This document shows positions 1-64,000 of a stretch of DNA of 64,000 bases, piece after piece; the stretch's first letter is position 1; every line of letters begins with the position of its first letter. The DNA lies in contig NZ_FNAM01000030.1 of the NCBI RefSeq assembly GCF_900101845.1, forward strand, positions 1-64,000, written 5' to 3'. This DNA comes from Sporomusa acidovorans. Its GTDB lineage: Bacteria > Bacillota > Negativicutes > Sporomusales > Sporomusaceae. The notes below the pieces were generated by a model. The model saw nothing but the letters and a program-made list of their open reading frames with translations. It did not search any database and was not told the DNA's origin. A program made the position numbers and the translations under genes.

Positions 1-1
1 T

Positions 2-127
2 AAATGGTTAAATCGTAGGAGTCAACGGAAAAGCCTCGACTGGGAAGCGTTCAACAAGCTGTGGGAACGCTTTCGAGTGCCAAAACCACGCATTACTGAG
101 AGTCGGCAGCTAGCGCTGAATATCTAA
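2..127 (+). pseudogene. Group II intron reverse transcriptase/maturase, C-terminal end (partial at window edge)
   Basis: The open frame enters from the left edge and ends at TAA 125-127, giving about 41 residues. It carries the basic W-L-N-R-R-S-Q-R-K-S run followed by a segment ending in P-K-P-R-I-T and N-I, which is the typical last stretch of group II intron-encoded proteins. The protein would splice and mobilise its own intron. The intron domain V lies just downstream, as expected when the protein is encoded in domain IV. Whether the full protein is intact cannot be judged because its body lies outside the window. Confidence 0.8.
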
Positions 128-154
128 CGCCTGAATACGGAAGCGAGTATTCCT

Positions 155-230
155 GAGGAGCCCGGTGAGGGAAAACTTCACGCCGGGATCTGTGCAGGGG
201 AAACAGAGTAATCTGCCACCTACTGCGACC
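155..230 (+). ncRNA. Group II intron 3' end (domains V and VI)
   Basis: Positions 158-192 form the catalytic domain V hairpin: GAGCCCGGTGAGG, a GAAAA loop, then the pairing strand through CGCCGGGATCTG. It follows the maturase stop by about 30 nt. The next 30-40 nt can fold as domain VI, but the exact 3' splice site is not certain. The intron's 5' end lies outside the window. Confidence 0.75.
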
Positions 231-413
231 TTGAAAAGGCAATCAACACATATAGCTATGCGGTCACCACATAATTGAGGCAACCCACTCACCTCCGCGT
301 GATTTGTAGTATGCTGGTATCCCTATATAGTAAGGATACAAAAAAATCGCTTCAGGCGAACGGATTTCATTCCGTTTTGTGCCTTGAGCGAAGCGAAAGG
401 AATGGTTATAGCT

Positions 414-1544
414 ATGAAAATAGAAACGCGTACGATAGCGCTTGTCGGCAGTAATTATGAGATTGGTGCGGAAATGGGGAGGAAAATGGCGTCCATGCCA
501 TCGCTGAAAAAACTTCAAGCAGCGGGTTTACGGGAATTAGACAATGCTGAAGTGAAAAAAGCGGCGGCGCTGTTTGACCGGTGGTGTCCTGGGTTAAATG
601 AGGAGCTTCAAGGTTTTGTTGAAGCGATAGGGCTGCCTCTGGCACAAGTCGTCTACTACGGCATGACCTATCTGCGGCCAAATTGCAGCCAAATTGCCGT
701 GCTGCCGTCTATGACGAAAAGCGGCAGGCCGCTGCTTGCCCGCAATTATGAATTCAGTCATGAAGCGGAGGATTTTACACTGGTTAAAACCAGTGTAACC
801 GGCAAGTATACTCATCTTGGCACTAGTGTACTGCAATTTGGGCGGGATGACGGCTTTAATGAATGCGGGCTTGCCGTCACCGTGACTTCTTGCGGTTTTC
901 CTGTGGGGCCGCTTCAATATATGCGCAAACCGAAAGTGGTTGGCCTGCAATTTTGGGCGGTCGTTCGTACGTTGCTGGAAAATTGCCGGGATGTCAATGA
1001 AGCGCTGGCTTTTATGGCTGATATGCCGATCGCATATAATCTGAACCTTATGTTGCTGGACAAGGCCGGAAATGTGGCGCTTGTTGAAACACTGGATGGT
1101 CAGCGGGCGACGAAACGAATCGGCGCAGAGGGGGATGAAGCGTACTTATGTACGACTAACCATCCGGTCCTGCCGGAAATGATTTCCTATGAACCAAGGG
1201 CCATGCGGCATTCCGTGCAGCGCTATAAGTGGATACGGCAAAGGTTGGATGGCGCAGACGACATAACAAGCGAAGACTTAAAGGCTATGCTGCTCGCGAA
1301 ATATCCGGATGGTCTTTGCTGCTATTTTTTCAATGAATTTTTCGGCACGACAAAAAGCATGGTGATAGATCCCGCTTGTGGTACACTAGAATTATGCTGG
1401 GGGGGACGTCGTGATAATGGATGGCATAAATACAACATCCAGGAGCCTCTTAACCCCGAAGCAAAAGAAATTGAAATTAGTTTCGACCAATTCAATCCAG
1501 AAATCGCAGTATACATTCCTCTGGACACAACGGTGAAATCATAA
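414..1544 (+). CDS. C45-type linear amide C-N hydrolase (acyl-CoA:6-APA acyltransferase-like NTN hydrolase)
   Basis: A 376-residue protein resembling peptidase family C45/choloylglycine-type NTN hydrolases. These normally cleave themselves to expose an N-terminal Cys and then hydrolyse or transfer linear amides. A Cys-Ser-Gln triad sits near residue 92 and an L-L-A-R-N-Y-E-F segment follows, as in the family. TTG 384 and ATG 402 are also in frame, but the AAAGGA at 396-401 is best spaced for ATG 414. The AraC-type regulator starts 11 nt after the stop, so the two are probably co-transcribed. The substrate is unknown; a degradative amidase or detoxifying role is inference only. Confidence 0.7.
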   Translation: MKIETRTIALVGSNYEIGAEMGRKMASMPSLKKLQAAGLRELDNAEVKKAAALFDRWCPGLNEELQGFVEAIGLPLAQVVYYGMTYLRPNCSQIAVLPSMTKSGRPLLARNYEFSHEAEDFTLVKTSVTGKYTHLGTSVLQFGRDDGFNECGLAVTVTSCGFPVGPLQYMRKPKVVGLQFWAVVRTLLENCRDVNEALAFMADMPIAYNLNLMLLDKAGNVALVETLDGQRATKRIGAEGDEAYLCTTNHPVLPEMISYEPRAMRHSVQRYKWIRQRLDGADDITSEDLKAMLLAKYPDGLCCYFFNEFFGTTKSMVIDPACGTLELCWGGRRDNGWHKYNIQEPLNPEAKEIEISFDQFNPEIAVYIPLDTTVKS

Positions 1545-1555
1545 GGACAGGTGTT

Positions 1556-2434
1556 ATGGATTACATACAAGCGTTGGAAAATGCGATTATTTATATTGAA
1601 AATCATTTGGGGGAAGATATCACGGTGGAGGATGTAGCCCGTGCTGCGGGCTACTCCTACTATCATCTTACCCGGCAGTTTTCTGCGATATTGGGGGAGA
1701 ATGTAGGCAGCTATATTAAAAGGCGTCGGCTTGCCGACGGCGCGAAAAAACTGCTGTATACCAATGAACGTATTATCGACATTGCCATGGAGAACGGTTT
1801 TGCTTCCAGCGAAGCGTTCAGCCGGGCATTTAAGGCTGTTTATCAGGTGAGTCCAAGTCTTTATCGCAAAAACCGGCTTGATTTATTTATAAGTGCCAAG
1901 GAAAGGTTAGAACCAAAATTATTGCGTCACCGGGTACAAAATATTACGGTTCACCCTAAGATAGTGGAATTGCCGGATATACAGGTTGCGGGACTGCGCG
2001 GGCAAACTACCTTGCGCGATAATATACTGCCACAGCTATGGACGCAATTCAATGCGTTGGTGGATGCCATTCCTAACCGGAAAGCCGGTGGTCGTGGTTT
2101 TGGCATCTGTGAAGCTTGTAACGAGGGCAACAGTATCTACAGTATGAGTGACAATGTGCTATTTTCTGAGGTGGTTGCAGTCGAGGTAAACGGATTTTCC
2201 GGTCTATCGGAGGCTTTTGTCGCCAAAACGCTGCAAGCTGGGCGGTATGCAGTGTTTACCCATAAAGGCAGTCTTGCACTTTTGAAAGAGACCTTTGACT
2301 ATATTTGGGGAACATGGTTTTTAAACACACAAGAAAAAGTGGACTGCCGCGAAGATTTTGAGCTTTACGACGAACGATTTTTGGGCTATGGCCATCCCGA
2401 CTCCCAAATCGAGCTTTATATTCCTATTTGCTGA
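1556..2434 (+). CDS. AraC-family regulator with GyrI-like effector-binding domain
   Basis: 292 residues. Residues 1-105 contain two helix-turn-helix motifs of the AraC/XylS type, including the diagnostic second-HTH pattern I-A-x-x-x-G-F-x-S-x-x-x-F-x-R-x-F-K and a P-x-x-Y-R end. Residues about 130-292 resemble the GyrI-like/BmrR small-molecule-binding domain, ending in E-L-Y-I-P. This HTH-first arrangement is that of Rob/SoxS-type multidrug or antibiotic sensors. Its position 11 nt after the C45 hydrolase suggests it controls that gene in response to a hydrophobic ligand, which is inferred. Confidence 0.85.
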   Translation: MDYIQALENAIIYIENHLGEDITVEDVARAAGYSYYHLTRQFSAILGENVGSYIKRRRLADGAKKLLYTNERIIDIAMENGFASSEAFSRAFKAVYQVSPSLYRKNRLDLFISAKERLEPKLLRHRVQNITVHPKIVELPDIQVAGLRGQTTLRDNILPQLWTQFNALVDAIPNRKAGGRGFGICEACNEGNSIYSMSDNVLFSEVVAVEVNGFSGLSEAFVAKTLQAGRYAVFTHKGSLALLKETFDYIWGTWFLNTQEKVDCREDFELYDERFLGYGHPDSQIELYIPIC

Positions 2435-2475
2435 GTAAACAGATAACTTTGCTTGCTTATGTGAGTACTCATCTA

Positions 2476-3675
2476 TTAACCTTTCTTGACAGTTTCTGTA
2501 TTTTTTGGAGCCAATCCATCTATCGTAGGATTATGACCAGCAACTGTTGAACTTGTCTTTGTCTCAGAATTATTTTTTCCATTTGTCTGGATATCTTCAG
2601 CTTTGGGTTTATTAGAATTCAAAGTAGCTTTTGTGGTACCAACAGATTGCTTTGGTAGACTTTTTTGAACAACCGACGGAACGTCCTTTACTTTTATTTC
2701 CTTTGGTACAGATTGTTTATATTCGTTTGCCAAGCGCTCGGTATCTTGTGTATATTTTTCGCCTACTGTAATCCCTTGTATTTGAGCAACCTTATCTCTC
2801 AGTTTTTTAATATCCGGCAACCAGTAACTCACGTCTTGTATCCAAATAGGCGTTCCTGATACCCATTCAGTTGCTAGTCCCGATTTTGCAACGTCACTTA
2901 CGACAGGAATTAATTTAAGCATTGCATTTGTAGGCATGTCCGTCCTTGCGGCAGTAGATATTCGTTTAACAAGATCCGGAAGCTTTGTAATAAGTTGTGG
3001 TTTAGTAAATTCCTGTAGTAGTGCCTTTAAAAACTTTTGTTGCCGGGCTACATGACCGATATCTCCTTCTTCGTCCCGGTAACGAACATATTCAATTGCC
3101 GTTTTGCCATTCAACCGTTGGATTCCTGGTTTAAGGTCTATATATAATCCTCCGTTGTCGTCATAGGGATCGGCATACTTCATTCGTTTGTCAACGTCAA
3201 TTGTAACTCCGCCAATAGCGTCAATTATGCGGACAAATCCGTTAATGTTTACTACAATAGTGTAGTCGATTTTTATTCCTAGTAAATTCTCGACAGATGT
3301 TTTGGAAAGTTTAGATCTACCAAAAGCATAGGCATGATTAATTTTATCCCAGCCATGCCCAGGAATTTTTACACGAGTATCACGCGGTATTGATAGCATT
3401 GTTACTTTTTTTTTAACAGTATCAATTGTAGCTACCAAGGTGGTATCTGAGCGTCCCAGATCCTCTGCGCGTTCATCTGTACCAAGAATTAAAATATTAA
3501 TCTTCCCTTTTAAAGGAGTTGTTAATCCAGATACAATTTTGCTACTATCTCTGTCAAAGATTGCATACGTAATTCCCGTAACAATTAAAAGGAAAACTGC
3601 TACTAGAAGAACTGCACGACCTTTCCATAGACGATGATTTGCTCTTCGGCTGGGGATAGTCTTGTTTGTAAACAA
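2476..3675 (-). CDS. LytR-CpsA-Psr (LCP) family cell-envelope glycopolymer ligase
   Basis: 399 residues. One N-terminal membrane segment (about residues 20-40) is followed by an extracytoplasmic LCP domain with the signatures L-G-T-D-x-R, R-S-D-T-x-x-x, S-I-P-R-D-T-R-V, K-I-N-H-A and Y-V-R-Y-R-D-x-x-G-D-I-G-R/H-V-x-R-Q-Q. LCP proteins transfer lipid-linked glycopolymers onto peptidoglycan outside the membrane. The C-terminal 90 residues are a low-complexity Ser/Thr/Lys/Asn tail. The start is TTG at 3675, since no ATG lies before the membrane segment. It follows the DUF1634 fragment by 9 nt on the same strand. Confidence 0.88.
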   Translation of the reverse strand: MFTNKTIPSRRANHRLWKGRAVLLVAVFLLIVTGITYAIFDRDSSKIVSGLTTPLKGKINILILGTDERAEDLGRSDTTLVATIDTVKKKVTMLSIPRDTRVKIPGHGWDKINHAYAFGRSKLSKTSVENLLGIKIDYTIVVNINGFVRIIDAIGGVTIDVDKRMKYADPYDDNGGLYIDLKPGIQRLNGKTAIEYVRYRDEEGDIGHVARQQKFLKALLQEFTKPQLITKLPDLVKRISTAARTDMPTNAMLKLIPVVSDVAKSGLATEWVSGTPIWIQDVSYWLPDIKKLRDKVAQIQGITVGEKYTQDTERLANEYKQSVPKEIKVKDVPSVVQKSLPKQSVGTTKATLNSNKPKAEDIQTNGKNNSETKTSSTVAGHNPTIDGLAPKNTETVKKG

Positions 3676-3684
3676 AAGACCACA

Positions 3685-3936
3685 TCATTTTCCAAAAATG
3701 AAACTGCCCACAAGGATTAAAAAGACAACTGATGAGATACCTACATATATCCAGTCTTTTTCTTGCAGGAAAGCCACAATGGACACACCTACCCGCATAA
3801 TAGGAGTGAATATCAATAGAATTAGCTCTGTTGATATAATTGCAAAAGATTTCAATTGCAAAGTTCCTGCGACAATATCTCTAAGCGTAGTGGGATAGGA
3901 TTCTTCTGGATAACCACTGCCATTGCCGCTCAACAA
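3685..3936 (-). pseudogene. DUF1634 membrane protein, N-terminally truncated
   Basis: 83 residues, likely the C-terminal two-thirds of a DUF1634 small integral membrane protein: an L-R-D-I-x-x-G segment, then L-I-F-T-P-I-M-R-V-G-V-S-I and a final membrane helix. DUF1634 proteins are normally about 120-130 residues with an extra N-terminal helix that is absent here. The frame opens only from a TTG that coincides with the edge of a GGGGAC palindrome (3936-3989), suggesting the repeat replaced the 5' part. It may be a remnant or a short expressed protein. The function of the family is unknown. Confidence 0.55.
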
Positions 3937-3989
3937 AACACGGGGACAGGTATATCGTTTTTTGAAATACTAAACCGGTCCCCGTGTTT
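3936..3989. repeat. REP-like palindrome
   Basis: Perfect 12-nt arms AAACACGGGGAC (3936-3947) and GTCCCCGTGTTT (3978-3989) enclose a 30-nt loop. It shares the GGGGAC core with the other elements at 4.1, 5.2, 7.1, 14.8, 16.5 and 46.1 kb. Confidence 0.75.
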
Positions 3990-4088
3990 CTGTTTGAAGG
4001 CTAATCATATAATGCAAGCAAAGGGGAAGTAAAGAGAACATCCCTTTGCTTTTTTGAATGTCAGCAACTCCATCCCTGCGACACCCCT

Positions 4089-4170
4089 TAAATGAAGACA
4101 TTCCCACCGTCCCTGTGGCTTTTGTGTTTTTTGATTTTATGAAACAACGTGCCTGTCCCCGAGTTTTTTT
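4089..4170. repeat. Two REP half-elements
   Basis: CCCACCGTCCCTGTGGCT (4103-4120) matches the right arm of the element at 5217-5271, including the preceding AAATGAAGAC. Positions 4140-4160 are identical over 21 nt to 14795-14815 (GAAACAACG followed by TGCCTGTCCCC). Both are right halves without a full left arm, so they look like rearranged copies. Confidence 0.6.
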
Positions 4171-4243
4171 CCTTTACATGAAGATCTAAGTATCCCAATA
4201 ATTGTGTCCAGAAGTTAAGAGAATAATGTGGAGATTGAATATG

Positions 4244-4297
4244 AAAAACGCCTAAAGCAGCTGGAAGTTTGTCGGTTAAGCTGCCTTAGGCGTTTTT
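4244..4297 (+). terminator. Rho-independent terminator-like hairpin
   Basis: Arms AAAAACGCCTAA plus AGCAGCT pair with AGCTGC plus TTAGGCGTTTTT, ending in a T-run. The A-run and T-run make it usable in both directions. The rest of 3990-4403 holds only the REP halves. Confidence 0.65.
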
Positions 4298-4403
4298 ATT
4301 ATAGAAAATTTACTAAATTGTTTCCCAGGAGGATTAATAAGATTGAAGTAAAATACTGTAAGGTAAACGGTTTTTTGTTTTCAAAATGTGAAAGGGTGAA
4401 AAT

Positions 4404-4796
4404 ATGAGTGAAACGATATATGTTGTTAAAGTACTTTTAAAGAGAGGAATTTGGCGGCGCATTCAGATATCTTCCAGACATACTTTGCATGATTTGCATA
4501 AAGTAATACTAGACGCCTATGAGTTTGATGATGACCATTTATACGCATTTTTTATGCAAGGAAAGCCATGGCAGGGAGAGGCCTATTGGAGTCCATACAA
4601 TGACGAGGGACCGTATGCAGATAAAATTAAAATAGGAAGTCTGAACATGGCAATTAAGCAAAAATTTTTATATTTGTATGACTTTGGCGATGAATGGACG
4701 TTTTCGGTTCAAGTAGAAAAAATTTTAGAAACTGATACTACCGTTTTAAAGCCAGTTATTATTGAAACGCATGGAGGAGCCCCAGAACAGTATTAA
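4404..4796 (+). CDS. Plasmid pRiA4b ORF-3-like protein (IS1096 TnpR-like fold)
   Basis: 130 residues with the family pattern: V-V-K-V-L-L-K-R-G-I-W-R-R-I-Q-I near the N-terminus, then L-H-x-V-I-x-D-A-Y-x-F-D-D-D-H-L-Y-A-F and L-Y-x-Y-D-F-G-D-E-W-x-F. Members are found on plasmids, next to insertion sequences and in chromosomes; their biochemical role is not established. The protein ends soon after G-G-A-P-E-Q-Y, where many relatives continue a little further, so a slight C-terminal truncation is possible. GTGAAAATATG supplies the ribosome site. It lies in a REP-rich, recently rearranged stretch. Confidence 0.75.
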   Translation: MSETIYVVKVLLKRGIWRRIQISSRHTLHDLHKVILDAYEFDDDHLYAFFMQGKPWQGEAYWSPYNDEGPYADKIKIGSLNMAIKQKFLYLYDFGDEWTFSVQVEKILETDTTVLKPVIIETHGGAPEQY

Positions 4797-4936
4797 GCAA
4801 ACTGAAAAGGACCTTGCATGGCACGGTTCAATGTTTTATGAACTGGTGGTGGGGCACTTTGACTGTCGTAGATGGAGGCGTTTACAGGAGCGGAAACATG
4901 GCGACTATGAGGAAATAAATAGTAGGTGATGATAAT

Positions 4937-5173
4937 ATGACCAATCAGCATTTAAAAATGACTATTTTGGAGGCTGTTAATAATCAGCTTAGAGAGAATA
5001 ATCCACCAATTACAAAAATGACACTGGAAAGATTAAAAAAATTGGGCTACACCGAGAAAATCGCCAAAGAAAAAATTGCCGCTATTCTTCTTGAGGAAAT
5101 ATATGAAGTAATGAAAAATAATGAAGTTTATAACGAGGAACGATACAGTAGGAAGTTGAGAGCATTGAAATAA
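4937..5173 (+). CDS. Small helical protein of unknown function
   Basis: 78 residues, highly charged and predicted almost entirely helical. It contains the sequence P-P-I-T-K-M-T-L-E-R-L-K-K-L-G-Y-T-E-K-I-A-K-E-K-I followed by L-L-E-E-I-Y-E-V-M-K. The start follows GTAGGTGATGATA. The coding region ends cleanly before a REP element. The helical segment after P-P-I-T resembles small proteins found next to SEC-C or pRiA4b ORF-3 proteins, but I do not recognise a named family with confidence. The 140 nt between it and the preceding gene contains no convincing frame. Confidence 0.5.
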   Translation: MTNQHLKMTILEAVNNQLRENNPPITKMTLERLKKLGYTEKIAKEKIAAILLEEIYEVMKNNEVYNEERYSRKLRALK

Positions 5174-5216
5174 ACATTGCAGATTTACTATAAATTTAGA
5201 AGAGCCACGGGGAAGA

Positions 5217-5271
5217 GTCACGGGGACGGTGGAAATGTCTTAAATGAAGACGCAACCACCGTCCCCGTGGC
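5217..5271. repeat. REP-like palindrome (GGGGACGGTGG type)
   Basis: Arms GTCACGGGGACGGTGG (5217-5232) and CCACCGTCCCCGTGGC (5256-5271) pair at 15 of 16 positions with a 23-nt loop. A second partial copy of the left arm (GCCACGGGGA) lies just upstream at about 5204. Confidence 0.8.
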
Positions 5272-5339
5272 TTCTACGTGGCTTCTACTATTTTTTATTC
5301 TTTTGTTGAAAAATCTTTAGCCATCGCGACTGAGCGATT

Positions 5340-5498
5340 TCGTTCTTCTTGACTTACCTATTCGAAAATACAGAACAAAGGAATGAGGTTATCAAAGAGA
5401 TAAGAAAAAGTTCGTCGATTACGTTAAAACAAATTGGCCGGCTTTTTGGAGGAATCAGTGAATCTAGGATAAACCGTATACTAGAGAATAGTGAATAG
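5340..5498 (+). pseudogene. RAYT (REP-associated tyrosine transposase) C-terminal remnant
   Basis: The frame ending at TAG 5496-5498 encodes about 42 recognisable residues: R-N-E-V-I-K-E-I-R, then L-K-Q-I-G-R-L-F-G-G-I-S-E-S-R-I. This resembles the small C-terminal helix-turn-helix that follows the Y1 transposase domain in RAYT proteins. There is no start codon and no catalytic domain. It lies 70 nt from a REP palindrome, the expected partner of such enzymes. The rest of 5499-5702 shows no feature except the promoter-proximal region of the next gene. Confidence 0.6.
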
Positions 5499-5702
5499 CA
5501 AGTTAGAACAGCCATGACAATGATTGGCACAGCAGAACTGATGAAAGTTTACTTTCACAATAACCGTCCCTGTTTGCTCCCATAACCACTTGAGAATATG
5601 ACTATTTTCGCACAGTCTGATGTCTCCTATTGTCCTCTAGTAACCGCGAGTACTTAATTAACATAAAATAATTCAAGAGAAGTTAATTGGGAAGGTGATA
5701 AA

Positions 5703-7031
5703 ATGAACTACAACGGCCTAACAGGAAAGGTTGTGACACCAGGAGATCCCGAATATAACTTAGCCAGGCAAGAATATAACGAAGCGATAGACGCATATCC
5801 TGCCGCTATCATATATTGCTTTAATCCATGCGATGTAGCCAACGCTATACTTTGGTCAAGGGAACATGACATTAAATTGCGGGTTCGATCGGGAGGTCAT
5901 AATTACGAAGGATACTCAACCGGTACAAATAAATTGGTTATAGACATTACCTGTATGAATGGCATGATAGTAGACACCGCTGACGACACCGTCGAGATAC
6001 AGGCAGGAACGAGATTATTGCCCTTGTACGAAAGGCTTTACCAATGCGGATATGCTTTCCCGGGAGGGACTTGTCCGACGGTAGCCATATCCGGGTTAGT
6101 TTTGGGAGGCGGTATAGGGTTGTCTACCCGTTATTTGGGGTTGACGACAGACAGCCTTATAGAAGCTGAAATGGTTGATGCCTGTGGAAATCAGTTAACG
6201 GTAAATCACTATTGTAATCCAGAGCTTTTCTGGGCATTGCGGGGCGCGGGCGGTGGCAATTTTGGCGTTGTAACAAGCTATAAATTTAAGTTGCTGAAGC
6301 AAGTAAACCAAATAACCTTGATTAGACTGAGATGGGATAATAATATTCCGGCCAGAATCCAATTCTTACGAATATGGCAAGATTGGCTGCTTTGCCTGGA
6401 TCGTCGGCTCAGTGCTTTTGGCGGGATCTATAAGCTGGGAGCCTGGATGAATGCATTCTTTTACGGGAGTCCACATGAAGCTAGACAAATCTTGGCGCCT
6501 CTTCTTTATATACCTAGACTAACCCTTGAATATATCGAAAGTGTTCCTTTTATTGATGCCATAAAAATGATAGGAGCGGACTATCCTAAGCGGGAAGCTT
6601 TTCAGCAGGTGGGAAGATTTGTGTATGAGCATTTACGGCAAGACGAATTGGAGAATCTTATCTATATTATAGATAATGCGCCTTCAGACAGAAATTCCTC
6701 TATTCGGGTTTACTCGCTGGGCGGAGCAATTAGAGACACAGAAACAAATGCGACAGCCTTCTTTTACAGGCATGCAAACTATATAATGGCAATCACAACC
6801 TCCTGGGAAAGCAAAGAAGAAGCTCCGGTACACGAAGAATGGGTGAAGGCAGGCTTCAACTATATATATACTATTACCAGGGGGGCGTATGTTAATTTCC
6901 CCTATAATCAAACACCGAATTATGAGTGTAATTATTACGGAGAGCATATACGAAGACTAATGCATATCAAGCAAGAATATGATCCCCATAATATCTTCAG
7001 CTTTCCGCAAAGCATAAAACCCTCGTTATAA
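5703..7031 (+). CDS. Berberine-bridge-enzyme-type FAD-linked oxidase
   Basis: 442 residues. Residues about 30-200 form the PCMH/VAO FAD-binding domain with R-S-G-G-H-N-Y-E-G (His near 67) and P-G-G-T-C-P-T-V (Cys near 126). These are the two residues that bind FAD bicovalently in berberine-bridge enzymes. A G-L-V-L-G-G-G-I-G-L segment and F-W-A-L-R-G-A-G-G-G-N-F-G-V-V follow. The C-terminal BBE domain ends with Y-D-P-H-N-I-F-S-F. Such enzymes oxidise alcohols, sugars or secondary metabolites; the substrate here is unknown. GGGAAGGTG precedes ATG 5703. Oxygen dependence of the family is odd for an anaerobe, so it may be acquired or serve another acceptor. Confidence 0.85.
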   Translation: MNYNGLTGKVVTPGDPEYNLARQEYNEAIDAYPAAIIYCFNPCDVANAILWSREHDIKLRVRSGGHNYEGYSTGTNKLVIDITCMNGMIVDTADDTVEIQAGTRLLPLYERLYQCGYAFPGGTCPTVAISGLVLGGGIGLSTRYLGLTTDSLIEAEMVDACGNQLTVNHYCNPELFWALRGAGGGNFGVVTSYKFKLLKQVNQITLIRLRWDNNIPARIQFLRIWQDWLLCLDRRLSAFGGIYKLGAWMNAFFYGSPHEARQILAPLLYIPRLTLEYIESVPFIDAIKMIGADYPKREAFQQVGRFVYEHLRQDELENLIYIIDNAPSDRNSSIRVYSLGGAIRDTETNATAFFYRHANYIMAITTSWESKEEAPVHEEWVKAGFNYIYTITRGAYVNFPYNQTPNYECNYYGEHIRRLMHIKQEYDPHNIFSFPQSIKPSL

Positions 7032-7099
7032 AAAGCATGGACGCGCCTACGGGATGTTTGATATTAAACCGAAAGTTATATTACAGTTGTACTAAGTTT

Positions 7100-7166
7100 G
7101 CCCCGTCCCCTCTCTGATTTTCAGTATACCATGCGTTTTAACTGTCTATCAAAGAGGGGACGGGGC
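7100..7166. repeat. REP-like palindrome (GCCCCGTCCCC type)
   Basis: GCCCCGTCCCCTCT (7100-7113) and AGAGGGGACGGGGC (7153-7166) are perfect 14-nt inverted arms with a 39-nt loop. A RAYT catalytic-domain fragment starts 50 nt downstream. Confidence 0.8.
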
Positions 7167-7216
7167 ATATCGACTCGCTGTCGCACCTTAAACCAAAAAT
7201 AATTGATGAAGAGTGA

Positions 7217-7349
7217 AAAAAAGATGCCGCGGAGAAACAACAGGGGAAAAACTATTCAATATATGCCTACTGCCTAATGGATAATCATGTTCATCTTTTG
7301 GTAAACGAAGGTAACGAAACAATATCGCAGATAATGGAAAAAATCAATG
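7217..7349 (+). pseudogene. RAYT (Y1_Tnp) catalytic-domain remnant
   Basis: An open stretch bounded upstream by a stop encodes Y-S-I-Y-A-Y-C-L-M-D-N-H-V-H-L-L-V-N-E-G, followed by I-S-Q-I-M-E-K-I. The H-V-H-L-L pattern with the preceding Y-C-L-M-D-N is the HUH metal-binding motif of REP-associated tyrosine transposases. The N-terminus and the catalytic tyrosine helix are missing, so it is inactive. The frame is interrupted at 7350 by an IS605-type end. Confidence 0.7.
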
Positions 7350-7432
7350 CTTGCGATACCCGCCTTTTAGGCGTAGCAAGTAATCAGGCCTTACAGGGCT
7401 AATAACAAGCCACCACTTGAAGTGGTGGTTGT
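7350..7432. mobile_element. IS200/IS605-type right-end remnant (possible omega-RNA 3' part)
   Basis: The segment starts GCTTGCGATACCCGCC, has a small CGCC/GGCG hairpin, a CAGGCC/GGGCT stem and a final perfect hairpin CCACCACTTGAAGTGGTGG (7410-7428). This order resembles the 3' ends of IS605/TnpB elements, where the terminal hairpin marks the right end. No TnpB or TnpA frame accompanies it. The assignment rests on layout and recalled resemblance, not on a search. Confidence 0.4.
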
Positions 7433-7444
7433 ATGACTAAAATG

Positions 7445-7497
7445 TGCAAAAATACGGATGTATGCAAAAATGCAGATTATATACCTGCGTTTTTGCA
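7445..7497. promoter_or_regulatory. Upstream activator sites for a sigma-54 activator
   Basis: Three near-identical boxes: TGCAAAAATACG (7445-7456), TGCAAAAATGCA (7463-7474) and, inverted, TGCGTTTTTGCA (7486-7497). They lie about 300 bp upstream of the -24/-12 promoter, the usual distance for enhancer-binding proteins. The same boxes recur at 13594-13646 after the activator gene. Confidence 0.65.
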
Positions 7498-7756
7498 TGT
7501 GGGTGGATACTTAGTATTTAGTCCAGAATTAATTTAAAGAACATAGTGTTTCACTTTATTTTATTTTTAGAAGTAAACGCCTTAAACATTTGTAGCTTTT
7601 TATAGGGGATAAAGAATTCAGTTTTAAGAAGTCAAAATAAGTGTTGTAGTTCCAGGATTTTAAAGAATTTATACGCAATTCTGCAATAAATTTTTGTGAG
7701 CTTTTAATATATAAATAAGAGCATAAAGAAGCAATATTATAATTTTATCAAAGCAT

Positions 7757-7798
7757 AATTAAAGCCAATTGTTCTATTTTGAACAATTGGCTTTAATT
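7757..7798. repeat. Perfect 18-bp inverted repeat abutting the sigma-54 promoter
   Basis: AATTAAAGCCAATTGTTC (7757-7774) and its exact complement (7781-7798) flank TATTTT. It ends 2 nt before the -24 element. It could terminate upstream transcription, bend DNA or bind a protein. The remaining sequence between 7500 and 7757 is AT-rich without features. Confidence 0.7.
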
Positions 7799-7799
7799 A

Positions 7800-7815
7800 T
7801 GGCATGGAATTTGCA
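7800..7815 (+). promoter_or_regulatory. Sigma-54 (-24/-12) promoter
   Basis: TGGCATGGAATTTGCA matches the sigma-54 consensus, with GG at 7801-7802 and GC at 7813-7814 separated by exactly 10 bp. It reads toward the acyl-CoA dehydrogenase operon and leaves a leader of about 200 nt. The operon's last gene encodes a sigma-54 activator domain, which supports the call. Confidence 0.85.
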
Positions 7816-8027
7816 ATTAAATAACAATAAATTGAGTAAAGGGGGAAAAGGTAATCTCTGTATCCAGGTTGCTAACGGGGTTGCTGGATATTAGACTGGC
7901 TTAATCATCACAATGCCACAGACGGTAAGCAATATGTAGGCCTTTGAGGTTGAGACAGTTTATATTGAAAGTTTCGGCGTTGGCGTTAGATTAAAAATGC
8001 ATTTAGTGGACTAAGGAGGATTTAAAA

Positions 8028-9164
8028 ATGGGATTTGAACTGACAGAAGAACAAAGACTTATTCAATCAATGGCACGGGAGTTTGCCATTAATGAAGTAG
8101 CACCGCTTGCTGAGCGCATTGACCGTGACGGGGAGTTTCCGACTGTAGCAAGGAATCGTTTGGCGGAACTTGAACTGACAGGTATTCCTACTCCTGCCGA
8201 GTATGGTGGTGGTGGTGCTGATTACGTGAGCTATGCGCTTGTAATTGAAGAAATAGCTAAGGTATGCGCTTCAACGGCGGTCGTTCTTGCCGTTCATACA
8301 TTGGCGCAAGCGCCGATACTCAAGTTCGGGACTCCAGAGCAAAAAGCTAAATTCCTACCAATGCTTGCCGGCTATAAGGCGCTTGGCGGATTTGCATTGA
8401 CGGAAGCAGGCGCCGGTTCAGATGCTGGTGCGCTAGCCACAACGGCAGTTTTGGAAGGCGACCATTATGTTATTAATGGGACTAAAACTTTCATTACAAA
8501 CGGCGATGGAGCTGGCGTAATGATTGTCATGGCTAAAACCGGGCCAGGTGAAGGTACCAAGGGCATCAGCGCGTTTATTGTAGAAAAGAATGAATCGCCA
8601 TACACAGTTGGCAAACATGAAGATAAGATGGGAGTAAGAGGTTCTCATACTACAGAGCTGATTTTTAAGAACTGCAAAGTTCCCAAAGAAAACTTACTGG
8701 GTAAAATCGGTCAAGGATTTAAAGTTGCTATGGCTACGTTGGATGGCGGACGTATTGGCATTGCGGCACAAGCTGTGGGTATTGCCCAAGCTTGTTTAGA
8801 TGAATCAGTGCGTTATTCAAAAGAACGTAAGCAGTTTGGCCGCCCAATTGCTGCTAATCAGGCTATCCAATGGATGATTGCAGATATGGCTAAGGATGTT
8901 TTGGCAGCAAGATTACTGGTGCATAATGCTGCAGCGCTGTGCGACAGCGGACAACCTTTCAGCTTGGAAGCTGCTGCGGCAAAGCTGTTTGCTGCCGAAA
9001 CTGCCATGAAACATTCTATCAAAGCTGTTCAAATTAATGGCGGTTATGGTTATATTCGCGGTGCCAAAGTAGAACGTCTCATGCGGGATGCAAAAATTAC
9101 AGAGATTTATGAGGGCACCTCAGAAGTGCAAAGAATGGTTATTTCAGGTATGACCTTGAGATAA
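8028..9164 (+). CDS. Acyl-CoA dehydrogenase (short-chain/butyryl-CoA type)
   Basis: 378 residues, full family length. It shows the N-terminal helical domain, the central F-A-L-T-E-A-G-A-G-S-D-A FAD/substrate motif (about residues 124-135), and the C-terminal R-x-x-F-G-R and I-Y-E-G-T-S-E-V-Q motif. Glu362 is at the position of the catalytic base. It oxidises acyl-CoA or, with EtfAB, reduces enoyl-CoA in the cytoplasm. AAGGAGG precedes ATG 8028. It is the first gene of a sigma-54-driven operon with etfB, etfA and a fixC-like frame. Ferredoxin-linked bifurcation, as in Bcd-EtfAB, is possible, but the chain length and direction cannot be read from the sequence. Confidence 0.92.
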   Translation: MGFELTEEQRLIQSMAREFAINEVAPLAERIDRDGEFPTVARNRLAELELTGIPTPAEYGGGGADYVSYALVIEEIAKVCASTAVVLAVHTLAQAPILKFGTPEQKAKFLPMLAGYKALGGFALTEAGAGSDAGALATTAVLEGDHYVINGTKTFITNGDGAGVMIVMAKTGPGEGTKGISAFIVEKNESPYTVGKHEDKMGVRGSHTTELIFKNCKVPKENLLGKIGQGFKVAMATLDGGRIGIAAQAVGIAQACLDESVRYSKERKQFGRPIAANQAIQWMIADMAKDVLAARLLVHNAAALCDSGQPFSLEAAAAKLFAAETAMKHSIKAVQINGGYGYIRGAKVERLMRDAKITEIYEGTSEVQRMVISGMTLR

Positions 9165-9210
9165 TGTACTTTTTGAGAATTAGTTATAAAAACACGAAAG
9201 GGGACTTGTT

Positions 9211-9990
9211 ATGCCCAACATTATAGCTTGTTATAAATGGGTGCCAGATGAGCAAGATATAAAGCTTAATCCATCCACGATGGCACTTGACTTTAGCAAG
9301 GCCAAATATAAAATTAGTGAATACGATCGCAATGCCATAGAAGAGGCTGTACTACTCAATCAAAAAAATGGTGGTAGCGTAACGGCCCTCACCTTTGGTA
9401 ATGCAGGCGCCAAACAGTCACTAAAGGATGCTTTGTCGCGCGGTCCGGGAAAAGCCATATTCGTAAATGATGAATTGGCTGCTAAATCCGACGCGTATGT
9501 TACGGCGAATGTATTGGCTGCTGCTGTCCGCAAAGCTGGTTCTTATGATGTTATACTTTGCGGTGAAGGCGCAGGAGATACCTATGCTCAACAAGTTGGG
9601 CCGCGTATAGCTGCAATCCTTGGTATTCCTGCCGTTACTTATGTTAGTGAGATCAAAATAGAAGGCAATAAGGTTGTTGCTACCCGTAAGGTAGGAAATT
9701 GTACTGAAGTAGCAACCGTAGAATTCCCAGTTTTGATAAGTGTATTACCAGAGATTAATAAACCGCGAATTCCCAGTTTGAAAGAAGTGCTCGGAGCTAC
9801 CAAGAAACCGGTGTTTGAGTATAAGCTGAGTGAACTGGAACTATCCGAAGATGAGTTAACAGCAAAAAACAACGTTAAGGCGATTAAAGGCTATGTCATG
9901 AGTCGCAAAAATGTAATTTATAAAGCCGGGACAGCTGCGGAAAGGGTAGCCAGTCTTGTCGGTAATCTTGCCCAAGAAGGCGTACTGTAA
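9211..9990 (+). CDS. etfB: Electron transfer flavoprotein beta subunit (EtfB/FixA)
   Basis: 259 residues. The N-terminal half has the EtfB pattern C-Y-K-W-V-P-D, then I-S-E-Y-D-R-N-A-I-E-E-A-V and G-P-G-K-A. The middle carries V-I-L-C-G-E-G-A-G-D-T-Y-A-Q-Q-V-G-P, which contacts the second cofactor (AMP, or FAD in bifurcating forms). It pairs with EtfA to shuttle electrons between the acyl-CoA dehydrogenase and its partner. The gene follows the dehydrogenase by 46 nt with AAAGGGGAC as ribosome site and precedes etfA by 16 nt. FixA-type members often work with a FixC quinone oxidoreductase, the remains of which follow. Confidence 0.93.
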   Translation: MPNIIACYKWVPDEQDIKLNPSTMALDFSKAKYKISEYDRNAIEEAVLLNQKNGGSVTALTFGNAGAKQSLKDALSRGPGKAIFVNDELAAKSDAYVTANVLAAAVRKAGSYDVILCGEGAGDTYAQQVGPRIAAILGIPAVTYVSEIKIEGNKVVATRKVGNCTEVATVEFPVLISVLPEINKPRIPSLKEVLGATKKPVFEYKLSELELSEDELTAKNNVKAIKGYVMSRKNVIYKAGTAAERVASLVGNLAQEGVL

Positions 9991-10006
9991 GGAAGGGGGA
10001 AATAAC

Positions 10007-10945
10007 ATGCCAGCTATTTGGGTTTATTCAGAAGATGTTACTATTACACAGCAACTGCTTGCGCTAGGAAGAAATTTAGCTGATAATATGCAGACTCAGT
10101 TATGCGCCTTTACGCTGAATGGCGAAAGTGCAACCTCCCTTATTGCGTCGGGGGCGGATAAAGTAGTTTCTTTGCAGGGCAACAGTCAGTGGCCGGAAAG
10201 TTACGCACAGTCATTGGCAGATTTGGCAAAGCAGGAGCGCCCTGAAGCTGTTTTTATTGGTGCCACGCAACGGGGTAAAGATCTCGCAGCTAAGGTTGCT
10301 GCCATAATTAAGACCGGGCTTGTTACGGAAGCTTTTGCAGTACGAATTGCTGACGGAGCGATTGAGACCGACAGAATTATGTATGGAGGTTTAGCCATAT
10401 GTACCGAAATACTTACTGCACCGGCTATAGTTACCATTCCGGCAAGAACATATGAAGCTATTTCACCAGATCCGAATCGAACTGGCGAAATAGTAACAAT
10501 GGACGTGAAAACCGATGATCGAGTGAGTGTAAGCAATGTATGCCCGATTATCAGGGAAGGTGCTGATATTTCAATCGCCGATAAACTGGTTTGTGTGGGA
10601 CGTGGCCTAGCAAAACAGGAAGATATGAGACTGGTCGAAGATCTTGCCGTTGCCCTCGGTGCAGAAATCGGTTGTACGCGAGGCATTGCTGAAGATTACC
10701 ATTGGCTTCCTAATGATCGATATATTGGCTTATCTGGACAAAAAATTAAGCCAAGTCTCTATATATCACTTGGTATTTCGGGTCAAGTTCAGCATGTTTC
10801 GGGTATTCGAGACTCAAAAATCATTGTGGCAATTGATATGAATGAGAACGCTCCCATCTTTGAAGCCGCTGATTATGGTATTGTGGGTGACCTGTATGAA
10901 ATTTCCCCGCTTTTGACCGAGGCTATAAAACAAGCGGTCAAATAA
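10007..10945 (+). CDS. etfA: Electron transfer flavoprotein alpha subunit (EtfA/FixB)
   Basis: 312 residues from ATG 10007, which follows GGAAGGGGGA; an in-frame GTG at 9956 lies inside etfB and is rejected. The C-terminal half holds the FAD-binding domain: V-C-V-G-R-G-L, then L-A-V-A-L-G-A-E-I-G-C-T-R, Y-I-G-L-S-G-Q-K-I-K-P-S-L-Y-I-S-L-G-I-S-G-Q-V-Q-H and I-V-A-I-D-M-N-E-N-A-P-I-F. These match the ETF alpha signature. It forms the heterodimer with EtfB. The fixC-like fusion gene starts 21 nt after its stop. Confidence 0.93.
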   Translation: MPAIWVYSEDVTITQQLLALGRNLADNMQTQLCAFTLNGESATSLIASGADKVVSLQGNSQWPESYAQSLADLAKQERPEAVFIGATQRGKDLAAKVAAIIKTGLVTEAFAVRIADGAIETDRIMYGGLAICTEILTAPAIVTIPARTYEAISPDPNRTGEIVTMDVKTDDRVSVSNVCPIIREGADISIADKLVCVGRGLAKQEDMRLVEDLAVALGAEIGCTRGIAEDYHWLPNDRYIGLSGQKIKPSLYISLGISGQVQHVSGIRDSKIIVAIDMNENAPIFEAADYGIVGDLYEISPLLTEAIKQAVK

Positions 10946-10966
10946 CTTTGAAAAGGGGAAGGTTAA

Positions 10967-13471
10967 GTGAGTGTTGAGGAACGTTTTGATGCTATTATAA
11001 TTGGGGCAGGGCCAGCCGGCAGTGCCTGTGCATATGTGCTTGCCAAGGCGGGAAAAAGCGTATTGCTTGTTGAACGAGGTGATACCGCAGGCAGTAAAAA
11101 TGTCACTGGCGGGCGAGTGTATACCTATGCGCTTGAAATGGTGGAACCGGGTCTTTTTGCCCAAGCTCCATTGGAACGCAAAGTAGTTCGTGAGCAAATC
11201 ATGATGCTGAGCAGTACAAGCGGTATAACAATCGATTATGTTAATTATGAGTTTGGAGAAAACGTACCGCAATCATATACTGTTTTACGGGCTCCTTTTG
11301 ATGAATGGTTTGCTGGGCAAGCAGAAGCTCAGGGAGCTATGTTTACCGCTGGCATTTTAGTGGATGAGCTTATTGAAGCCGATGGAAAAATTGTCGGTAT
11401 AAAAGCCGGTGGCGATGAGATGTATGCTGATGTAGTAATTGCTGCTGATGGCGTAAATTCTTTTATTGCACAAAAGGCTGGTTTACTTTCAGATATTGCA
11501 GCTCATACGGTGGGAGTCGGCGCAAAAGAAATCATTCAATTGCCACCGGATGTTATTCAAAACAGATTCAATCTGGGTGAAGAGGAAGGTGTTGCCCGGG
11601 TAGCTCTGGGCGCGTCTGCCGGAGTGACTGGAGGAGGATTTTTCTATACCAACAAAGACAGTATTTCTCTGGGACTTGTTTTAAATCCAGAAGAACTGGC
11701 ACGAAGCGGTAAAAAAATCCACGATTTGTTACAGGAATACAAGTTGCATCCTGCGATTTACCCACTTATCAAAGATGGTACGACAATTGAATACGGAGCT
11801 CACTTAGTACCAGAACTTGGCTTCGTTTATATAGATAGAAATGGTTGTATTCATGCCATGAACGAAAAGGCTAAAAGTTATTTTCTTGAACTGGTAACAG
11901 GTCAAACATTTTATAAGATTTATCCCTGGTTTCGAAATGATTGGCTTAATGGAAAAGTTAAAGCCAGATTGGTGAAAACATCACAAGATGTCAAGGTATT
12001 AATGGATATTATTCCGGACCCAAAACAGGAAGAGTACATATATCTGTTATTTAAAAATGTTGACGAATATCGCAATCTCATCCATCTTTGGTGTGAAGTT
12101 GAGGACTCTCTCATAAGGCTCCAGCCATTTATTGATAACTCCTACGACGGAGTTATCATTACGAACGGTGACGGGACAGTACGGGCGATAAATCACGCAT
12201 TCTCTATGGTTTCTGGTCTAACGGAGGAGGATGTTATTGGGAAGACGGTATATGATTTGAGTAAACAAGACCTTCTGCCCGAATGCTCTATGATGCATGC
12301 TATTGAACGAAGGCGAGACGAGAGTTCAGTAGTGAAATTTCCACATGGTAAAGAAACAGTAATCTCAAGCAAACTTCTTTGTGATAAGCAGGGTAATATT
12401 ATTCGCGTGCTTTCCAATGTACGTGATATTACTGAACTTGAGAATTTACACGAAAAACTTAGGTCTGCAGAGGCGATTGCCAAACATTATCAGCACGAAT
12501 TTAATGCTAAGATTGCTTCGGAAAGCAGCTTGAATTTGGAACTAAATCGTAGTCGGATAATGGGGGATGTATATGAGCTTGTAAAAAAAGTGGCAGATAC
12601 CGATTTGCCTTTGCTTATATTGGGAGAATCTGGTGTTGGCAAGACTGCTCTTGCCAAGTATATTCATGCAATAAGTGAACGAAATAGTACGGGTAGTTTT
12701 GTTCATATTAATTGCAGTGCTATTCCAGAGGCGTTGCTGGAGTCGGAATTGTTTGGATATGAGGCTGGAGCTTTTACTGGTGCAAAAAAAGCAAAGGTTG
12801 GGCTGTTTGAGATTGCGGAAAAAGGGACAATCCTCCTTGATGAGATCGGCGATATGCCTTTGTCGCTGCAGGCAAAACTATTAAATGTTTTGCAAGAGAA
12901 GAAATTTTATCGTGTCGGTGGGACTAAAATTGTCGAAGCTGATGTTCGTGTATTAGCGGCTACTAATCAAAACCTGGAGCAGTTGGTCGCCGGAGGGCGA
13001 TTCCGACGTGATTTATATTTTCGACTCAATGTAATTCCAGTCACGATTCCCGCTCTACGTGAGCGGAAAGAAGATATAGTTCCATTATTAGCCTATTTTT
13101 TAGAGCAAAATAATCAAAAGTATAAATGTTCTAAAGTTTTTTCATCAGAAACCCTGGAGGTTCTTTTAAACTATGAGTGGCCGGGGAATATCCGTGAGAT
13201 CATAAATGTAGTGGAAAGGCTTGTGATTTTAACAAAGGAAGATATTATTGAACCCAGGCATCTTTCCACGCAGGTAGCCAGCGAGCATAAATTATTGGGA
13301 TCGTTAAGCAGTAAGTTGTCTAACGATAATGAGAAAAGCCAAGAAGAAGCGGTTGTTCTGTGGACCCCAGGGGAATCACTGAAAGAGACTGTTAGTAAAA
13401 TTGAGGGACGAATCATCGAAGAAGCGATATCATTCTATGGTACGCTATGGTACGGCAAAATTAGCTGCTAA
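10967..13471 (+). CDS. FixC-like flavoprotein fused in frame to a PAS/sigma-54 activator, C-terminally frameshifted
   Basis: 834 residues from GTG 10967 (AAAGGGGAAGG upstream). Residues 1-285 are the N-terminal two-thirds of a FixC/ETF-quinone oxidoreductase: I-I-I-G-A-G-P-A-G-S-A at 9-19 and I-E-Y-G-A-H-L-V-P-E near 275-284. At residue 285-286 (nt about 11820) the sequence changes to F-V-Y-I-D-R-N-G, the start of a PAS-like sensor. A second PAS lies near 385-500, then the AAA+ domain with G-E-S-G-V-G-K-T (about 552), G-A-F-T-G-A (about 600) and L-L-D-E-I-G-D (about 621). The FixC C-terminus and the fixX ferredoxin gene normally following are missing. A 10-bp duplication at 13435-13454 ends the protein before its Fis-type HTH. 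I infer a deletion-born chimera, but an assembly artefact is not excluded. Confidence 0.85.
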   Translation: MSVEERFDAIIIGAGPAGSACAYVLAKAGKSVLLVERGDTAGSKNVTGGRVYTYALEMVEPGLFAQAPLERKVVREQIMMLSSTSGITIDYVNYEFGENVPQSYTVLRAPFDEWFAGQAEAQGAMFTAGILVDELIEADGKIVGIKAGGDEMYADVVIAADGVNSFIAQKAGLLSDIAAHTVGVGAKEIIQLPPDVIQNRFNLGEEEGVARVALGASAGVTGGGFFYTNKDSISLGLVLNPEELARSGKKIHDLLQEYKLHPAIYPLIKDGTTIEYGAHLVPELGFVYIDRNGCIHAMNEKAKSYFLELVTGQTFYKIYPWFRNDWLNGKVKARLVKTSQDVKVLMDIIPDPKQEEYIYLLFKNVDEYRNLIHLWCEVEDSLIRLQPFIDNSYDGVIITNGDGTVRAINHAFSMVSGLTEEDVIGKTVYDLSKQDLLPECSMMHAIERRRDESSVVKFPHGKETVISSKLLCDKQGNIIRVLSNVRDITELENLHEKLRSAEAIAKHYQHEFNAKIASESSLNLELNRSRIMGDVYELVKKVADTDLPLLILGESGVGKTALAKYIHAISERNSTGSFVHINCSAIPEALLESELFGYEAGAFTGAKKAKVGLFEIAEKGTILLDEIGDMPLSLQAKLLNVLQEKKFYRVGGTKIVEADVRVLAATNQNLEQLVAGGRFRRDLYFRLNVIPVTIPALRERKEDIVPLLAYFLEQNNQKYKCSKVFSSETLEVLLNYEWPGNIREIINVVERLVILTKEDIIEPRHLSTQVASEHKLLGSLSSKLSNDNEKSQEEAVVLWTPGESLKETVSKIEGRIIEEAISFYGTLWYGKISC
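13435..13454 (+). repeat. 10-bp tandem duplication causing a frameshift
   Basis: CTATGGTACG occurs twice in direct tandem (13435-13444 and 13445-13454). Removing one copy restores the frame F-Y-G-T-A-K-L-A-A-K-K-L-G-V-D-E-S-T-I-T, a normal Fis-type HTH ending. Confidence 0.9.
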
Positions 13472-13574
13472 AAAACTGGGTGTTGACGAATCTACTATTA
13501 CTCGAAAACGTAATAGGAGCAATAGTTATGTAGTACCTCTTCTTTCATTAGCTAAATGTGCTAAAACGCGGTGA
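13455..13574 (+). pseudogene. Out-of-frame DNA-binding (Fis-type HTH) tail of the sigma-54 activator
   Basis: Read in the +1 frame after the duplication, this stretch gives A-K-L-A-A-K-K-L-G-V-D-E-S-T-I-T-R-K-R and runs to TGA 13572-13574. This is the HTH that would bind the TGCAAAAATGCA boxes. It is separated from the AAA+ domain only by the 10-bp duplication. Confidence 0.85.
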
Positions 13575-13593
13575 GATGAACAATCCGATGATG

Positions 13594-13646
13594 TGCAAAA
13601 ATGCAATTACGTGCAAAAATGCAAATTAAGCACAAGTATTTTTGCA
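13594..13646. promoter_or_regulatory. Second cluster of activator boxes, no promoter attached
   Basis: TGCAAAAATGCA occurs at 13594-13605 and 13612-13623, and the inverted AGTATTTTTGCA at 13635-13646. The spacing and orientation copy the cluster at 7445-7497. No -24/-12 element or intact gene follows, so the operon it served appears to be lost. Confidence 0.65.
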
Positions 13647-13740
13647 TGTTTGGGTATGCTGCCTAGATTTTAAAAAGAGAAAATTGAGGATATTAGTATT
13701 GTATTTTAAATTTTTTTATAGTGTTTAGTAAGAAAATAAT

Positions 13741-14196
13741 CTCATATCTAGCATAGTTTTTACGTTTAGCAATCATCCGACTTCAATTACTAATCCCAGT
13801 CATTGCCCACAAAAGATTAATAGTCAAAGTGAAAAAATAAAACTGATTAAAGAATTACATATTGACATTTTGATGAATATACCATTTACTCAGCAATTAT
13901 CAACAATAGCACCTGAAAAATTTATAAAATTGCTTTGTGATAACATAAATCCCGAAGTTATTGTAGTTGGACCGAATTTCTCTTTCGGTTATAAAGGGCG
14001 GGGATCGCCTAAAACACTTGTAGCATTCGAGAAGCTTTACAGATTTAAAACGGAGATTTCAGAATTTGTTTTAATTAATAAAACTATTGTCAGTAGTACG
14101 TTAATACGTAAGTTGATTGCCGAAGGTCAGTATATGCAGGTGGAACGTTTTTGGGGGAGAGCTTTTCATCCTGAGGTTAAATTTGCTGTATACTAG
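13741..14196 (+). pseudogene. FAD synthetase (RibF-type nucleotidyltransferase) fragment
   Basis: The open stretch encodes V-F-T-F-S-N-H-P, then E-L-H-I-D-I-L-M-N-I-P-F-T-Q-Q-L, P-E-V-I-V-V-G-P-N-F-S-F-G and V-S-S-T-L-I-R-K-L-I. These are successive blocks of the RibF adenylyltransferase domain. The first about 35 residues, with the G-x-F-D-G-x-H-x-G-H nucleotide motif, are absent. The C-terminal riboflavin kinase domain is missing too. The frame runs into IS1182 sequence near 14170-14196. Stand-alone FAD synthetases sometimes accompany ETF genes, so it may have belonged to the neighbouring flavoprotein operon. Confidence 0.7.
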
Positions 14197-14197
14197 G

Positions 14198-14675
14198 GAA
14201 GCTTTTACAAAAGGAGTCATTGCGAAGAAGGAAGCGAAAGCAAATGGAACTGGCGACAGAGAATTTTATACGGATAGATTTCGTTATGATGCCGAAAAGA
14301 AAGCATACCTATGTCCGGCTGGCAAAGAACTTTATTATGCCAGAAAACGAACCAGTAAAAAACGAGGCGTCATAGGCTACGAGTACAGAAATTATGAAGC
14401 CTGTGGTTCCTGCCAATATAAGGAGCGCTGTACTAAAACGTATCATTTGTCGTCATGTCGATCAGGATTTTTTAGATACTATCGACTTGCAGACTGAAAT
14501 TAACAAGGAAAAATATCAGTTAAGGCAAATGATCATAGAACACGTTTTTGGCACAATAAAACGTGGCTGGGAAGCTTACTACTTTCTGACCAAACGAAAG
14601 CTATCGGTCATTGGGGAGATTTCTTTGTCCTTTTTGGCCTATAACCTTAGGCGAGCTATAAATATTAGGTTTTAA
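14198..14675 (+). pseudogene. IS1182-family transposase remnant (C-terminal part, frameshifted)
   Basis: The first frame reads F-Y-T-D-R-F-R-Y-D-A-E-K-K-A-Y-L-C-P-A-G-K-E-L and A-C-G-S-C-Q-Y-K-E-R-C-T-K-T. The frame shifts near 14437 and continues R-Q-M-I-I-E-H-V-F-G-T-I-K-R-G-W, then L-S-F-L-A-Y-N-L-R-R-A-I-N-I, ending at 14675. This is the zinc-like Cys region and the last catalytic-Glu region of IS1182 DDE transposases. The N-terminal half and inverted repeats are absent. It truncates the FAD-synthetase fragment. Confidence 0.8.
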
Positions 14676-14755
14676 ATCATTTTTAGCAGTAAATACCAAG
14701 GTGTTTTTACACAGTCTGACGGTTCTTGACTTACCTATTGATGGCGTTAAAAAAA

Positions 14756-14817
14756 CGGGACAGGTTCCTTGTTTCATGGCAGATTTAATACTTTTGAAAC
14801 AACGTGCCTGTCCCCGG
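14756..14817. repeat. REP-like palindrome (GGGACAGG type)
   Basis: CGGGACAGG and TTGTTTCA on the left pair with TGAAACAA and CCTGTCCCCG on the right. The right arm is identical over 21 nt to 4140-4160. A TTCTTGACTTACCTATT block is shared just upstream here (about 14722) and at about 5345 before the RAYT tail. Confidence 0.7.
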
Positions 14818-14891
14818 TTTTTTTTTATTTACTAAATGAGATAATAAAGAAAATGCATTTGTTTTATTATATCGATAGCGGAGGTAATAAC

Positions 14892-16403
14892 ATGACGGCA
14901 AAACTTTCTCTTAAGGCCGCACTGGCTGAGCCTACGCAACTGTCGGTAACCTGGGAACTGGTGCCCGGCCGGGGCGCGCGGGAAAAGGCGCAGGAACATC
15001 TGGTCAGAATGGCTGAACTGGCTGCCAAAGATGCCCGCATTAATGCTGTGACTATTACGGACAATCCGAGCGGAAAATCGGCGATTACCGCTTATGCCAT
15101 GGCTGTGGAGGCCAAGCGTCTCGGGATAGATCCGCTCGTTCACTTTACTACTAAAGACAGAAACAGAAATGCCTTGGAAAGCGAATTGTACGCTCTGGAC
15201 AGAGCCGACATTGAAAATCTGCTGGTGATGACCGGTGATTATCCGGTTCAGGGCTATGCCGGTAATGCCAAGCCGGTTTTTGACTTTGACGCGGTGCATG
15301 CTCTCAGGCTGATTGCGAAAATGAACGACAGCACCTATAGCAAACTGACGCCCACGCATTTTTTTGCCGGTGCCGTTGTTTCCCCGTTCAAATCCACCGA
15401 AGCCGAAACAATGGCCCAGTATTATAAACTCCACAAAAAGGTCGCCAGTAGCGCCGGGTTTATCATCACTCAATTGGGCTATGACGCCCGCAAGTTTGAT
15501 GAGGTGAAAAAATATGTCACGCTAAACAATCTGGCGGTGCCATTAATCGGCAATATCTTTGTTCTGTCGCTGCCGGTGGCCAGACTGATGAACAAAAACC
15601 TGATTCCCGGTTGCGTGGTGACGGATTCCCTGCTAGCCCGGCTGGAAGAAGAAGCCGTCGACAGCAATAAAAAGGAACTGCAACTGCTCCGGGCAGCCAG
15701 ACAGTACGCCGTGTTGAAAGGCTTGCAGTATGACGGCGTCAATATCGGCGGTCACGGCCTCGGTTATGACGATGTGCGATTTATTATGGAAAAAGGGGAA
15801 GAATTAAGTGCCAACTGGCAGGATATCGCAGCGGCTGAATTTAATCATCCCCAGGCCGACGGCTTTTATTTCTTTGAAAAGGATGCGGCAACCGGGCTGA
15901 ATACCTGTCAACCTGTCGATCGGAGCCGGACAACCCCGGGCCGTTCCTCGCTGAAGCAGTCGCTGATGGACAAGGTGCACGCGTTGGCATTTGATCAGAA
16001 GGCTCCCCTGCATCCTGTAAACAGGGCCATCGCCGGCTACATCGATAAATCTTGGCTGAAACAGCCGTTCACTATGGCTGAATACATTACTAAGACCATG
16101 ACGAACGAATGCCGCTTCTGCGGCGATTGTGCCATGCATGAACTTGGCTTCATTTGTCCCATGTCCCAGTGCCCCAAGCAGCAACGCAACGGCGCCTGCG
16201 GCGGTAGCCGCGACGGGTGGTGCGAGGTCTATCCCGGCAAACGGAAGTGCATTTATGTAAGAATGTATGAGGGGTTTAAGGGGACTGGCCGGGAAGAGCG
16301 TATGAAGGAGAAATATATGCCGCCCTGCAACTGGGAACTATACCGGACATCTTCTTGGCTCAACTATTTCAATGACCGGGATTACAATCATAATAAAGAC
16401 TAA
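14892..16403 (+). CDS. metF: 5,10-methylenetetrahydrofolate reductase with fused MetV-type zinc domain
   Basis: 504 residues from ATG 14892, preceded by GCGGAGGT; an upstream in-frame start at 14769 overlaps a REP and lacks a ribosome site. Residues about 15-300 form the MTHFR TIM barrel (V-T-W-E-L-V-P-G-R-G, V-T-I-T-D-N-P-S, H-F-T-T-K-D-R-N, L-V-M-T-G-D-Y-P). Residues about 404-460 hold a Cys-rich segment C-R-F-C-G-D-C, I-C-P-M-S-Q-C-P-K and G-A-C-G-G. That is the MetV/MTHFR C-terminal domain, which in acetogens is often a separate protein. The enzyme reduces methylene-THF to methyl-THF for methionine synthesis or the Wood-Ljungdahl methyl branch. It stands alone between REPs. Confidence 0.9.
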   Translation: MTAKLSLKAALAEPTQLSVTWELVPGRGAREKAQEHLVRMAELAAKDARINAVTITDNPSGKSAITAYAMAVEAKRLGIDPLVHFTTKDRNRNALESELYALDRADIENLLVMTGDYPVQGYAGNAKPVFDFDAVHALRLIAKMNDSTYSKLTPTHFFAGAVVSPFKSTEAETMAQYYKLHKKVASSAGFIITQLGYDARKFDEVKKYVTLNNLAVPLIGNIFVLSLPVARLMNKNLIPGCVVTDSLLARLEEEAVDSNKKELQLLRAARQYAVLKGLQYDGVNIGGHGLGYDDVRFIMEKGEELSANWQDIAAAEFNHPQADGFYFFEKDAATGLNTCQPVDRSRTTPGRSSLKQSLMDKVHALAFDQKAPLHPVNRAIAGYIDKSWLKQPFTMAEYITKTMTNECRFCGDCAMHELGFICPMSQCPKQQRNGACGGSRDGWCEVYPGKRKCIYVRMYEGFKGTGREERMKEKYMPPCNWELYRTSSWLNYFNDRDYNHNKD

Positions 16404-16439
16404 TCTTATACGGGAAATTTGGATTCGTTACAAGATATC

Positions 16440-16560
16440 GAACAAGATTCCCGCTGTATCTTTATGCAGGGAGATATCAACCACCGTCCCCGTGGCTTTT
16501 CAGTAGTCACTATTTTTGTAACCTAGGTGGAGAACACAGGGAAAGGAAGACAATACCACC
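16440..16560. repeat. REP half-element and nested inverted repeats
   Basis: AACCACCGTCCCCGTGGCTT (16480-16499) is the right arm of the 5.2-kb REP type without its partner. GATATC copies flank a small hairpin at about 16433-16476. AGGTGGAGAAC (about 16526) pairs loosely with GTTCTCGCCT at 16561. No gene is present in 16404-16681. Confidence 0.5.
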
Positions 16561-16571
16561 GTTCTCGCCTG

Positions 16572-16669
16572 CATGTGGTAGGCTAACAGTGAGTCAGAGA
16601 ACCGTCACCTGACTCATCCCCATGTGGTAGGCTAACAGTGAGTCAGAGAACCGTCACCTGACTCATCCC
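16572..16669. repeat. Exact 49-bp tandem duplication of a palindromic repeat
   Basis: Two identical 49-bp units (16572-16620 and 16621-16669) begin CATGTGGTAGGC. Each contains the arms TGAGTCAG and CTGACTCA around AGAACCGTCAC, a second REP-like class. Identity across both units points to a recent duplication. Confidence 0.85.
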
Positions 16670-16681
16670 GACCTTGAGGGT

Positions 16682-17029
16682 ACTTTTTGCCGGATCGCTT
16701 CTTACCTAAAAAAAGACGGCGTATTTATTTTCAGTTGGTCTCATCCTATACACAAATGTGTTGTTGCAGAAAATAATATGCTTGCTTTTAACAAGTGTTA
16801 TTTTGATGAATCTTGGTATTCAGTATCTCTTGACGAAGGTGTGCTAACCTTATCTGACCGTAAACTATCAACCTATGTGAATGCGTTGGCCAAAGCGGGA
16901 TTTGTCATTGAGCAACTGATTGAGCAATCTGATGATGAAATGATGCAATCGCGGGATGATAACAGCGATTTTGCAAAAAAAGCAAAGATGCTTCCTTTAA
17001 CTTTTGTAATCAAGGCAAGAAAACTATAA
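16682..17029 (+). pseudogene. SAM-dependent methyltransferase, C-terminal remnant
   Basis: The frame is open from 16682 without a start and ends at 17029. It encodes R-I-A-S-Y-L-K-K-D-G-V-F-I-F-S-W-S-H-P-I-H, the usual post-motif region of class I methyltransferases. An 80-residue C-terminal part follows with V-N-A-L-A-K-A-G-F. The SAM-binding N-terminal half (about 100-130 residues) is missing and is replaced by the repeat array. An internal ATG at 16778 could yield 83 residues but without the cofactor site. Confidence 0.65.
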
Positions 17030-17347
17030 TAGTACCTTGGAGGAACCACCGCGACAGCGGATTAGTGCTATTTTTAAAACTTTTTTCACGACGGAAAGAT
17101 TGGTATGAAAACTATATAGGGGTCTGAGCTTCTCCAGATGTACTGGAAGTACCACAATAAATACCGGTGTAGCTACAATACTAAGCTCCACCATTTGGTC
17201 TAAGTTTTTGAAATGATAAATATGGGATTTATACAGCATGTTTGAAATTACAAAGCCAACTTTATATAAAGTTATTGCTGAAATGAGTAAGCTTCACATT
17301 TTATAAAACATAATGTAGACTAATAATTTGTGATGAGGAGTTTATAA
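17030..17347. other. Intergenic, nothing recognised
   Basis: AT-rich spacer upstream of the flavoprotein gene. A small CCGCGACAGCGG hairpin lies at about 17050 but is not followed by a T-run. GAGGAG (17335-17340) is the ribosome site of the next gene. Confidence 0.5.
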
Positions 17348-17911
17348 ATGAAAACATTAGTTATTAATGGTTCGCCAAGAAAAAACGGACATGCAATGAC
17401 CTTAGTGAACGAAATGCTAAAATATCTTAACGGAGAAATAAGGATTATTCATACTTATCATGATAACATAAGCCCCTGTATGGATTGTAGATATTGCTGG
17501 AATAACAATGAATGTTGTATAGATGATGGTATGCAAGAGGTATATCAGCTTCTGAATGAAGTTGACAATATAATATTAGCATCGCCTCTATATTTCTCTG
17601 AACTTACAGGACAACTTCTAAATTTCGCTAGCAGATTACAGCTGTTTTACGTTTCAAGATGTATACGTAAAAATAAAGAATTTAAGCTCAAAGAAAAAAA
17701 TGGTGTGTTAATACTTTCCGCAGGTGGCGATACAAAAAAATTAGAACGTCCAACAGAGAGTGCAAACATTATTTTCAGACATACAAACACAAAACTAATT
17801 GGTAGCACATACACTCTCCGCACCAATGATGTATCTGCTGAGGAAGATATATCGGCTTTAAGTAAAGCTCATGAACTTGCGTTAAAATTAAATGATTTAC
17901 ACTCTAGCTAA
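17348..17911 (+). CDS. NADPH-dependent FMN reductase/iron-sulfur-flavoprotein-like
   Basis: 187 residues with the flavodoxin-like N-terminus L-V-I-N-G-S-P-R-K-N-G-H, the FMN phosphate loop. A Cys cluster C-M-D-C-R-Y-C-W-N-N-N-E-C-C lies near residues 42-58, and A-S-P-L-Y-F-S-E-L-T-G near 79-89. The Cys pattern resembles iron-sulfur flavoproteins of anaerobes, which carry a 4Fe-4S cluster and FMN. Such proteins reduce quinones, oxygen or reactive species. The gene is monocistronic, with a weak AATTATCAT/ATGATAATT hairpin just after it (17910-17939). Confidence 0.8.
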   Translation: MKTLVINGSPRKNGHAMTLVNEMLKYLNGEIRIIHTYHDNISPCMDCRYCWNNNECCIDDGMQEVYQLLNEVDNIILASPLYFSELTGQLLNFASRLQLFYVSRCIRKNKEFKLKEKNGVLILSAGGDTKKLERPTESANIIFRHTNTKLIGSTYTLRTNDVSAEEDISALSKAHELALKLNDLHSS

Positions 17912-18952
17912 TTATCATGTTCGATAGAATATGATAATTACTTTTCAGCACATGACACGGATGCTGGAACTACCCTAATAGGGTTAGGTTCTGAGTCTGC
18001 CAGTAATTGAATCGTACTGAATTGTACTATCTTCATATAATTCCATTTACTTTGCCCCTAGTGACAGCTTCGCTGGTACTGCCCCAAGTAAGTTTACTTT
18101 CAGGCCAGTAACTGATCTAACAGTATGGGCTATACTTGAACGATGCTGTCCATATCTTAGCAAAGGCTGGGGCAATAGTCAATGACTGGCCGGGTTGCTA
18201 TTATTGCTTCTTACATAAAATAATTTTACATTATGATTCTGTTTAGCTAAATGCAAGCTTGAGTAAGGATTGATTAAGACAAATAACAGCTAACTTTTAT
18301 CGTTTGTTTTGTATTTGTTATGGTTAGAGAAAGTTCAGTGAAATATAGTTTGTGTATAATTTAACTAACTTAAATATGCTTATTATCCCGGGTACGAAGT
18401 ATATGAGAGTAATAACAAAAGGGAGGAATGGATTCGCAAATTTTTCGCATTACGTCGATTGTTCATCTTCCTATGTTCATTGAGGCTCAAAAGAAATTCA
18501 TAGATTATTCGAGCCGCTACTTACACCGTGTTATTGGTCTTAAGTTGGCTAGTAACGATCAGAGTCAGCGCTGAGGAAACTCCAGGATAAAGAAACCGTT
18601 AACTATGTTTCTTTGATTCTGGTAAATAAGTAGTCAAAATTACTGGCGTTAGGAGCCGGCAGTACCTTACCCTCTAACCTTGTAATTGATTCAGAAGTTA
18701 TTGCAGCACAGGTTGAGATACTGACAGTCGGAGCCAGTACCTCAACCTATGTGGTATATCCTTTTTTTGTGTACAGTTACCTTTACGTCAATCCTAGTGT
18801 GAAAATTGTGAAAAAAATAACTAAGTAAATACAAGAACAGTAACACTTGCAAGCATGTAATTGTCAAATGCTTTTTTCTGGTTGATCAATTGACAGTCAA
18901 TGATGAATATATCTGAAACTTGAGCCGATGATGTAAGCTAACACGCTTATAA
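17912..18952. other. Long non-coding stretch with several hairpins
   Basis: No convincing gene. Seen: hairpin GAACTA-CCCTAATAGGG-TTAGGTTC at about 17968; a TATAAT at 18355; a 48-codon frame at 18428-18574 whose GGGAGG is too close to its ATG; a hairpin AGAAAC/GTTTCT at about 18589; and GGTTGAGATACTG/CAGTACCTCAACC at about 18710-18746, followed by a T-run at about 18763. The motif GGAGCC-AGTACCT occurs twice (about 18653 and 18730). Decayed genes are likely, but none is identifiable. Confidence 0.45.
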
Positions 18953-18990
18953 AAAAACAAGGCCGAGAAAATCTCGTTGCCTTGTTTTTT
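18953..18990. terminator. Bidirectional rho-independent terminator
   Basis: AAAAAACAAGGC with inner GAGA pairs with CTCG and GCCTTGTTTTTT. Poly-A and poly-T flanks let it serve the minus-strand EamA gene ending at 19045. Confidence 0.8.
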
Positions 18991-19044
18991 CTATGTGGGC
19001 ATATGGGCTGGTTAATAAACAGGCCGTTCCTGCCAACCACTTAA

Positions 19045-19929
19045 TTATTTGTTAGAATGTCCCTGTACCATTGCATTCAGCGGCTTTAAGGCTGGAACTA
19101 CATAGCGAATTGTAATCGCCGTTAGAATAACGCCGCCACCAATGAGCGCCCAGAATCCCGGACCTTCACCTATAAGGAGAAAAACCCATAACGGATTAAG
19201 AATAGGTTCGATCATCGTGATAATCGAAGCTTCCAGGGCACTTACCAGCTTTATGGCGATCGAGTATAAGACATAGGCCAGGCCAAGCTGAACACAACCT
19301 AGCGCGAGCAGAGCCAGCCAGCCTTCCGTTCCGGGCGAATCAGCAAACATGAAGGGTAATCCGCAGACAAAAGTAAGAACATTGCCCAATAAGGCGGCGC
19401 CAAAGGGGGCCCCGTCTTTTTGCTGGCGCATACATACAGCCATTACGGCCATCGCTACGCCGCTGCCTATCGCCAGAAGGTTACCGATAAAACCGCCTTC
19501 TGACATCTGATCCTGAAAGAAAAGTATCATACCGGTACCTGTCAGGACGATGGTTAGCCAATCATAGCGACTGGGCCGCTCGTTTAAAAAGAACACTCCC
19601 AAAATGGCAACAAAGATCGGACAGGTGTATTGCAATAAAATTGCGTTGGCGGCAGTTGTCAGCTTACTGGCTACGACAAAGGATATGACCATAACCGCAT
19701 ACGCTATTCCGCCGCCAACCAATATCCAATTCCAGCAGAGTTTGGTACGGCGAAAAGCAATCCCGATAACAACGGCGGCAAAAGCGCTCCTGGCACCGGC
19801 TATCGCCAGCGGATGCCAGTCAATCCACTTGATGCCAAAACCGCTGGTGCTCCAAAGCACAGCCGTTATTACCAATAAAATTATCCCTTGTAAACGGCTG
19901 GACAGTCCGCTTTGCCCTAAATAATTCAA
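19045..19929 (-). CDS. EamA/DMT-family transporter
   Basis: 294 residues with ten predicted membrane helices and two EamA repeats. The first starts near L-L-V-I-T-A-V-L-W-S-T-S-G-F, and Y-T-C-P-I-F-V-A-I-L-G-V-F-F-L-N-E-R-P lies near residue 100. The second ends with a matching E-A-S-I-I-T-M-I-E-P-I-L-N-P-L-W segment. Members export amino acids, metabolites or drugs across the inner membrane. The start is TTG 19929 behind AAAGGGTG. It is transcribed with or parallel to the fusion gene upstream on the same strand, 156 nt away, so it could share the T-box-controlled transcript. Confidence 0.88.
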   Translation of the reverse strand: MNYLGQSGLSSRLQGIILLVITAVLWSTSGFGIKWIDWHPLAIAGARSAFAAVVIGIAFRRTKLCWNWILVGGGIAYAVMVISFVVASKLTTAANAILLQYTCPIFVAILGVFFLNERPSRYDWLTIVLTGTGMILFFQDQMSEGGFIGNLLAIGSGVAMAVMAVCMRQQKDGAPFGAALLGNVLTFVCGLPFMFADSPGTEGWLALLALGCVQLGLAYVLYSIAIKLVSALEASIITMIEPILNPLWVFLLIGEGPGFWALIGGGVILTAITIRYVVPALKPLNAMVQGHSNK

Positions 19930-20085
19930 AATAACACACCCTTTTATAACTTGCCAAGTTTTCCGTTAGGCAGGATCTTTAGCTGTTATTTCAATATACT
20001 TCAGCCTGATTCCGGCGTCAATAGGAAGCTGTGACATTGCAAGGCATGCTCGGCGGAAAGACAAATCGATATTTAATAATCCCTG

Positions 20086-22617
20086 TTAGGCAGTCTCAAT
20101 TTGGTTATCTGCCTGCAGACCCAGTTTTATGACTGCCTGTTCGCGCATTTTATATTTCATGATTTTGCCGGCGGCATTCATGGGAAATTCAGTAACGAAA
20201 TCGATATAGTGCGGGGTTTTATGCTTGGCGATATGGGAACGGATATAATCTTTGAGCTCTTCCGCCGTTAGTGCCGCTCCCTCTTTCAGGATCACGCAGG
20301 CCATAATTTCCTCGCCATACTGCTTGTCAGGCACGCCAATTACCTGTACGTCCTTGACTTGGGGATGTGTATAGATAAAATCCTCAATTTCTTTCGGATA
20401 GATGTTCTCACCACCCCGGATGATCATATCCTTAATGCGGCCGGTAATTTTGTAGCAGCCATCTTCGCTGCGCCTGGCCAAGTCGCCGGTATGAAGCCAG
20501 CCGTCCCTGTCAATCGCTGCTGCCGTGGCTTCCGGCATTTTGTAATAGCCTTTCATGATATTGTAGCCGCGGGCCAGGAATTCGCCATCCACATTGTCCG
20601 GTAAATCCTTGCCGGTTTCGGGGTCCACAATCTTGCACTCAACGCCAGGCAGCGGCCGGCCTACCGTAGTAACCCGCAAAGCAATAGAATCATCTACGCG
20701 GCTTTGCGTGCAGCCGGGGGCAGATTCCGTTTGTCCGAACACAATGGTAATTTCAGTCATGTTCATTTTTTCCACAACATCCTGCATTACCTTGGTTGGG
20801 CACGGACTGCCTGCCATAATACCTGTCCTCATAGAGGAAAAATCTGTCTGCGGGAAATCCTGATGCTCCATCATCGCAATAAACATTGTGGGGACTCCGT
20901 GAAAGCAGGTTATTTTCTCCTGATTGATGCACGCCAGTGAAAGCTTTGGCGAAAAATAAGGTAGCGGAGACATGGTGACGCCATGGGTCATAGCAGCAGT
21001 CATAGCAAGCACCATGCCGAAACAGTGGAACATCGGCACATGGATCAGCATGCGGTCGGCGGTAGAAAGATCCATGCAATCGCCAATGTTTTTGCCATTG
21101 TTCACTACATTATAGTGAGTCAGCATGACGCCTTTCGGAAAGCCGGTTGTTCCCGAGGTATACTGCATGTTGCATACATCATGCTTGTTAAGAGAACGCT
21201 CGCGGCGATACACTTCTTCCAGGGGGATTTTATTGGCCATAGACAAAGCATCCTGCCAGGTTAGGCAGCCTTTTTGTCTTGAATCAACCGTAATGATATT
21301 GCGCAGGAAGGGCAGGCGTTTTATGTGCAGTGGTTTATCCGTTTCGGCGGTCTCAAGCTCCGGACAGAGTTCTTTGATAATAGCCACATAGTTTGAGTCC
21401 TTGTAGCCGTCGATCATGACAAGCGTATGCGTATCTGACTGCCGGAGGAGATACTCCGCTTCATAAATCTTGTACGCTGTATTGACTGTGATCAGTACGG
21501 CACCGATTTTGGTTGTTGCCCAAAAAGTAATGAACCACTGGGGAATATTAGTTGCCCAAATGGCAACATGATCACCCGGCTTAACTCCCAGTGCAATGAG
21601 CGAGCGGGCGAAGGTATCGACATCATCGCGAAATTCCGCATACGTTCGGGTATAGTCCATTGTGGTATACCGGAAAGCATATTGATCAGGGAATTCAGTA
21701 ACCATACGATCAAGTACCTGAGGAAAGGTCAAGTCGATGAGGGTATCTTTTTCCCAGACGTATTTGCCGGTTTGGGCGTTATTGTCAAACAAACGGCTTT
21801 TAGCCGTATATTTGCCGGTAAAACCGCTCATATAATTGATAAAATTTGAGAAGATTACCCCGGCATCATCAAGGTCGGCTGCCCAGCGGTTGATCCATTC
21901 CAGTGAAAGATAGCCGTCATAGTTAATCGAATTCAGCGCCCACAGGATGCTGTCAATGGGTAAATCCCCTTCACCCATTACCCGGTAGTGGATTGTGCCA
22001 CTTTCCACGACAGAATCCTTTATATGTACATATTTAACATAAGCACCAAGATTTTGTACGGTTTGTTCGGGGGTCTCACCGGCAAAGCGGTAGGGATGAT
22101 GGATATCCCACAGGGCGGACACCGCGTCGCTGGCCGCCTGGTTAAGCAGTTGGCCCAGGCGGGCTGTATCCGCATAAACACCATTGGTTTCCACCAATAA
22201 GGTTACGTGCTTTTCTTCGGCAATAGGAATTAGGCGCTTTAGTGCGTCAAGTACAACGCTGTCATCGACATCGCCGGTGGGCTGGGGTCCTAGATCGCCC
22301 AGCACGCGGACATAAGGCGTGGAAAGCTTGGCGGCAAGCTCAATATACTGCACAAGCTCTTGGTAGATTTCCTCGGCTTTATCGGCAAATTTCAAGCAAC
22401 AAGCGGAAGAGAGGCAAGGAATTTCGAGATGCAAATCGGCGAGCTTCTTGACCGTTTGCGGGATTTGGGCTGCGGTAAAAGGATGGGCGCGTGCAGGGAA
22501 AATTTCATTTCCCAGTCCGCGGACTTCTATGCCGTCAAAACCAAGATCTTTGGCCATTGAATAGAGATCAGTCCAACTAAAATTGGGGCAACCAATGGTA
22601 GAAAAAGCAAGTTTCAT
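20086..22617 (-). CDS. Sugar-phosphate-isomerase-like TIM barrel fused to an acyl-CoA synthetase
   Basis: 843 residues with GAGGAGATT before ATG 22617. Residues 1-265 form a xylose-isomerase-like TIM barrel (AP endonuclease 2/IolE-hydroxypyruvate isomerase fold). Metal-ligand candidates are E in L-V-E-T-N (about 163), D-I-H-H-P (about 191), H-I-K-D (about 218) and E in L-S-L-E-W. Residues about 290-835 form an AMP-dependent ligase: Y-T-S-G-T-T-G-F-P-K-G-V (about 485-496), F-G-Q-T-E, G-W-L-H-T-G-D-L and the C-terminal lysine motif G-K-I-M-K-Y-K. The ligase part should adenylate a carboxylate and form its CoA thioester. A leucine-type T-box precedes it. The barrel's reaction is unknown. Confidence 0.88.
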   Translation of the reverse strand: MKLAFSTIGCPNFSWTDLYSMAKDLGFDGIEVRGLGNEIFPARAHPFTAAQIPQTVKKLADLHLEIPCLSSACCLKFADKAEEIYQELVQYIELAAKLSTPYVRVLGDLGPQPTGDVDDSVVLDALKRLIPIAEEKHVTLLVETNGVYADTARLGQLLNQAASDAVSALWDIHHPYRFAGETPEQTVQNLGAYVKYVHIKDSVVESGTIHYRVMGEGDLPIDSILWALNSINYDGYLSLEWINRWAADLDDAGVIFSNFINYMSGFTGKYTAKSRLFDNNAQTGKYVWEKDTLIDLTFPQVLDRMVTEFPDQYAFRYTTMDYTRTYAEFRDDVDTFARSLIALGVKPGDHVAIWATNIPQWFITFWATTKIGAVLITVNTAYKIYEAEYLLRQSDTHTLVMIDGYKDSNYVAIIKELCPELETAETDKPLHIKRLPFLRNIITVDSRQKGCLTWQDALSMANKIPLEEVYRRERSLNKHDVCNMQYTSGTTGFPKGVMLTHYNVVNNGKNIGDCMDLSTADRMLIHVPMFHCFGMVLAMTAAMTHGVTMSPLPYFSPKLSLACINQEKITCFHGVPTMFIAMMEHQDFPQTDFSSMRTGIMAGSPCPTKVMQDVVEKMNMTEITIVFGQTESAPGCTQSRVDDSIALRVTTVGRPLPGVECKIVDPETGKDLPDNVDGEFLARGYNIMKGYYKMPEATAAAIDRDGWLHTGDLARRSEDGCYKITGRIKDMIIRGGENIYPKEIEDFIYTHPQVKDVQVIGVPDKQYGEEIMACVILKEGAALTAEELKDYIRSHIAKHKTPHYIDFVTEFPMNAAGKIMKYKMREQAVIKLGLQADNQIETA

Positions 22618-22655
22618 TTCAATCTCCTCATAAATTTTTATCGTTGATCAGGGTA

Positions 22656-22940
22656 ATAAAAAAACTTTCATCTCCAAGCATTTCTGCTAAGAGACGAAAG
22701 TGTAAAACTTCCGTGGTACCACTCTTGTTGATATGCAACATATCCACTCTGCGGCATTCCTTGCAAAGAGTAATGCCGGTTCCCTGATAACGGTGAGAAA
22801 ACCGTTCCCGCCTACTCGCCTCAGTTTTCAGCCGACTGCTCAAGGGTGAGTATCACAACTGCGCTGCGCACTGTTTCTCAGCCAACCAACAGCTCTCTGG
22901 AGCGTCAGGCCGCAGTGTTTTTTCCCTATCAACGCATTTT
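22656..22940 (-). promoter_or_regulatory. T-box riboswitch leader, specifier CUC (leucine)
   Basis: On the minus strand the antiterminator core GAGTGGTACCACGGAAG lies at 22724-22708. The terminator stem ACTTTCGTCTC/GAGATGAAAGT with a T-run follows (22701-22656). Upstream are AGAGAGC and GGTTGGCTGAGA (stem I bulge region) and the block GTGATA-CTC-ACC-CTTGAGC. The triplet before ACC...GAGC is the specifier in this T-box layout; CTC (complement of 22848-22850) reads Leu. Uncharged tRNA-Leu should allow read-through into the fusion gene. T-box identity is strong; the specifier is moderately sure. Confidence 0.88.
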
Positions 22941-22962
22941 ACTGGTTATTAAAATTGCTTAT

Positions 22963-22991
22963 AATTTACCAACATTTGCAACATTTGTCAA
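22963..22991 (-). promoter_or_regulatory. Sigma-A promoter of the T-box transcript
   Basis: Minus-strand TTGACA (22991-22986), 17-bp spacer, TAAATT (22968-22963). A second TTGACA lies at 23022-23017. The start would be about 15-20 nt upstream of stem I. Confidence 0.55.
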
Positions 22992-23308
22992 GATATTTTA
23001 GCAAATCTTAACAAATTGTCAAGGCATATACGCGTAGGTTGATTAACAAAAATATCCAGAAGGTATAGTGTAAAAATGAACAAGGATTTTGATTTTTAAC
23101 AGTACTTGATTATTTTTTTGGATAAACGCCTTAATGTTGTAATATAATGGAAGGAGAAAAAGGATTATTGTCGAATCACTCGATAATGTCTCAATACAGG
23201 TTAGAAAATTATCAACCCGAAATCAACATAGTAGAGTGAGTATATTTCCGTATAACAGCCTTAGCGGGTACAGCCCGGAGGTATTACAATGTATAGGAGA
23301 GGAAAACA

Positions 23309-24496
23309 ATGTTATCAGGAAAGGGAAGCTATCGAACATACAACCGTGAGGAGATTAAGGAAAGAACGGACAAGTATTTCAGCAAAACATTTAATGTTAT
23401 CAACATGTTTGGCTCAAAAGAGGTCACATATGGCGTATTTTTACGGCGTGACTGTATCTGTGCCATTGAACCGGCTTTAACATTTTTAGACCGTAATGTG
23501 CCGTCGGTTACCATACAACGATTACATGAGGAAGGAGCAATGGTTCGCTCCGAAGAAGTTCTTTTTACGTACACGGCGCCGTTTGAAGAACTTGTGGAAA
23601 TCGAGACCTTGCTGCTGCGCAACGTGGGTTTTCCGTGTTTATCTGCCTATAATGCCTATCATATGTGCCTGAGTTTACCCAAGGTTCCTTTTATGGATAT
23701 GCACCCCCGGCATTCCACCGGTGACGATATGAGTTATCTTGCCGCTTATGGGGCAGGTGTGGGCAGCAAATTGGCAAAACTCCATGGCTGCAAGGGCTTT
23801 ATCGGTACATCACAGGATTTAACGGCAGAAATGTATGGAACCAAGCAAGGAGTGGGTACGATACCGCATGCGCTTGTCGGCTATGCCGGCAGCACCGTAG
23901 AGGCAACCAAAATGTTCATGGAGGCAAATCCGGAAGATTATAATATTGTTGCGCTGGTGGATTACTACGGCAAAGAAATAACAGATTCATTAGCCGTTGC
24001 CGAATGGTTTTATTCACAGAATTTTTCACCCAAAACTCTGGGCGTTAGATTGGATACCCACGGCGGCCGGTTTGCCGAGGGCTTGGACTTTAACAAGAGT
24101 GTTGAAATCATTTGTAATTGGCTGCATGTTGATAGTGAGTACCAGGCCGTACGGGCAGTAATCGGTGAAGACACCTTTGATTTAACTGATGATATTACCA
24201 AGGATAGGGTCCGGAAAATTTTATTCGGTACAGGCGTTTCGGCGGCAAACATTATCAATACCCGTAACAAATTGGATCAGGCAGGCTATAAACAGGTCAG
24301 TATTGTCGTGTCAAGTGGCTTTGATTTGTTAAAATGTAAAATAATGGCCAAAGCAAAAACTCCCATCAATGTGGTCGGCACAGGTTCCTTTTTGCCTTTA
24401 ACATTAAGCGAGACCTATGCTACGGCTGATGTTTTCAAATATGATGGCGAATTTTCCGTCAAACTTGGCAGAGAAAAATTGTTCAAAAATCTATAA
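23309..24496 (+). CDS. pncB: Nicotinate phosphoribosyltransferase
   Basis: 395 residues. The middle carries H-P-R-H-S-T-G-D-D near 130-138, G-F-I-G-T-S and A-G-S-T-V-E-A-T-K-M. Then L-V-D-Y-Y-G-K-E, L-G-V-R-L-D-T-H-G-G-R near 250-260 and F-G-T-G-V-S-A-A-N follow, and near the end V-V-S-S-G-F-D and V-G-T-G-S-F-L. These are the nicotinate-site and PRPP-site blocks of the family. The enzyme makes NaMN from nicotinate and PRPP in NAD salvage. TAGGAGAGG precedes ATG 23309. It is a single gene divergent from the T-box unit, with about 340 nt of leader. No NAD-responsive element was recognised upstream. Confidence 0.88.
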   Translation: MLSGKGSYRTYNREEIKERTDKYFSKTFNVINMFGSKEVTYGVFLRRDCICAIEPALTFLDRNVPSVTIQRLHEEGAMVRSEEVLFTYTAPFEELVEIETLLLRNVGFPCLSAYNAYHMCLSLPKVPFMDMHPRHSTGDDMSYLAAYGAGVGSKLAKLHGCKGFIGTSQDLTAEMYGTKQGVGTIPHALVGYAGSTVEATKMFMEANPEDYNIVALVDYYGKEITDSLAVAEWFYSQNFSPKTLGVRLDTHGGRFAEGLDFNKSVEIICNWLHVDSEYQAVRAVIGEDTFDLTDDITKDRVRKILFGTGVSAANIINTRNKLDQAGYKQVSIVVSSGFDLLKCKIMAKAKTPINVVGTGSFLPLTLSETYATADVFKYDGEFSVKLGREKLFKNL

Positions 24497-24627
24497 GGCA
24501 GTGCAGGCAGACCGGTAAATGGGTGAGACACAATTACGCAATCTGCTCTGGACTTTATGGTTAGACCATTTTATATTGCCATAATGTTAAAAAGAATGAC
24601 ATTATTTTCAAATGTATGGTAAAATTA

Positions 24628-24665
24628 ACACAACTGCATGCGGGAATACCAGGATGCAGTTGTGT
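24628..24665. promoter_or_regulatory. 12-bp hairpin carrying an operator-like core in its loop
   Basis: ACACAACTGCAT (24628-24639) pairs perfectly with ATGCAGTTGTGT (24654-24665). The loop and right arm contain GGAATACCAGGATGC (24643-24657), close to the GntR operator consensus found at 24744, 27838, 28623 and 28867. There is no T-run, so a terminator is unlikely. Confidence 0.5.
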
Positions 24666-24719
24666 CTGGAAGGAGGAACAAAGCTGTTAAAAATGAAAAT
24701 GAACCAACAATAAACGCAA

Positions 24720-24759
24720 TATAATGTTTTTCTAAAATTACATGGTATTCCAGAATGCC
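24720..24759 (+). promoter_or_regulatory. Putative promoter -10 and GntR operator of the sugar-acid operon
   Basis: TATAAT lies at 24720-24725 with only weak -35 candidates. GGTATTCCAGAATGCC (24744-24759) follows and would cover the start region. Its core ATTCCAGAATGCC matches the repeated ATKCCAGAATKCC. Confidence 0.6.
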
Positions 24760-24841
24760 GGACGAGCACAAGTAAACTTAGCAGAACATAATGTCACGGA
24801 TTGGTATGTGAGTGATATGTGGAGAAAAGGAGGCAATTTAA

Positions 24842-25288
24842 ATGATTGATGCTGGTAATGTTAAGAAAATGGCAGGGCAAAACTTCAAGGATGGATACAA
24901 TTGCACAGAGGCTATTGTAAGAGCTTTCCGGGATGTTTTAGGCCTGCCTATTACAGACGACGCATTGCGGATGGCTTCAGGATTTGGTGGGGGATTTGGA
25001 CACGCGGGCTGTGTATGCGGGGCCTTGGCAGGGTCTGTCATGGTTTTAGGCATGCTGCAGGGGCGGGCTAGGTCTGAAGAAAACCGGGAGCCGGTGTATA
25101 ATAATTCGCAAAAATTTCATGAGCTTTTCAAAGAGCATTTTGGTGCGACCTGTTGCCGGATCTTAAATCAGCATCCTTTTGACAGCAGGGACCATTTGCG
25201 CAATTGTCTCAAGATTACCGGCGGAACAGCCGAATTGTTGATGAACTTTATTAATGAGCAACAGTTGGCATTACATAAGGAGGATTAA
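24842..25288 (+). CDS. C_GCAxxG_C_C family putative redox protein
   Basis: 148 residues with the family's spaced cysteines: Y-N-C-T-E-A near residue 20, G-C-V-C-G-A-L-A-G-S near 59-68, then C-C-R-I-L near 106 and a late Cys near 120. The family is usually small and often encoded beside dehydrogenases or transporters in anaerobes; no reaction is established. An AAGGAGG site precedes ATG 24842. It opens the operon of UxaA-type dehydratase halves and ends 1 nt before the next gene, so it is co-translated with them. A redox or metal-delivery role for that dehydratase is only a guess. Confidence 0.8.
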   Translation: MIDAGNVKKMAGQNFKDGYNCTEAIVRAFRDVLGLPITDDALRMASGFGGGFGHAGCVCGALAGSVMVLGMLQGRARSEENREPVYNNSQKFHELFKEHFGATCCRILNQHPFDSRDHLRNCLKITGGTAELLMNFINEQQLALHKED

Positions 25289-25289
25289 G

Positions 25290-25571
25290 ATGGAGCATAA
25301 GATTCTGATTCATGGGGCGGCAGATACGGTTGGCGTAGCGGTACAGGACATTAAGGCCGGCGAAACGGTTATAGGAGTTTATCTGGATACAAACACAGAT
25401 ATAACAATAACCTCTAATTATGATATTCCTCTGGGACACAAGATTGCGCTTAAAACCATTCCAGCAGGTGAGTTCGTCTACGAGTATGGTGAAAAAATTG
25501 GCAAGGCTACCCAGAATATTAATTTGGGAGACTGGGCCCATGTACATAATCTAAAGAGCGCGAGGTGGTAA
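25290..25571 (+). CDS. UxaA-family dehydratase, small SAF-domain subunit
   Basis: 93 residues from ATG 25290 behind AAGGAGG; an in-frame ATG at 25254 lies inside the previous gene. It is an SAF-domain protein: H-K-I-L-I-H-G-A-A-D-T-V-G-V-A-V-Q-D-I-K-A-G, then D-I-P-L-G-H-K-I-A-L and V-Y-E-Y-G-E-K-I-G-K-A-T-Q. This matches the N-terminal domain of altronate/galactarate dehydratases, or the small subunit SuyA of sulfolactate sulfo-lyase. It pairs with the large subunit starting 2 nt later. Separate subunits are known for SuyAB and some altronate dehydratases, so the substrate remains open. Confidence 0.82.
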   Translation: MEHKILIHGAADTVGVAVQDIKAGETVIGVYLDTNTDITITSNYDIPLGHKIALKTIPAGEFVYEYGEKIGKATQNINLGDWAHVHNLKSARW

Positions 25572-25573
25572 AA

Positions 25574-26728
25574 ATGAATACCAAGATATTAGGCTATCGC
25601 CGGGAAAATGGGCGAATTGGAATTCGCAATCATGTATTAATACTGCCGTTGGATGCGGTTTCCTATACGGTTTGCCGGGCGGTTTCCCATACAATCGCCG
25701 GGACGGTATCCATTTATCATCCTTATGGGAGGATGCAGTTTGGCGCTGACCTTGATTTGCATTTTAGAACCCTAATTGGTACCGGTTCCAACCCTAATGT
25801 TGCCGCCGTTATTGTTGTTGGAATTGAGCCGAACTGGACCAATAAAGTGGCGGATGGTATTGCTAAAACCGGTAAACCGGTAGCTGCTTTCTGGACGGAT
25901 GGCAATGGGGATTTTAAAACCATTGAAATGGCATGCCGCAAGGCAAAAGAGTTTGTTCAATATGCCACTGCCTTAGAAAAGGTGGAAGCAGATCTTTCTG
26001 ACCTGGTGATTGGCTACAAATGCGGTGAATCAGACACCACTTCCGGTCTGGCTGCAAATCCTGCCGCCGGTGTCGCCTGTGACCGGCTCATTAAAATAGG
26101 CGCTACGGTAATGTTTGGCGAAACTCCTGAAATAACCGGTGCGGAACATATTTTGGTAAAACATTTTGCAACGCCTGAGCTGGGAGAAAAGTTTTTAGCA
26201 GTTTTCAAAAACTACCTGGACCTGATTTTCTCCAAAGGCGAGGATCTATTGGGATCACAGCCTAACCAGGGAAATATCGCCGGTGGCATTAGTACGATTG
26301 AAGAAAAAGCACTGGGAAATATTCAAAAATTAGGCAAGTCACCGATTGTCGGTGTGCTGGATACCTGCGAAGAACCCAAACAAAAAGGGCTGCATTTTAT
26401 GAATACGTCTTCGGCGGCTGCAGATCTAGTAACTGCTATGGCGGCCGCAGGCGCAGTCATGACCGTCTTTACTACCGGTAAGGGCAATAATGTGGGCAAT
26501 CCGATTACTCCGGTTTTGAAGCTTTGCGCCAATCCTAAAGCTTGCCATTTAGCTGGGGAAAATATTGATGTAAATCTTAGTGGAATCATGAGCCGGGAGA
26601 TAACTTTGGAGCAAGCCGGTGACAGAATAATTGATGCAATTGTGAGGGCTTCCCGCGGACAGTATACCGCTACAGAAGTGTTAAAACACGACGAATTTGC
26701 TTTAACCCGCCTTTTCCCGCAGTCTTAA
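25574..26728 (+). CDS. UxaA-family dehydratase, large subunit
   Basis: 384 residues from ATG 25574 (GAGGTGG upstream). Family blocks: G-Y-R-R-E-N-G-R-I-G-I-R-N-H-V at the start, Y-K-C-G-E-S-D-T-T-S-G-L-A-A-N-P-A-A-G near 150, G-E-T-P-E-I-T-G-A-E, and late T-T-G-K-G-N-N-V-G-N-P-I-T-P-V. These match altronate, D-galactarate and sulfolactate lyases, which eliminate water or sulfite from 2,3-substituted acids using a metal. With the SAF subunit it forms a complete enzyme. The operator at 24744 and the adjacent FadR-type regulator suggest induction by the acid substrate. Confidence 0.88.
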   Translation: MNTKILGYRRENGRIGIRNHVLILPLDAVSYTVCRAVSHTIAGTVSIYHPYGRMQFGADLDLHFRTLIGTGSNPNVAAVIVVGIEPNWTNKVADGIAKTGKPVAAFWTDGNGDFKTIEMACRKAKEFVQYATALEKVEADLSDLVIGYKCGESDTTSGLAANPAAGVACDRLIKIGATVMFGETPEITGAEHILVKHFATPELGEKFLAVFKNYLDLIFSKGEDLLGSQPNQGNIAGGISTIEEKALGNIQKLGKSPIVGVLDTCEEPKQKGLHFMNTSSAAADLVTAMAAAGAVMTVFTTGKGNNVGNPITPVLKLCANPKACHLAGENIDVNLSGIMSREITLEQAGDRIIDAIVRASRGQYTATEVLKHDEFALTRLFPQS

Positions 26729-26766
26729 AATAGTTTCCCACTAACACTAGCGAAAGGTGATTTGCT

Positions 26767-27780
26767 ATGCCGACAATAGTCAGTTTACTGTCCAAGGAGA
26801 AGTTTAATTCTGCCAATCCTATTATTCCTGCAGGGTTAGATATACTGTTTCCGGAAGAATACTCCGATAATAGCATTATCAATGCCTGCCAGGGGGCGGA
26901 CTGTCTTTTTTCGTCCGGATCGGCAGCTATGATCAGCTCAGTTATCTTGGAAAGGATGCCAACAATCAAAATTGTGCAAGTTATGGGCGTAGGCTTTGAT
27001 CGAGTGGATATTCCCGCGAGTGTCCGTGTCGGGATTCCAGTGGCGAACGTGCCGGGAGCTAACTCGACTTCCGTGGCCGAATATGTTATCGGCTCCCTTA
27101 TAGCGTTACAGCGAAGGTTGGTGGAGGCTGATGCGGAAATAAAGGCGGGAAACTTTGTGGCGTTCCGCAACAGAATACTCAGAGAAGGAATCCAAGAGAT
27201 CGGGGGGAGCAAGATCGGCCTTGTCGGCTTCGGTAATATTGCGAGGCAAGTTGCTAAGATCGCATCCTTGTTGGGGGCATCCGTGAGTTACTATGCTACA
27301 CACAAGCAGCCTTCTGAGGTAGAGCAGCAATATTCAGCTGAATATAAACCGCTTGATGTATTATTAGCGACAAGCGATGTAATAAGTTTGCATGTGCCGT
27401 TGACTGATAACACCCGGGGCATGATTGGCGCCAGAGAAATCGCCCTTATGCGGCGGGGAAGTATCCTGATCAATACCGCGCGGGGCGGCGTATTGGACCC
27501 AAGAGCACTTGCCGAGGCGCTGGAAGCAGGTCAGCTGGCGGGAGCTGCCATCGACACCTTTACTCCGGAACCGCCGGATCTTACTTATCCATTACTGCAT
27601 CTTTCGGCAAATGCGGCAAAGCGTTTGTTGCTTACTCCCCATACGGCCGGCGTTACCCTCGGCGCTTATAAACGGATGATTGAAGGCGCCTTTGCCAATA
27701 TGGCGCGAGTTATACATGGTGAAACACCGCTTCATATTGTAAATGGGATTTTTTGCCGCAATTCTGGTAATCAATCGTAA
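26767..27780 (+). CDS. D-2-hydroxyacid dehydrogenase (NAD-binding)
   Basis: 337 residues. The Rossmann motif I-G-L-V-G-F-G-N-I-A-R-Q-V-A lies near residues 147-160. The catalytic set comprises Arg in I-N-T-A-R-G-G-V-L-D (about 239), a Glu in F-T-P-E-P-P-D and His in T-P-H-T-A-G (about 298). It interconverts a 2-hydroxyacid and 2-oxoacid with NAD(P)H in the cytosol. It is 38 nt after the dehydratase large subunit, with GAAAGGTG as ribosome site. In this operon it probably acts on a 2-keto product or substrate of the dehydratase, which is inferred. Confidence 0.87.
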   Translation: MPTIVSLLSKEKFNSANPIIPAGLDILFPEEYSDNSIINACQGADCLFSSGSAAMISSVILERMPTIKIVQVMGVGFDRVDIPASVRVGIPVANVPGANSTSVAEYVIGSLIALQRRLVEADAEIKAGNFVAFRNRILREGIQEIGGSKIGLVGFGNIARQVAKIASLLGASVSYYATHKQPSEVEQQYSAEYKPLDVLLATSDVISLHVPLTDNTRGMIGAREIALMRRGSILINTARGGVLDPRALAEALEAGQLAGAAIDTFTPEPPDLTYPLLHLSANAAKRLLLTPHTAGVTLGAYKRMIEGAFANMARVIHGETPLHIVNGIFCRNSGNQS

Positions 27781-27796
27781 TGATCAAATAAATAAT

Positions 27797-27825
27797 TTGA
27801 CAAATAGATATTATTGGAATATAAT
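27797..27825 (+). promoter_or_regulatory. Consensus sigma-A promoter of the GntR regulator
   Basis: TTGACA (27797-27802), 17-bp spacer, TATAAT (27820-27825): a perfect match at both hexamers. Confidence 0.85.
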
Positions 27826-27835
27826 GAATTTATAA

Positions 27836-27853
27836 TTGGAATGCCAGAATTCC
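27836..27853. promoter_or_regulatory. GntR operator over its own start site
   Basis: TTGGAATGCCAGAATTCC lies 10 nt after the -10 box, where bound repressor would block initiation. It is the same element as at 28621 and 28867. Confidence 0.7.
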
Positions 27854-27881
27854 GAAACACATAAATAAAGGATTTGTTACT

Positions 27882-28595
27882 ATGTCGCCGATTCCAGCGG
27901 GAGAACAAGAACTGAATAAAATTAGTGAAAAAAACTCAGAAGTTCTGTATGGTCAAGTTGTAGAACGTATCCGTACATGGATTATGAAAGGCTATTTTAA
28001 AGAGGGAGAAGCACTTCCGTCAGAACGGGAACTGGCGCAGCTATTTAACGTAAGCCGGATGCCTGTAAGTCAAGCCCTGAAGATTTTGGAATTTTTAGGA
28101 GTTGTCCAACAGATTCGCGGTAAAGGGGTATGCGTACAACAAATCGACATTAGCCGTCTGTTAAATAATATCGGCTTTTTAGTGCTGGATCCGCAGTCGG
28201 GGTTGAAAGATCTACTCGAAGCCCGCGAAGCAATTGAGATTCAAGCTGTCCGACTTGCCGCGCGCCGCCGGACAGAAAAAGATCTGGACATTATGGAAGA
28301 TGCTTTGCTGGAGATGGAAAGAAATATAACCTTAAAAAAAGATGTGACCAATGCATCAATCCGTTTTCATTCCGCGATAATCGCTGCTTCGGGCAATGAT
28401 GTTATTAGCAAGATCAATGAGTTTTTGATGGCCTTGTTGCGGTTTTCACGGCAAAAATCTCTTAGAGAAGCCTCCCGGCAGGATATTGCGTTGCAGGGCC
28501 ACAAACAGATTTTTCGGGCAATAAAAGAAAAAAATGAAGATACGGCTGTGCGTGTAATGATGGAGCATTTACTTGCGTTAAGTGTAGAATCTTGA
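27882..28595 (+). CDS. FadR/GntR-family regulator of the sugar-acid regulon
   Basis: 237 residues. Residues about 20-90 form a winged HTH of the GntR type (A-L-P-S-E-R-E-L-A-Q-L-F-N-V-S-R-M-P-V-S-Q-A-L-K-I-L). Residues about 110-235 form a helical FCD ligand domain (L-E-A-R-E-A-I-E-I-Q-A-V-R-L-A, then F-H-S-A-I-I-A-A-S-G-N and G-H-K-Q-I-F). It sits between the dehydratase operon and the carrier/dehydratase pair. Near-identical operator copies lie before each unit and over its own promoter, so it most likely represses all three until a sugar acid binds. Confidence 0.9.
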   Translation: MSPIPAGEQELNKISEKNSEVLYGQVVERIRTWIMKGYFKEGEALPSERELAQLFNVSRMPVSQALKILEFLGVVQQIRGKGVCVQQIDISRLLNNIGFLVLDPQSGLKDLLEAREAIEIQAVRLAARRRTEKDLDIMEDALLEMERNITLKKDVTNASIRFHSAIIAASGNDVISKINEFLMALLRFSRQKSLREASRQDIALQGHKQIFRAIKEKNEDTAVRVMMEHLLALSVES

Positions 28596-28610
28596 GAAAT
28601 ATATATTTTT

Positions 28611-28650
28611 TTTACTTTTATTGGAATGCCAGAATTCCAATAAAAGTAAA
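28611..28650. promoter_or_regulatory. 17-bp inverted repeat with an embedded GntR operator
   Basis: Arms 28611-28627 and 28634-28650 are perfect complements around GCCAGA. The centre TTGGAATGCCAGAATTCCAA (28621-28640) is the best operator copy. T-runs on the left suggest that it also works as a terminator for the regulator gene. Confidence 0.75.
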
Positions 28651-28833
28651 TTTGATACAGCGATTATTTTGGCGGACAGGTTCCCGCTAAAACAATCGTA
28701 GTATACATTACTCATGGGAAGGAGGTTTTTGCAAGAAGTTTTATTGAAATTCCAAGATATTATATTGCAAGAGTAAAAAAACGCAGGTAACAGCAAAAAG
28801 TACCGGTGATGTTATGCATGACATTTGTTGCAG

Positions 28834-28882
28834 TATAATTCCGCGGTAAATTTTTTTTGATATTGCGGAATGCCAGAATTCC
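28834..28882 (+). promoter_or_regulatory. Putative promoter -10 and GntR operator before the carrier gene
   Basis: TATAAT at 28834-28839 is followed by GGAATGCCAGAATTCC at 28867-28882. The -35 region is weak. The rest of 28651-29145 shows no gene. Confidence 0.6.
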
Positions 28883-29145
28883 ACTAAGCAGCAGCCAAAG
28901 TGAGACTTTTAGCTGGAACGAATGGGCGGCAAAATTATGATGGATTATAGCAATTATCGATTGGTATTGAAATGAATCATTGAAAAACGCGATTGGTACA
29001 ATTTTTATTATGTGTTACGATAACAAACGAATTACTATATAGTAGCAAAACTGCTAATAGAGAATGCAGGTACTAACCGGGTTAGTTCTCAATTATCAAT
29101 CGATTGAGAACCATGTGTGTTGGAACTAAGGAGGATATTCTAAGA

Positions 29146-30456
29146 GTGAACTATGATATAGACCGGGTTGTAAACGAAGCTGAGTTGCTTGACAAAATGA
29201 AGAAGTATCGGTTGTTGATTTTTCTCGTCATCTCCGCCACATACTTGGTTTCTTATTTTCATCGGGCGGCGCCGGCAGTGGTAGGTCCCGAAATAATGAA
29301 AGAGTTCTCGCTGGCGCCGTCGGCATTGGGGTTTATTGGCTCTATGTATTTCTGGGCCTATGCAGCAACGGCTCTGCCGGCAGGTTTATTGGCTGATTCC
29401 TGGGGATCCCGCAAGACAATAGCGGTATTTGTTTTTCTTGCAGGTATTGGCGGTTTTGTTTTTTCCCTGGCGACGACGGTAGCGAGTATGGCCTGGGGGA
29501 GATTCATAATAGGCTTTGGTGTTGGTGTCGTATATGTGGCCGCGATGCGGATTTTGGCCGATTGGTACAAGCCTGATGAACTGGCTACCTATTCCGGTGT
29601 GCTGTTAGCTGTCGGCAATATTGGCGCTCTCATTTCCACTACCCCTTTGGTTTTACTGATGGGCGGTATAGGCTGGCGAAATTCTTTTAGTCTGGTAGCC
29701 GTATTAACAATAGCTGCCAGCGCGATTGCCTATAAGGTAATTCGGGACAAGCCTAACGAAATGGGTTTTCCGTCTTGGCAAGACATGGCTGGCTCAGAAA
29801 CGCGGGAGGCCAATAAAAAAACTACTTTGTGTGAAGCAATCAAAGTTGTATTTGGCAATAGAAAATTTTATTTGCTGGGATTATTGCTGTTCTCCTTTTA
29901 TGGCACATTCATGGGCGTCGGCTCTTTATGGGCCGGTCCGTACTTACAGAATATTTACGGAATTTCCAAGCAAGTTTCGGGCAACATTCTGATGATGTTT
30001 CCTCTGGGCATGGTTTTTGGTTGTCCGCTATCAGGCTATGTATCGGATAAGATTCTGAAATCCCGTAAGAAAGTGTTGCTGTGGGGATGTATCCTGCACA
30101 CATTATGCTATATTCCCTTGCTGTTTTTAACAGACAGTTTGTCCATTGTATTTTTATACGTATTGTTTTTTGGGTATGGGTTTTCCGGGGGAAGTTTTGT
30201 TTCTTGCTTTGTTGGCGCCCAGGAAATTTATGAGCCGCGCTTTGCGGGGACTGCGGTAGGCGCTTTAAACATCTTTCTTTTTTCCGGCGGCGCATTTTAC
30301 CAATACGTTATGGGGGCGGTTATTAATTCTTTTGTGCCGCTGGCACCGGGAGTGTATCCACTGGCAGCCTACCAAACAGCATTTGCTATTCCCGCTTGCG
30401 GACTACTGATAGGTATTATTGCTTTCATTTTTTTCAAAGAAAATCGGGCTAGATAA
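29146..30456 (+). CDS. MFS transporter (likely sugar-acid uptake)
   Basis: 437 residues from GTG 29146, 11 nt after AAGGAGG; TTG 29104 and ATG 29113 are in frame but precede that site. Twelve membrane helices are apparent. The conserved loop after helix 2 reads G-L-L-A-D-S-W-G-S-R-K-T. Y-F-H-R-A-A-P-A-V-V-G lies in helix 1. The second half begins near residue 240 (L-L-G-L-L-L-F-S-F-Y-G). It belongs to the major facilitator superfamily and probably imports the acid degraded by the regulon, since it shares the operator and precedes the enolase-superfamily enzyme by about 110 nt. Confidence 0.88.
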   Translation: MNYDIDRVVNEAELLDKMKKYRLLIFLVISATYLVSYFHRAAPAVVGPEIMKEFSLAPSALGFIGSMYFWAYAATALPAGLLADSWGSRKTIAVFVFLAGIGGFVFSLATTVASMAWGRFIIGFGVGVVYVAAMRILADWYKPDELATYSGVLLAVGNIGALISTTPLVLLMGGIGWRNSFSLVAVLTIAASAIAYKVIRDKPNEMGFPSWQDMAGSETREANKKTTLCEAIKVVFGNRKFYLLGLLLFSFYGTFMGVGSLWAGPYLQNIYGISKQVSGNILMMFPLGMVFGCPLSGYVSDKILKSRKKVLLWGCILHTLCYIPLLFLTDSLSIVFLYVLFFGYGFSGGSFVSCFVGAQEIYEPRFAGTAVGALNIFLFSGGAFYQYVMGAVINSFVPLAPGVYPLAAYQTAFAIPACGLLIGIIAFIFFKENRAR

Positions 30457-30569
30457 GTCAGGAAATGAGGCGACCTTTTTATTTACTTGTCTGTGAATAA
30501 GAAGAGGCCTTGATTCATAAAGCCTTTCGGGTTTCCGAAAGAGTACATGCAATAAGAGGGGGATATTTT

Positions 30570-31784
30570 ATGAAAATCGTTAGTGTTGATGTCATGCAGG
30601 TCCCAAGTGGGAATTCCGGTGCGTCAAGGGGAACTTGGTGCCCGGTTATTGTACGCGTTAATACAGATGAAGGCATCAGCGGTTTCGGAGAAGTTGGTCT
30701 TGCTTATGGTAAAGGATGGCGGGCCGGTTTTGGCATGGTACAGGACTTTGCTGAGGTTATTATTGGAGAAGACCCCCTGAATATCGAAAAGATATGGGAA
30801 AAAATATTTAGAAAAACATTCTGGGGCATGGGCGGTGGAACTGTTGTCAATGCCGGTATCAGCGGTATCGATATCGCGCTGTGGGATATTAAGGGAAAAG
30901 CGTTTAATCTCCCGGTTTGGCAGCTATTAGGCGGAAAAACAAATGACAACCTCCGTACATACGCCAGCCAGCTGCAGTATAACTGGGGGCCTAACCTTAC
31001 CAAAGAGGCACTCATCGAGCCGGAAGAATATGCCGAGGTTACCAGGGTTGCCATGGCGGAAGGCTACGACGCTATTAAAGTTGATCCCATTATCTTAAGT
31101 AACCAGCCGGATGGAAAAGGATCCTGGAAGATTACCGGGCCTTTAGAGAAAAAGGTAATTAAGACTGTATATGACCGGGTTGCGGCAATGCGTAAAGCCG
31201 GCGGCGATGATTTGGACATTATTATCGAGCACCATTCGAATACCGATACGGTAGCAGCGATTCAAATCGGCAAAGCGCTTGAGGATCTGCGGATATTCTA
31301 TTATGAAGAACCCTGCCATCCCCTGAATCCAACATCCATGCTGGAAGTTAAAAACAATGTTAATATTCCTATCGCTTCCGGCGAAAGAATTTATACAAGA
31401 TTTGGTTACAGAGAGTTCTTAGAAAATAGATCGCTGCATGTTATTCAGCCGGATATTTGCCTGTGCGGCGGTCTTACCGAAGCCAAGAAAATTTGTGATA
31501 TGGCGTATACCTACGATTGCGCTGTTCAGATTCATGTGTGCGGAAGTCCTATTTCCAAGGCTGCGGCGCTGCAAATTGAAGCAGTTATTCCTAACTTCAT
31601 CATTCACGAACATCACCAAAGAGCGCTAAACCCTGAAAGCCGGGCAACATGCCTCTACGATTATCAGCCTGTTAATGGTAAATACAAAGTACCTGATCGT
31701 CCCGGAATCGGTCAAGAACTGACACCGGAAGCAATCGCCAAGTCTACCATTGTAACAGTAGCCTCAGCTAAGACGTATGGTTGA
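30570..31784 (+). CDS. Mandelate racemase/muconate-lactonizing-family sugar-acid dehydratase
   Basis: 404 residues from ATG 30570 (GAGGGGG upstream). It has the N-terminal capping domain and enolase-superfamily barrel. Candidate catalytic residues: Lys in D-A-I-K-V-D-P (about 170), metal ligands in I-I-E-H-H-S (about 219), Y-Y-E-E-P-C (about 246) and S-G-E-R-I (about 271), and Asp in I-Q-P-D (about 295). A His lies in Q-I-H-V-C-G-S-P (about 321). This resembles galactonate- or gluconate-type dehydratases that form 2-keto-3-deoxy acids. The substrate is not assignable. A paralogue's tail lies just downstream. Confidence 0.85.
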   Translation: MKIVSVDVMQVPSGNSGASRGTWCPVIVRVNTDEGISGFGEVGLAYGKGWRAGFGMVQDFAEVIIGEDPLNIEKIWEKIFRKTFWGMGGGTVVNAGISGIDIALWDIKGKAFNLPVWQLLGGKTNDNLRTYASQLQYNWGPNLTKEALIEPEEYAEVTRVAMAEGYDAIKVDPIILSNQPDGKGSWKITGPLEKKVIKTVYDRVAAMRKAGGDDLDIIIEHHSNTDTVAAIQIGKALEDLRIFYYEEPCHPLNPTSMLEVKNNVNIPIASGERIYTRFGYREFLENRSLHVIQPDICLCGGLTEAKKICDMAYTYDCAVQIHVCGSPISKAAALQIEAVIPNFIIHEHHQRALNPESRATCLYDYQPVNGKYKVPDRPGIGQELTPEAIAKSTIVTVASAKTYG

Positions 31785-31850
31785 GATTCAGCGAACGTGA
31801 ACTTCGGATGAGTCCCTGTTAATTGCAAATCTACTTCTTTTAGGCTGAAC

Positions 31851-31922
31851 AGCCCATTGCTTAGGTTTTCCGTTTAGTTTGGCTTCCAACAACTATGTTT
31901 TGCGTTTCCTAAGCAATGGGCT
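31851..31922. terminator. Large hairpin after the dehydratase gene
   Basis: AGCCCATTGCTTAGG (31851-31865) and CCTAAGCAATGGGCT (31908-31922) are perfect 15-bp arms; TGAACA/TGTTCA extend them outside a bulge. The 42-nt loop and the short T-run make terminator function uncertain. Confidence 0.5.
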
Positions 31923-31949
31923 ATTGTTCAGTAAAATTATTTACCTAGC

Positions 31950-32042
31950 AGCGGAATGTATGATGTACCTGATCTTCCTGGCATCGGTCAAGAATTGACA
32001 GAAGATACAATGAAAGCATCAATTGTGGAGAGTGTGAAATAG
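31950..32042 (+). pseudogene. C-terminal remnant of a second enolase-superfamily dehydratase
   Basis: Thirty codons ending in TAG read Y-D-V-P-D-L-P-G-I-G-Q-E-L-T-E-D-T-M-K-A-S-I-V. The intact gene upstream ends Y-K-V-P-D-R-P-G-I-G-Q-E-L-T-P-E-A-I-A-K-S-T-I-V. The match without any upstream frame shows a tandem paralogue lost by deletion. Confidence 0.8.
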
Positions 32043-32130
32043 TACTATCTACCGGAGAGATTATGCCATTAAAGTTAAATGGATCTTGTTTAAAAATCAA
32101 ATATAAACAGGGAAGGATGTAGATAGACAG

Positions 32131-33441
32131 ATGAGTATAGAACAGATGAACATGGCAAATCCCAAGAGCGGTACCCAGTTAAAGCCTACCAACCAACGCT
32201 GGCTGGTGGCAGCCATTTTATTTCTCGCAGTTTTTTTCTCCTATCTTGACAGGGTAAATGTTTCCGTTCTCGTGGTTGATCCGGCGTTTTTAACGGCAAT
32301 GGGCATCTCCGGTGCGGTGGCAAAAGGAATGCTGATGACATCATTCCTAATTGCCTATGGTGTCGGTAATGTAATCCTCAGCCCCTTAGGCGATATTTTC
32401 GGGCCTCGGAAGGCGATGGCAGCTTGTATTGGTATTTGGATTATTTCAATGGTGATCGGGGGCCTGGCGCCGACCTACGCAATCATTACCATCTCGCGGG
32501 TGCTGCTTGGCTTAGGCGAGGCTATGCACTTTCCGATGCAGAGTAAATTTGTAAAACAGTGGTTTCCCCCGCAGGAACGGGGAAAAGCCAATGCCGTATG
32601 GCAGACCGGCATGGCCGTAGCACCGGCTATTGCAATGCCGTTCTTTACCTGGATTATTCATTTTTCCGGCTGGCGTATGAGTTTTTTTGTTCTTGCTGCG
32701 CTAAGTCTTATTCCCTTAATGATGGTATGGTGGTATACGGCCGACTATCCGCGCCAAAGTAAACGCGCGAATCAACTAGAAAAAGACTACATCGAGGCTG
32801 GTCAAGCCAGGGAAGCTGACGCAGCAGAAAAAAATACGGGCGAAGAAAAGCAGGGCATTGTTGCCGCCTTCAAATCATTCGCTGATAATCGTAATTTTTG
32901 GCTGTTGACTTTTTTCTATATGATGCATGTTTCCATCTACTTCGGCACACTGACCTGGCTGCCAAGCTATTTGAAAGAGGCCAGAGGATTCTCGTGGGCG
33001 GCTATGGGGATTTTGTCGTCGCTGCCTTTTGTCCTCGCGGTCGGGACAAAAATTTTATCCGGCTATCTTGCCGATAAACTGCCACGCAGATCATTGATCC
33101 TAATCTTTGAAATGGTCGGAGTCGGCGTGGGTGTCTTTTTCGCGGCCTATGTCGCCGACAACAATATCGCCGCCGCGTTTATGGTTCTAGGCGTAGGGGC
33201 TGTTGGCCTGGGAGGTCCTGCTGCCTGGACGGTGATGCAAAGCGTCGTTCCCAGTAAGGGGGTTGCCTCTGCGGCCGGTTTAATGAATGGACTATCGAAT
33301 GGGGTTTCGGCGTTAGCGCCGGTGGCTATCGGCGGCTTGATTGCTTTTACCGGCACGTATGCAGGCGGATTGTCTTATATTATTGGTTGTAGTGTTGTGG
33401 GATGCATTATGGCAATTATCTTGTACTTAAAGAAAATATAG
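32131..33441 (+). CDS. MFS transporter, anion:cation symporter type
   Basis: 436 residues, twelve membrane helices. Helix 1 ends with F-F-S-Y-L-D-R-V-N-V-S-V-L, typical of the ACS family that imports glucarate, galactonate, phthalate and similar anions with protons. The loop G-D-I-F-G-P-R-K-A-M and R-V-L-L-G-L-G-E-A-M-H-F-P are also family-like. GGGAAGGATG lies upstream of ATG 32131. No GntR operator was found in front of it, so it may be controlled separately from the neighbouring regulon despite its likely related substrate. Confidence 0.88.
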   Translation: MSIEQMNMANPKSGTQLKPTNQRWLVAAILFLAVFFSYLDRVNVSVLVVDPAFLTAMGISGAVAKGMLMTSFLIAYGVGNVILSPLGDIFGPRKAMAACIGIWIISMVIGGLAPTYAIITISRVLLGLGEAMHFPMQSKFVKQWFPPQERGKANAVWQTGMAVAPAIAMPFFTWIIHFSGWRMSFFVLAALSLIPLMMVWWYTADYPRQSKRANQLEKDYIEAGQAREADAAEKNTGEEKQGIVAAFKSFADNRNFWLLTFFYMMHVSIYFGTLTWLPSYLKEARGFSWAAMGILSSLPFVLAVGTKILSGYLADKLPRRSLILIFEMVGVGVGVFFAAYVADNNIAAAFMVLGVGAVGLGGPAAWTVMQSVVPSKGVASAAGLMNGLSNGVSALAPVAIGGLIAFTGTYAGGLSYIIGCSVVGCIMAIILYLKKI

Positions 33442-33610
33442 CAACCATTTTTCAGTATTAGTGTATGGGCTCGCTACGGAACTGGCAGCGGGCGGAGTAA
33501 ACTGTAAGAAATGTAGTTGATTTGCTAGGCAAATTGACTGCATTTCTTGTGTTTGCGATAACGGCTGATTAAGTAATATCTATAAGCAATGTGATTGAGG
33601 GGAAGAAAAT

Positions 33611-34840
33611 TTGACTGAAGACAGTAAGAAAAAGCGGATACTGTGGATCCTGTGCCTTTGTGAAATTGGCGCGATGCTGATCTGCTATAACCTGGCAGCT
33701 GTAATTCCTATCTTGCGTACAGAATGGTCAATATCCAACGATCAGGCCGGAGCGCTATTATCCGTTTTCCAATTAGGCTATGTCATCGCTGCCATATTTA
33801 CCGGCTGGCTGGCAGACAAATATGGCGGTCGTTTGATTTTTGCCCTCAGTGCGATTGAGACCGGGTTAGCGGGACTTGGATTTATCTTATTTGCCGATAA
33901 TTACCAATCGGCGCTTTGGTGGCGGGCATTAGCCGGATTGGGGCAAGGCGGGCTCTATATACCGGGAATACGAATTCTTAGCTCATGGTATTCAAGGCAG
34001 GAGCGGGGACGAATTATTGGAATTTTTACCTGCGCCAATGTATTTGCCTATGCGGGTGCCTACTATCTGGCTTCCGCCTTATCGGTAGCGTATTCGTGGC
34101 AAACAGGGCTGTTCTGGACAACGATATGGGCTTTTCCGGCAGCCTTAGCGGTATTCTTTCTAGTACACGAAAAAAAGACAATTTCCGCTGCGACGCCATT
34201 GGCTACAGCAGAAAAAAAACCTTCTTTTACACTAGCCAGCAAGGCTTTTTGGTTAATTATAGTGGGCTATGTGGGTCATATGTGGGAATTGTATGCTTTC
34301 TGGGGCTGGCTTGGGGCCTACGTTACCTACGCCTTCACGTCTCATGGCTATGATACATCTGTTGCTTTACGTTACGGCGGGACGATCGCAGCTGTTTGTA
34401 CGGCAATGGGAGGGATTTCTCCCGGACTGGGAGGCTGGGTATCCGATAAATACGGACGTTGTCTTTCCGCCACAACACTTATGCTCATAAGCGGCTGCTG
34501 TGCATTGCTTTTCGGATGGTTAGCCGACCTTTCCCTGTGGCTGTTGATTATAGTAGGTTTGGTCTATGGGTTCTTTATTGTAGCTGATTCGGCTATATTC
34601 AAAGCGGGCCTTACTGAGCTAGTGCCAGCCCATGCTATGGGCTCAGCCTTAGGGGTGCAGTCTGTATTAGGTTTTGGCATTACGGTAATTACGCCGCGCT
34701 TATTTGGAATGATCGTAGATAATTACAGCTGGGGGTGGGCGTTTTCTTTTTTGGCGATAGGGCCTTTTTTAGGCATTATTTGTATGCTGCTGCTGCGTGG
34801 TCAGCCGGAAGCCTGGCGCATGGCTAGTGGCAAAAGATAA
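33611..34840 (+). CDS. MFS transporter
   Basis: 409 residues from TTG 33611, with GAGGGGAAG eight nt upstream. Twelve membrane helices; the loop-2/3 motif is G-W-L-A-D-K-Y-G-G-R and its second-half counterpart G-G-W-V-S-D-K-Y-G-R. Helix 1 carries I-C-Y-N-L-A-A-V-I-P. The substrate is unknown. The cupin gene begins 14 nt after its stop, and a soluble chemoreceptor-like gene follows, so the three form a likely operon for uptake and sensing of one compound. Confidence 0.87.
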   Translation: MTEDSKKKRILWILCLCEIGAMLICYNLAAVIPILRTEWSISNDQAGALLSVFQLGYVIAAIFTGWLADKYGGRLIFALSAIETGLAGLGFILFADNYQSALWWRALAGLGQGGLYIPGIRILSSWYSRQERGRIIGIFTCANVFAYAGAYYLASALSVAYSWQTGLFWTTIWAFPAALAVFFLVHEKKTISAATPLATAEKKPSFTLASKAFWLIIVGYVGHMWELYAFWGWLGAYVTYAFTSHGYDTSVALRYGGTIAAVCTAMGGISPGLGGWVSDKYGRCLSATTLMLISGCCALLFGWLADLSLWLLIIVGLVYGFFIVADSAIFKAGLTELVPAHAMGSALGVQSVLGFGITVITPRLFGMIVDNYSWGWAFSFLAIGPFLGIICMLLLRGQPEAWRMASGKR

Positions 34841-34854
34841 AAAGGGGGATTTTT

Positions 34855-35220
34855 ATGACAAAGTTGGAAAATTCATCAGGGGATTGGCGCTATTTGGATC
34901 AGATTCCCTGGAAAGATCATTTAACTGCCGCCGGGGTAAAAATTAAACCTTATATTTCTCAAAAAGAGCATGATCTAGATGTTACCTGCATGTTGGTCAA
35001 GGTGCCAGTGGGGATGGAAGTGGCGGAACATATTCATCCGCAGCAAGACGACATTCTTTTCCCCTTGTCGGGAAAAGCTGTCATGTGGATTGACGGTGTA
35101 GGCGATTTTCCATTAATTCCTGGTGTGGCGGTTAGAGTACCCAAAGGAGTACGGCACAAAATTTATGACGTTAAGGAAGAATTGTTGATTCATGACGTGT
35201 TTTTTCCGGCACTGATTTAG
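34855..35220 (+). CDS. Cupin-domain protein
   Basis: 121 residues forming one small cupin barrel. Motif 1 is [15 protein letters not shown] (His pair plus Gln/Asp in place of the usual Glu) and motif 2 is [10 protein letters not shown] metal site is plausible. Such cupins isomerise or epimerise sugars, or bind small acids. AAAGGGGGA precedes ATG 34855. Tight coupling to the MFS gene suggests that it acts on the transported compound, but the reaction cannot be named. Confidence 0.82.
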
Positions 35221-35278
35221 TGCATCTGAATGGAAAATGGCATTACAACTTGAGAATTTTTTTATGAAAGGGAGAAAT

Positions 35279-36112
35279 ATGAGCGATAATCAAGAGATGT
35301 TAGATAAATTTGCGGCAGTATTGCCGTTGATTCACAGAGCTTTTGACGGTGAAATAGGGATTGCTCTTACAGATACCGAAAAATTTCTTATGTATCATCC
35401 GGCGAAAGATCTTGTTTTTCCAACTAAGCTCAACACTCCTCCGTTCCGTGACGGTTCTGCAGTAGCTATACTCATGCGTAAAAAAATTCCTTACCTAAAA
35501 ATGAATATGGATAGCCAATTACACGGGTTTCCCTACAGAGTAATGGTGGTGGCTATTCATAACGATCATGAAGAAACAATTGGGGCGATAGTCATTTCTC
35601 AGTCGCTGGATCAGCAGGCAACCTTAAAAAATATGGCGGGCGACTTGCTAAATCATATAAGCACATTAGCTAGTACATCGGAAGAGATTACCGCACAATC
35701 CGAGGAGATAGCCGGTATTACCCGGGTACTGGCTGAGGCAGCGAAAGAATCGCAACAACAGGTTTTAGAGACTAATAACGTGCTTGGTTTTATCAAAGAT
35801 ATTGCTAATCAGACAAATTTGCTGGGACTTAACGCTGCTATTGAAGCCGCCAGAGTTGGTGAGCAGGGACGTGGCTTTGGTGTTGTAGCTGAAGAAATAC
35901 GTAAATTGGCAACCAACAGTACGGAATCCATTGCGAAAATTACTGCTATCTTAAGCGGAATTCAATCCGGTAGTACGTCTACCTATAGCCAAATCATCCA
36001 TGTGGAAGAAGGCATCTCCCAGGTTACTGATGCGATTGCTCATATGGCAGGTGCGATGCAGGAATTGCGGGCAATGGCACATTTGCTTGATGCGAAGGCT
36101 GAAGAATTCTAA
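35279..36112 (+). CDS. Soluble methyl-accepting-chemotaxis-like signalling protein
   Basis: 277 residues from ATG 35279 (AAAGGGAG upstream); ATG 35237 is in frame without a ribosome site. Residues 1-115 are a small sensor without membrane helices ([15 protein letters not shown] near 18-32). Residues about 125-277 are a short MCP signalling hairpin with the tip [26 protein letters not shown]. No HAMP or transmembrane segment is present, so it is cytoplasmic. It could sense the compound imported by the preceding carrier. Confidence 0.85.
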
Positions 36113-36309
36113 TGAGATACTGCATAAGTGGGCTAAATCTCCGGAGTTTTCATTACCCTGGATTTGGTGATTGCTATCAGGGATGCTCTAGTCAGTTGCT
36201 GGATTGGCGGCGGATTTTGTATGCTGATCTTAACGTTGCAAAAGTAGTAGTCATTAATGAAAGTAAGAATAGTAGTCGACAGTGTACCGATTAGTCTGTG
36301 TAATGCCAC
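36113..36309. other. Spacer with a 60-codon frame of doubtful reality
   Basis: An ATG overlapping the chemoreceptor stop (36112) opens 60 codons to 36294. The peptide has no recognised pattern and no separate ribosome site. The other frames are also partly open, as in a decayed gene. Confidence 0.35.
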
Positions 36310-36338
36310 AGGCGGGACGAAATTATTCCCGCCTTTCC
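36310..36338 (+). terminator. Rho-independent terminator
   Basis: AGGCGGGA (36310-36317) pairs with TCCCGCCT (36327-36334), followed by TTCCTT. It closes the carrier/cupin/chemoreceptor unit. Confidence 0.6.
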
Positions 36339-36426
36339 TTCATGGTTGTGAGGACTAAAGGAAATCAGCAATAAAGAATGATATTAGTAATAAGATGCTT
36401 TGTTTTCTGAAGGGACGGGTGAAATT

Positions 36427-38382
36427 TTGAAACGTAAATTAATGACATTATTGGTTTTAATCGGTATTGTTCCACTATGCTTTTTGTCATTCTTCGCTTA
36501 TTGGCAAATTAGCACTGCGATGCAAGACGAATATAAGAGTGCCGGGATTTCTAAGGTTGGCGGCCTGCGGCTGGAAGTGGATTCCTTGCTCCAGCGGAAT
36601 ATGTACGGGCTTAAAACTATTGCTAACTCCGGCAGCGCAAAAAATATGGATATCGTTGCCGGCAAGGAAGTTTTGGTTAATGCGGCAGCAGTCTATACGG
36701 ACATTTCGCCCATTGCCATCGTTAACGGGCAAGGAATGCATATTGTCAGAAATGATAACAACCGGTTGCCGGATGTATCCAAAAGGCCCTATTTTAAGGA
36801 AGTTATGCAAGGGGCTGACGATGTGGTTTCCGATGTTTTAATCGGACAAACCAACGGACATCCGATGGTGATTTTGGCGACACCTGTAAAGAATCAATCA
36901 GGTTCGGTAATCGGCGCTATCCAGGGATCATTGGATTTGACCACTTTGAGCGGGTTTATTGCTGAGCGATCAAAAGAGGGAGATACGGCCTATATTGTGG
37001 ACAGAGAAGGAAAAATTCTCGCCCATCCTGATAGCGCGGTTGTCGACGAACGCAAAGATGTAAATCAGCTTAGTTATGTACAACAGGTTTTAAACGGTCA
37101 GGAAGGGACCATGGATATAACAGGCAGTAACGGTGAAAAGCGATTGGTTAGTTATGCCCGGGATCCCTATACCGGTTGGGGAATTTGCATTGAACAGTCT
37201 TACGACCGATATCGGGCAGAGGTACGTAAGTTGATCATAACAGACACAATCATACTGATTATGACAATTATTATTGTGGTCGCTGTTGGCTATTTCTTTG
37301 CCAGGAAAACGGTGAAGCCTATTTTGAGTTTAGTTGAGGTTACCAATGAAGTGAAGAATGGCAATCTTATTATAAAAGTTAACAAAAACTCCAATGATGA
37401 GATCGGATTGTTGGCAGAAAACTTTGGCGCTATGCTGGAAAGCTTGCGTTTATTAGTTCAGAAAGTGTCTGTTTCCTCGGAGCAGGTTACAGCATCCAGC
37501 CAACAGCTGACGGCTACTTCAGAGCAGTCGGCTCAAGCAGCAGGCAGTATCGCCGATGCCGTTACCCATATTGCGGAAGAAACTACAAAACAAAGCGATA
37601 TTGTCGATGGAATGAATACATTGGTCAAAGAAATTTCCGGAGACATTGACACGGCAGCAGCCAACGCACGCCAGGCGGCCGAAGCGGCAGAGCAGTCGGC
37701 GGAAACAGCGGCGCAAGGGGAAAAACAAATTAATTTGGCCGTAAATCAAATGGAAAATATTGAAAAAACCGTCGCCTGTTCCGCTACTGCAGTTGCCGAG
37801 TTAGGTAAGCAGTCTCAGGCGATCGGCCAGATTGTAAGTACGATTACAACATTGGCGAACCAGACCAATCTTTTGGCTCTAAATGCGGCAATCGAGGCTG
37901 CACGTGCCGGCGAAGCAGGCAAAGGCTTTGCGGTTGTGGCGGAGGAAGTACGGAAATTAGCTGAGCAATCGGGAGATGCCGCCAAACAAGTCAGTGAAAT
38001 CATTTCAACCATTCAGATTGAAACAGATAAAGCTGTTAAAACTATGGAATCCGGGTCCGGCGAGGTGCAAAGCGGTGTAGCGGTTATCAAGACTACGGGG
38101 GAAGCCTTCCACGATATTGTTGTCCTTGTAAACAAAGTATCAGAACAAGTGACGCAAAGCTGTCAGCTTTTGGAAGGCATTGCTGCCGGTAGCAGCAAAC
38201 TCATGGAAGCAAATCAAAAAGTTGAGGATATAACCAAGACGACTGCCGCTCAGAGCGAAACAATTTCCGCTTCTACCCAGCAACAGTCGGCATCGGTGGA
38301 AGAAATTGCCGCCTCCAGCCAGGAACTTGCCCGTATGGCCGAAGAGTTATCCAGACTTGTGAACCATTTTACCTATAAATAA
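36427..38382 (+). CDS. Methyl-accepting chemotaxis protein (dCache-HAMP-MCP)
   Basis: 651 residues from TTG 36427, giving M-K-R-K-L; an upstream TTG at 36400 is possible. Helix 1 spans about residues 5-25. A periplasmic dCache domain follows to about residue 270 ([32 protein letters not shown]). Then come helix 2, HAMP (about 300-350) and the MCP signalling domain with tip [28 protein letters not shown]. It steers flagellar motility toward a small extracellular ligand, perhaps an organic or amino acid. Confidence 0.92.
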
Positions 38383-38475
38383 AATTCAGTCTACTATTTT
38401 TAGTTTTTGGGAGACAGGTTATCCGCTTACTAATTAATTTCATTCCTTTTTTAAATGTCATCTAACTTGCTCATG

Positions 38476-38524
38476 GCGGATGAGAGATGTAGAAAGAAGT
38501 GATTCATAAACATCTCTCATCCGC
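38476..38524. terminator. Perfect 15-bp hairpin upstream of dmsA
   Basis: GCGGATGAGAGATGT (38476-38490) and ACATCTCTCATCCGC (38510-38524) are exact complements around a 19-nt loop. It ends 32 nt before the dmsA start. It could terminate the chemoreceptor transcript or act in the dms leader. Confidence 0.65.
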
Positions 38525-38556
38525 TTCCTAGTTTTGTATTTTGGAGGTCGTAGAAC

Positions 38557-40902
38557 ATGTATCAGATTACCAGGAGAAATTTTTTAAAACTATCAGGCGC
38601 ATTAGCCGGTACTGCGTTTATAGCGAGCCCAACCGGATATTTTTCCTTTAAGTCAAGGGCTGCGGCTGCCCCGGTGGACGATGAAACCCATATTGTGCCG
38701 GTTGTTTGCAACCATAATTGCGGCGGTCGCTGTCAACTCAAAGCTTATGTACGGAATGGCAAAATCATCAGACTTATTACCGATGATTCACCGGATACGG
38801 AAAAGATGCCCCAACTACGGGCTTGTCTTAGGGGGCGTTCTACTGCCAACCGATTATACCATCCTAACCGGCTCAAATACCCAATGAAGCGTGTAGGTAA
38901 GCGGGGGGAAGGCAAATTCGAGCGTATTTCCTGGGATGAGGCTACCAGCCTTATTGCTCAAAACCTGAGGGAGGTACTCGATAAATATGGAAATCATGCC
39001 GTGTATATACAATATGGCACAGGTGACCGGGGAGCTGTTTCCGGCCGGTTTAGTGCCTTCCGGTTGATGAATTTGCTGGGAGGCTATTTAAGTTATTATA
39101 ATAGCTACAGTTCTGCCTGTGCTAACTATGCTGCTCCTTATATACTGGGCAAAGAGCTTGATAACAACGGCTACGATACCTTAGTGTACTCCAAGTTGAT
39201 TATTTTAAACGGTTTTAACCCGGCCGAAACTGTTTTTGAAACGAACTCCAACTATTGGCTGGCAAAGGCCAAAGCAGCGGGTGCAAAGATCATTGTCATT
39301 GATCCGCGCTATTCGGAGACAGCCGCAACTTTTGCCGATCAATGGATTCCCATAAAGCCCACCACCGACACAGCTCTTTTTGTGGCGATGGCCTACGTTA
39401 TCATTCAGGAAAATCTCCAGGATCAAGCTTTCTTGGATAACTATTGCCTGGGCTTTGATGAAGCTCATATGCCGGAAGGGGTTCCTGCAGGCAATTCTTT
39501 TAACAGTTATGTTTTGGGTGTGGGGGACGGTCAGCCGAAAACCCCTGAATGGGCTGAGGCAATTACCGGCATAGGCGCCTTAACTATTCGTCAACTGGCA
39601 CGTGATTATGCCACAATCAAGCCCGCCCAACTGATGCAGGGGCTTGGGCCGCAGCGTCATGCTCAGGGGGAGCTATCAGTACGGATGGGTGCGGTTTTGG
39701 CAGCTATGACCGGAAATATCGGCAAGTTGGGCGGTGGCAGCGGCACCGGCGAAGGCGGCAGAAAGAACAGTTTAAAAATTAAAACGACCTTACCTGTTGG
39801 CACCAATCCTGTCAAAGCATCTATTCCGGTGTTCCTGTGGACGGATGCTGTTGTGCGGGGTACAGAAATGACGGCGGCTGACGGGGTAAAAAATGGTCCC
39901 CTCACAAGCAATATAAAATTTATCTGGAATATGGCCAGCAATACATTAATAAACCAGCATTCAGATATTAATAAAACAATTAAAATCCTGCAAGATGAGA
40001 ATTTAATACAGTTTATTGTAGCCTCCGACCATTTTATTACCCCCAGCCTCAAGTTTGCAGATGTCATTTTGCCCTCCGATCACGCCTTTGAACGGGATGA
40101 TCTTGGCTATCCCTGGTCTGGCGACCAGTATGTAGTCTTGGGCAGCAAAGCCGTAGAAGCACCGGGTGAGTGTAAGCGTGATTATTGGTGGATTAGTCAG
40201 GTAGCGGATAAGATGGGGATAGGAGTTCGCTTTACCGAAGGAAAAAGTGATGTAGACTGGTTAAAGCAAATTGTGGCTGACGCCCAGAAGAGTGAGCCGG
40301 GTTTTCCTAGTTGGGAAGAACTAAAACAAGCCGGCTGTTTTAAAAAAGAAGCCAACCTCCATGTAGCTTATGCCAAACAAATCAGTGATTCGGAAAAATA
40401 TCCCTTTAAAACTCCTTCAGGAAAGATTGAGATCTTCTCTAAGACTCTGTTTGCTATGAATCATCCGGAAATTCCCGGTGTGCCTAAATATATTGCCGCC
40501 TGGGAAGGGCCTTCCGATCCATTGATTGAAAAATTTCCGCTGCAATGCATTGGCCCTCATATTAAACGGCGGACGCATTCTATTTTTGACGAAACGCCCT
40601 GGCTGGAAGAAGCCGAGGGCCAGACTATGTGGATGCATCCCGATGACGCCGCTGTCAGGGGCATCAGTAATGGAAGCAAAGTCAAGGTCTTTAATGATCG
40701 TGGTGCCCTTATTATTCCTGTCCAGCTTACGCAACGCATTCGTCCGGGAGTTGTTGCCATTCCGCAAGGTGCTTGGTACACCCCGGACGCAGCAGGCGTT
40801 TGCCAACGTGGATGTATCAATATTCTGACCAGCCAGCGGCCCACTCCCTTAGCCCATGGCAACGCCCAGCATACTTTATTGGTTCAGGTAACCAAGCTGT
40901 AA
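38557..40902 (+). CDS. dmsA: DMSO-reductase-family molybdopterin catalytic subunit (DmsA-like)
   Basis: 781 residues. The Tat leader R-R-N-F-L-K-L-S-G-A (residues 6-15) implies folded export. The N-terminal 4Fe-4S site reads C-N-H-N-C-G-G-R-C near 49-57, with a fourth Cys in R-A-C-L-R-G-R-S. R-L-K-Y-P-M-K-R-V-G-K-R-G-E-G-K-F-E-R-I-S-W closely matches DmsA. The Mo region Y-S-S-A-C (about 187) offers a Ser ligand as in DMSO reductases. It reduces S- or N-oxides outside the membrane, receiving electrons from DmsB/DmsC. GGAGGTCG precedes ATG 38557. The true substrate is uncertain within this broad family. Confidence 0.88.
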   Translation: MYQITRRNFLKLSGALAGTAFIASPTGYFSFKSRAAAAPVDDETHIVPVVCNHNCGGRCQLKAYVRNGKIIRLITDDSPDTEKMPQLRACLRGRSTANRLYHPNRLKYPMKRVGKRGEGKFERISWDEATSLIAQNLREVLDKYGNHAVYIQYGTGDRGAVSGRFSAFRLMNLLGGYLSYYNSYSSACANYAAPYILGKELDNNGYDTLVYSKLIILNGFNPAETVFETNSNYWLAKAKAAGAKIIVIDPRYSETAATFADQWIPIKPTTDTALFVAMAYVIIQENLQDQAFLDNYCLGFDEAHMPEGVPAGNSFNSYVLGVGDGQPKTPEWAEAITGIGALTIRQLARDYATIKPAQLMQGLGPQRHAQGELSVRMGAVLAAMTGNIGKLGGGSGTGEGGRKNSLKIKTTLPVGTNPVKASIPVFLWTDAVVRGTEMTAADGVKNGPLTSNIKFIWNMASNTLINQHSDINKTIKILQDENLIQFIVASDHFITPSLKFADVILPSDHAFERDDLGYPWSGDQYVVLGSKAVEAPGECKRDYWWISQVADKMGIGVRFTEGKSDVDWLKQIVADAQKSEPGFPSWEELKQAGCFKKEANLHVAYAKQISDSEKYPFKTPSGKIEIFSKTLFAMNHPEIPGVPKYIAAWEGPSDPLIEKFPLQCIGPHIKRRTHSIFDETPWLEEAEGQTMWMHPDDAAVRGISNGSKVKVFNDRGALIIPVQLTQRIRPGVVAIPQGAWYTPDAAGVCQRGCINILTSQRPTPLAHGNAQHTLLVQVTKL

Positions 40903-40919
40903 GGAAAGGAGAATTTGTG

Positions 40920-41489
40920 ATGAATAGTAATCAATTGGCATTTTTCGTCGATACCACCAAATGCATTAATTGCAAAACCTGTGAAATTGCCTGCAAGGAT
41001 ATTAATCAAGCAGCTCAAGGTCAGCGGTTAAGAAAAGTCCGCACCATCGAAGGCGGCGATTTCCCCAAAGTTTATGTATATAATATTTCCATGTCCTGCA
41101 ACCATTGTGAAGACCCGGCCTGCGTCAAAGTTTGTCCGGCCAAGGCCTATACGAAAAGAGCGGAAGACGGTCTCGTAATTCATAATCCTGAGCGGTGCAT
41201 TGGCTGTAAATATTGTACATGGGCTTGTCCTTATGGCGCACCGCAGTTTAGTGCCGTTAGCGGTAAAGTGAAAAAATGTAATATGTGTTTGGAAAACGTA
41301 AAAGACGGTGAACAGCCCGCCTGTGTAGCAGCCTGCCCTATGCGGGCTATTGAAATGGGAAAACTCTCTGATTTTGTTAGTCGCCCTGGTGCTACGATTG
41401 CCATCCGTCATATTCCCTCGCCGGATCTTACTAAACCATCTTCCCGTTATAAGGTAAAACCGGAAGCCATGAAGGGAGGAAACCTATAA
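40920..41489 (+). CDS. dmsB: DMSO reductase iron-sulfur subunit (DmsB-like)
   Basis: 189 residues from ATG 40920 (GAAAGGAG upstream). Four ferredoxin-type Cys clusters are visible: C-I-N-C-K-T-C-E-I-A-C, C-N-H-C-E-D-P-A-C-V-K-V-C-P, C-I-G-C-K-Y-C-T-W-A-C-P and C-N-M-C plus C-V-A-A-C-P. Together they hold four 4Fe-4S clusters. It relays electrons from the membrane anchor to DmsA and is carried across by the Tat signal of DmsA. It starts 17 nt after dmsA and overlaps dmsC by 1 nt (TAATG). Confidence 0.92.
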   Translation: MNSNQLAFFVDTTKCINCKTCEIACKDINQAAQGQRLRKVRTIEGGDFPKVYVYNISMSCNHCEDPACVKVCPAKAYTKRAEDGLVIHNPERCIGCKYCTWACPYGAPQFSAVSGKVKKCNMCLENVKDGEQPACVAACPMRAIEMGKLSDFVSRPGATIAIRHIPSPDLTKPSSRYKVKPEAMKGGNL

Positions 41490-42337
41490 TGGAGTGGTCC
41501 TTGATACTATTTACTACTGCGTTGCAACTGGCTTGTGGTTTAAGTCTGGCTACAATATGGCTAAAATATAAAACCATCTCTAATTCCTATACTAGAATTG
41601 CCGCTATGGCCGTTTTTCCTATAGCAGTCTGTGGCATGTTAGTTGCTATGTTTCATTTAGGTAAACCGGCTAATGGCGTCTATGCATTGATGAATATCGG
41701 CACGTCCTGGCTGAGTAGGGAAAATCTATTAAGCAGTGCCTTTGCCGGTGCTGCTTGCTTATACAGTTTTACCTGGTGGAAGCACAAGGAGAGTTATCAG
41801 ACGCTGTTGGGGGTACTCACCAGCCTTCTTGGTGTTTGTGCTGTTGCCGCCAGTGCCATGGTGTACCAGATTCCCACGCAAATAATATGGAATTCTGGTT
41901 GGGTGCTGCTGTCCTTTTTTGCTACTACTCTATTATTTAGCTCTTTTGCGGTATTTTTTCTCAGTGCCTCAACCGGTAAACAACCTGTAGCTAAAAGTTC
42001 ATTGTTTATTATGGGAATATGCGGGATTGCTCTGCTTATTTCCGTATTGTGGATGATGTCAATACTGGGTCAGGCAACTGGAGATCCGTATTTAACAGCA
42101 AAACTTCAGTATGTTTATAAAATAGTGACCGGCGAATATTTACCATGGCTTTTGGTTTATATGCTCTTTGCCTGTTTACTGCCTATCGGCCTGATGCTTA
42201 CGTATTGGTCAGGAGAGAAGGCAAATAACGTGAATTTCCGGTTTGGTCTTGTCAGCTTTGTTTTTATCTTGCTGGGGTCGCTTGCCGGACGATCCTTGTT
42301 GTATATAGTGGGGCCGGACAATTTTTTGCCATTTTAG
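41489..42337 (+). CDS. dmsC: DMSO reductase membrane anchor (DmsC-like)
   Basis: 282 residues with eight predicted membrane helices and the DmsC pattern A-M-F-H-L-G-K-P-A-N near residue 55 and S-W-L-S-R-E-N-L near 75. It oxidises menaquinol and passes electrons to DmsB. The start overlaps the dmsB stop. Cofactor-binding haem residues are not expected in this family. It completes a three-gene respiratory oxidoreductase. Confidence 0.88.
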   Translation: MEWSLILFTTALQLACGLSLATIWLKYKTISNSYTRIAAMAVFPIAVCGMLVAMFHLGKPANGVYALMNIGTSWLSRENLLSSAFAGAACLYSFTWWKHKESYQTLLGVLTSLLGVCAVAASAMVYQIPTQIIWNSGWVLLSFFATTLLFSSFAVFFLSASTGKQPVAKSSLFIMGICGIALLISVLWMMSILGQATGDPYLTAKLQYVYKIVTGEYLPWLLVYMLFACLLPIGLMLTYWSGEKANNVNFRFGLVSFVFILLGSLAGRSLLYIVGPDNFLPF

Positions 42338-42375
42338 TATGAATTCCCCTGAAGGCAAATTTCCTTTTTATTGCT

Positions 42376-42780
42376 TTATTGCGCCATAGCATGAATCAGC
42401 TCCCAGTGTTCGTGTGATACAGGCATAACGGAAAGCCGTGGCTGTCGTACAAGTTCCCAATGGTAGAAAGCAGCTGTTGCTTTTATTTCTTTTAAGGTTA
42501 CGGGTCTGCCCAACAGATAGCGGGGTTCAACGTCTACAACAATAAAACGCCTGTCTGTGGCAGCCGGGTCGGGGTAGGGGACAGAGACAATTTCCGCTAC
42601 GCCGACGATGGCCTTTTCCCTGCCGGTGTGGTAAATAAAAATGAAATCGCCGGGTTTCATACTTTTCATATGTTTTAGGGCAACAAAGTTTTTTACACCG
42701 TTCCAACGGTCTCTCCCCAATCGTTGCAGGTCCGCATAGCTAAAACTCTCCGGTTCGGTTTTTGCAAGCCAGTAAGCCAT
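42376..42780 (-). CDS. EVE-domain protein
   Basis: 134 residues spanning one EVE domain: Y-W-L-A-K-T-E-P-E-S-F-S-Y at the start, then R-W-N-G-V-K-N-F-V-A, G-D-F-I-F-I-Y-H-T-G and W-E-L-V-R-Q-P-R-L-S-V-M-P. EVE domains belong to the PUA-like fold and bind modified nucleobases. Stand-alone forms of this length are widespread, and some are tied to restriction or RNA modification. AGGAGAG precedes ATG 42780. No defence genes flank it, so housekeeping RNA or DNA base recognition is as likely. Confidence 0.88.
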   Translation of the reverse strand: MAYWLAKTEPESFSYADLQRLGRDRWNGVKNFVALKHMKSMKPGDFIFIYHTGREKAIVGVAEIVSVPYPDPAATDRRFIVVDVEPRYLLGRPVTLKEIKATAAFYHWELVRQPRLSVMPVSHEHWELIHAMAQ

Positions 42781-42961
42781 AGTGTCACTCTCCTAGCTAA
42801 TCAAAATATTCAAAATACTGATAAGGGTATTTTTACAAAGAAAAATAACAATTATACGCAGCACAAACTCTCTAAGAAATCGCAGCATATACCATTTACA
42901 TAATTAATTTAAAATAAAAGTAGCTAATTATCAATAACAAATGAAGAGAAGAGGATATATC

Positions 42962-43639
42962 ATGACAAGTAACTGCAAAGATATCGAAAGTTTAAGTTGC
43001 ACAGATTGCAGTGTGTATAAATGCAAAACGAAAAGTAAACAGTTTCCGGCTTTTTGTTTGACGATGAAAGATGTTGACGGCCATCCGATTGCTGACGATA
43101 TTGAGGAAATTAAGCAACAGTTACAGGGCGACAATCAGGACGCAATTCTTGCCAGGGCATCAGCCCAGGTGGAAGGGCTTTTTTACGGAAAACTGACCCG
43201 GGTAGGGGAAATTATCGAGTTTGCTAAGCGGATAGGTGCTAAAAAAATAGGTATTGCCACCTGTGCCGGCTTGATTGAAGAAGCTAAAATTTTTGCCGAT
43301 ATTTTATCGGCCCAGGGGTTTGAGTATTATAGTGCAATTTGCAAAGTGGGCGCAGTCGACAAAACGGAAATTGGCATCGCGGAAGCAGAAAAAGTACAGC
43401 CGGGAAGCCATGAATCAATGTGCAACCCAATTCTGCAGGCAAAAGTGTTGAATTACCAGCAAACAGATTTGAATGTGACCATTGGTTTGTGCGTAGGCCA
43501 TGATTCACTCTTTGTCAAATATTCCGAGGCCCCTATCACCACCCTTGTTACCAAAGACCGAGTGACCGGGCACAATCCGGTAGCGGCTTTGTATACGGCT
43601 CATTCCTACTACAAAAAGTTGCTGCAGAAAAAAGAGTAA
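42962..43639 (+). CDS. DUF1847 Cys-rich protein
   Basis: 225 residues from ATG 42962 (AAGAGGAT seven nt upstream); ATG 42941 is in frame but poorly served. Near the N-terminus C-T-D-C-S-V-Y-K-C and F-C-L-T-M form a probable metal or Fe-S site. The middle has I-G-I-A-T-C-A-G-L-I-E-E-A, and near the end come I-G-L-C-V-G-H-D-S-L-F and V-T-K-D-R-V-T-G-H-N-P. These are the marks of DUF1847, common in strict anaerobes and of unknown function. It is monocistronic and closed by a hairpin terminator. Confidence 0.8.
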   Translation: MTSNCKDIESLSCTDCSVYKCKTKSKQFPAFCLTMKDVDGHPIADDIEEIKQQLQGDNQDAILARASAQVEGLFYGKLTRVGEIIEFAKRIGAKKIGIATCAGLIEEAKIFADILSAQGFEYYSAICKVGAVDKTEIGIAEAEKVQPGSHESMCNPILQAKVLNYQQTDLNVTIGLCVGHDSLFVKYSEAPITTLVTKDRVTGHNPVAALYTAHSYYKKLLQKKE

Positions 43640-43661
43640 ATTTAGTCGCGATAAACACTTC

Positions 43662-43716
43662 CTCCATCTTAGAGATAGTAGTAAGATAATATCATCTAAG
43701 GTGGAGATTTTATTTT
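43662..43716 (+). terminator. Rho-independent terminator
   Basis: CTCCATCTTAGA (43662-43673) pairs with TCTAAGGTGGAG (43695-43706) with one G-U pair, followed by ATTTTATTTT. Confidence 0.7.
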
Positions 43717-43810
43717 GGCCTTAGTGCGCTCCTAAATAAAATCATCACTACGGCATAAGGTCTAATCAACTATCGTTGTAATGGATAAAAGGCAGTGGGG
43801 AGAGTGGCCG

Positions 43811-45256
43811 ATGACGCCAAAAATGTATCTCGATATGGGAATAAATTTATTGATGGAAGGAGACGCAGAGCAAGCCATTACAGCTTTCTGCGCAGCCCTT
43901 CAATTAGACCGCAGCTATGCGCCGGCCTATAACAATTTAGGACTGGCTTTAAAAAGCATGAATCGCCTGCAAGAGGCGGAGGCTTGTTTTTGCCGGGCAA
44001 TTGAGCTGAATCCGAATGATGCGTATTCCTATAATAATCTTGGTTTAGTCTTAATGGAGTATTGTGACTGGCAAAAAGCAGAGGATTGTTTTCGTAGAGC
44101 CGTCGCCCTGGAGCCTGGCCAGCCTGCAATCTTCAGTAATTTAGGAACCGTATTGGAGGAGGAATGTAAGCTTGTTGAAGCGGAAGCCGCTTATCGTCAG
44201 GCAATTCAATTGAATCCGGATTATCCGGAGGCTCATTACAATTTAGGCACATTTTTAAAAGCTACTCAGAATTTTGAAGAAGCAGAAGAACGGCTGGGCC
44301 GGGCTCTTCTGCTGCGGCCCGATTATTTTGAGGCAAACTATTCCTTGGCAACATTGTATTTATTACAGGGAAAGTTTGAAAAAGGCTGGGGGAAATATGA
44401 CGAATCGCGGCGAAAGAGTGTAAGCTATCGGCGGCTTGCCATACCACATTGGCACGGCGAGGATGTAAGCGGCTGCAGTATTTTACTTTGCTGGGAATAT
44501 GGCTTCGGTGATACGATTCAGTTTGCCAGATACGCGCCGACAGTAGCAAAACTTGCAGCGAAAACGACTTTATGGGTGCAAAAACCATTGAAGCGCTTAC
44601 TGGCAGCGGCATATCCCGACTTGCCTGTTTATGCGGGAGACTGTCCACCGCGGGGACAATATGATTATGCCTGTTCCCTTATTAGCCTGCCGGTAGTTTT
44701 TAATACCTGTACCAAGACCGTTCCTCGACCGGTTCCCTGCGGGGCGGTTTCAGGGTCTGCGGTTTGGCGCGAAGCTCTAACAAAAATAGATAAAGCGAAG
44801 GAATACAGGGTTGGGGTGGTCTGGGCCGGACATCCTAAACATAATAATGACGCAAATCGTTCCATACCATTTCACGTTTTTCGCAGCTTATTTCATGTTG
44901 CCGGTGTTTGCTGGGTAAGCCTGCAAGTTGGCGAAAGAGCGGCTGATCTAGCTGAAACAGCAGTCAATATCGTCGATTTGTCAGGAAAAATTACTGATTT
45001 CATGGATACGGCAGAATTACTGGATAACCTTGATTTAGTGATTACTGTTGATACGGCGGTAGCGCATTTGGCCGGCTCTATGGGCAAGAAGACATGGGTG
45101 TTGTTACCCTTTAACCCTGACTGGCGCTGGCTATTAGAACGGGAGGATACTCCCTGGTATCCGACAGTGAGACTTTTTCGCCAACATAAGCTTGGTGATT
45201 GGCAGGAAGTTGTGGAAAGGGTAAAAATTGCTTTACAGAACGAAGTGAGAAAATAG
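43811..45256 (+). CDS. TPR protein with GT9-like C-terminal domain
   Basis: 481 residues from ATG 43811, preceded by GGGGAGAG; ATG 43781 is in frame without a ribosome site. Residues about 5-200 hold five to six TPR units (A-Y-N-N-L-G-L-A-L, A-Y-S-Y-N-N-L-G-L-V-L, A-H-Y-N-L-G-T-F-L). The C-terminal half resembles the ADP-heptose/GT9-type fold (W-E-Y-G-F-G-D-T-I-Q-F-A-R-Y near 235, V-G-V-V-W-A-G-H-P near 335, V-I-T-V-D-T-A-V-A-H-L-A-G-S near 412-425). Such TPR-GT9 proteins are thought to glycosylate proteins or surface structures. The substrate is unknown. Confidence 0.8.
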   Translation: MTPKMYLDMGINLLMEGDAEQAITAFCAALQLDRSYAPAYNNLGLALKSMNRLQEAEACFCRAIELNPNDAYSYNNLGLVLMEYCDWQKAEDCFRRAVALEPGQPAIFSNLGTVLEEECKLVEAEAAYRQAIQLNPDYPEAHYNLGTFLKATQNFEEAEERLGRALLLRPDYFEANYSLATLYLLQGKFEKGWGKYDESRRKSVSYRRLAIPHWHGEDVSGCSILLCWEYGFGDTIQFARYAPTVAKLAAKTTLWVQKPLKRLLAAAYPDLPVYAGDCPPRGQYDYACSLISLPVVFNTCTKTVPRPVPCGAVSGSAVWREALTKIDKAKEYRVGVVWAGHPKHNNDANRSIPFHVFRSLFHVAGVCWVSLQVGERAADLAETAVNIVDLSGKITDFMDTAELLDNLDLVITVDTAVAHLAGSMGKKTWVLLPFNPDWRWLLEREDTPWYPTVRLFRQHKLGDWQEVVERVKIALQNEVRK

Positions 45257-45302
45257 CACTTTGTCTGATTAGCCAATAATATAAAATTCTAAATTATTGC
45301 TA

Positions 45303-45331
45303 TTTACATGTAAACAGAAATATGAGATAAT
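45303..45331 (+). promoter_or_regulatory. Sigma-A promoter of the racemase unit
   Basis: TTTACA (45303-45308), 17-bp spacer, GATAAT (45326-45331). Confidence 0.7.
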
Positions 45332-45343
45332 GTGATTAATAAC

Positions 45344-45371
45344 ATAGGATGTAGTATGTAGTACGTCCTAT
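45344..45371. promoter_or_regulatory. Imperfect palindrome, candidate operator
   Basis: ATAGGATGTAGTA on the left and TAGTACGTCCTAT on the right match as inverted repeats at 11 of 13 positions. It sits at the expected transcript start. The GntR-type regulator at 47745 is a candidate ligand. Confidence 0.45.
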
Positions 45372-45391
45372 AGTATAAGGAGGAGTTTTTC

Positions 45392-46066
45392 ATGAAAGTA
45401 GCTTTGGTTTATACGGGTACTACACCGGAACTTATTGAACTGGTAGAAAAAGAGGTGCGGCAAGTACTTCCCCCGGATACTGAGATTATCAGCAACCAGG
45501 ATCCGTCGATTATTGCGGAGGTTAGAGACAACGGGTTTGTTACGCCGCCGCCGGCAGCCAGACTTGTCGGCATGTACATGAAGGCTGTCTGTGACGGTGC
45601 AGATGCTATTCTCAATATTTGTTCGTCGGTTGGCGAGGTAGCTGATGCGGCTCAGGATATTGGTAAATATACCGGCATTCCCATTGTGCGTATCGACGAA
45701 GACATGTGCCGCGAAGCGGTAAAATTAGGTACACGTATTGGCGTAATGGCTACACTGCCAACGACCCTGGTTCCGACTAAAAACACAATCATGCGGGTAG
45801 CACGGGAAATGAACAAGCATGTAGAATTAGTGGATGTGTTGGTTGACGGTGGTTTCGGACTTGATCAGGAACAGTTCAAACAACTGATGACGAAATATGC
45901 CAGCGAAATTTGCGATAAAGTGGATGTGATTTTGTTTGCTCAAGGTTCTATGGCCTATTGTGAAGAATATATCCAGCAAAAATGCGGCAAACCGGTTTTG
46001 TCAAGTCCGCGGTTTGGCGCGGTAGCACTTAAAGAAGCACTAGTGAAAAAAGGCTTGATGAAATAA
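45392..46066 (+). CDS. Asp/Glu/hydantoin racemase-family protein
   Basis: 224 residues. The two catalytic Cys regions are L-N-I-C-S-S-V-G-E (Cys near 73) and V-I-L-F-A-Q-G-S-M-A-Y (about 175-185). In the latter the usual second Cys is replaced by Gln-Gly-Ser. Strand G-T-R-I-G-V-M-A-T-L-P-T-T near 112-124 contacts substrate in this fold. The loss of the second Cys suggests a lyase or isomerase of the wider superfamily rather than a two-Cys racemase. GGAGG precedes ATG 45392. It heads a cluster with a BASS carrier and a GlcG-like protein. Confidence 0.75.
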   Translation: MKVALVYTGTTPELIELVEKEVRQVLPPDTEIISNQDPSIIAEVRDNGFVTPPPAARLVGMYMKAVCDGADAILNICSSVGEVADAAQDIGKYTGIPIVRIDEDMCREAVKLGTRIGVMATLPTTLVPTKNTIMRVAREMNKHVELVDVLVDGGFGLDQEQFKQLMTKYASEICDKVDVILFAQGSMAYCEEYIQQKCGKPVLSSPRFGAVALKEALVKKGLMK

Positions 46067-46120
46067 TTCTTGCGTTCCCGAGGAAATTCCTTACAATAAA
46101 TTTTATCAATAAAAAAGAGG

Positions 46121-46150
46121 TGCCGTCTCCAGCCAACAGGCGGGGACGGT
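46121..46150. repeat. REP-like short palindrome
   Basis: TGCCGTCTCC and CGGGGACGGT form an 8-bp stem with one G-U pair, sharing the GGGGACGG core of the other elements. Confidence 0.5.
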
Positions 46151-46206
46151 TCGGGCCTCCGGTTATAGGGTAAAAGTTTGTATAAAATCAAAAAGGAGCG
46201 GGACAA

Positions 46207-47178
46207 ATGATTGAAAAATTAGGAAAAGTCGTAAAATTTATTACAAGGTTTTTCTCTTTATGGATTATTCTGGGCGTTATTGCCGCTTATGTCAATCCCG
46301 AACCGTTTAAGCCATTAGCCAAATATGTCGGCTATTGTATTATGGCGGTCATGCTGAGTATGGGACTGACTGTATCGGTGAATGATTTTAAACTGATTTT
46401 TTCGCGGCCTAAAGATGTATTCTGGGGTATTGTTTTGCGTTATATGATTATGCCGTTTATTGCCCTGGGATTAACAAAGGTGCTTGATTTGCCGCCGGTT
46501 CTGGCAGCGGGACTTATTCTGGTAGGCTGTTGCCCAAGTGGGGTGGCCAGCAATGTTATGACATTTTTGTCTAAAGGGGATACGGCTCTTTCGATTACAG
46601 TTTCTACCATCAATACGGTTATTGCTCCCTTTATTACGCCGTTTATGTTCACCTTTTTGGTCGGCTCCATAGTTCCGGTTAACGCCTCGGCAATTTTGCT
46701 GGATATACTGAAAATTGTTTTGATCCCTGTATTTTTAGGTGCGGTTATCCGGGCCTATGCCTCTGACTTTGTTGATAAGATTATGCCAATTATTCCTATC
46801 GTTTCGGTTATTGCTATTTTTGTTACAACAAGTTCAGGCTTTGCTCTTAGTGCCGGCTCGCTGGCTAATGTTGCAATCATTGCCGTTGTTGCCGTAGTTT
46901 TGCATAATCTTCTTGGTCTTACTACCGGCTATTGGGCTGCCCGGGGTGTAGGAATGTCTCATTTCAAAGCTAAAGCGATTTGTTTTGAAATTGGCATGGA
47001 AAATGGCGGGTTGGCAATGGCACTGGCTATCGCTCATCTTGCTCCCTTAGCTTTCATACCGGCTGCCATATTTAATTTGGTGCACAATCTTACCGGGCCA
47101 ACTTTGGCTAGCTACTGGCGTGAAAAAGAAGAAAAGAAAGCCGCTGCCCAAGCAGAGGAAAATACGGTGCAGCCCTAA
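46207..47178 (+). CDS. Bile acid:sodium symporter (BASS) family transporter
   Basis: 323 residues with nine to ten membrane helices. G-Y-C-I-M-A-V-M-L-S-M-G-L-T-V-S lies near 45-60, and G-C-C-P-S-G-V-A-S-N-V-M-T-F-L near 115-130, the crossover with the sodium-site Asn. Near residue 260 is E-I-G-M-E-N-G-G-L-A-M-A. BASS carriers move organic anions such as pantoate, ketoacids or bile acids. AAAGGAGCG precedes ATG 46207. It lies between the racemase and the GlcG-like gene, probably importing their substrate. Confidence 0.88.
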   Translation: MIEKLGKVVKFITRFFSLWIILGVIAAYVNPEPFKPLAKYVGYCIMAVMLSMGLTVSVNDFKLIFSRPKDVFWGIVLRYMIMPFIALGLTKVLDLPPVLAAGLILVGCCPSGVASNVMTFLSKGDTALSITVSTINTVIAPFITPFMFTFLVGSIVPVNASAILLDILKIVLIPVFLGAVIRAYASDFVDKIMPIIPIVSVIAIFVTTSSGFALSAGSLANVAIIAVVAVVLHNLLGLTTGYWAARGVGMSHFKAKAICFEIGMENGGLAMALAIAHLAPLAFIPAAIFNLVHNLTGPTLASYWREKEEKKAAAQAEENTVQP

Positions 47179-47247
47179 CTGTTCGTAAATGTGTAAATTG
47201 TGAAGTGAAAATTTTGATAACTGATAACAATGAAGGGGCTGATTTGT

Positions 47248-47655
47248 GTGGAGAATATTACGTTAGCATTAGCAAAGAAAATGGGAAATTACGCGGAAGA
47301 GCTTGTTGCGAAAGAATATGGCGCAAAACCGTTTAGTGTAGCGGTTTGTGATAAGGACGGATTTTTAATTCTGTTCAACAAGCAGGACGGTGCCAAATTA
47401 CTGACTATTAAGCTAACACCGAATAAAGCTTATACGGCTGTGCGCATGGGCGTAAGTACGGCTGATTTTTTGGCACGGCTGCAGCGGGAAAACTTAAATA
47501 TCGCGTATTTTGCCGATGATAAATTTGTGGGAATGCCGGGTGGTGTGCCAATCTATAACAAACAACAACAGATTATTGGGGCGGTTGGTATCGGCGGACT
47601 GAAAGAAGATGGCGAAGTGGCTGCCAAAGTAGCGGCTATGGCGGCAGATTTATAA
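47248..47655 (+). CDS. GlcG/HbpS-family protein
   Basis: 135 residues from GTG 47248, nine nt after AAGGGG; ATG 47230 is in frame but lacks a ribosome site. It shows the family blocks V-A-V-C-D-K-D-G-F-L, K-A-Y-T-A-V-R-M-G-V-S-T, and late F-V-G-M-P-G-G-V-P-I-Y, I-I-G-A-V-G-I-G-G. GlcG-like proteins occur in glycolate and other acid catabolic operons; some relatives bind haem or cobalamin. Its function here is unknown, but linkage to the racemase and carrier genes suggests an accessory role. Confidence 0.82.
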   Translation: MENITLALAKKMGNYAEELVAKEYGAKPFSVAVCDKDGFLILFNKQDGAKLLTIKLTPNKAYTAVRMGVSTADFLARLQRENLNIAYFADDKFVGMPGGVPIYNKQQQIIGAVGIGGLKEDGEVAAKVAAMAADL

Positions 47656-47683
47656 GCGTTTTAGCTGACAGTTGATGTTTTAA

Positions 47684-47712
47684 TTGTCTTGGGCCAACGT
47701 ATGATGTATACT
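47684..47712 (+). promoter_or_regulatory. Sigma-A promoter of the GntR gene
   Basis: TTGTCT (47684-47689), 17-bp spacer, TATACT (47707-47712). Confidence 0.65.
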
Positions 47713-47744
47713 GATAAAAGCAAAATATCATTAGGAGGCCCAGG

Positions 47745-48461
47745 ATGGCAAAAGAAACCTTTCTAAAAGAAATAGGCGGCAAATCTGTTGTTGAGCAGAT
47801 TGTTGATAATATTACCAATGCGATTATCAATGGCGAGTTGAAACCAGGCGATAAAATTCCCACAGAAAACGAACTTTGCATGTCGATGGGAGTTGGCAGA
47901 AACTCCGTGCGGGAGGCCATTAAAATTTTAGTGGCCTACGGTGTTCTTACGATCAAGCGGGCAGAAGGAACTTTTGTACAACAAGATTATGACAGTAAAA
48001 TGCTGTACCCGGTTTTATACGGAATTATCTTGCAAAAGGACTCTGCCAATCAAATTGTGGAACTGCGGAAAATTATTGATGTGGGGATACTCCAACTGGC
48101 AATCGATAAACTGGATTTGGAATCTTTGCATATAGCGGAACAGGCAATGAAGGAGCTTGAAAAGAAGATTACGGCGGAAAATATCGCAGCAAAAGATATT
48201 TTTGAGGCCGATATCGCATTTCATATGGCATTAGTCGAGATTACGCAAAATGCTTTGCTAAAGGGAATCTGTTTTTATGTTGATCAGATTACCAAAAAGT
48301 CCAGGATGAAAGCGACCGAAAAATTTATCGACGAAAAGGCAACAGAACGGTTTCTGCTTATGCACAAAGATATGTTGCGTGTTTTAAAAGAACAAAACAG
48401 AGATCAGATTAATGAAGTAGTTGAAAAACATTATCAGTATTGGGAACAGGTAAAATTATAA
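47745..48461 (+). CDS. FadR/GntR-family regulator
   Basis: 238 residues. The N-terminal winged HTH contains L-K-P-G-D-K-I-P-T-E-N-E-L-C-M-S-M-G-V-G-R-N-S-V-R-E-A-I-K-I-L (about 32-65). The C-terminal FCD helical domain carries E-L-R-K-I-I-D-V, then F-E-A-D-I-A-F-H-M-A-L and a late M-H-K-D-M-L-R-V-L. Its own sigma-A promoter lies 33 nt upstream of the start. It is placed between the racemase/BASS group and the four-carbon-acid genes and probably regulates one or both. Confidence 0.9.
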   Translation: MAKETFLKEIGGKSVVEQIVDNITNAIINGELKPGDKIPTENELCMSMGVGRNSVREAIKILVAYGVLTIKRAEGTFVQQDYDSKMLYPVLYGIILQKDSANQIVELRKIIDVGILQLAIDKLDLESLHIAEQAMKELEKKITAENIAAKDIFEADIAFHMALVEITQNALLKGICFYVDQITKKSRMKATEKFIDEKATERFLLMHKDMLRVLKEQNRDQINEVVEKHYQYWEQVKL

Positions 48462-48557
48462 CACAGCAGCTTACTAGCTCTGTCAGTATTAGTATCTATA
48501 ATCTGTTCGGATTTGCTTTGTTTAGTATTTGCAAATAACCATTAAGGGGCATTCACA

Positions 48558-49185
48558 GTGCTGGTTAATTTTAAGGATATCCTGAATGAAGCTTATAGCA
48601 AGCATTATGCCGTAGGCTCATTCAACGGCTATAATTTTGAAACCTTTAAAGGCATCATCGATGCGGGCTGGGAGACGCGGACACCGGTTATTCTGGCTTT
48701 TGGCGCCAAATATCTGCCAAACATGTCGTTGGCAACAGCCTATGCCCTGGCTAAAAGCCTGGGAGAAGAGCTGGAAACACCGGTTTGCCTGCATCTGGAT
48801 CACTGCAGTGACCTAGCTACCGTATTTCGCGCCATACGCACCGGGTTTGGTTCCGTTATGTATGACGGTTCGGCGCTGCCATTCGCAGAAAATATAAAAA
48901 ATACCAGACTGGTTTGTAAGATTGCGCATGCCTGCGGCATAACGGTGGAAGCCGAACTCGGTTGTTTGGCTTCGGTCAGGGCTAACAGGAAAAGACATTT
49001 TAGGCTGCCTGGCTAACGGTATCGCCAAAATAAATGTGAATACCGAAATCTCTGTATATACGATCGATAAGACAACCAGACTTTTAGCCGATAAACAGCC
49101 GCATTTCTCGGAACTGTCCTTAAAGCAGGTCGGTTATGCGAAAGACATTGTAAAGAAATATATAACATTTTTTACTCAGCGGTAA
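48558..49185 (+). pseudogene. Class II ketose-bisphosphate aldolase with internal deletion
   Basis: The first frame, from GTG 48558, gives a normal aldolase N-terminus: N-E-A-Y-S-K-H-Y-A-V-G-S-F-N-G-Y-N, H-L-D-H-C-S-D near 88-94 (zinc His), M-Y-D-G-S near 109-113 and V-E-A-E-L-G-C-L. After S-V-R near nt 48980 the frame shifts and resumes as G-L-T-G-K-D-I, then N-G-I-A-K-I-N-V-N-T-E-I and a normal C-terminus to TAA 49185. About 80-100 central residues, including later zinc ligands, are missing. It is broken and should be inactive. FbaA/GatY-like members cleave phosphorylated keto acids. Confidence 0.88.
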
Positions 49186-49276
49186 TTTATATATCGCGCA
49201 TTAAAGAATATTGCAAAAATCTTTAGCATGTTGTATATAGCCGCAGAGTGTATAGTGGTTTATAGGAGGGAAAAAG

Positions 49277-50080
49277 ATGGATAAAGTAATGATTTCCGTT
49301 GCTCCCGTAGCGAGCACGGATAAAAGCATTATTCCGGAAAAAATTGCTGAAGATGTTTTGCATTGCTATCAGGCAGGGGCCGCCATGGTGCATTTGCATG
49401 TTCGTGACGCCCAAGGAAACCTGACTACCGATATGAGTCTGCTGGAAGAAACCTTACGGCTGATTCGCAAGGATTCCGATATGATCATTGAAGTATCAAC
49501 AGGCGGTGTTTCCAATCTGACGATCAAGGAACGCTGTGTTCCTGTATATTCGGAGCTTGTGGAAGCTTGCTCCTTAAATGTCGGTTCCACTAATTTGGGT
49601 AAAGCTGTTTACTGCAATCCCATTGACGATGTGGAATACTGTGTCCGTGAGTTGTTGAAGATGAAAAAGACGCCGGAAGTGGAAGTCTTTGAGATCGGCC
49701 ATACCTTTACCATGCAGGAACTGATGAGCCAATATAACTTTATTAATCCGGTTCTGTTTAGTATTGTTTTGGGGCACAAGGGAGAAGCGCCGGCCACACC
49801 GCAAGCCTTGGCCGCTATGATTCAAATGATTCCCGCGGGGGCTCTCTGGGGCATCACCCATGCCAACAGACGTGATTTTTCGATTATTGCCGCTGCAGTG
49901 GGTATGGGAGCCAGTACCGTTCGTATTGGTTTTGAAGACAGCAACTATTTGGACGCGAAGACAGTCGTCGATACCAATGCTCCTTTAGTAGAAAAGACTG
50001 TTCGGCTGCTTAGGGCCATGGATAAAGAACCGATGAGCCCGGCTGAAGCAAGGCAGCTATTTAATATAGCCAGTAAATGA
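49277..50080 (+). CDS. Beta-keto acid cleavage enzyme (BKACE, DUF849)
   Basis: 267 residues. Zinc-site elements are A-M-V-H-L-H-V-R-D near 36-44 and a Glu in I-I-E-V-S-T-G-G-V (about 74). Later come E-V-E-V-F-E-I-G-H and V-L-G-H-K-G. BKACEs condense a beta-keto acid with acetyl-CoA and split it to a CoA ester plus acetoacetate. Length and motifs are intact. GGAGGG precedes ATG 49277. The stop overlaps the start of the acid-sugar-kinase fragment (ATGA). Co-location with four-carbon-acid genes suggests a 3-keto acid substrate, as in tetronate pathways, but this is inferred. Confidence 0.9.
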   Translation: MDKVMISVAPVASTDKSIIPEKIAEDVLHCYQAGAAMVHLHVRDAQGNLTTDMSLLEETLRLIRKDSDMIIEVSTGGVSNLTIKERCVPVYSELVEACSLNVGSTNLGKAVYCNPIDDVEYCVRELLKMKKTPEVEVFEIGHTFTMQELMSQYNFINPVLFSIVLGHKGEAPATPQALAAMIQMIPAGALWGITHANRRDFSIIAAAVGMGASTVRIGFEDSNYLDAKTVVDTNAPLVEKTVRLLRAMDKEPMSPAEARQLFNIASK

Positions 50081-50730
50081 TAGGATGTTGCAATATGAGA
50101 CCACTACAAAAGCTATGCGCTGATATATTACAGTCATATTCGCCCGATAAACCGCTGCTGACGAGGCAGGAAATGATAACAACTGATAGCATTGCCGGCG
50201 GCATTGTTGTAGTGGGCTCTCATACCCAAAAGACAACAAGCCAGGTTGAGCAATTAAAAAGTCTCCCAGGATTACGGTTTATCGAGTTTAATTCGGATTT
50301 GGTGCTTGAAGAAGGACGCTTTCAAGCAGAAATAGCCTCAGTAGTGAAACAGGAGGAAGAACTGATAAACCAGGGCAGCACGGTTGTTGTCTATACTAAG
50401 CGAAAATTACTGACACTTGAGCATGATTCACCGGCAGAAGCGCTGGCGCGTTCTGTAAAAATATCCGATGCCGTGCAGTCATTGGTTGGCCGGTTAACCG
50501 TTACACCGGCATTTGTTGTCGCCAAAGGCGGCATCACGTCAAGCGATATTGGCACCAAGGCCTTACAAGTAAAACGGGCCAATGTGCTCGGTCAGATAAG
50601 GCCAGGCGTACCAGTCTGGCAAACCGGTGAAGAAAGTAAATTTCCGCAGATACCCTATGTAATATTTCCTGGAAATGTCGGGGAGCAAAATACACTGAAA
50701 GAAGTTGTGGAAATACTGCTCGCTAAATAG
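50077..50730 (+). pseudogene. Four-carbon acid sugar kinase, C-terminal nucleotide-binding domain only
   Basis: 217 residues equal to the C-terminal NBD of DUF1537-type kinases: A-G-G-I-V-V-V-G-S-H-T-Q-K-T-T near 46-60, V-V-V-Y-T-K-R near 107-113, F-V-V-A-K-G-G-I-T-S-S-D near 145-156 and R-A-N-V-L-G-Q-I-R-P-G-V-P-V-W. The N-terminal substrate domain (about 230 residues) is absent; BKACE sits in its place. It could be translated through the ATGA overlap but should not phosphorylate alone. Full kinases phosphorylate threonate, erythronate or related acids before aldolase cleavage. The partner aldolase upstream is broken as well. Confidence 0.8.
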
Positions 50731-50757
50731 TAAACGCAGTACAGGAGGGTAAAACGC

Positions 50758-51651
50758 ATGGAGAAAATTGGATTTATCGGCTTGGGAATTATGGGGAAAC
50801 CGATGGCTATGCATCTTCTAAAGGCCGGTTATGAGTTAACCGTGTATGATATTAATCCGCAGGCTGTCGCCGCTTTTGTCAAGGCTGGCGCGGGCGGGGC
50901 TGCTTCCCCTAGGGAACTTGCCCAAAAAAGTGATATTATCTTTACGATTGTTCCTAAAGCTGAGCATGTTTGGGATGTCGTTGCAGGTGAAACAGGCATT
51001 TTACAAGGGGCGGCGGCCGGCACGATTATTATTGATATGAGTTCGATATCACCGGTTGATTCTAGAAAAATTGCTGAAGTGGCAGCAAAAAATAATTGCA
51101 TCATGTTTGATGCGCCGGTAAGCGGCGGCGAACCTGGTGCGATTAATGCTACACTTGCTTTCATGGTTGGCGGACCGGCAGAATATTTGAATAAAATAGA
51201 AAAAATACTTTTGACAATGGGCAAGAGCGTGACCTTAGTCGGCTGTCATGGTAGTGGGTCGGTGGCGAAACTGGCAAACCAGATTATGGTCAATCTCAAT
51301 ATTGCCGCCATGTCGGAAGCATTGGTTTTGGCGCAAAAAGCAGGCGTTGATCCGGCTAAGGTTTTTCAAGCCGTTCGTGACGGTTTGGCCGGTAGTGCCG
51401 TGCTGGAAGCAAAAGCCCCCATGGTAGTGAAACGAAATTTTAAGGCCGGTGGCCGGCTGGACATTAATCTGAAGGATATTACCAATGTGCTTGACACCGC
51501 CCATACTATCGGGGTACCCTTGCCGCTTACTGCCCAGCTTTTGGAAATTATGCATGCCCTGAAAGCCGACGGTCATCTGGGAGATGATCATGCCGGAATG
51601 ATTCAATTCTACGAAAAACTAGCCGGAGTGGAAGTCAAAGAAGGCTGCTAG
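50758..51651 (+). CDS. 2-hydroxy-3-oxopropionate reductase/L-threonate dehydrogenase-type beta-hydroxyacid dehydrogenase
   Basis: 297 residues. The NAD motif is I-G-F-I-G-L-G-I-M-G-K-P-M-A near 4-17; the substrate loop D-A-P-V-S-G-G-E-P-G-A near 117-127; the catalytic Lys in V-A-K-L-A-N-Q (about 171); and K-D-I-T-N-V-L near 240. The order and C-terminus (H-A-G-M-I-Q-F-Y-E-K-L-A-G) match GarR/GlxR tartronate-semialdehyde reductases. LtnD-type threonate dehydrogenases share these motifs and fit the DUF1537-kinase neighbourhood. AGGAGGG precedes ATG 50758. It is intact, unlike the two genes before it. Confidence 0.86.
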   Translation: MEKIGFIGLGIMGKPMAMHLLKAGYELTVYDINPQAVAAFVKAGAGGAASPRELAQKSDIIFTIVPKAEHVWDVVAGETGILQGAAAGTIIIDMSSISPVDSRKIAEVAAKNNCIMFDAPVSGGEPGAINATLAFMVGGPAEYLNKIEKILLTMGKSVTLVGCHGSGSVAKLANQIMVNLNIAAMSEALVLAQKAGVDPAKVFQAVRDGLAGSAVLEAKAPMVVKRNFKAGGRLDINLKDITNVLDTAHTIGVPLPLTAQLLEIMHALKADGHLGDDHAGMIQFYEKLAGVEVKEGC

Positions 51652-51729
51652 AGATACTTTGTTTCTAATACCGTTACTATGCTTCATCCAAAAACAATAG
51701 AAAAGAAAAAACGCCATACTGAAAATATG

Positions 51730-51767
51730 AATTACCCCGAGCACATCCATGCTCAGGGTAATTTTTT
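51730..51767 (+). terminator. Rho-independent terminator
   Basis: AATTACCCCGAGC (51730-51742) pairs with GCTCAGGGTAATT (51751-51763), then a T-run. It closes the four-carbon-acid unit. Nothing else is recognised in 51768-52011. Confidence 0.8.
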
Positions 51768-52011
51768 GGTTGCTAAATCTTTTTATGACAGTTCAATCAA
51801 CACGACTCAGTTACCGGTATGACTATTTTTGTCAGCAGCTCGCTCTCAAGAAGGTATATAATAAGATTTTTAATTGTAATAAGCAATGCCAATGGCGGTA
51901 CACGCAGGTTATGTCCTTTATCCGTAAACCAAAATTTTCTAAATGACACATAATTGCTGTTGTCTCTTACAATACTATATAACAAAATAACCCAAAGATG
52001 GGAAGATAGCG

Positions 52012-53718
52012 GTGAAAAGGAATTTTTATCCTTGTACACAAACATTAAAAAAACTTTCGGTTCATTTGCCGAAGACGTCCCTTGGCAATGTTCAGAGGAA
52101 GTTAGCCGAACTTAAGCGACTAACCTCCGCAAGCAATACGATTATGGAAGATTTGAACCAAGTTACGCAAAAACTTATGGAAGCAAAACCGCTTGAAAAG
52201 TCGGCAGGACTAATGATCAATCAGTCTGTTTATATCAATCGTCAAGTACTGAAGCTTTTACTGGGTAATTGTATTGATATAAGTTTTCGAGAATTTGTTA
52301 TTGGCAAAGGGCAAACACCGGCGATGCTCATTTTTATTGACGGGCTTGTTAATAAAGACATCATAAACGGGCAAATTATGAAATCGCTGATTAAGGTTCA
52401 ATATTCCCCCGTGATTAGCGCAAACACTGATTCGCCTATTGAATTAATAAAAAAGGCTTACCTCGAGGCCGTCGAGGTTAGTGAAGTTACAACTATGGGG
52501 GAAATTGTCAGCGCAGTATTGGCCGGCGATACGGTTTTACTGATAGATGAAGCCGTTAAAGGTATTCGCATTGTCACTAAAGGCTGGAAGGGGCGGGATG
52601 TTACCGAACCGATTACGGAAAGTGTTGTCAGAGGCCCCCGGGAAGGGTTTACGGAAACCATTCGGACCAACACGGCTCTGCTTAGGCGGAGAATCAAATC
52701 CCCGCAGCTTCGTTTGGAAAAGTATCATGTTGGCCGTATTACGCAAACCGAAATAAACCTTGCCTATTTGTCAGGAACAGTTGATACCGGGGTTTTGGCA
52801 GAAGTGCGTAAAAGGATCGCAAGAATTGATGTTGATTCGATTCTTGAGAGTGCTTACATTGAAGAATTAATTGAAGATACGCCCTATACATTTTTTCCGC
52901 AAATAGAGCATAGTGAAAGGCCTGATAAAGTAGCGGCCGCCATTTTGGAGGGCCGGATAGGAATTTTTATTGATGGCACTCCTTTTGTATTAATTGTACC
53001 AACCATTATGGCTCAGTTCTGGCAGTCCAGCGAAGACTACTACGAGCGTTATCCTGTGACCTGGCTGGTTCGTTTAGTCCGGTTTGGATTTAGTACCATT
53101 GCTTTGTTGCTGCCGGGAATTTATGTGGCGGTTGCCACTTATCATCAGGAGATGTTTCCCACTGCTTTGCTTATTAGTATTGCCGGAGCTCACGAAGGAG
53201 TACCTTTTCCTATCTATGTGGAAGCCTTATTGATGGAACTTACTTTTGAGACCTTGCGGGAGGCAGGGGTACGACTACCGCAACCAGTAGGCCAAGCTGT
53301 CAGTATTGTTGGTGGTTTGGTTATTGGTGAGGCCGCTGTACGGGCCGGAATCGTTTCACCGGCGACCATTATTGTTGTTTCTCTTACCGGCATCTCTTCT
53401 TTTGCTCTCCCGTCTTATAATTTTTCCTGGAGTCTGCGTATCCTTCGCTTTATTTTTGGTTTTCTGGGTTTTATTTCCGGATTATATGGAATGATGCTGG
53501 GGATGCTGGTATTACTTATTCATATTATTTCTTTACGCTCTTTTGGAGTGCCATATTTTTCGCCGTTCGCTCCCTTTAAACTGCAAGACATGAAAGATAC
53601 AATGATTAGGCTGCCCTGGTGGGCAATGACAGAGCGGCCTGCGTCCATTCCAACTAATAACCGGCAAAGACAGAAGTTCTTACTGAAACCGCGGATACCT
53701 GACAATGGCAATCAGTAG
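52012..53718 (+). CDS. Spore germination receptor A subunit (GerA family)
   Basis: 568 residues from GTG 52012 (GGGAAGA upstream). The first about 280 residues form the soluble GerA domain. Then come L-I-D-E-A-V-K-G near 179, R-G-P-R-E-G-F-T-E near 205-213 and N-T-A-L-L-R-R-R-I-K. About five membrane helices follow, starting around residue 330 (T-P-F-V-L-I-V-P). H-E-G-V-P-F-P-I-Y-V-E-A near 390 and V-G-Q-A-V-S-I-V-G-G-L-V-I-G-E-A-A-V near 425 are diagnostic. It senses germinants in the inner spore membrane with B and C subunits. The C subunit gene overlaps its end by 14 nt. Confidence 0.93.
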   Translation: MKRNFYPCTQTLKKLSVHLPKTSLGNVQRKLAELKRLTSASNTIMEDLNQVTQKLMEAKPLEKSAGLMINQSVYINRQVLKLLLGNCIDISFREFVIGKGQTPAMLIFIDGLVNKDIINGQIMKSLIKVQYSPVISANTDSPIELIKKAYLEAVEVSEVTTMGEIVSAVLAGDTVLLIDEAVKGIRIVTKGWKGRDVTEPITESVVRGPREGFTETIRTNTALLRRRIKSPQLRLEKYHVGRITQTEINLAYLSGTVDTGVLAEVRKRIARIDVDSILESAYIEELIEDTPYTFFPQIEHSERPDKVAAAILEGRIGIFIDGTPFVLIVPTIMAQFWQSSEDYYERYPVTWLVRLVRFGFSTIALLLPGIYVAVATYHQEMFPTALLISIAGAHEGVPFPIYVEALLMELTFETLREAGVRLPQPVGQAVSIVGGLVIGEAAVRAGIVSPATIIVVSLTGISSFALPSYNFSWSLRILRFIFGFLGFISGLYGMMLGMLVLLIHIISLRSFGVPYFSPFAPFKLQDMKDTMIRLPWWAMTERPASIPTNNRQRQKFLLKPRIPDNGNQ

Positions 53719-54928
53719 AAACAAGTCCATGAAAAATAAATTTGTTATGATATTCATTGTTTTATTGTTATTACCTGGCTTTATCGGCGGGTGCGGGGAT
53801 ATGCACAACGTAGACGAACTGGCAATTGTTCTTGGTACCGGGATTGACAGGATAGAGGGAGACGAACCCATTCTCCTGACAGTTCAAGTCGTTAATACTG
53901 CTGCTGCCAAAGGACCTGGCGCTGAAGGCGGCGGTCAAGAAGTACAGTTTATCACGTTGACAAGCCAAGGCAAAACCATGCTGGATGCGGTACAAAATCT
54001 TGCCAAAATATCTCCCCGTAAATTACTTTTTTCTCATAATAAAATAGTGGTGTTAGGTAAAGATTTTGCCGAGTCGGATATATCGGAAGCAATGGACTTC
54101 CTGCAACGCAGCCGGGAGTTCCGCTTAACCAACTTAATCCTAGTAGCGGAACGGACAGCTAAAGAAATTTTGGAAACCAGGTTGGATATCGCCAAGCTGC
54201 CGGCGCTGGGATTACATGCTATGCTTGTTTCCAAAGATCAGACTTTTATTTATCCGGTTAATATCAACGATTTTCTACTAAATTTAAAAACAGACATTGG
54301 GGTAAGTTATGCACCAATAGTTCGTTTACAGGATCTAACCGGAGAAAACAAAGCAAAATTAGAAATGAAAGACTCTCCCAAAATTAATTTGCATGAAATG
54401 GCGATTTTTAAAGATAACCGTCTTGTGGGGACATTGAACGATCAGGAAGCAAAAGGATTGCTCTGGTTAATTAATAAACTAAAAAAAGATACAGTAATTA
54501 TTCCTTATCCGGAAGGTAACACACAGTTTTCCCTGATTATTTCTAAAGGCGACAGCAAAATCATTCCGCATATAACAGATAAAACGATAACATTGGAAAT
54601 CATTTGTACAGGCGAGGCCGAACTGCGCGAAGCCGATTATCTTAGCGATCAAATAAAGGACTTGCGGTTATATAAGCAACTTGAGCAAGAGGCCGAAAAA
54701 CTATTGCAAGCGAAGGTAGAGCAAACAATTGCCAAGGCACAAAGCGATTTAAAAACCGATTTTATCGGTTTTGGCAACCAAATCCATAATGCGAATCCCA
54801 ACGAATGGCATCAAATCAAAGCTTACTGGGATCAATATTTTCCTGAAATAAATTATACGGTAACTTTTCGCATAACAATAAATAAAGCGGGAATTATTAA
54901 AGGATCGGCAACATCTAAGAAACCATGA
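53705..54928 (+). CDS. Spore germination receptor C subunit (Ger(x)C lipoprotein)
   Basis: 407 residues. A lipoprotein signal ends at P-G-F-I-G-G-C (Cys near 30), followed by G-D-M-H-N-V-D-E-L. The Ger(x)C domain shows G-I-D-R-I near 48, F-S-H-N-K-I-V-V-L-G-K near 105-115 and D-F-L-Q-R-S-R-E-F-R-L near 130-140. It is anchored on the outer face of the inner spore membrane. ATG 53705 overlaps gerA; ATG 53729 (M-K-N-K) is an equally plausible start. The gene order A-C-small-B differs from the classical A-B-C. Confidence 0.92.
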   Translation: MAISRNKSMKNKFVMIFIVLLLLPGFIGGCGDMHNVDELAIVLGTGIDRIEGDEPILLTVQVVNTAAAKGPGAEGGGQEVQFITLTSQGKTMLDAVQNLAKISPRKLLFSHNKIVVLGKDFAESDISEAMDFLQRSREFRLTNLILVAERTAKEILETRLDIAKLPALGLHAMLVSKDQTFIYPVNINDFLLNLKTDIGVSYAPIVRLQDLTGENKAKLEMKDSPKINLHEMAIFKDNRLVGTLNDQEAKGLLWLINKLKKDTVIIPYPEGNTQFSLIISKGDSKIIPHITDKTITLEIICTGEAELREADYLSDQIKDLRLYKQLEQEAEKLLQAKVEQTIAKAQSDLKTDFIGFGNQIHNANPNEWHQIKAYWDQYFPEINYTVTFRITINKAGIIKGSATSKKP

Positions 54929-54940
54929 GGAATATGGGGT

Positions 54941-55153
54941 ATGATCATTCTATTGGTGGCTTCCGGTATCCTAATCATGCTCTATGAAGGGATACCGTTA
55001 CTGAAAAATAGGCTCTGGCGGGAATTGGTTACTGTAGGTATACTGATCGCATCTGCTGTTTTTCTGGGAATTGCGGAAATGCTGGGAGTGACGACGCCAA
55101 TTCCCTGGTTAGAGCAACTGGTTGGTCCGCTTGGGCAGACAATTTTTAAGTAA
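54941..55153 (+). CDS. Small two-helix membrane protein of the ger operon
   Basis: 70 residues with two membrane segments (about 2-18 and 30-47) and a short amphipathic C-terminus. It starts 12 nt after the Ger(x)C stop and ends before the permease gene. Small membrane proteins (GerD- or GerVB-like accessory subunits) occur in some germination operons. This one is not recognised as a named family but is clearly co-transcribed. Confidence 0.7.
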   Translation: MIILLVASGILIMLYEGIPLLKNRLWRELVTVGILIASAVFLGIAEMLGVTTPIPWLEQLVGPLGQTIFK

Positions 55154-55175
55154 TATCGGTAAAGAAGGGAAAGGT

Positions 55176-56315
55176 ATGCAGGAAAAAGGCGTGATCAATA
55201 CCAACCAGTTCGTGTGGATGCTGTTCACGATTATTACCTCATTTACTGCAGTTGAGATACCTGCATTGCTAATTGTGCAGGCTGGACGCGATGCCTGGTT
55301 AGCCGTAATTGGCGGCTGGGTTCTGGATATTTTGCTGGCCATCGTGTATGCGTATATGGGGCTGCGGTTTCCCGGACAGAATTTTGTGCAGTATAGTATT
55401 GCTATTTTGGGAAAGCACGCAGGGAGAATGGTGGGATTTGTTTTCCCTATCTTTTTTTTGGTGGCTTGTATGTTTTTGATGCGCGGGTTCAGTCAACTTG
55501 TTAGTACCTTCTTTTTCCCCGCAGCTTCTTTAATGGCAATCTTATTTCCCGCATTATTTGTTGCCGCTTACGCAGCCCGCCAGGGAATTGAGGTAATCGG
55601 GCGGGTTGCTGAAATCCTGGGGCCTTCCTACCTGCTGAGTATTATTGTTATCGGGTTGTTAGTTAGTCCCTTTGTGGAATTTGAACGGCTTACACCGCAG
55701 TTTGATGAGGGCGTTTACCCTTTTCTTATTGGTTCGCCTTTCATTTTGTCATTTTATGGACTGTGCATCATGATGGCTATGTTCATTCCTCATTGCAACC
55801 GTCCGCAAAACGGATTTCTGGCCAAATTTATTGCTGTCAGTCTGGGGGCTTTTTTTGTTGCGGTTATTGTCATCTTAGCTGTCGCTATTTTTGGTTATGA
55901 GCAAGCCGCTAATATCCGTTCTCCCGGCCTGGAATTAACCAGGATGATTTCTTATGGCAACTATTTAGATCGCTTGGAAATCATTTGGATGCTGCTTGTT
56001 ACCGGCGCTGGCATTATTGTTTCCGCGAATTTGCTCTGGGCTTTTAGTTTGGGCATGGCACAGATAGTGGGTTTAAGCACGTATAAACCGCTGGTATACC
56101 CTGCCGCCTTACTTGTCGGGGTATTGGCAATTACTTCATTTAAAAGTACAATGGAGCAACTACGTTTTGCGGAATATACTTTTCCCATTTTTGGCCTATT
56201 TGTAGAAGGGGGAGTGGAAATATTTTTGTTTATAGCGGCGCTAGTACTGAAAAAACGGGGTCACCCGCCCAAAATGAGAAGGATGTGTTTTCATGGAAAA
56301 AATCAGTTATCATAA
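55176..56315 (+). CDS. Spore germination receptor B subunit (GerAB/GerKB-type permease)
   Basis: 379 residues from ATG 55176 (GAAGGGAAAGG upstream); a longer frame from 55122 overlaps the previous gene. Ten membrane helices of the APC-type endospore permease: N-T-N-Q-F-V-W-M-L near 8-16, V-Q-A-G-R-D-A-W-L near 34-42, and P-G-Q-N-F near 66-70. It binds the germinant (often an amino acid) and belongs with the A and C subunits upstream. A 51-residue frame overlaps its 3' end. Confidence 0.92.
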   Translation: MQEKGVINTNQFVWMLFTIITSFTAVEIPALLIVQAGRDAWLAVIGGWVLDILLAIVYAYMGLRFPGQNFVQYSIAILGKHAGRMVGFVFPIFFLVACMFLMRGFSQLVSTFFFPAASLMAILFPALFVAAYAARQGIEVIGRVAEILGPSYLLSIIVIGLLVSPFVEFERLTPQFDEGVYPFLIGSPFILSFYGLCIMMAMFIPHCNRPQNGFLAKFIAVSLGAFFVAVIVILAVAIFGYEQAANIRSPGLELTRMISYGNYLDRLEIIWMLLVTGAGIIVSANLLWAFSLGMAQIVGLSTYKPLVYPAALLVGVLAITSFKSTMEQLRFAEYTFPIFGLFVEGGVEIFLFIAALVLKKRGHPPKMRRMCFHGKNQLS

Positions 56316-56448
56316 TGTTTGGGCAGTTGCTATCGGCGCCTGTATACTTTTGAGCGGTTGTTTGATTGCGTATTTTGCTCAAAAATACCTATTTGCCGGC
56401 TATCGCGGACAGGTATATCTTCCCCTGGTAAAACAACAAAAACAGTAA
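56293..56448 (+). CDS. 51-residue single-helix membrane protein at the ger operon end
   Basis: ATG 56293 lies within the permease 3' end, with AGAAGGATG upstream. The 51 residues have a membrane helix V-W-A-V-A-I-G-A-C-I-L-L-S-G-C-L-I-A-Y-F-A at about 9-29, then a basic tail. The overlap and ribosome site support translational coupling to gerB. L-L-S-G-C is a weak lipobox-like feature within the helix. No family is recognised. Confidence 0.6.
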   Translation: MEKISYHNVWAVAIGACILLSGCLIAYFAQKYLFAGYRGQVYLPLVKQQKQ

Positions 56449-56485
56449 CCTGGCCCGCGAATTTGCGATAAGGCAAAATTTCTAC

Positions 56486-56510
56486 CTACCTAGTGGGTAG
56501 TTTTTTTTTT
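56486..56510 (+). terminator. Rho-independent terminator of the ger operon
   Basis: CTACC pairs with GGTAG around TAGTG, followed by a ten-T run. The stem is short but the T-run is strong. Confidence 0.65.
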
Positions 56511-56569
56511 GCAAAATTTTAAGATATTTTTCCAATCTGGCAGGAATTTTTCAATTGTCTGGCCAATAA

Positions 56570-56591
56570 TTGTATTAATGAATTAATACAA
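56570..56591. promoter_or_regulatory. Perfect palindrome, likely GntR/YtrA operator
   Basis: TTGTATTAAT and ATTAATACAA flank GA (56570-56591). It lies about 95 nt before the GntR start. YtrA-type regulators bind such AT-rich inverted repeats over their own promoters. Confidence 0.6.
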
Positions 56592-56685
56592 TAGGATAAT
56601 TTAAAGCAAAATTGCTTTTGCATACTTTATAGAAGAGACAATACGCTGTTCTACCATCTTACTAATTGTTAAAGGGGGGGAAGTC

Positions 56686-57066
56686 ATGTTGCCGGCAATA
56701 GATCCTAAGAGCGGCGTACCCTTATACATACAGTTGCAAGAAGAAATCAAAGCATTAATTGTTAAAGGCGCTTATCCACCAGGGGAGCAATTGCCAACAG
56801 TGAGGCAGTTGGCGGTTGACCTTCGCATTAATAGTAATACGGTTGCCCGTGCTTATTCGGAACTAGAAAGAGAAGGGATTATTTCCACACATCAAGGCAG
56901 AGGAACCTTTGTCTGTGGCTTGCCGGAAATTGTTAAATCGGAGGTGAAAGAACAACAGCTTGACGGGCTGTTGGAACGGCTGCTCGCAGACGCCTATGTA
57001 TTGGGATACCAAGCCCAGGAAGTGCTTAGCCGCTTGGAACAAAAAATTAAGCGGATTAGTGAATAA
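56686..57066 (+). CDS. GntR regulator, YtrA subfamily
   Basis: 126 residues. The N-terminal winged HTH starts V-P-L-Y-I-Q-L-Q-E-E-I-K and includes P-P-G-E-Q-L-P-T-V-R-Q-L-A-V-D-L-R-I-N-S-N-T-V-A-R-A-Y. The short C-terminal dimerisation helix (about 85-126) is typical of YtrA, which lacks a large ligand domain. YtrA regulators usually control adjacent ABC transporters, but here a slipin gene follows 16 nt later. The palindrome at 56570 is its probable operator. AAAGGGGGGG precedes ATG 56686. Confidence 0.88.
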   Translation: MLPAIDPKSGVPLYIQLQEEIKALIVKGAYPPGEQLPTVRQLAVDLRINSNTVARAYSELEREGIISTHQGRGTFVCGLPEIVKSEVKEQQLDGLLERLLADAYVLGYQAQEVLSRLEQKIKRISE

Positions 57067-57082
57067 AGATAGGAGGAATTGC

Positions 57083-58012
57083 ATGAAAAAGGATACTGAA
57101 CGGTCGCAAATGATTAAAGCCGTTAGAAGAGAGCGGAAACCCGGACGTAACGCCTTGCCCTTAACTCTTTTTTTAGTCATTGTACTCATTGCGGCAACGT
57201 ATGGCTTGATGCAGGAGAACAATTGGATAATTGCCAGTGGTTTTATTCTGGCCTTCCTGGTATCACAATCCGTCAAAGTTGCTCAGCAATGGGAAAAAGC
57301 AGTTGTGTTAAGGCTGGGAAAATTTCATAGCCTGGCGGGACCCGGATTATTCTTTATCATTCCTATTATTGACACCACGCCGTTCTGGATTGATCAGCGG
57401 ATTATCGCTACATCCTTCAATGCCGAACAAACCTTAACGAAAGACAATGTACCTGTTGATGTCGATGCGGTGCTGTTTTGGATGGTTTGGGATGCGGAAA
57501 AGGCGGCACTGGAAGTTGAGGACTACCGGGAAGCTGTATCCTGGGCGGCACAGACTGCCCTTAGGGATGTAATTGGCAGAACAATGCTGTCGGAAATGCT
57601 GGCAGGCAGAGAAAATATCGACAGCGAGCTCCAGGAAATGATTGATAAACGGACAGTGCCCTGGGGCGTTGCTGTTCAATCAGTGGAAATTAGGGATGTA
57701 ATTATTCCGGAAGGACTGCAAGATGCAATGTCAAGGGAAGCGCAAGCTGACCGGGAACGCAAAGCGCGAATCATTCTCGGGTCCGCCGAGCAGGAAATTG
57801 CCGCCAGTTTTGTTGAGGCTGCCAACATTTACGGGGACAGCGCAATCGCTCTGCAACTTAGGTCGTTGAATGTTTTGTATGAAAGCCTGAAAAAGCAAGG
57901 CGGCCTGGTGGTTGTCCCCAGTCAAATGGCTGATGCGACTGGCTTGGGCGCTTGTTTGGGTATCCAGTCACAATTAGCCCGCAAGCCAGAAGATAATAAG
58001 GTTGAAGAGTAA
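57083..58012 (+). CDS. SPFH/band-7 slipin-family membrane protein
   Basis: 309 residues from ATG 57083 (AGGAGGAATT); longer frames overlap the GntR gene. Two membrane segments lie near residues 25-65. The SPFH domain follows: Q-Q-W-E-K-A-V-V-L-R-L-G-K-F near 71-84, G-P-G-L-F-F-I-I-P near 88-96, and T-K-D-N-V-P-V-D-V-D-A. E-I-R-D-V-I-I-P-E-G-L-Q-D-A-M-S-R-E-A-Q-A-D-R-E-R-K-A-R is the coiled-coil start. Slipins scaffold membrane microdomains and often pair with NfeD proteases. No NfeD is next to it; GntR control suggests an envelope-stress role. Confidence 0.88.
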   Translation: MKKDTERSQMIKAVRRERKPGRNALPLTLFLVIVLIAATYGLMQENNWIIASGFILAFLVSQSVKVAQQWEKAVVLRLGKFHSLAGPGLFFIIPIIDTTPFWIDQRIIATSFNAEQTLTKDNVPVDVDAVLFWMVWDAEKAALEVEDYREAVSWAAQTALRDVIGRTMLSEMLAGRENIDSELQEMIDKRTVPWGVAVQSVEIRDVIIPEGLQDAMSREAQADRERKARIILGSAEQEIAASFVEAANIYGDSAIALQLRSLNVLYESLKKQGGLVVVPSQMADATGLGACLGIQSQLARKPEDNKVEE

Positions 58013-58033
58013 CAAAAGGGAGGAAGGTTGCAA

Positions 58034-60334
58034 ATGGGCAGAAAATTTACAAGGCGAACTTTTTTGAAGCTATCTGGGGCTACCGCGGCAGCATTTGCCG
58101 TTTCCGGTTCAGTGAGCAGGCTGGTTTCTGAAGCTTCAACTGAATCGCAGGCGGGAAGCAGTGAATTGGTCCGCAGTTTTTGTGAGATGTGTACATCACG
58201 TTGCCCGATACAGGCAAAAGTGGAAAATGGAAAACTTACGTATATTGCGGGGAATCCTGACTGGGCCGCTACGGGAGGGACAGTATGCGCCCGTGGCGGA
58301 GCTGCGGTCTCCCAACTATATGATCCGGAACGGGTAAAAAAACCGCTTATCCGTTCCGGCGAACGCGGGGAAGGCAAGTGGAAAGAGGTATCCTGGGATG
58401 AAGCGTATGCTTATATAGCTGAAAAAATGCAGGATATTAAGAATAAGTATGGCGCTGAAAGTATGGCCTTCGCCGCGCGGGGGGGCACGCATAAAGCTTA
58501 TATGGATACCCTGGCCAAAGCCTACGGCTCGCCGAACACCTTTACCCACGAGTCTACCTGCCCGATTGCCCGGACGGTAGCCAAGGAAGCCACTTTTGGC
58601 ACAGGGGCGCTGTCGCTTGATTACGGCAATGCCAAGTACATACTGTCACTGGGCCGAAGCTTCTTCGAAGGGATTAATGTCTCCCAGGTGCGGGGTGTGG
58701 CCAAAGCTATGGCCAATGGCGGCAAGCTGGTTTCCGTGGACCCCCGGTTTTCTGTCACGGCCGCAAAAGCCGATGAATGGTATGCGATTAAGCCGGGAAC
58801 AGATCTGGCACTGGTGCTGGCGCTTATCCATGTACTGATTCGCGATAATCTGTATGATCAAGAGTTTGTCGAAAAATATACCGAAGGGTTTGCGGCGGTC
58901 AGGGATTCTGTTGCCGCAGCCACGCCGGCCTGGGCTGCTCAGGAAACCGGTATCGCGGAAAAAGACATCGAACACATTGCCAAAGATATGGCGGCGGCTA
59001 AGCCCCGGGCCATGATTGACTGGGGCTGGCGTACCGCCTTTTCACCGGAAGAATTTGAACTCCGGCGCGCTTCGATTATTGTCACACTATTGTTGGGAAG
59101 CTTTGAAGTGCCGGGCGGGATGTATTTTGACAAATCCGCGTCCCTGATCAACGGTCTTGCCGGTAAAAATGTAGTCCCCGTGCTAGGTGCGCCGAAACTT
59201 CCGCCTTATCCCAAACCGTCCAGGCCCAGAGTGGATGGGGCACAGGTAAAAGGTCAGCCCCATTATATGGTTCCCGCCAGTGACGGGGTTGTGCAGGCAA
59301 TTCCGGAAGCCGTTCTTACCGGGCAGCCTTACCCGATCAAAGGCTGGTTTGTCTTACGCTATAATCCGGTTATCAGTCAGTCCAATACCAACCGGGTGAT
59401 TGAGGCTTTGAAAAAACTGGATTTGCTGGTTGTCTGTGATATTTATCTGTCAGATACCGCCTGGTTTGCGGATGTGGTTCTGCCGGAAAGCAGTTTTTTG
59501 GAACGCGATGAAGGTTTTAACAATGCCGGTGGCAGCACGCCGGCCTATACTCTCCGGCAGCAGGTGGTGAACCCGGTATATGACACCAAACCCCACTGGC
59601 AAATCTTCAAAGACTTAGGAGAGCGGCTGGGCTTGGGGCAGTACTTCCCCTGGAGGGATATAGAGGAGATGCGGGCCATCCAACTGGGGGGACGCCAGGA
59701 TTTACTCAAAACGGCAAAAGAAAAAGGGTTTGTTAATTTTGGCCTTAAGCCGCTCTTTCTGCGGGATAAAAATTCGGTTGCCCAATTTGTAGCCAAGTAT
59801 CCGGAAGCTATGAGCAAGGTCAATGAGCAGGGCATCATTGACGGACCGCTGGTTAATTTAAAGACCCCCAGCAAAAAGATGGAACTGTTTTCCCATGAAG
59901 CGGAGGAATTGTTTGGCAGAGGGGTCCCTGTTTACCGTCCGGTTAAGTTGAAAGAAGATAATGAATTATACTTTATCCAGGGCAAGGCGGCTATTCATAC
60001 CAATGCGCATACGCATGACGTTCCCTGGCTGCACGCGTTAATGCCGCTAAACCGGTTGTGGATTCATCCGGACACAGCCAAGCAAATGAATCTACAGGCA
60101 GGCGACGCGGTGGAAGTTACCGCCCAGTCCGGCAAACAACCAGCGACTGTGCTTATCAGTAAAGGCATAAGGCCGGACACGGTATTTACCTATTTCGGTT
60201 TTGGCCGGTTGTCACCAGGCTTAAAACGGGCCTACAAGCAAGGCACTAATGCCAACATGCTGCTGCCGACGGGGATGGCGCCCGTTTGCGGCGCGGCGCT
60301 GCATACGGCCGGAGTGGCAATCAGAAAGATATAG
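58034..60334 (+). CDS. Molybdopterin oxidoreductase, PsrA/PhsA (polysulfide/thiosulfate reductase) type
   Basis: 766 residues from ATG 58034 (GGGAGGAAGG six nt upstream). The Tat leader R-R-T-F-L-K-L-S-G-A lies near 7-16. The 4Fe-4S site is C-E-M-C-T-S-R-C-P near 50-58, with a fourth Cys in T-V-C-A-R-G. H-E-S-T-C-P near 176-181 offers a Cys Mo-ligand, as in Psr/Phs and nitrate-type enzymes. Q-G-K-A-A-I-H-T-N and the C-terminal dinucleotide-binding domain are intact. It is exported with its Fe-S partner and may reduce polysulfide, thiosulfate or tetrathionate; arsenate or another acceptor cannot be excluded. Confidence 0.86.
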   Translation: MGRKFTRRTFLKLSGATAAAFAVSGSVSRLVSEASTESQAGSSELVRSFCEMCTSRCPIQAKVENGKLTYIAGNPDWAATGGTVCARGGAAVSQLYDPERVKKPLIRSGERGEGKWKEVSWDEAYAYIAEKMQDIKNKYGAESMAFAARGGTHKAYMDTLAKAYGSPNTFTHESTCPIARTVAKEATFGTGALSLDYGNAKYILSLGRSFFEGINVSQVRGVAKAMANGGKLVSVDPRFSVTAAKADEWYAIKPGTDLALVLALIHVLIRDNLYDQEFVEKYTEGFAAVRDSVAAATPAWAAQETGIAEKDIEHIAKDMAAAKPRAMIDWGWRTAFSPEEFELRRASIIVTLLLGSFEVPGGMYFDKSASLINGLAGKNVVPVLGAPKLPPYPKPSRPRVDGAQVKGQPHYMVPASDGVVQAIPEAVLTGQPYPIKGWFVLRYNPVISQSNTNRVIEALKKLDLLVVCDIYLSDTAWFADVVLPESSFLERDEGFNNAGGSTPAYTLRQQVVNPVYDTKPHWQIFKDLGERLGLGQYFPWRDIEEMRAIQLGGRQDLLKTAKEKGFVNFGLKPLFLRDKNSVAQFVAKYPEAMSKVNEQGIIDGPLVNLKTPSKKMELFSHEAEELFGRGVPVYRPVKLKEDNELYFIQGKAAIHTNAHTHDVPWLHALMPLNRLWIHPDTAKQMNLQAGDAVEVTAQSGKQPATVLISKGIRPDTVFTYFGFGRLSPGLKRAYKQGTNANMLLPTGMAPVCGAALHTAGVAIRKI

Positions 60335-60349
60335 GGAGGGAGTCTCGTT

Positions 60350-60919
60350 ATGGCAGATAAACGTTATGGTATGCTTTTTGACAGTAATCGGTGCATTGGT
60401 TGTCAGTCCTGCTCGGTAGCCTGCCGGGCTGAAAATAAAGTTCCGGACGATGTATACCGGCTGCAGGTTCGTATTGAAGGGCCAAAGGGTGAATATCCTC
60501 AGCTTGTCATGGATTTTGAACGTCATTCTTGTGTTATGTGCGAAAATGCCCCGTGTGTGTCGGTTTGTCCGACTGGTGCGTCATATGTAAACCAAGATGG
60601 CGTTAACATGGTTGATTCGCAAAAATGTGTTGGCTGCAAATATTGTATTAATGCCTGCCCTTATCAAGCCAGGTTTATTAACCCGGTGACCGGCGCTGCC
60701 GATAAATGTACATTTTGTTATGAAAATAGGGTTCAAAAAGGGGAGAAGCCGGCCTGTGCCTCTATTTGTCCGACCGGCGCGCTGATTTTTGGCGATCTTA
60801 ATGATCCGAACAGTGAAATCCGGCAGGCTTTGCGGCAAAACACAGTAAAGCCCAAAGAGCATTTAGGAACAAACCCGAAGCTATACATTGTTCCTAATAA
60901 ACGCGGAGGTGAAAGATAA
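60350..60919 (+). CDS. PsrB/NrfC-type four-cluster ferredoxin subunit
   Basis: 189 residues. Clusters: C-I-G-C-Q-S-C-S-V-A-C near 14-24, C-V-M-C-E-N-A-P-C-V-S-V-C-P near 62-75, C-V-G-C-K-Y-C-I-N-A-C-P near 94-105, and C-T-F-C plus C-A-S-I-C-P. It moves electrons from the membrane subunit to the Mo subunit. GGGAGGGAG precedes ATG 60350. The stop overlaps the next start (TAATG). Confidence 0.92.
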   Translation: MADKRYGMLFDSNRCIGCQSCSVACRAENKVPDDVYRLQVRIEGPKGEYPQLVMDFERHSCVMCENAPCVSVCPTGASYVNQDGVNMVDSQKCVGCKYCINACPYQARFINPVTGAADKCTFCYENRVQKGEKPACASICPTGALIFGDLNDPNSEIRQALRQNTVKPKEHLGTNPKLYIVPNKRGGER

Positions 60920-61944
60920 TGGATCAATTGTGGGGATCGATGGCTCAATATCATACGGTACAGTGGGAATGGCCGGTTGCGCTCTATCTCTTTTTAGCCG
61001 GGCTGAGTGCCGGTGCCTTGATAGCGGCTTTACTAGTCAAGTGGAAAGACGGCATGGGTGGCAGCCATGACGGTCTGGTAAAAGCCGGTGCGTTGTTGGC
61101 TCCGATTACGATTATGATCGGGCAGGGCCTGCTCATTGTCGACTTAAGCAAGCCTCTGTCTTTCTGGCTGCTGATGCTGCACTATCAATTACACTCGATT
61201 ATGTCCATTGGTGTCATCTTGCTGATGATTTATTCGGGTTTATCCACGCTGTTTGCCGTTATTGTTTATAAGGATTGGCTGGCTGATTGCGAATGGACAG
61301 AATGGTTGTGTAAGCCGCTAATGCCGCTGATTGAATGGTTTGAAAACCGTGGGGCATGGTTAGAATGGCTAATGGGCCTGATGGCGATTGCGATCGCTGT
61401 TTATACCGGATTTTTACTTTCGGCGTTGGGGGCCAAACCATTGCTTAATGTTCCTTTATTGCCGCTGTTATTCCTCATTTCCGGCTTGTCGGCCGGTGTG
61501 GGGGCGAGTATTGCCCTTGGGGTGACCTTATTCGATGAATCGGTGGCAGAAGTCAATTTGCATTATCTGCTATCGCTGGATACTAAATTGCTGCCGGTAG
61601 AATTGTTTGTCTTGTTTATTATGTTTAGCGGGCTTCTCAATATGGGCGGCCAGTATGCCGTGGTTGCCAGGCAGGCTATCAGCACCGGAGTTTGGGCCAG
61701 CGTCTTCTGGGTTGGTGTTGTTGGAATCGGGTTAATTTTACCCATTATTGTTTCGCTTACTTCCCTGCATGGGAAGAGAATGGCAGTGAGCCATTCGGCC
61801 GGTTTGACAGCAGGAGGCGCCGGTTTTTCGGAAGTACGGACAGCGATACCCCAAGGGACACTGCTGATCAACTGCACGTTAGTATTGTTAGGCAGCGCGC
61901 TGTTACGGCTGTACATCGTGTATGCGGGTCAAATTTTTATCTGA
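60919..61944 (+). CDS. NrfD/PsrC-type polysulfide reductase membrane subunit
   Basis: 341 residues with eight to nine membrane helices. The first carries W-P-V-A-L-Y-L-F-L-A-G-L-S-A-G-A, the hallmark of NrfD/PsrC quinol-binding subunits. It oxidises menaquinol and feeds the Fe-S subunit. The three-gene order Mo subunit, ferredoxin, NrfD matches psrABC/phsABC. A strong hairpin follows. Confidence 0.9.
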   Translation: MDQLWGSMAQYHTVQWEWPVALYLFLAGLSAGALIAALLVKWKDGMGGSHDGLVKAGALLAPITIMIGQGLLIVDLSKPLSFWLLMLHYQLHSIMSIGVILLMIYSGLSTLFAVIVYKDWLADCEWTEWLCKPLMPLIEWFENRGAWLEWLMGLMAIAIAVYTGFLLSALGAKPLLNVPLLPLLFLISGLSAGVGASIALGVTLFDESVAEVNLHYLLSLDTKLLPVELFVLFIMFSGLLNMGGQYAVVARQAISTGVWASVFWVGVVGIGLILPIIVSLTSLHGKRMAVSHSAGLTAGGAGFSEVRTAIPQGTLLINCTLVLLGSALLRLYIVYAGQIFI

Positions 61945-61954
61945 TTTTTGCATA

Positions 61955-62032
61955 AAAGAAGTTTGCAGGTGCAGGCAGTCTGGCGTTTGATTTCCGTTTA
62001 TGCCAACAACCCATCCGCCTGCAAACTTCTTT
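61955..62032 (+). terminator. 15-bp hairpin after the reductase operon
   Basis: AAAGAAGTTTGCAGG (61955-61969) and CCTGCAAACTTCTTT (62018-62032) are perfect arms with a long loop. Confidence 0.65.
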
Positions 62033-62033
62033 A

Positions 62034-62114
62034 GTACGTTGTATATAACAACGTACCTCTAAAATTCTAATATGTCAAGTTCCTGCAAAATATTCCAAAA
62101 CTTTGCAGGAACTT
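62034..62114. promoter_or_regulatory. Two further palindromes upstream of the MerR gene
   Basis: GTACGTTGT and ACAACGTAC flank five nt at 62034-62056. AAGTTCCTGCAAA (62077-62089) and TTTGCAGGAACTT (62102-62114) form a perfect 13-bp stem. They may be protein-binding sites or RNA hairpins. GTACGTT recurs once near 62325 before the MerR start. The remaining 62115-62354 is AT-rich promoter-like DNA. Confidence 0.45.
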
Positions 62115-62354
62115 TGTATTTTTACGGTAAATATATTTAGTATGCTTAGTAGCATTTGGTAGAAATATGTAAAAATTGTTCGTTTTTGAAGAATGGAAAT
62201 TATTTTCTAGTTGGAGTGATTTACTCTGTTAATTAATTTATCAGAATAAACATTATTGTAACAATAATGTTTAAAATTTTTAAATTGAAGTAAATACCCT
62301 ATTGTAAGATAAACTAGTAGTGTACGTTATGATTTATTACGAGGAGTTATTCGC

Positions 62355-63155
62355 ATGAAAAAGTACTATACTATTGGGGAAACAGCGAAATTGCTCGGTG
62401 TGACTACGCAAACGCTACGTCATTATGAAAAAATCGGCATTCTTGAACCTACGCATACATCGGTTGAAACCGGATACCGGTATTACGAATTTAATCAGTT
62501 TCATATCATTGACCGCATAAAATATTTGCAATATTTAGGGTTATCGCTATCCGAAATTGGCGTTATCATGAAAAAGGGAACGGTTGACGGCCTGCTGCCG
62601 GCGCTGGAACAGCAGTGGCAGCAGGCCAATCAGGCGTTAGAAGCCATTCGGGCGAGAATTAAAGATATTGAATGGTATATTGACTACTTTACTTATTTGA
62701 GCAAAATGGATGTAGCAAAAGTGCTCTATCGCATGCATATGGAAACAAGGCATTTGATTTATGTTCCCTGTTACGAGCATGATGAGCTGGCGGATATGGA
62801 AATCCGACTGGCTAAAACGCGTAGCCGGGCTGAATTGCAACCGTTGTCTTATCGGCGTCAATATGGGTATGAATTAACTACAGCGGGCCTGTTTCAGAGT
62901 AAATTTGAACCTAAAACATATTTTATTTACATCAAAAATAGACCCCAGTTCTTTACACCCTACTATAAAGAGCTTCCTGCCGGAGAGTATTTGTGTTTTC
63001 GTACCAAATTGCTGCAGGAAAAGTGGGATACGACAATTTTAAAGAAATATTTTGATTCTCTTCCTAAGCCGTCTACTATTGTTGCGTTAGAGTTTGAGGA
63101 TAATCTGGTTGAATATATGAATGCGGATTATGAAGTGCAAATGCTGCTGCAGTAA
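62355..63155 (+). CDS. MerR-family regulator (BmrR-like)
   Basis: 266 residues. The N-terminal MerR HTH reads Y-T-I-G-E-T-A-K-L-L-G-V-T-T-Q-T-L-R-H-Y-E-K-I-G-I-L and continues with T-G-Y-R-Y-Y-E. A coiled-coil linker spans about 78-120. The C-terminal 140 residues resemble a GyrI-like ligand domain (G-Y-E-L-T-T-A-G-L-F, L-P-A-G-E-Y-L-C-F). GAGGAG lies upstream of ATG 62355. The following gene has a 19-bp-spacer promoter, the type that MerR proteins activate by twisting DNA. Confidence 0.88.
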   Translation: MKKYYTIGETAKLLGVTTQTLRHYEKIGILEPTHTSVETGYRYYEFNQFHIIDRIKYLQYLGLSLSEIGVIMKKGTVDGLLPALEQQWQQANQALEAIRARIKDIEWYIDYFTYLSKMDVAKVLYRMHMETRHLIYVPCYEHDELADMEIRLAKTRSRAELQPLSYRRQYGYELTTAGLFQSKFEPKTYFIYIKNRPQFFTPYYKELPAGEYLCFRTKLLQEKWDTTILKKYFDSLPKPSTIVALEFEDNLVEYMNADYEVQMLLQ

Positions 63156-63191
63156 GTAATTTGTTTTGTGAAACGCTGCTGAAAAATAAGA

Positions 63192-63231
63192 AAAGATGTG
63201 TATTCTGAGAAATGACAGAATACACATCTTT
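63192..63231 (+). terminator. Rho-independent terminator
   Basis: A 16-bp perfect stem (AAAGATGTGTATTCTG and its complement) at 63192-63207 and 63216-63231 is followed by a T-run. It separates the MerR gene from the next unit. Confidence 0.85.
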
Positions 63232-63282
63232 TTTTTTATGGAGTTTCATGGTTGATTATTCTGCTTTGTCAGATAAATTTTC

Positions 63283-63313
63283 TTGACATGTATCTAAGGA
63301 TAAGGTTTACCAT
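63283..63313 (+). promoter_or_regulatory. MerR-type promoter with 19-bp spacer
   Basis: TTGACA (63283-63288), 19-bp spacer, TACCAT (63308-63313). The spacer contains the inverted repeat TATC-TAAG-GATA (63291-63302). Long spacers with a central operator are the hallmark of MerR-activated promoters. Confidence 0.6.
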
Positions 63314-63353
63314 GGGCACATAGTCCACTTAAACCTATTGGGAGGAGATATTA

Positions 63354-64000
63354 ATGATGTCCAATGAGTTAACCAGAGCAACGCATATTTTATATACGGG
63401 AGGTGAGTCTAAGCTGCCGATTGAACGGCCGGAAACTCCGCCTATTTATCATTCAACAGCGAACATTATCCGGGATATGGATGATTATGATTTTGCCAGT
63501 AACGGCGGTAAATATTACTATTGCCGAACCGCGAATCCGAATCGGGATGGGGTGGCTGAAGCTGTATCCTATTTAGAAAAAGGCGAACAATCGCTTGTTT
63601 GCTCTTCGGGGATGGCAGCCATTTCTACTGCCGTCTTATCGCTAATCAAGGCAGGCGATCACATTGTTGCCAGCCGCTCGATTTATGGAGAAACAATAGA
63701 GCTGTTTGATAATATTTTAAAAAAACTTAATGTGGAAGTCACTTATAGTGATTTTACAAATATTGATAGTGTTCGCGAGTCTTTAAAACCTAATACAAAG
63801 ATATTGTATACGGAAATTATCGCCAATCCACTCATTGAAGTCGTAGATATCGACGCTTTATCTGAATTAGCTCACGGCATAGGAGCGCTTGTGCTGGTTG
63901 ATAGTACCTTTACTACGCCATTGGCAATTCGCCCACTAGAGCATGGGGCAGATATTGTTATCCATAGTTTGACGAAATATTTTGGCGGCCATAGTGATAT
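63354..64000 (+). CDS. Cys/Met-metabolism PLP enzyme (methionine gamma-lyase/cystathionine type), 5' part
   Basis: 215 residues before the window edge; GGGAGGAG precedes ATG 63354. Blocks: P-P-I-Y-H-S-T-A near 30-37, Y-Y-Y-C-R-T-A-N-P-N near 57-66, C-S-S-G-M-A-A-I near 85-92 (PLP phosphate loop), and V-D-S-T-F-T-T-P near 178-185. S-L-T-K-Y-F-G-G-H-S-D near 204-214 contains the Schiff-base Lys. This family acts in trans-sulfuration or gamma-elimination of methionine and homocysteine derivatives. MerR control upstream suggests induction by a small ligand. The C-terminus lies outside the window. Confidence 0.88.
   Translation, partial: MMSNELTRATHILYTGGESKLPIERPETPPIYHSTANIIRDMDDYDFASNGGKYYYCRTANPNRDGVAEAVSYLEKGEQSLVCSSGMAAISTAVLSLIKAGDHIVASRSIYGETIELFDNILKKLNVEVTYSDFTNIDSVRESLKPNTKILYTEIIANPLIEVVDIDALSELAHGIGALVLVDSTFTTPLAIRPLEHGADIVIHSLTKYFGGHSD

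Follow-up and report, generated by a model that had tools for sequence, protein, structure and literature searches.

Why should the same array of short repeats stand at two places in one locus, once ahead of a sigma-54 promoter and again just behind the gene of the likely activator? The window analysed here, the whole 64,000-nucleotide (64-kb) stretch from Sporomusa acidovorans, contains two such arrays (clusters A and B), which enclose the operon acd-etfB-etfA-fixC and the activator gene that follows it. It is very probable that both are UAS copies of one activator, with A serving acd-etfB-etfA-fixC and B having served an operon that is now lost.

A consensus -24/-12 promoter, three boxes roughly 300 bp upstream of it, and the same three-box pattern after the activator gene had been claimed from a sequence-only reading, and each of these elements was recovered. 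The promoter, TGGCATGGAATTTGCA, was located by motif scan at 7800-7815 on the forward strand and fits TGGCAY-N5-TTGCW; the same element is present at the ortholog loci described below, and it is conserved in seven related promoters, in one of them with one mismatch. The other exact TGGCA-N6-TTGC of the window (41632) was discarded as it lies inside a gene. Cluster A, identified by box scan and array statistics, comprises candidate UAS boxes at 7445-7456 (TGCAAAAATACG) and 7463-7474 (TGCAAAAATGCA) on the forward strand, the second starting 18 bp after the first, and an inverted candidate box on the reverse strand at 7486-7497 (TGCAAAAACGCA), a further 23 bp on; its last box is 302 bases from the promoter. 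Cluster B, from the box scan, has candidate boxes of the form TGCAAAAATGCA at 13594-13605 and 13612-13623 on the forward strand and an inverted one, TGCAAAAATACT, at 13635-13646 on the reverse strand. Both clusters therefore share one layout, two direct TGCAAAAATGCA boxes followed by one inverted, with identical start-to-start distances of 18 and 23 bp.

When mismatches were summed over the three boxes, cluster A had 3 of 36 and cluster B 2 of 36, against 11 for the best array in 100 Markov-shuffled versions of the window sequence (6.4 Mb, both strands). Single boxes behave differently: 21 with two or fewer mismatches were counted in the window against 17 expected, which is chance level, and these counts were consequently rejected as evidence. 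Dozens of one-mismatch single boxes occur across the genome, where the control was the reversed pattern, whose dinucleotide make-up differs from that of the original. Two other exact single boxes in the genome (C20:35152 and C21:12910) have no -24/-12 element nearby. In the 5.996-Mb genome the inverted pair TGCAAAA-N18-24-TTTTGCA is found at four places and the direct pair TGCAAAA-N9-13-TGCAAAA at five, and the two types coincide only at clusters A and B. A search of the same genome for a second copy of the circuit, by activator-like genes and box pairs, found none, and the control region gave zero matches to plasmid records and zero to Rfam.

Between the two clusters, all on the forward strand, lie the genes that the promoter precedes. 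The first of the operon is an acyl-CoA dehydrogenase, acd (8028-9164; assigned by Pfam, with AcrC the nearest NCBIfam model, below its cut-off), followed by the electron-transfer flavoprotein subunits etfB (FixA-type, 9211-9990) and etfA (FixB-type, 10007-10945), both assigned by Pfam and NCBIfam; all three reading frames are intact in this strain. The fourth, fixC' (10967-11824), is truncated at about residue 286, as judged by alignment with its paralogues in the same genome, which are 75, 66 and 68% identical and some 140 C-terminal residues longer. For acd the closest matches come from beyond the genus (79% in G055, 72% in G033), and eight genomes from within it gave none at E 1e-150 or better, which suggests that the acd operon was gained horizontally.

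The activator gene (11825-13471) is joined in frame to fixC', and the resulting open reading frame, 10967-13471, is a chimera, with FixC up to about residue 286 and a PAS-AAA+ sigma-54 activator in the remainder. The activator part lacks its first residues, beginning about 30 residues late or less relative to its orthologs, and DNA similarity to the activator of a congener (G006) starts at 11825. Its AAA+ domain is clear (Pfam Sigma54_activat, 1.6e-65, with GAFTGA present). The helix-turn-helix expected at the C-terminus of a bEBP is absent, as the frame is left before the recognition helix at a 10-bp tandem duplication on the forward strand (CTATGGTACG twice, 13435-13454). The closest other activator in this genome is 39% identical over most of its length. 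The genome (6 Mb) holds a large set of sigma-54 activators, with about 70 matches, and several of these adjoin operons for acyl-CoA dehydrogenase, EtfAB or FixC.

Searching with the N-terminal half of the activator against 380 genomes of the class and against GTDB contigs identified orthologous PAS-AAA+ activators, 50-78% identical, in five other genomes: G006 (same genus, 78%), the MAG contig L091 (74-76%), G048 (the Sporomusaceae MAG of L093), G033 and G015 (Anaerospora hongkongensis). The helix-turn-helix is intact in all five. In four of them (G006, L091, G048 and G033) matching boxes start at or just after the activator stop codon, and a -24/-12 promoter follows 80-220 bp beyond the boxes and leads into an acyl-CoA operon. 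In G006 (L068) the boxes start at 13852, 13871 and 13894 (spacings 19 and 23 bp), the promoter TGGCATCTTTCTTGC is at 14061, and the genes are thl, hbd, CoA-transferase and crt; a second box pair (L069:1566 and 1588) with the promoter TGGCACGCTTATTGC (1715) stands ahead of bcd-etfB-etfA. L091 repeats the arrangement, with boxes at 2746, 2765 and 2788 (again 19 and 23 bp), a promoter at 2953 and then thl-hbd-CoAT-crt, and in both the promoter before this operon has the form TGGCATC..TTCTTGC. In G048 the boxes (11250-11303) and promoter (11385) separate the activator from a livGFKHM-acd operon; in G033 the boxes (10570-10613) and promoter (10335), on the minus strand, separate it from acd-etfBA-CoAT-crt. 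G015 departs from this pattern: only a single box with two mismatches is found after the activator, about 130 bp on, and a weak pair (one box at one mismatch, one at three) stands instead before a CoAT-acd operon, with a promoter that has one mismatch.

Two further features of these loci were seen. At L068 13850-13864 and L091 2744-2758 the activator gene and the first box share sequence over the final codons and the stop (..MQK stop), making the enhancer partly coding. L091 also carries boxes at 724 and 742 (18 bp apart) with a -24/-12 at 909, ahead of the activator gene itself, which suggests that this activator is autoregulated.

The sequence-only reading had named boxes scattered at random, with no link to sigma-54 promoters, as the observation that would count against it. 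This was examined across the genome and in a set of 13 genomes (about 63 Mb); single boxes are scattered, and the paired arrays are not. A threshold of one mismatch or fewer discriminates for the two-box pattern, as matches at two mismatches occur at chance-like rates in all genomes, including those without the activator. At one mismatch or fewer, all matches fall at loci of this activator (clusters A and B of the window genome, G006:C2:93870 and G033:C31:186569), each upstream of a -24/-12 except cluster B. This distribution bears directly on the possibility that the boxes serve another regulator, or form a terminator or hairpin, and stand beside the activator incidentally. The inverted box pair could form a weak hairpin, and the third box of G006 falls within a stem (13885-13898/13905-13918) that has T residues behind it, resembling a terminator of the activator gene. 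A hairpin would, however, leave the direct repeat at 18-19 bp unexplained, and there is no terminator-like site at cluster B and only one weak site, on the minus strand, at cluster A. We consider this alternative unlikely and retain the arrays as candidate bEBP sites, which are present, non-random and conserved alongside the activator, with binding predicted.

As a control, a paralogous acd-CoAT-crt-etfBA-fixC operon adjoining a CBS-domain bEBP in the window genome (G000:C23) was inspected, and it has its own -24/-12 without such boxes. Upstream of that promoter are TCCGACA..TGTCGGA repeats (L144, G000:C23:9000-27000; 7681-8058), which are likely to be the UAS of another activator.

Long inverted repeats were also observed around these promoters. 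In the window a perfect 21-bp inverted repeat with a 6-bp loop abuts the -24 element (7754-7801); no other perfect inverted repeat with a short loop is as long anywhere in the 64 kb. A perfect 26-bp inverted repeat lies between boxes and promoter in G033 (L071 10419-10474), and the -24/-12 is itself one arm of an inverted repeat in G006 (L068 14032-14087; 28 nt, 82%) and in L091 (2933-2970; 19 nt, 95%). Possible roles of such repeats at sigma-54 promoters are a repressor operator, for which the core CAATTGTTC-N6-GAACAATTG is reminiscent of Rex sites, a cruciform or a two-way promoter.

What, then, does cluster B serve? At the position where the relatives have a sigma-54 promoter and an operon, the 1 kb beyond cluster B holds, on the forward strand, a fragment of FAD synthetase (RibF; 13870-14196, Pfam FAD_syn 4.4e-13) and two out-of-frame DDE transposase fragments (14117-14675, Pfam DDE_Tnp_1_6), and the window scan found no -24/-12 downstream of the cluster. 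Because four ortholog loci have boxes, promoter and operon at this point and the window has fragments, the comparison supports the view that cluster B is the leftover UAS of another target operon, formerly situated directly downstream of the activator. The earlier proposal of a second operon replaced by debris thus gains agreement from the ortholog loci, the missing promoter and the gene fragments. To judge from the two nearest relatives, the lost operon was most likely thl-hbd-CoA-transferase-crt; the thiolase of G006 had no match in the window genome, in a search run without an independent positive control.

Cluster B could instead be a recent local duplicate of cluster A, with no lost operon behind it. 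The two share a block of 59 bp at 75% identity, as a duplicate would. The likeness is confined to this box block and ends exactly at the outer boxes, B being without the promoter region of A, and the corresponding block of L091 matches A equally well (75% over 57 bp), so B is not a recent copy of the whole region of A. The position of B also matches that in the relatives, and the four ortholog loci argue that boxes after the activator are ancestral. We give a duplication the very slightest chance.

Nor does it seem probable that cluster B is still in use as a remote enhancer, lying 5.8 kb beyond the operon promoter at 7800, to which it would loop together with A. Sigma-54 activators can work through enhancers that are far away or downstream, and B has kept its boxes no less well than A (two against three mismatches). 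However, the four ortholog loci have a promoter of their own 80-220 bp downstream of the boxes at this place, so that the simpler reading suffices, and the activator that would have to bind lacks its DNA-binding end.

The state of the activator bears on the circuit as a whole. Since its DNA-binding end is lost, the switch is probably out of use in this strain. Frameshift aside, none of the 523 aligned positions of the activator core has a unique change, and the FixC part has unique changes at only 2 of 286. On these grounds we read the damage to both genes as recent, a draft-assembly error being less likely; sequencing mistakes could account for part of the frameshift and fusion, both of which come from a single draft assembly. 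The fusion, apparently by deletion, looks recent, both halves being well conserved. The lack of drift at conserved positions in both halves would also fit a working protein, in which an FAD-binding FixC half and a PAS-AAA+ half without a DNA-binding end would act from solution on the -24/-12 and report the flavin redox state, with its own gene inside the operon that it switches. We regard a functional fusion as very improbable and return to a decaying circuit with two UAS clusters.

The sequences themselves show the arrays of boxes, the promoter, the broken genes and the gene order in relatives; how that circuit would have worked we infer from the general biology of the activator family. The activator would be of the one-component sigma-54 type, with a PAS domain, an AAA+ domain and a helix-turn-helix. 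Members of this family generally bind DNA as dimers, multimerise and loop to a promoter that is opened at the expense of ATP. Here, the PAS domain may sense a signal, perhaps acyl-CoA or redox state; dimers would bind the boxes and multimerise into an AAA+ ring, and through DNA looping the GAFTGA loop would contact sigma-54 polymerase on the -24/-12, with ATP hydrolysis opening the promoter. Cluster A and the promoter at 7800 would in this way control acd-etfB-etfA-fixC. Two observations fit this explanation poorly, namely the 302 bp between cluster A and its promoter, longer than in all relatives (80-220 bp), and the weak and displaced boxes of G015.

The significance of the locus is that it supplies a testable candidate motif together with the spacing of its copies (a direct pair 18-19 bp apart and an inverted box at 23 bp), and predicts a small regulon of butyrate and acyl-CoA operons in Sporomusales-type bacteria for a sigma-54 activator family without a name. 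It also appears to show a circuit caught in decay: the enhancer is still there after the promoter and genes of its operon have gone, and the place where it stands hints at what has vanished.

Among named families, the best-scoring is PrdR (NCBIfam NF041552), the proline-reductase activator, with 386 bits for the window protein and 400 bits for that of G006 against a cut-off of 795. The PAS-AAA+-HTH layout is the same, but the scores are far below the cut-off and the targets are genes of acyl-CoA metabolism rather than prd; none of the NCBIfam equivalogs fits the activator. NtrC/NifA-type promoters likewise combine an AAA+ activator bearing a GAFTGA loop, tandem upstream sites and a -24/-12, whereas the protein here has no receiver domain, its boxes differ in sequence and it scores below the NifA and NtrC family cut-offs. 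Literature searches, with most subscription journals outside their scope, returned only unrelated papers for the 12-mer box and none on sigma-54 UAS motifs in Negativicutes.

The closest parallels are found in the Clostridiales, where, according to PMC6615313, the one-component EBPs CrbR, XcgR, YctR and LeuR control bcd-etfAB and crt-hbd-thl operons through sigma-54 promoters, each preceded by several UAS sites at distances of mostly 100-250 bp. These systems resemble ours in having a PAS-type EBP beside its targets, several UAS (candidates in our case) before a -24/-12, targets in butyrate and acyl-CoA metabolism and a small regulon, from one operon to a few. Compared with that typical distance, the 302 bp of cluster A is long, and the hosts here are Sporomusales-type bacteria, not Clostridiales, with a locus in decay. 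The UAS class given in that text for CrbR and XcgR, the two to which this comparison extends, is an inverted TGT-N10-12-ACA; inverted TGT...ACA with a 10-12 bp spacer does not describe the boxes here, which are TGCAAAAATGCA, of the form TGCA-N4-TGCA (PMC6615313). The layout of EBP-controlled acyl-CoA operons is already known, and what the literature searched did not describe is the candidate box motif for an activator of an unnamed family.
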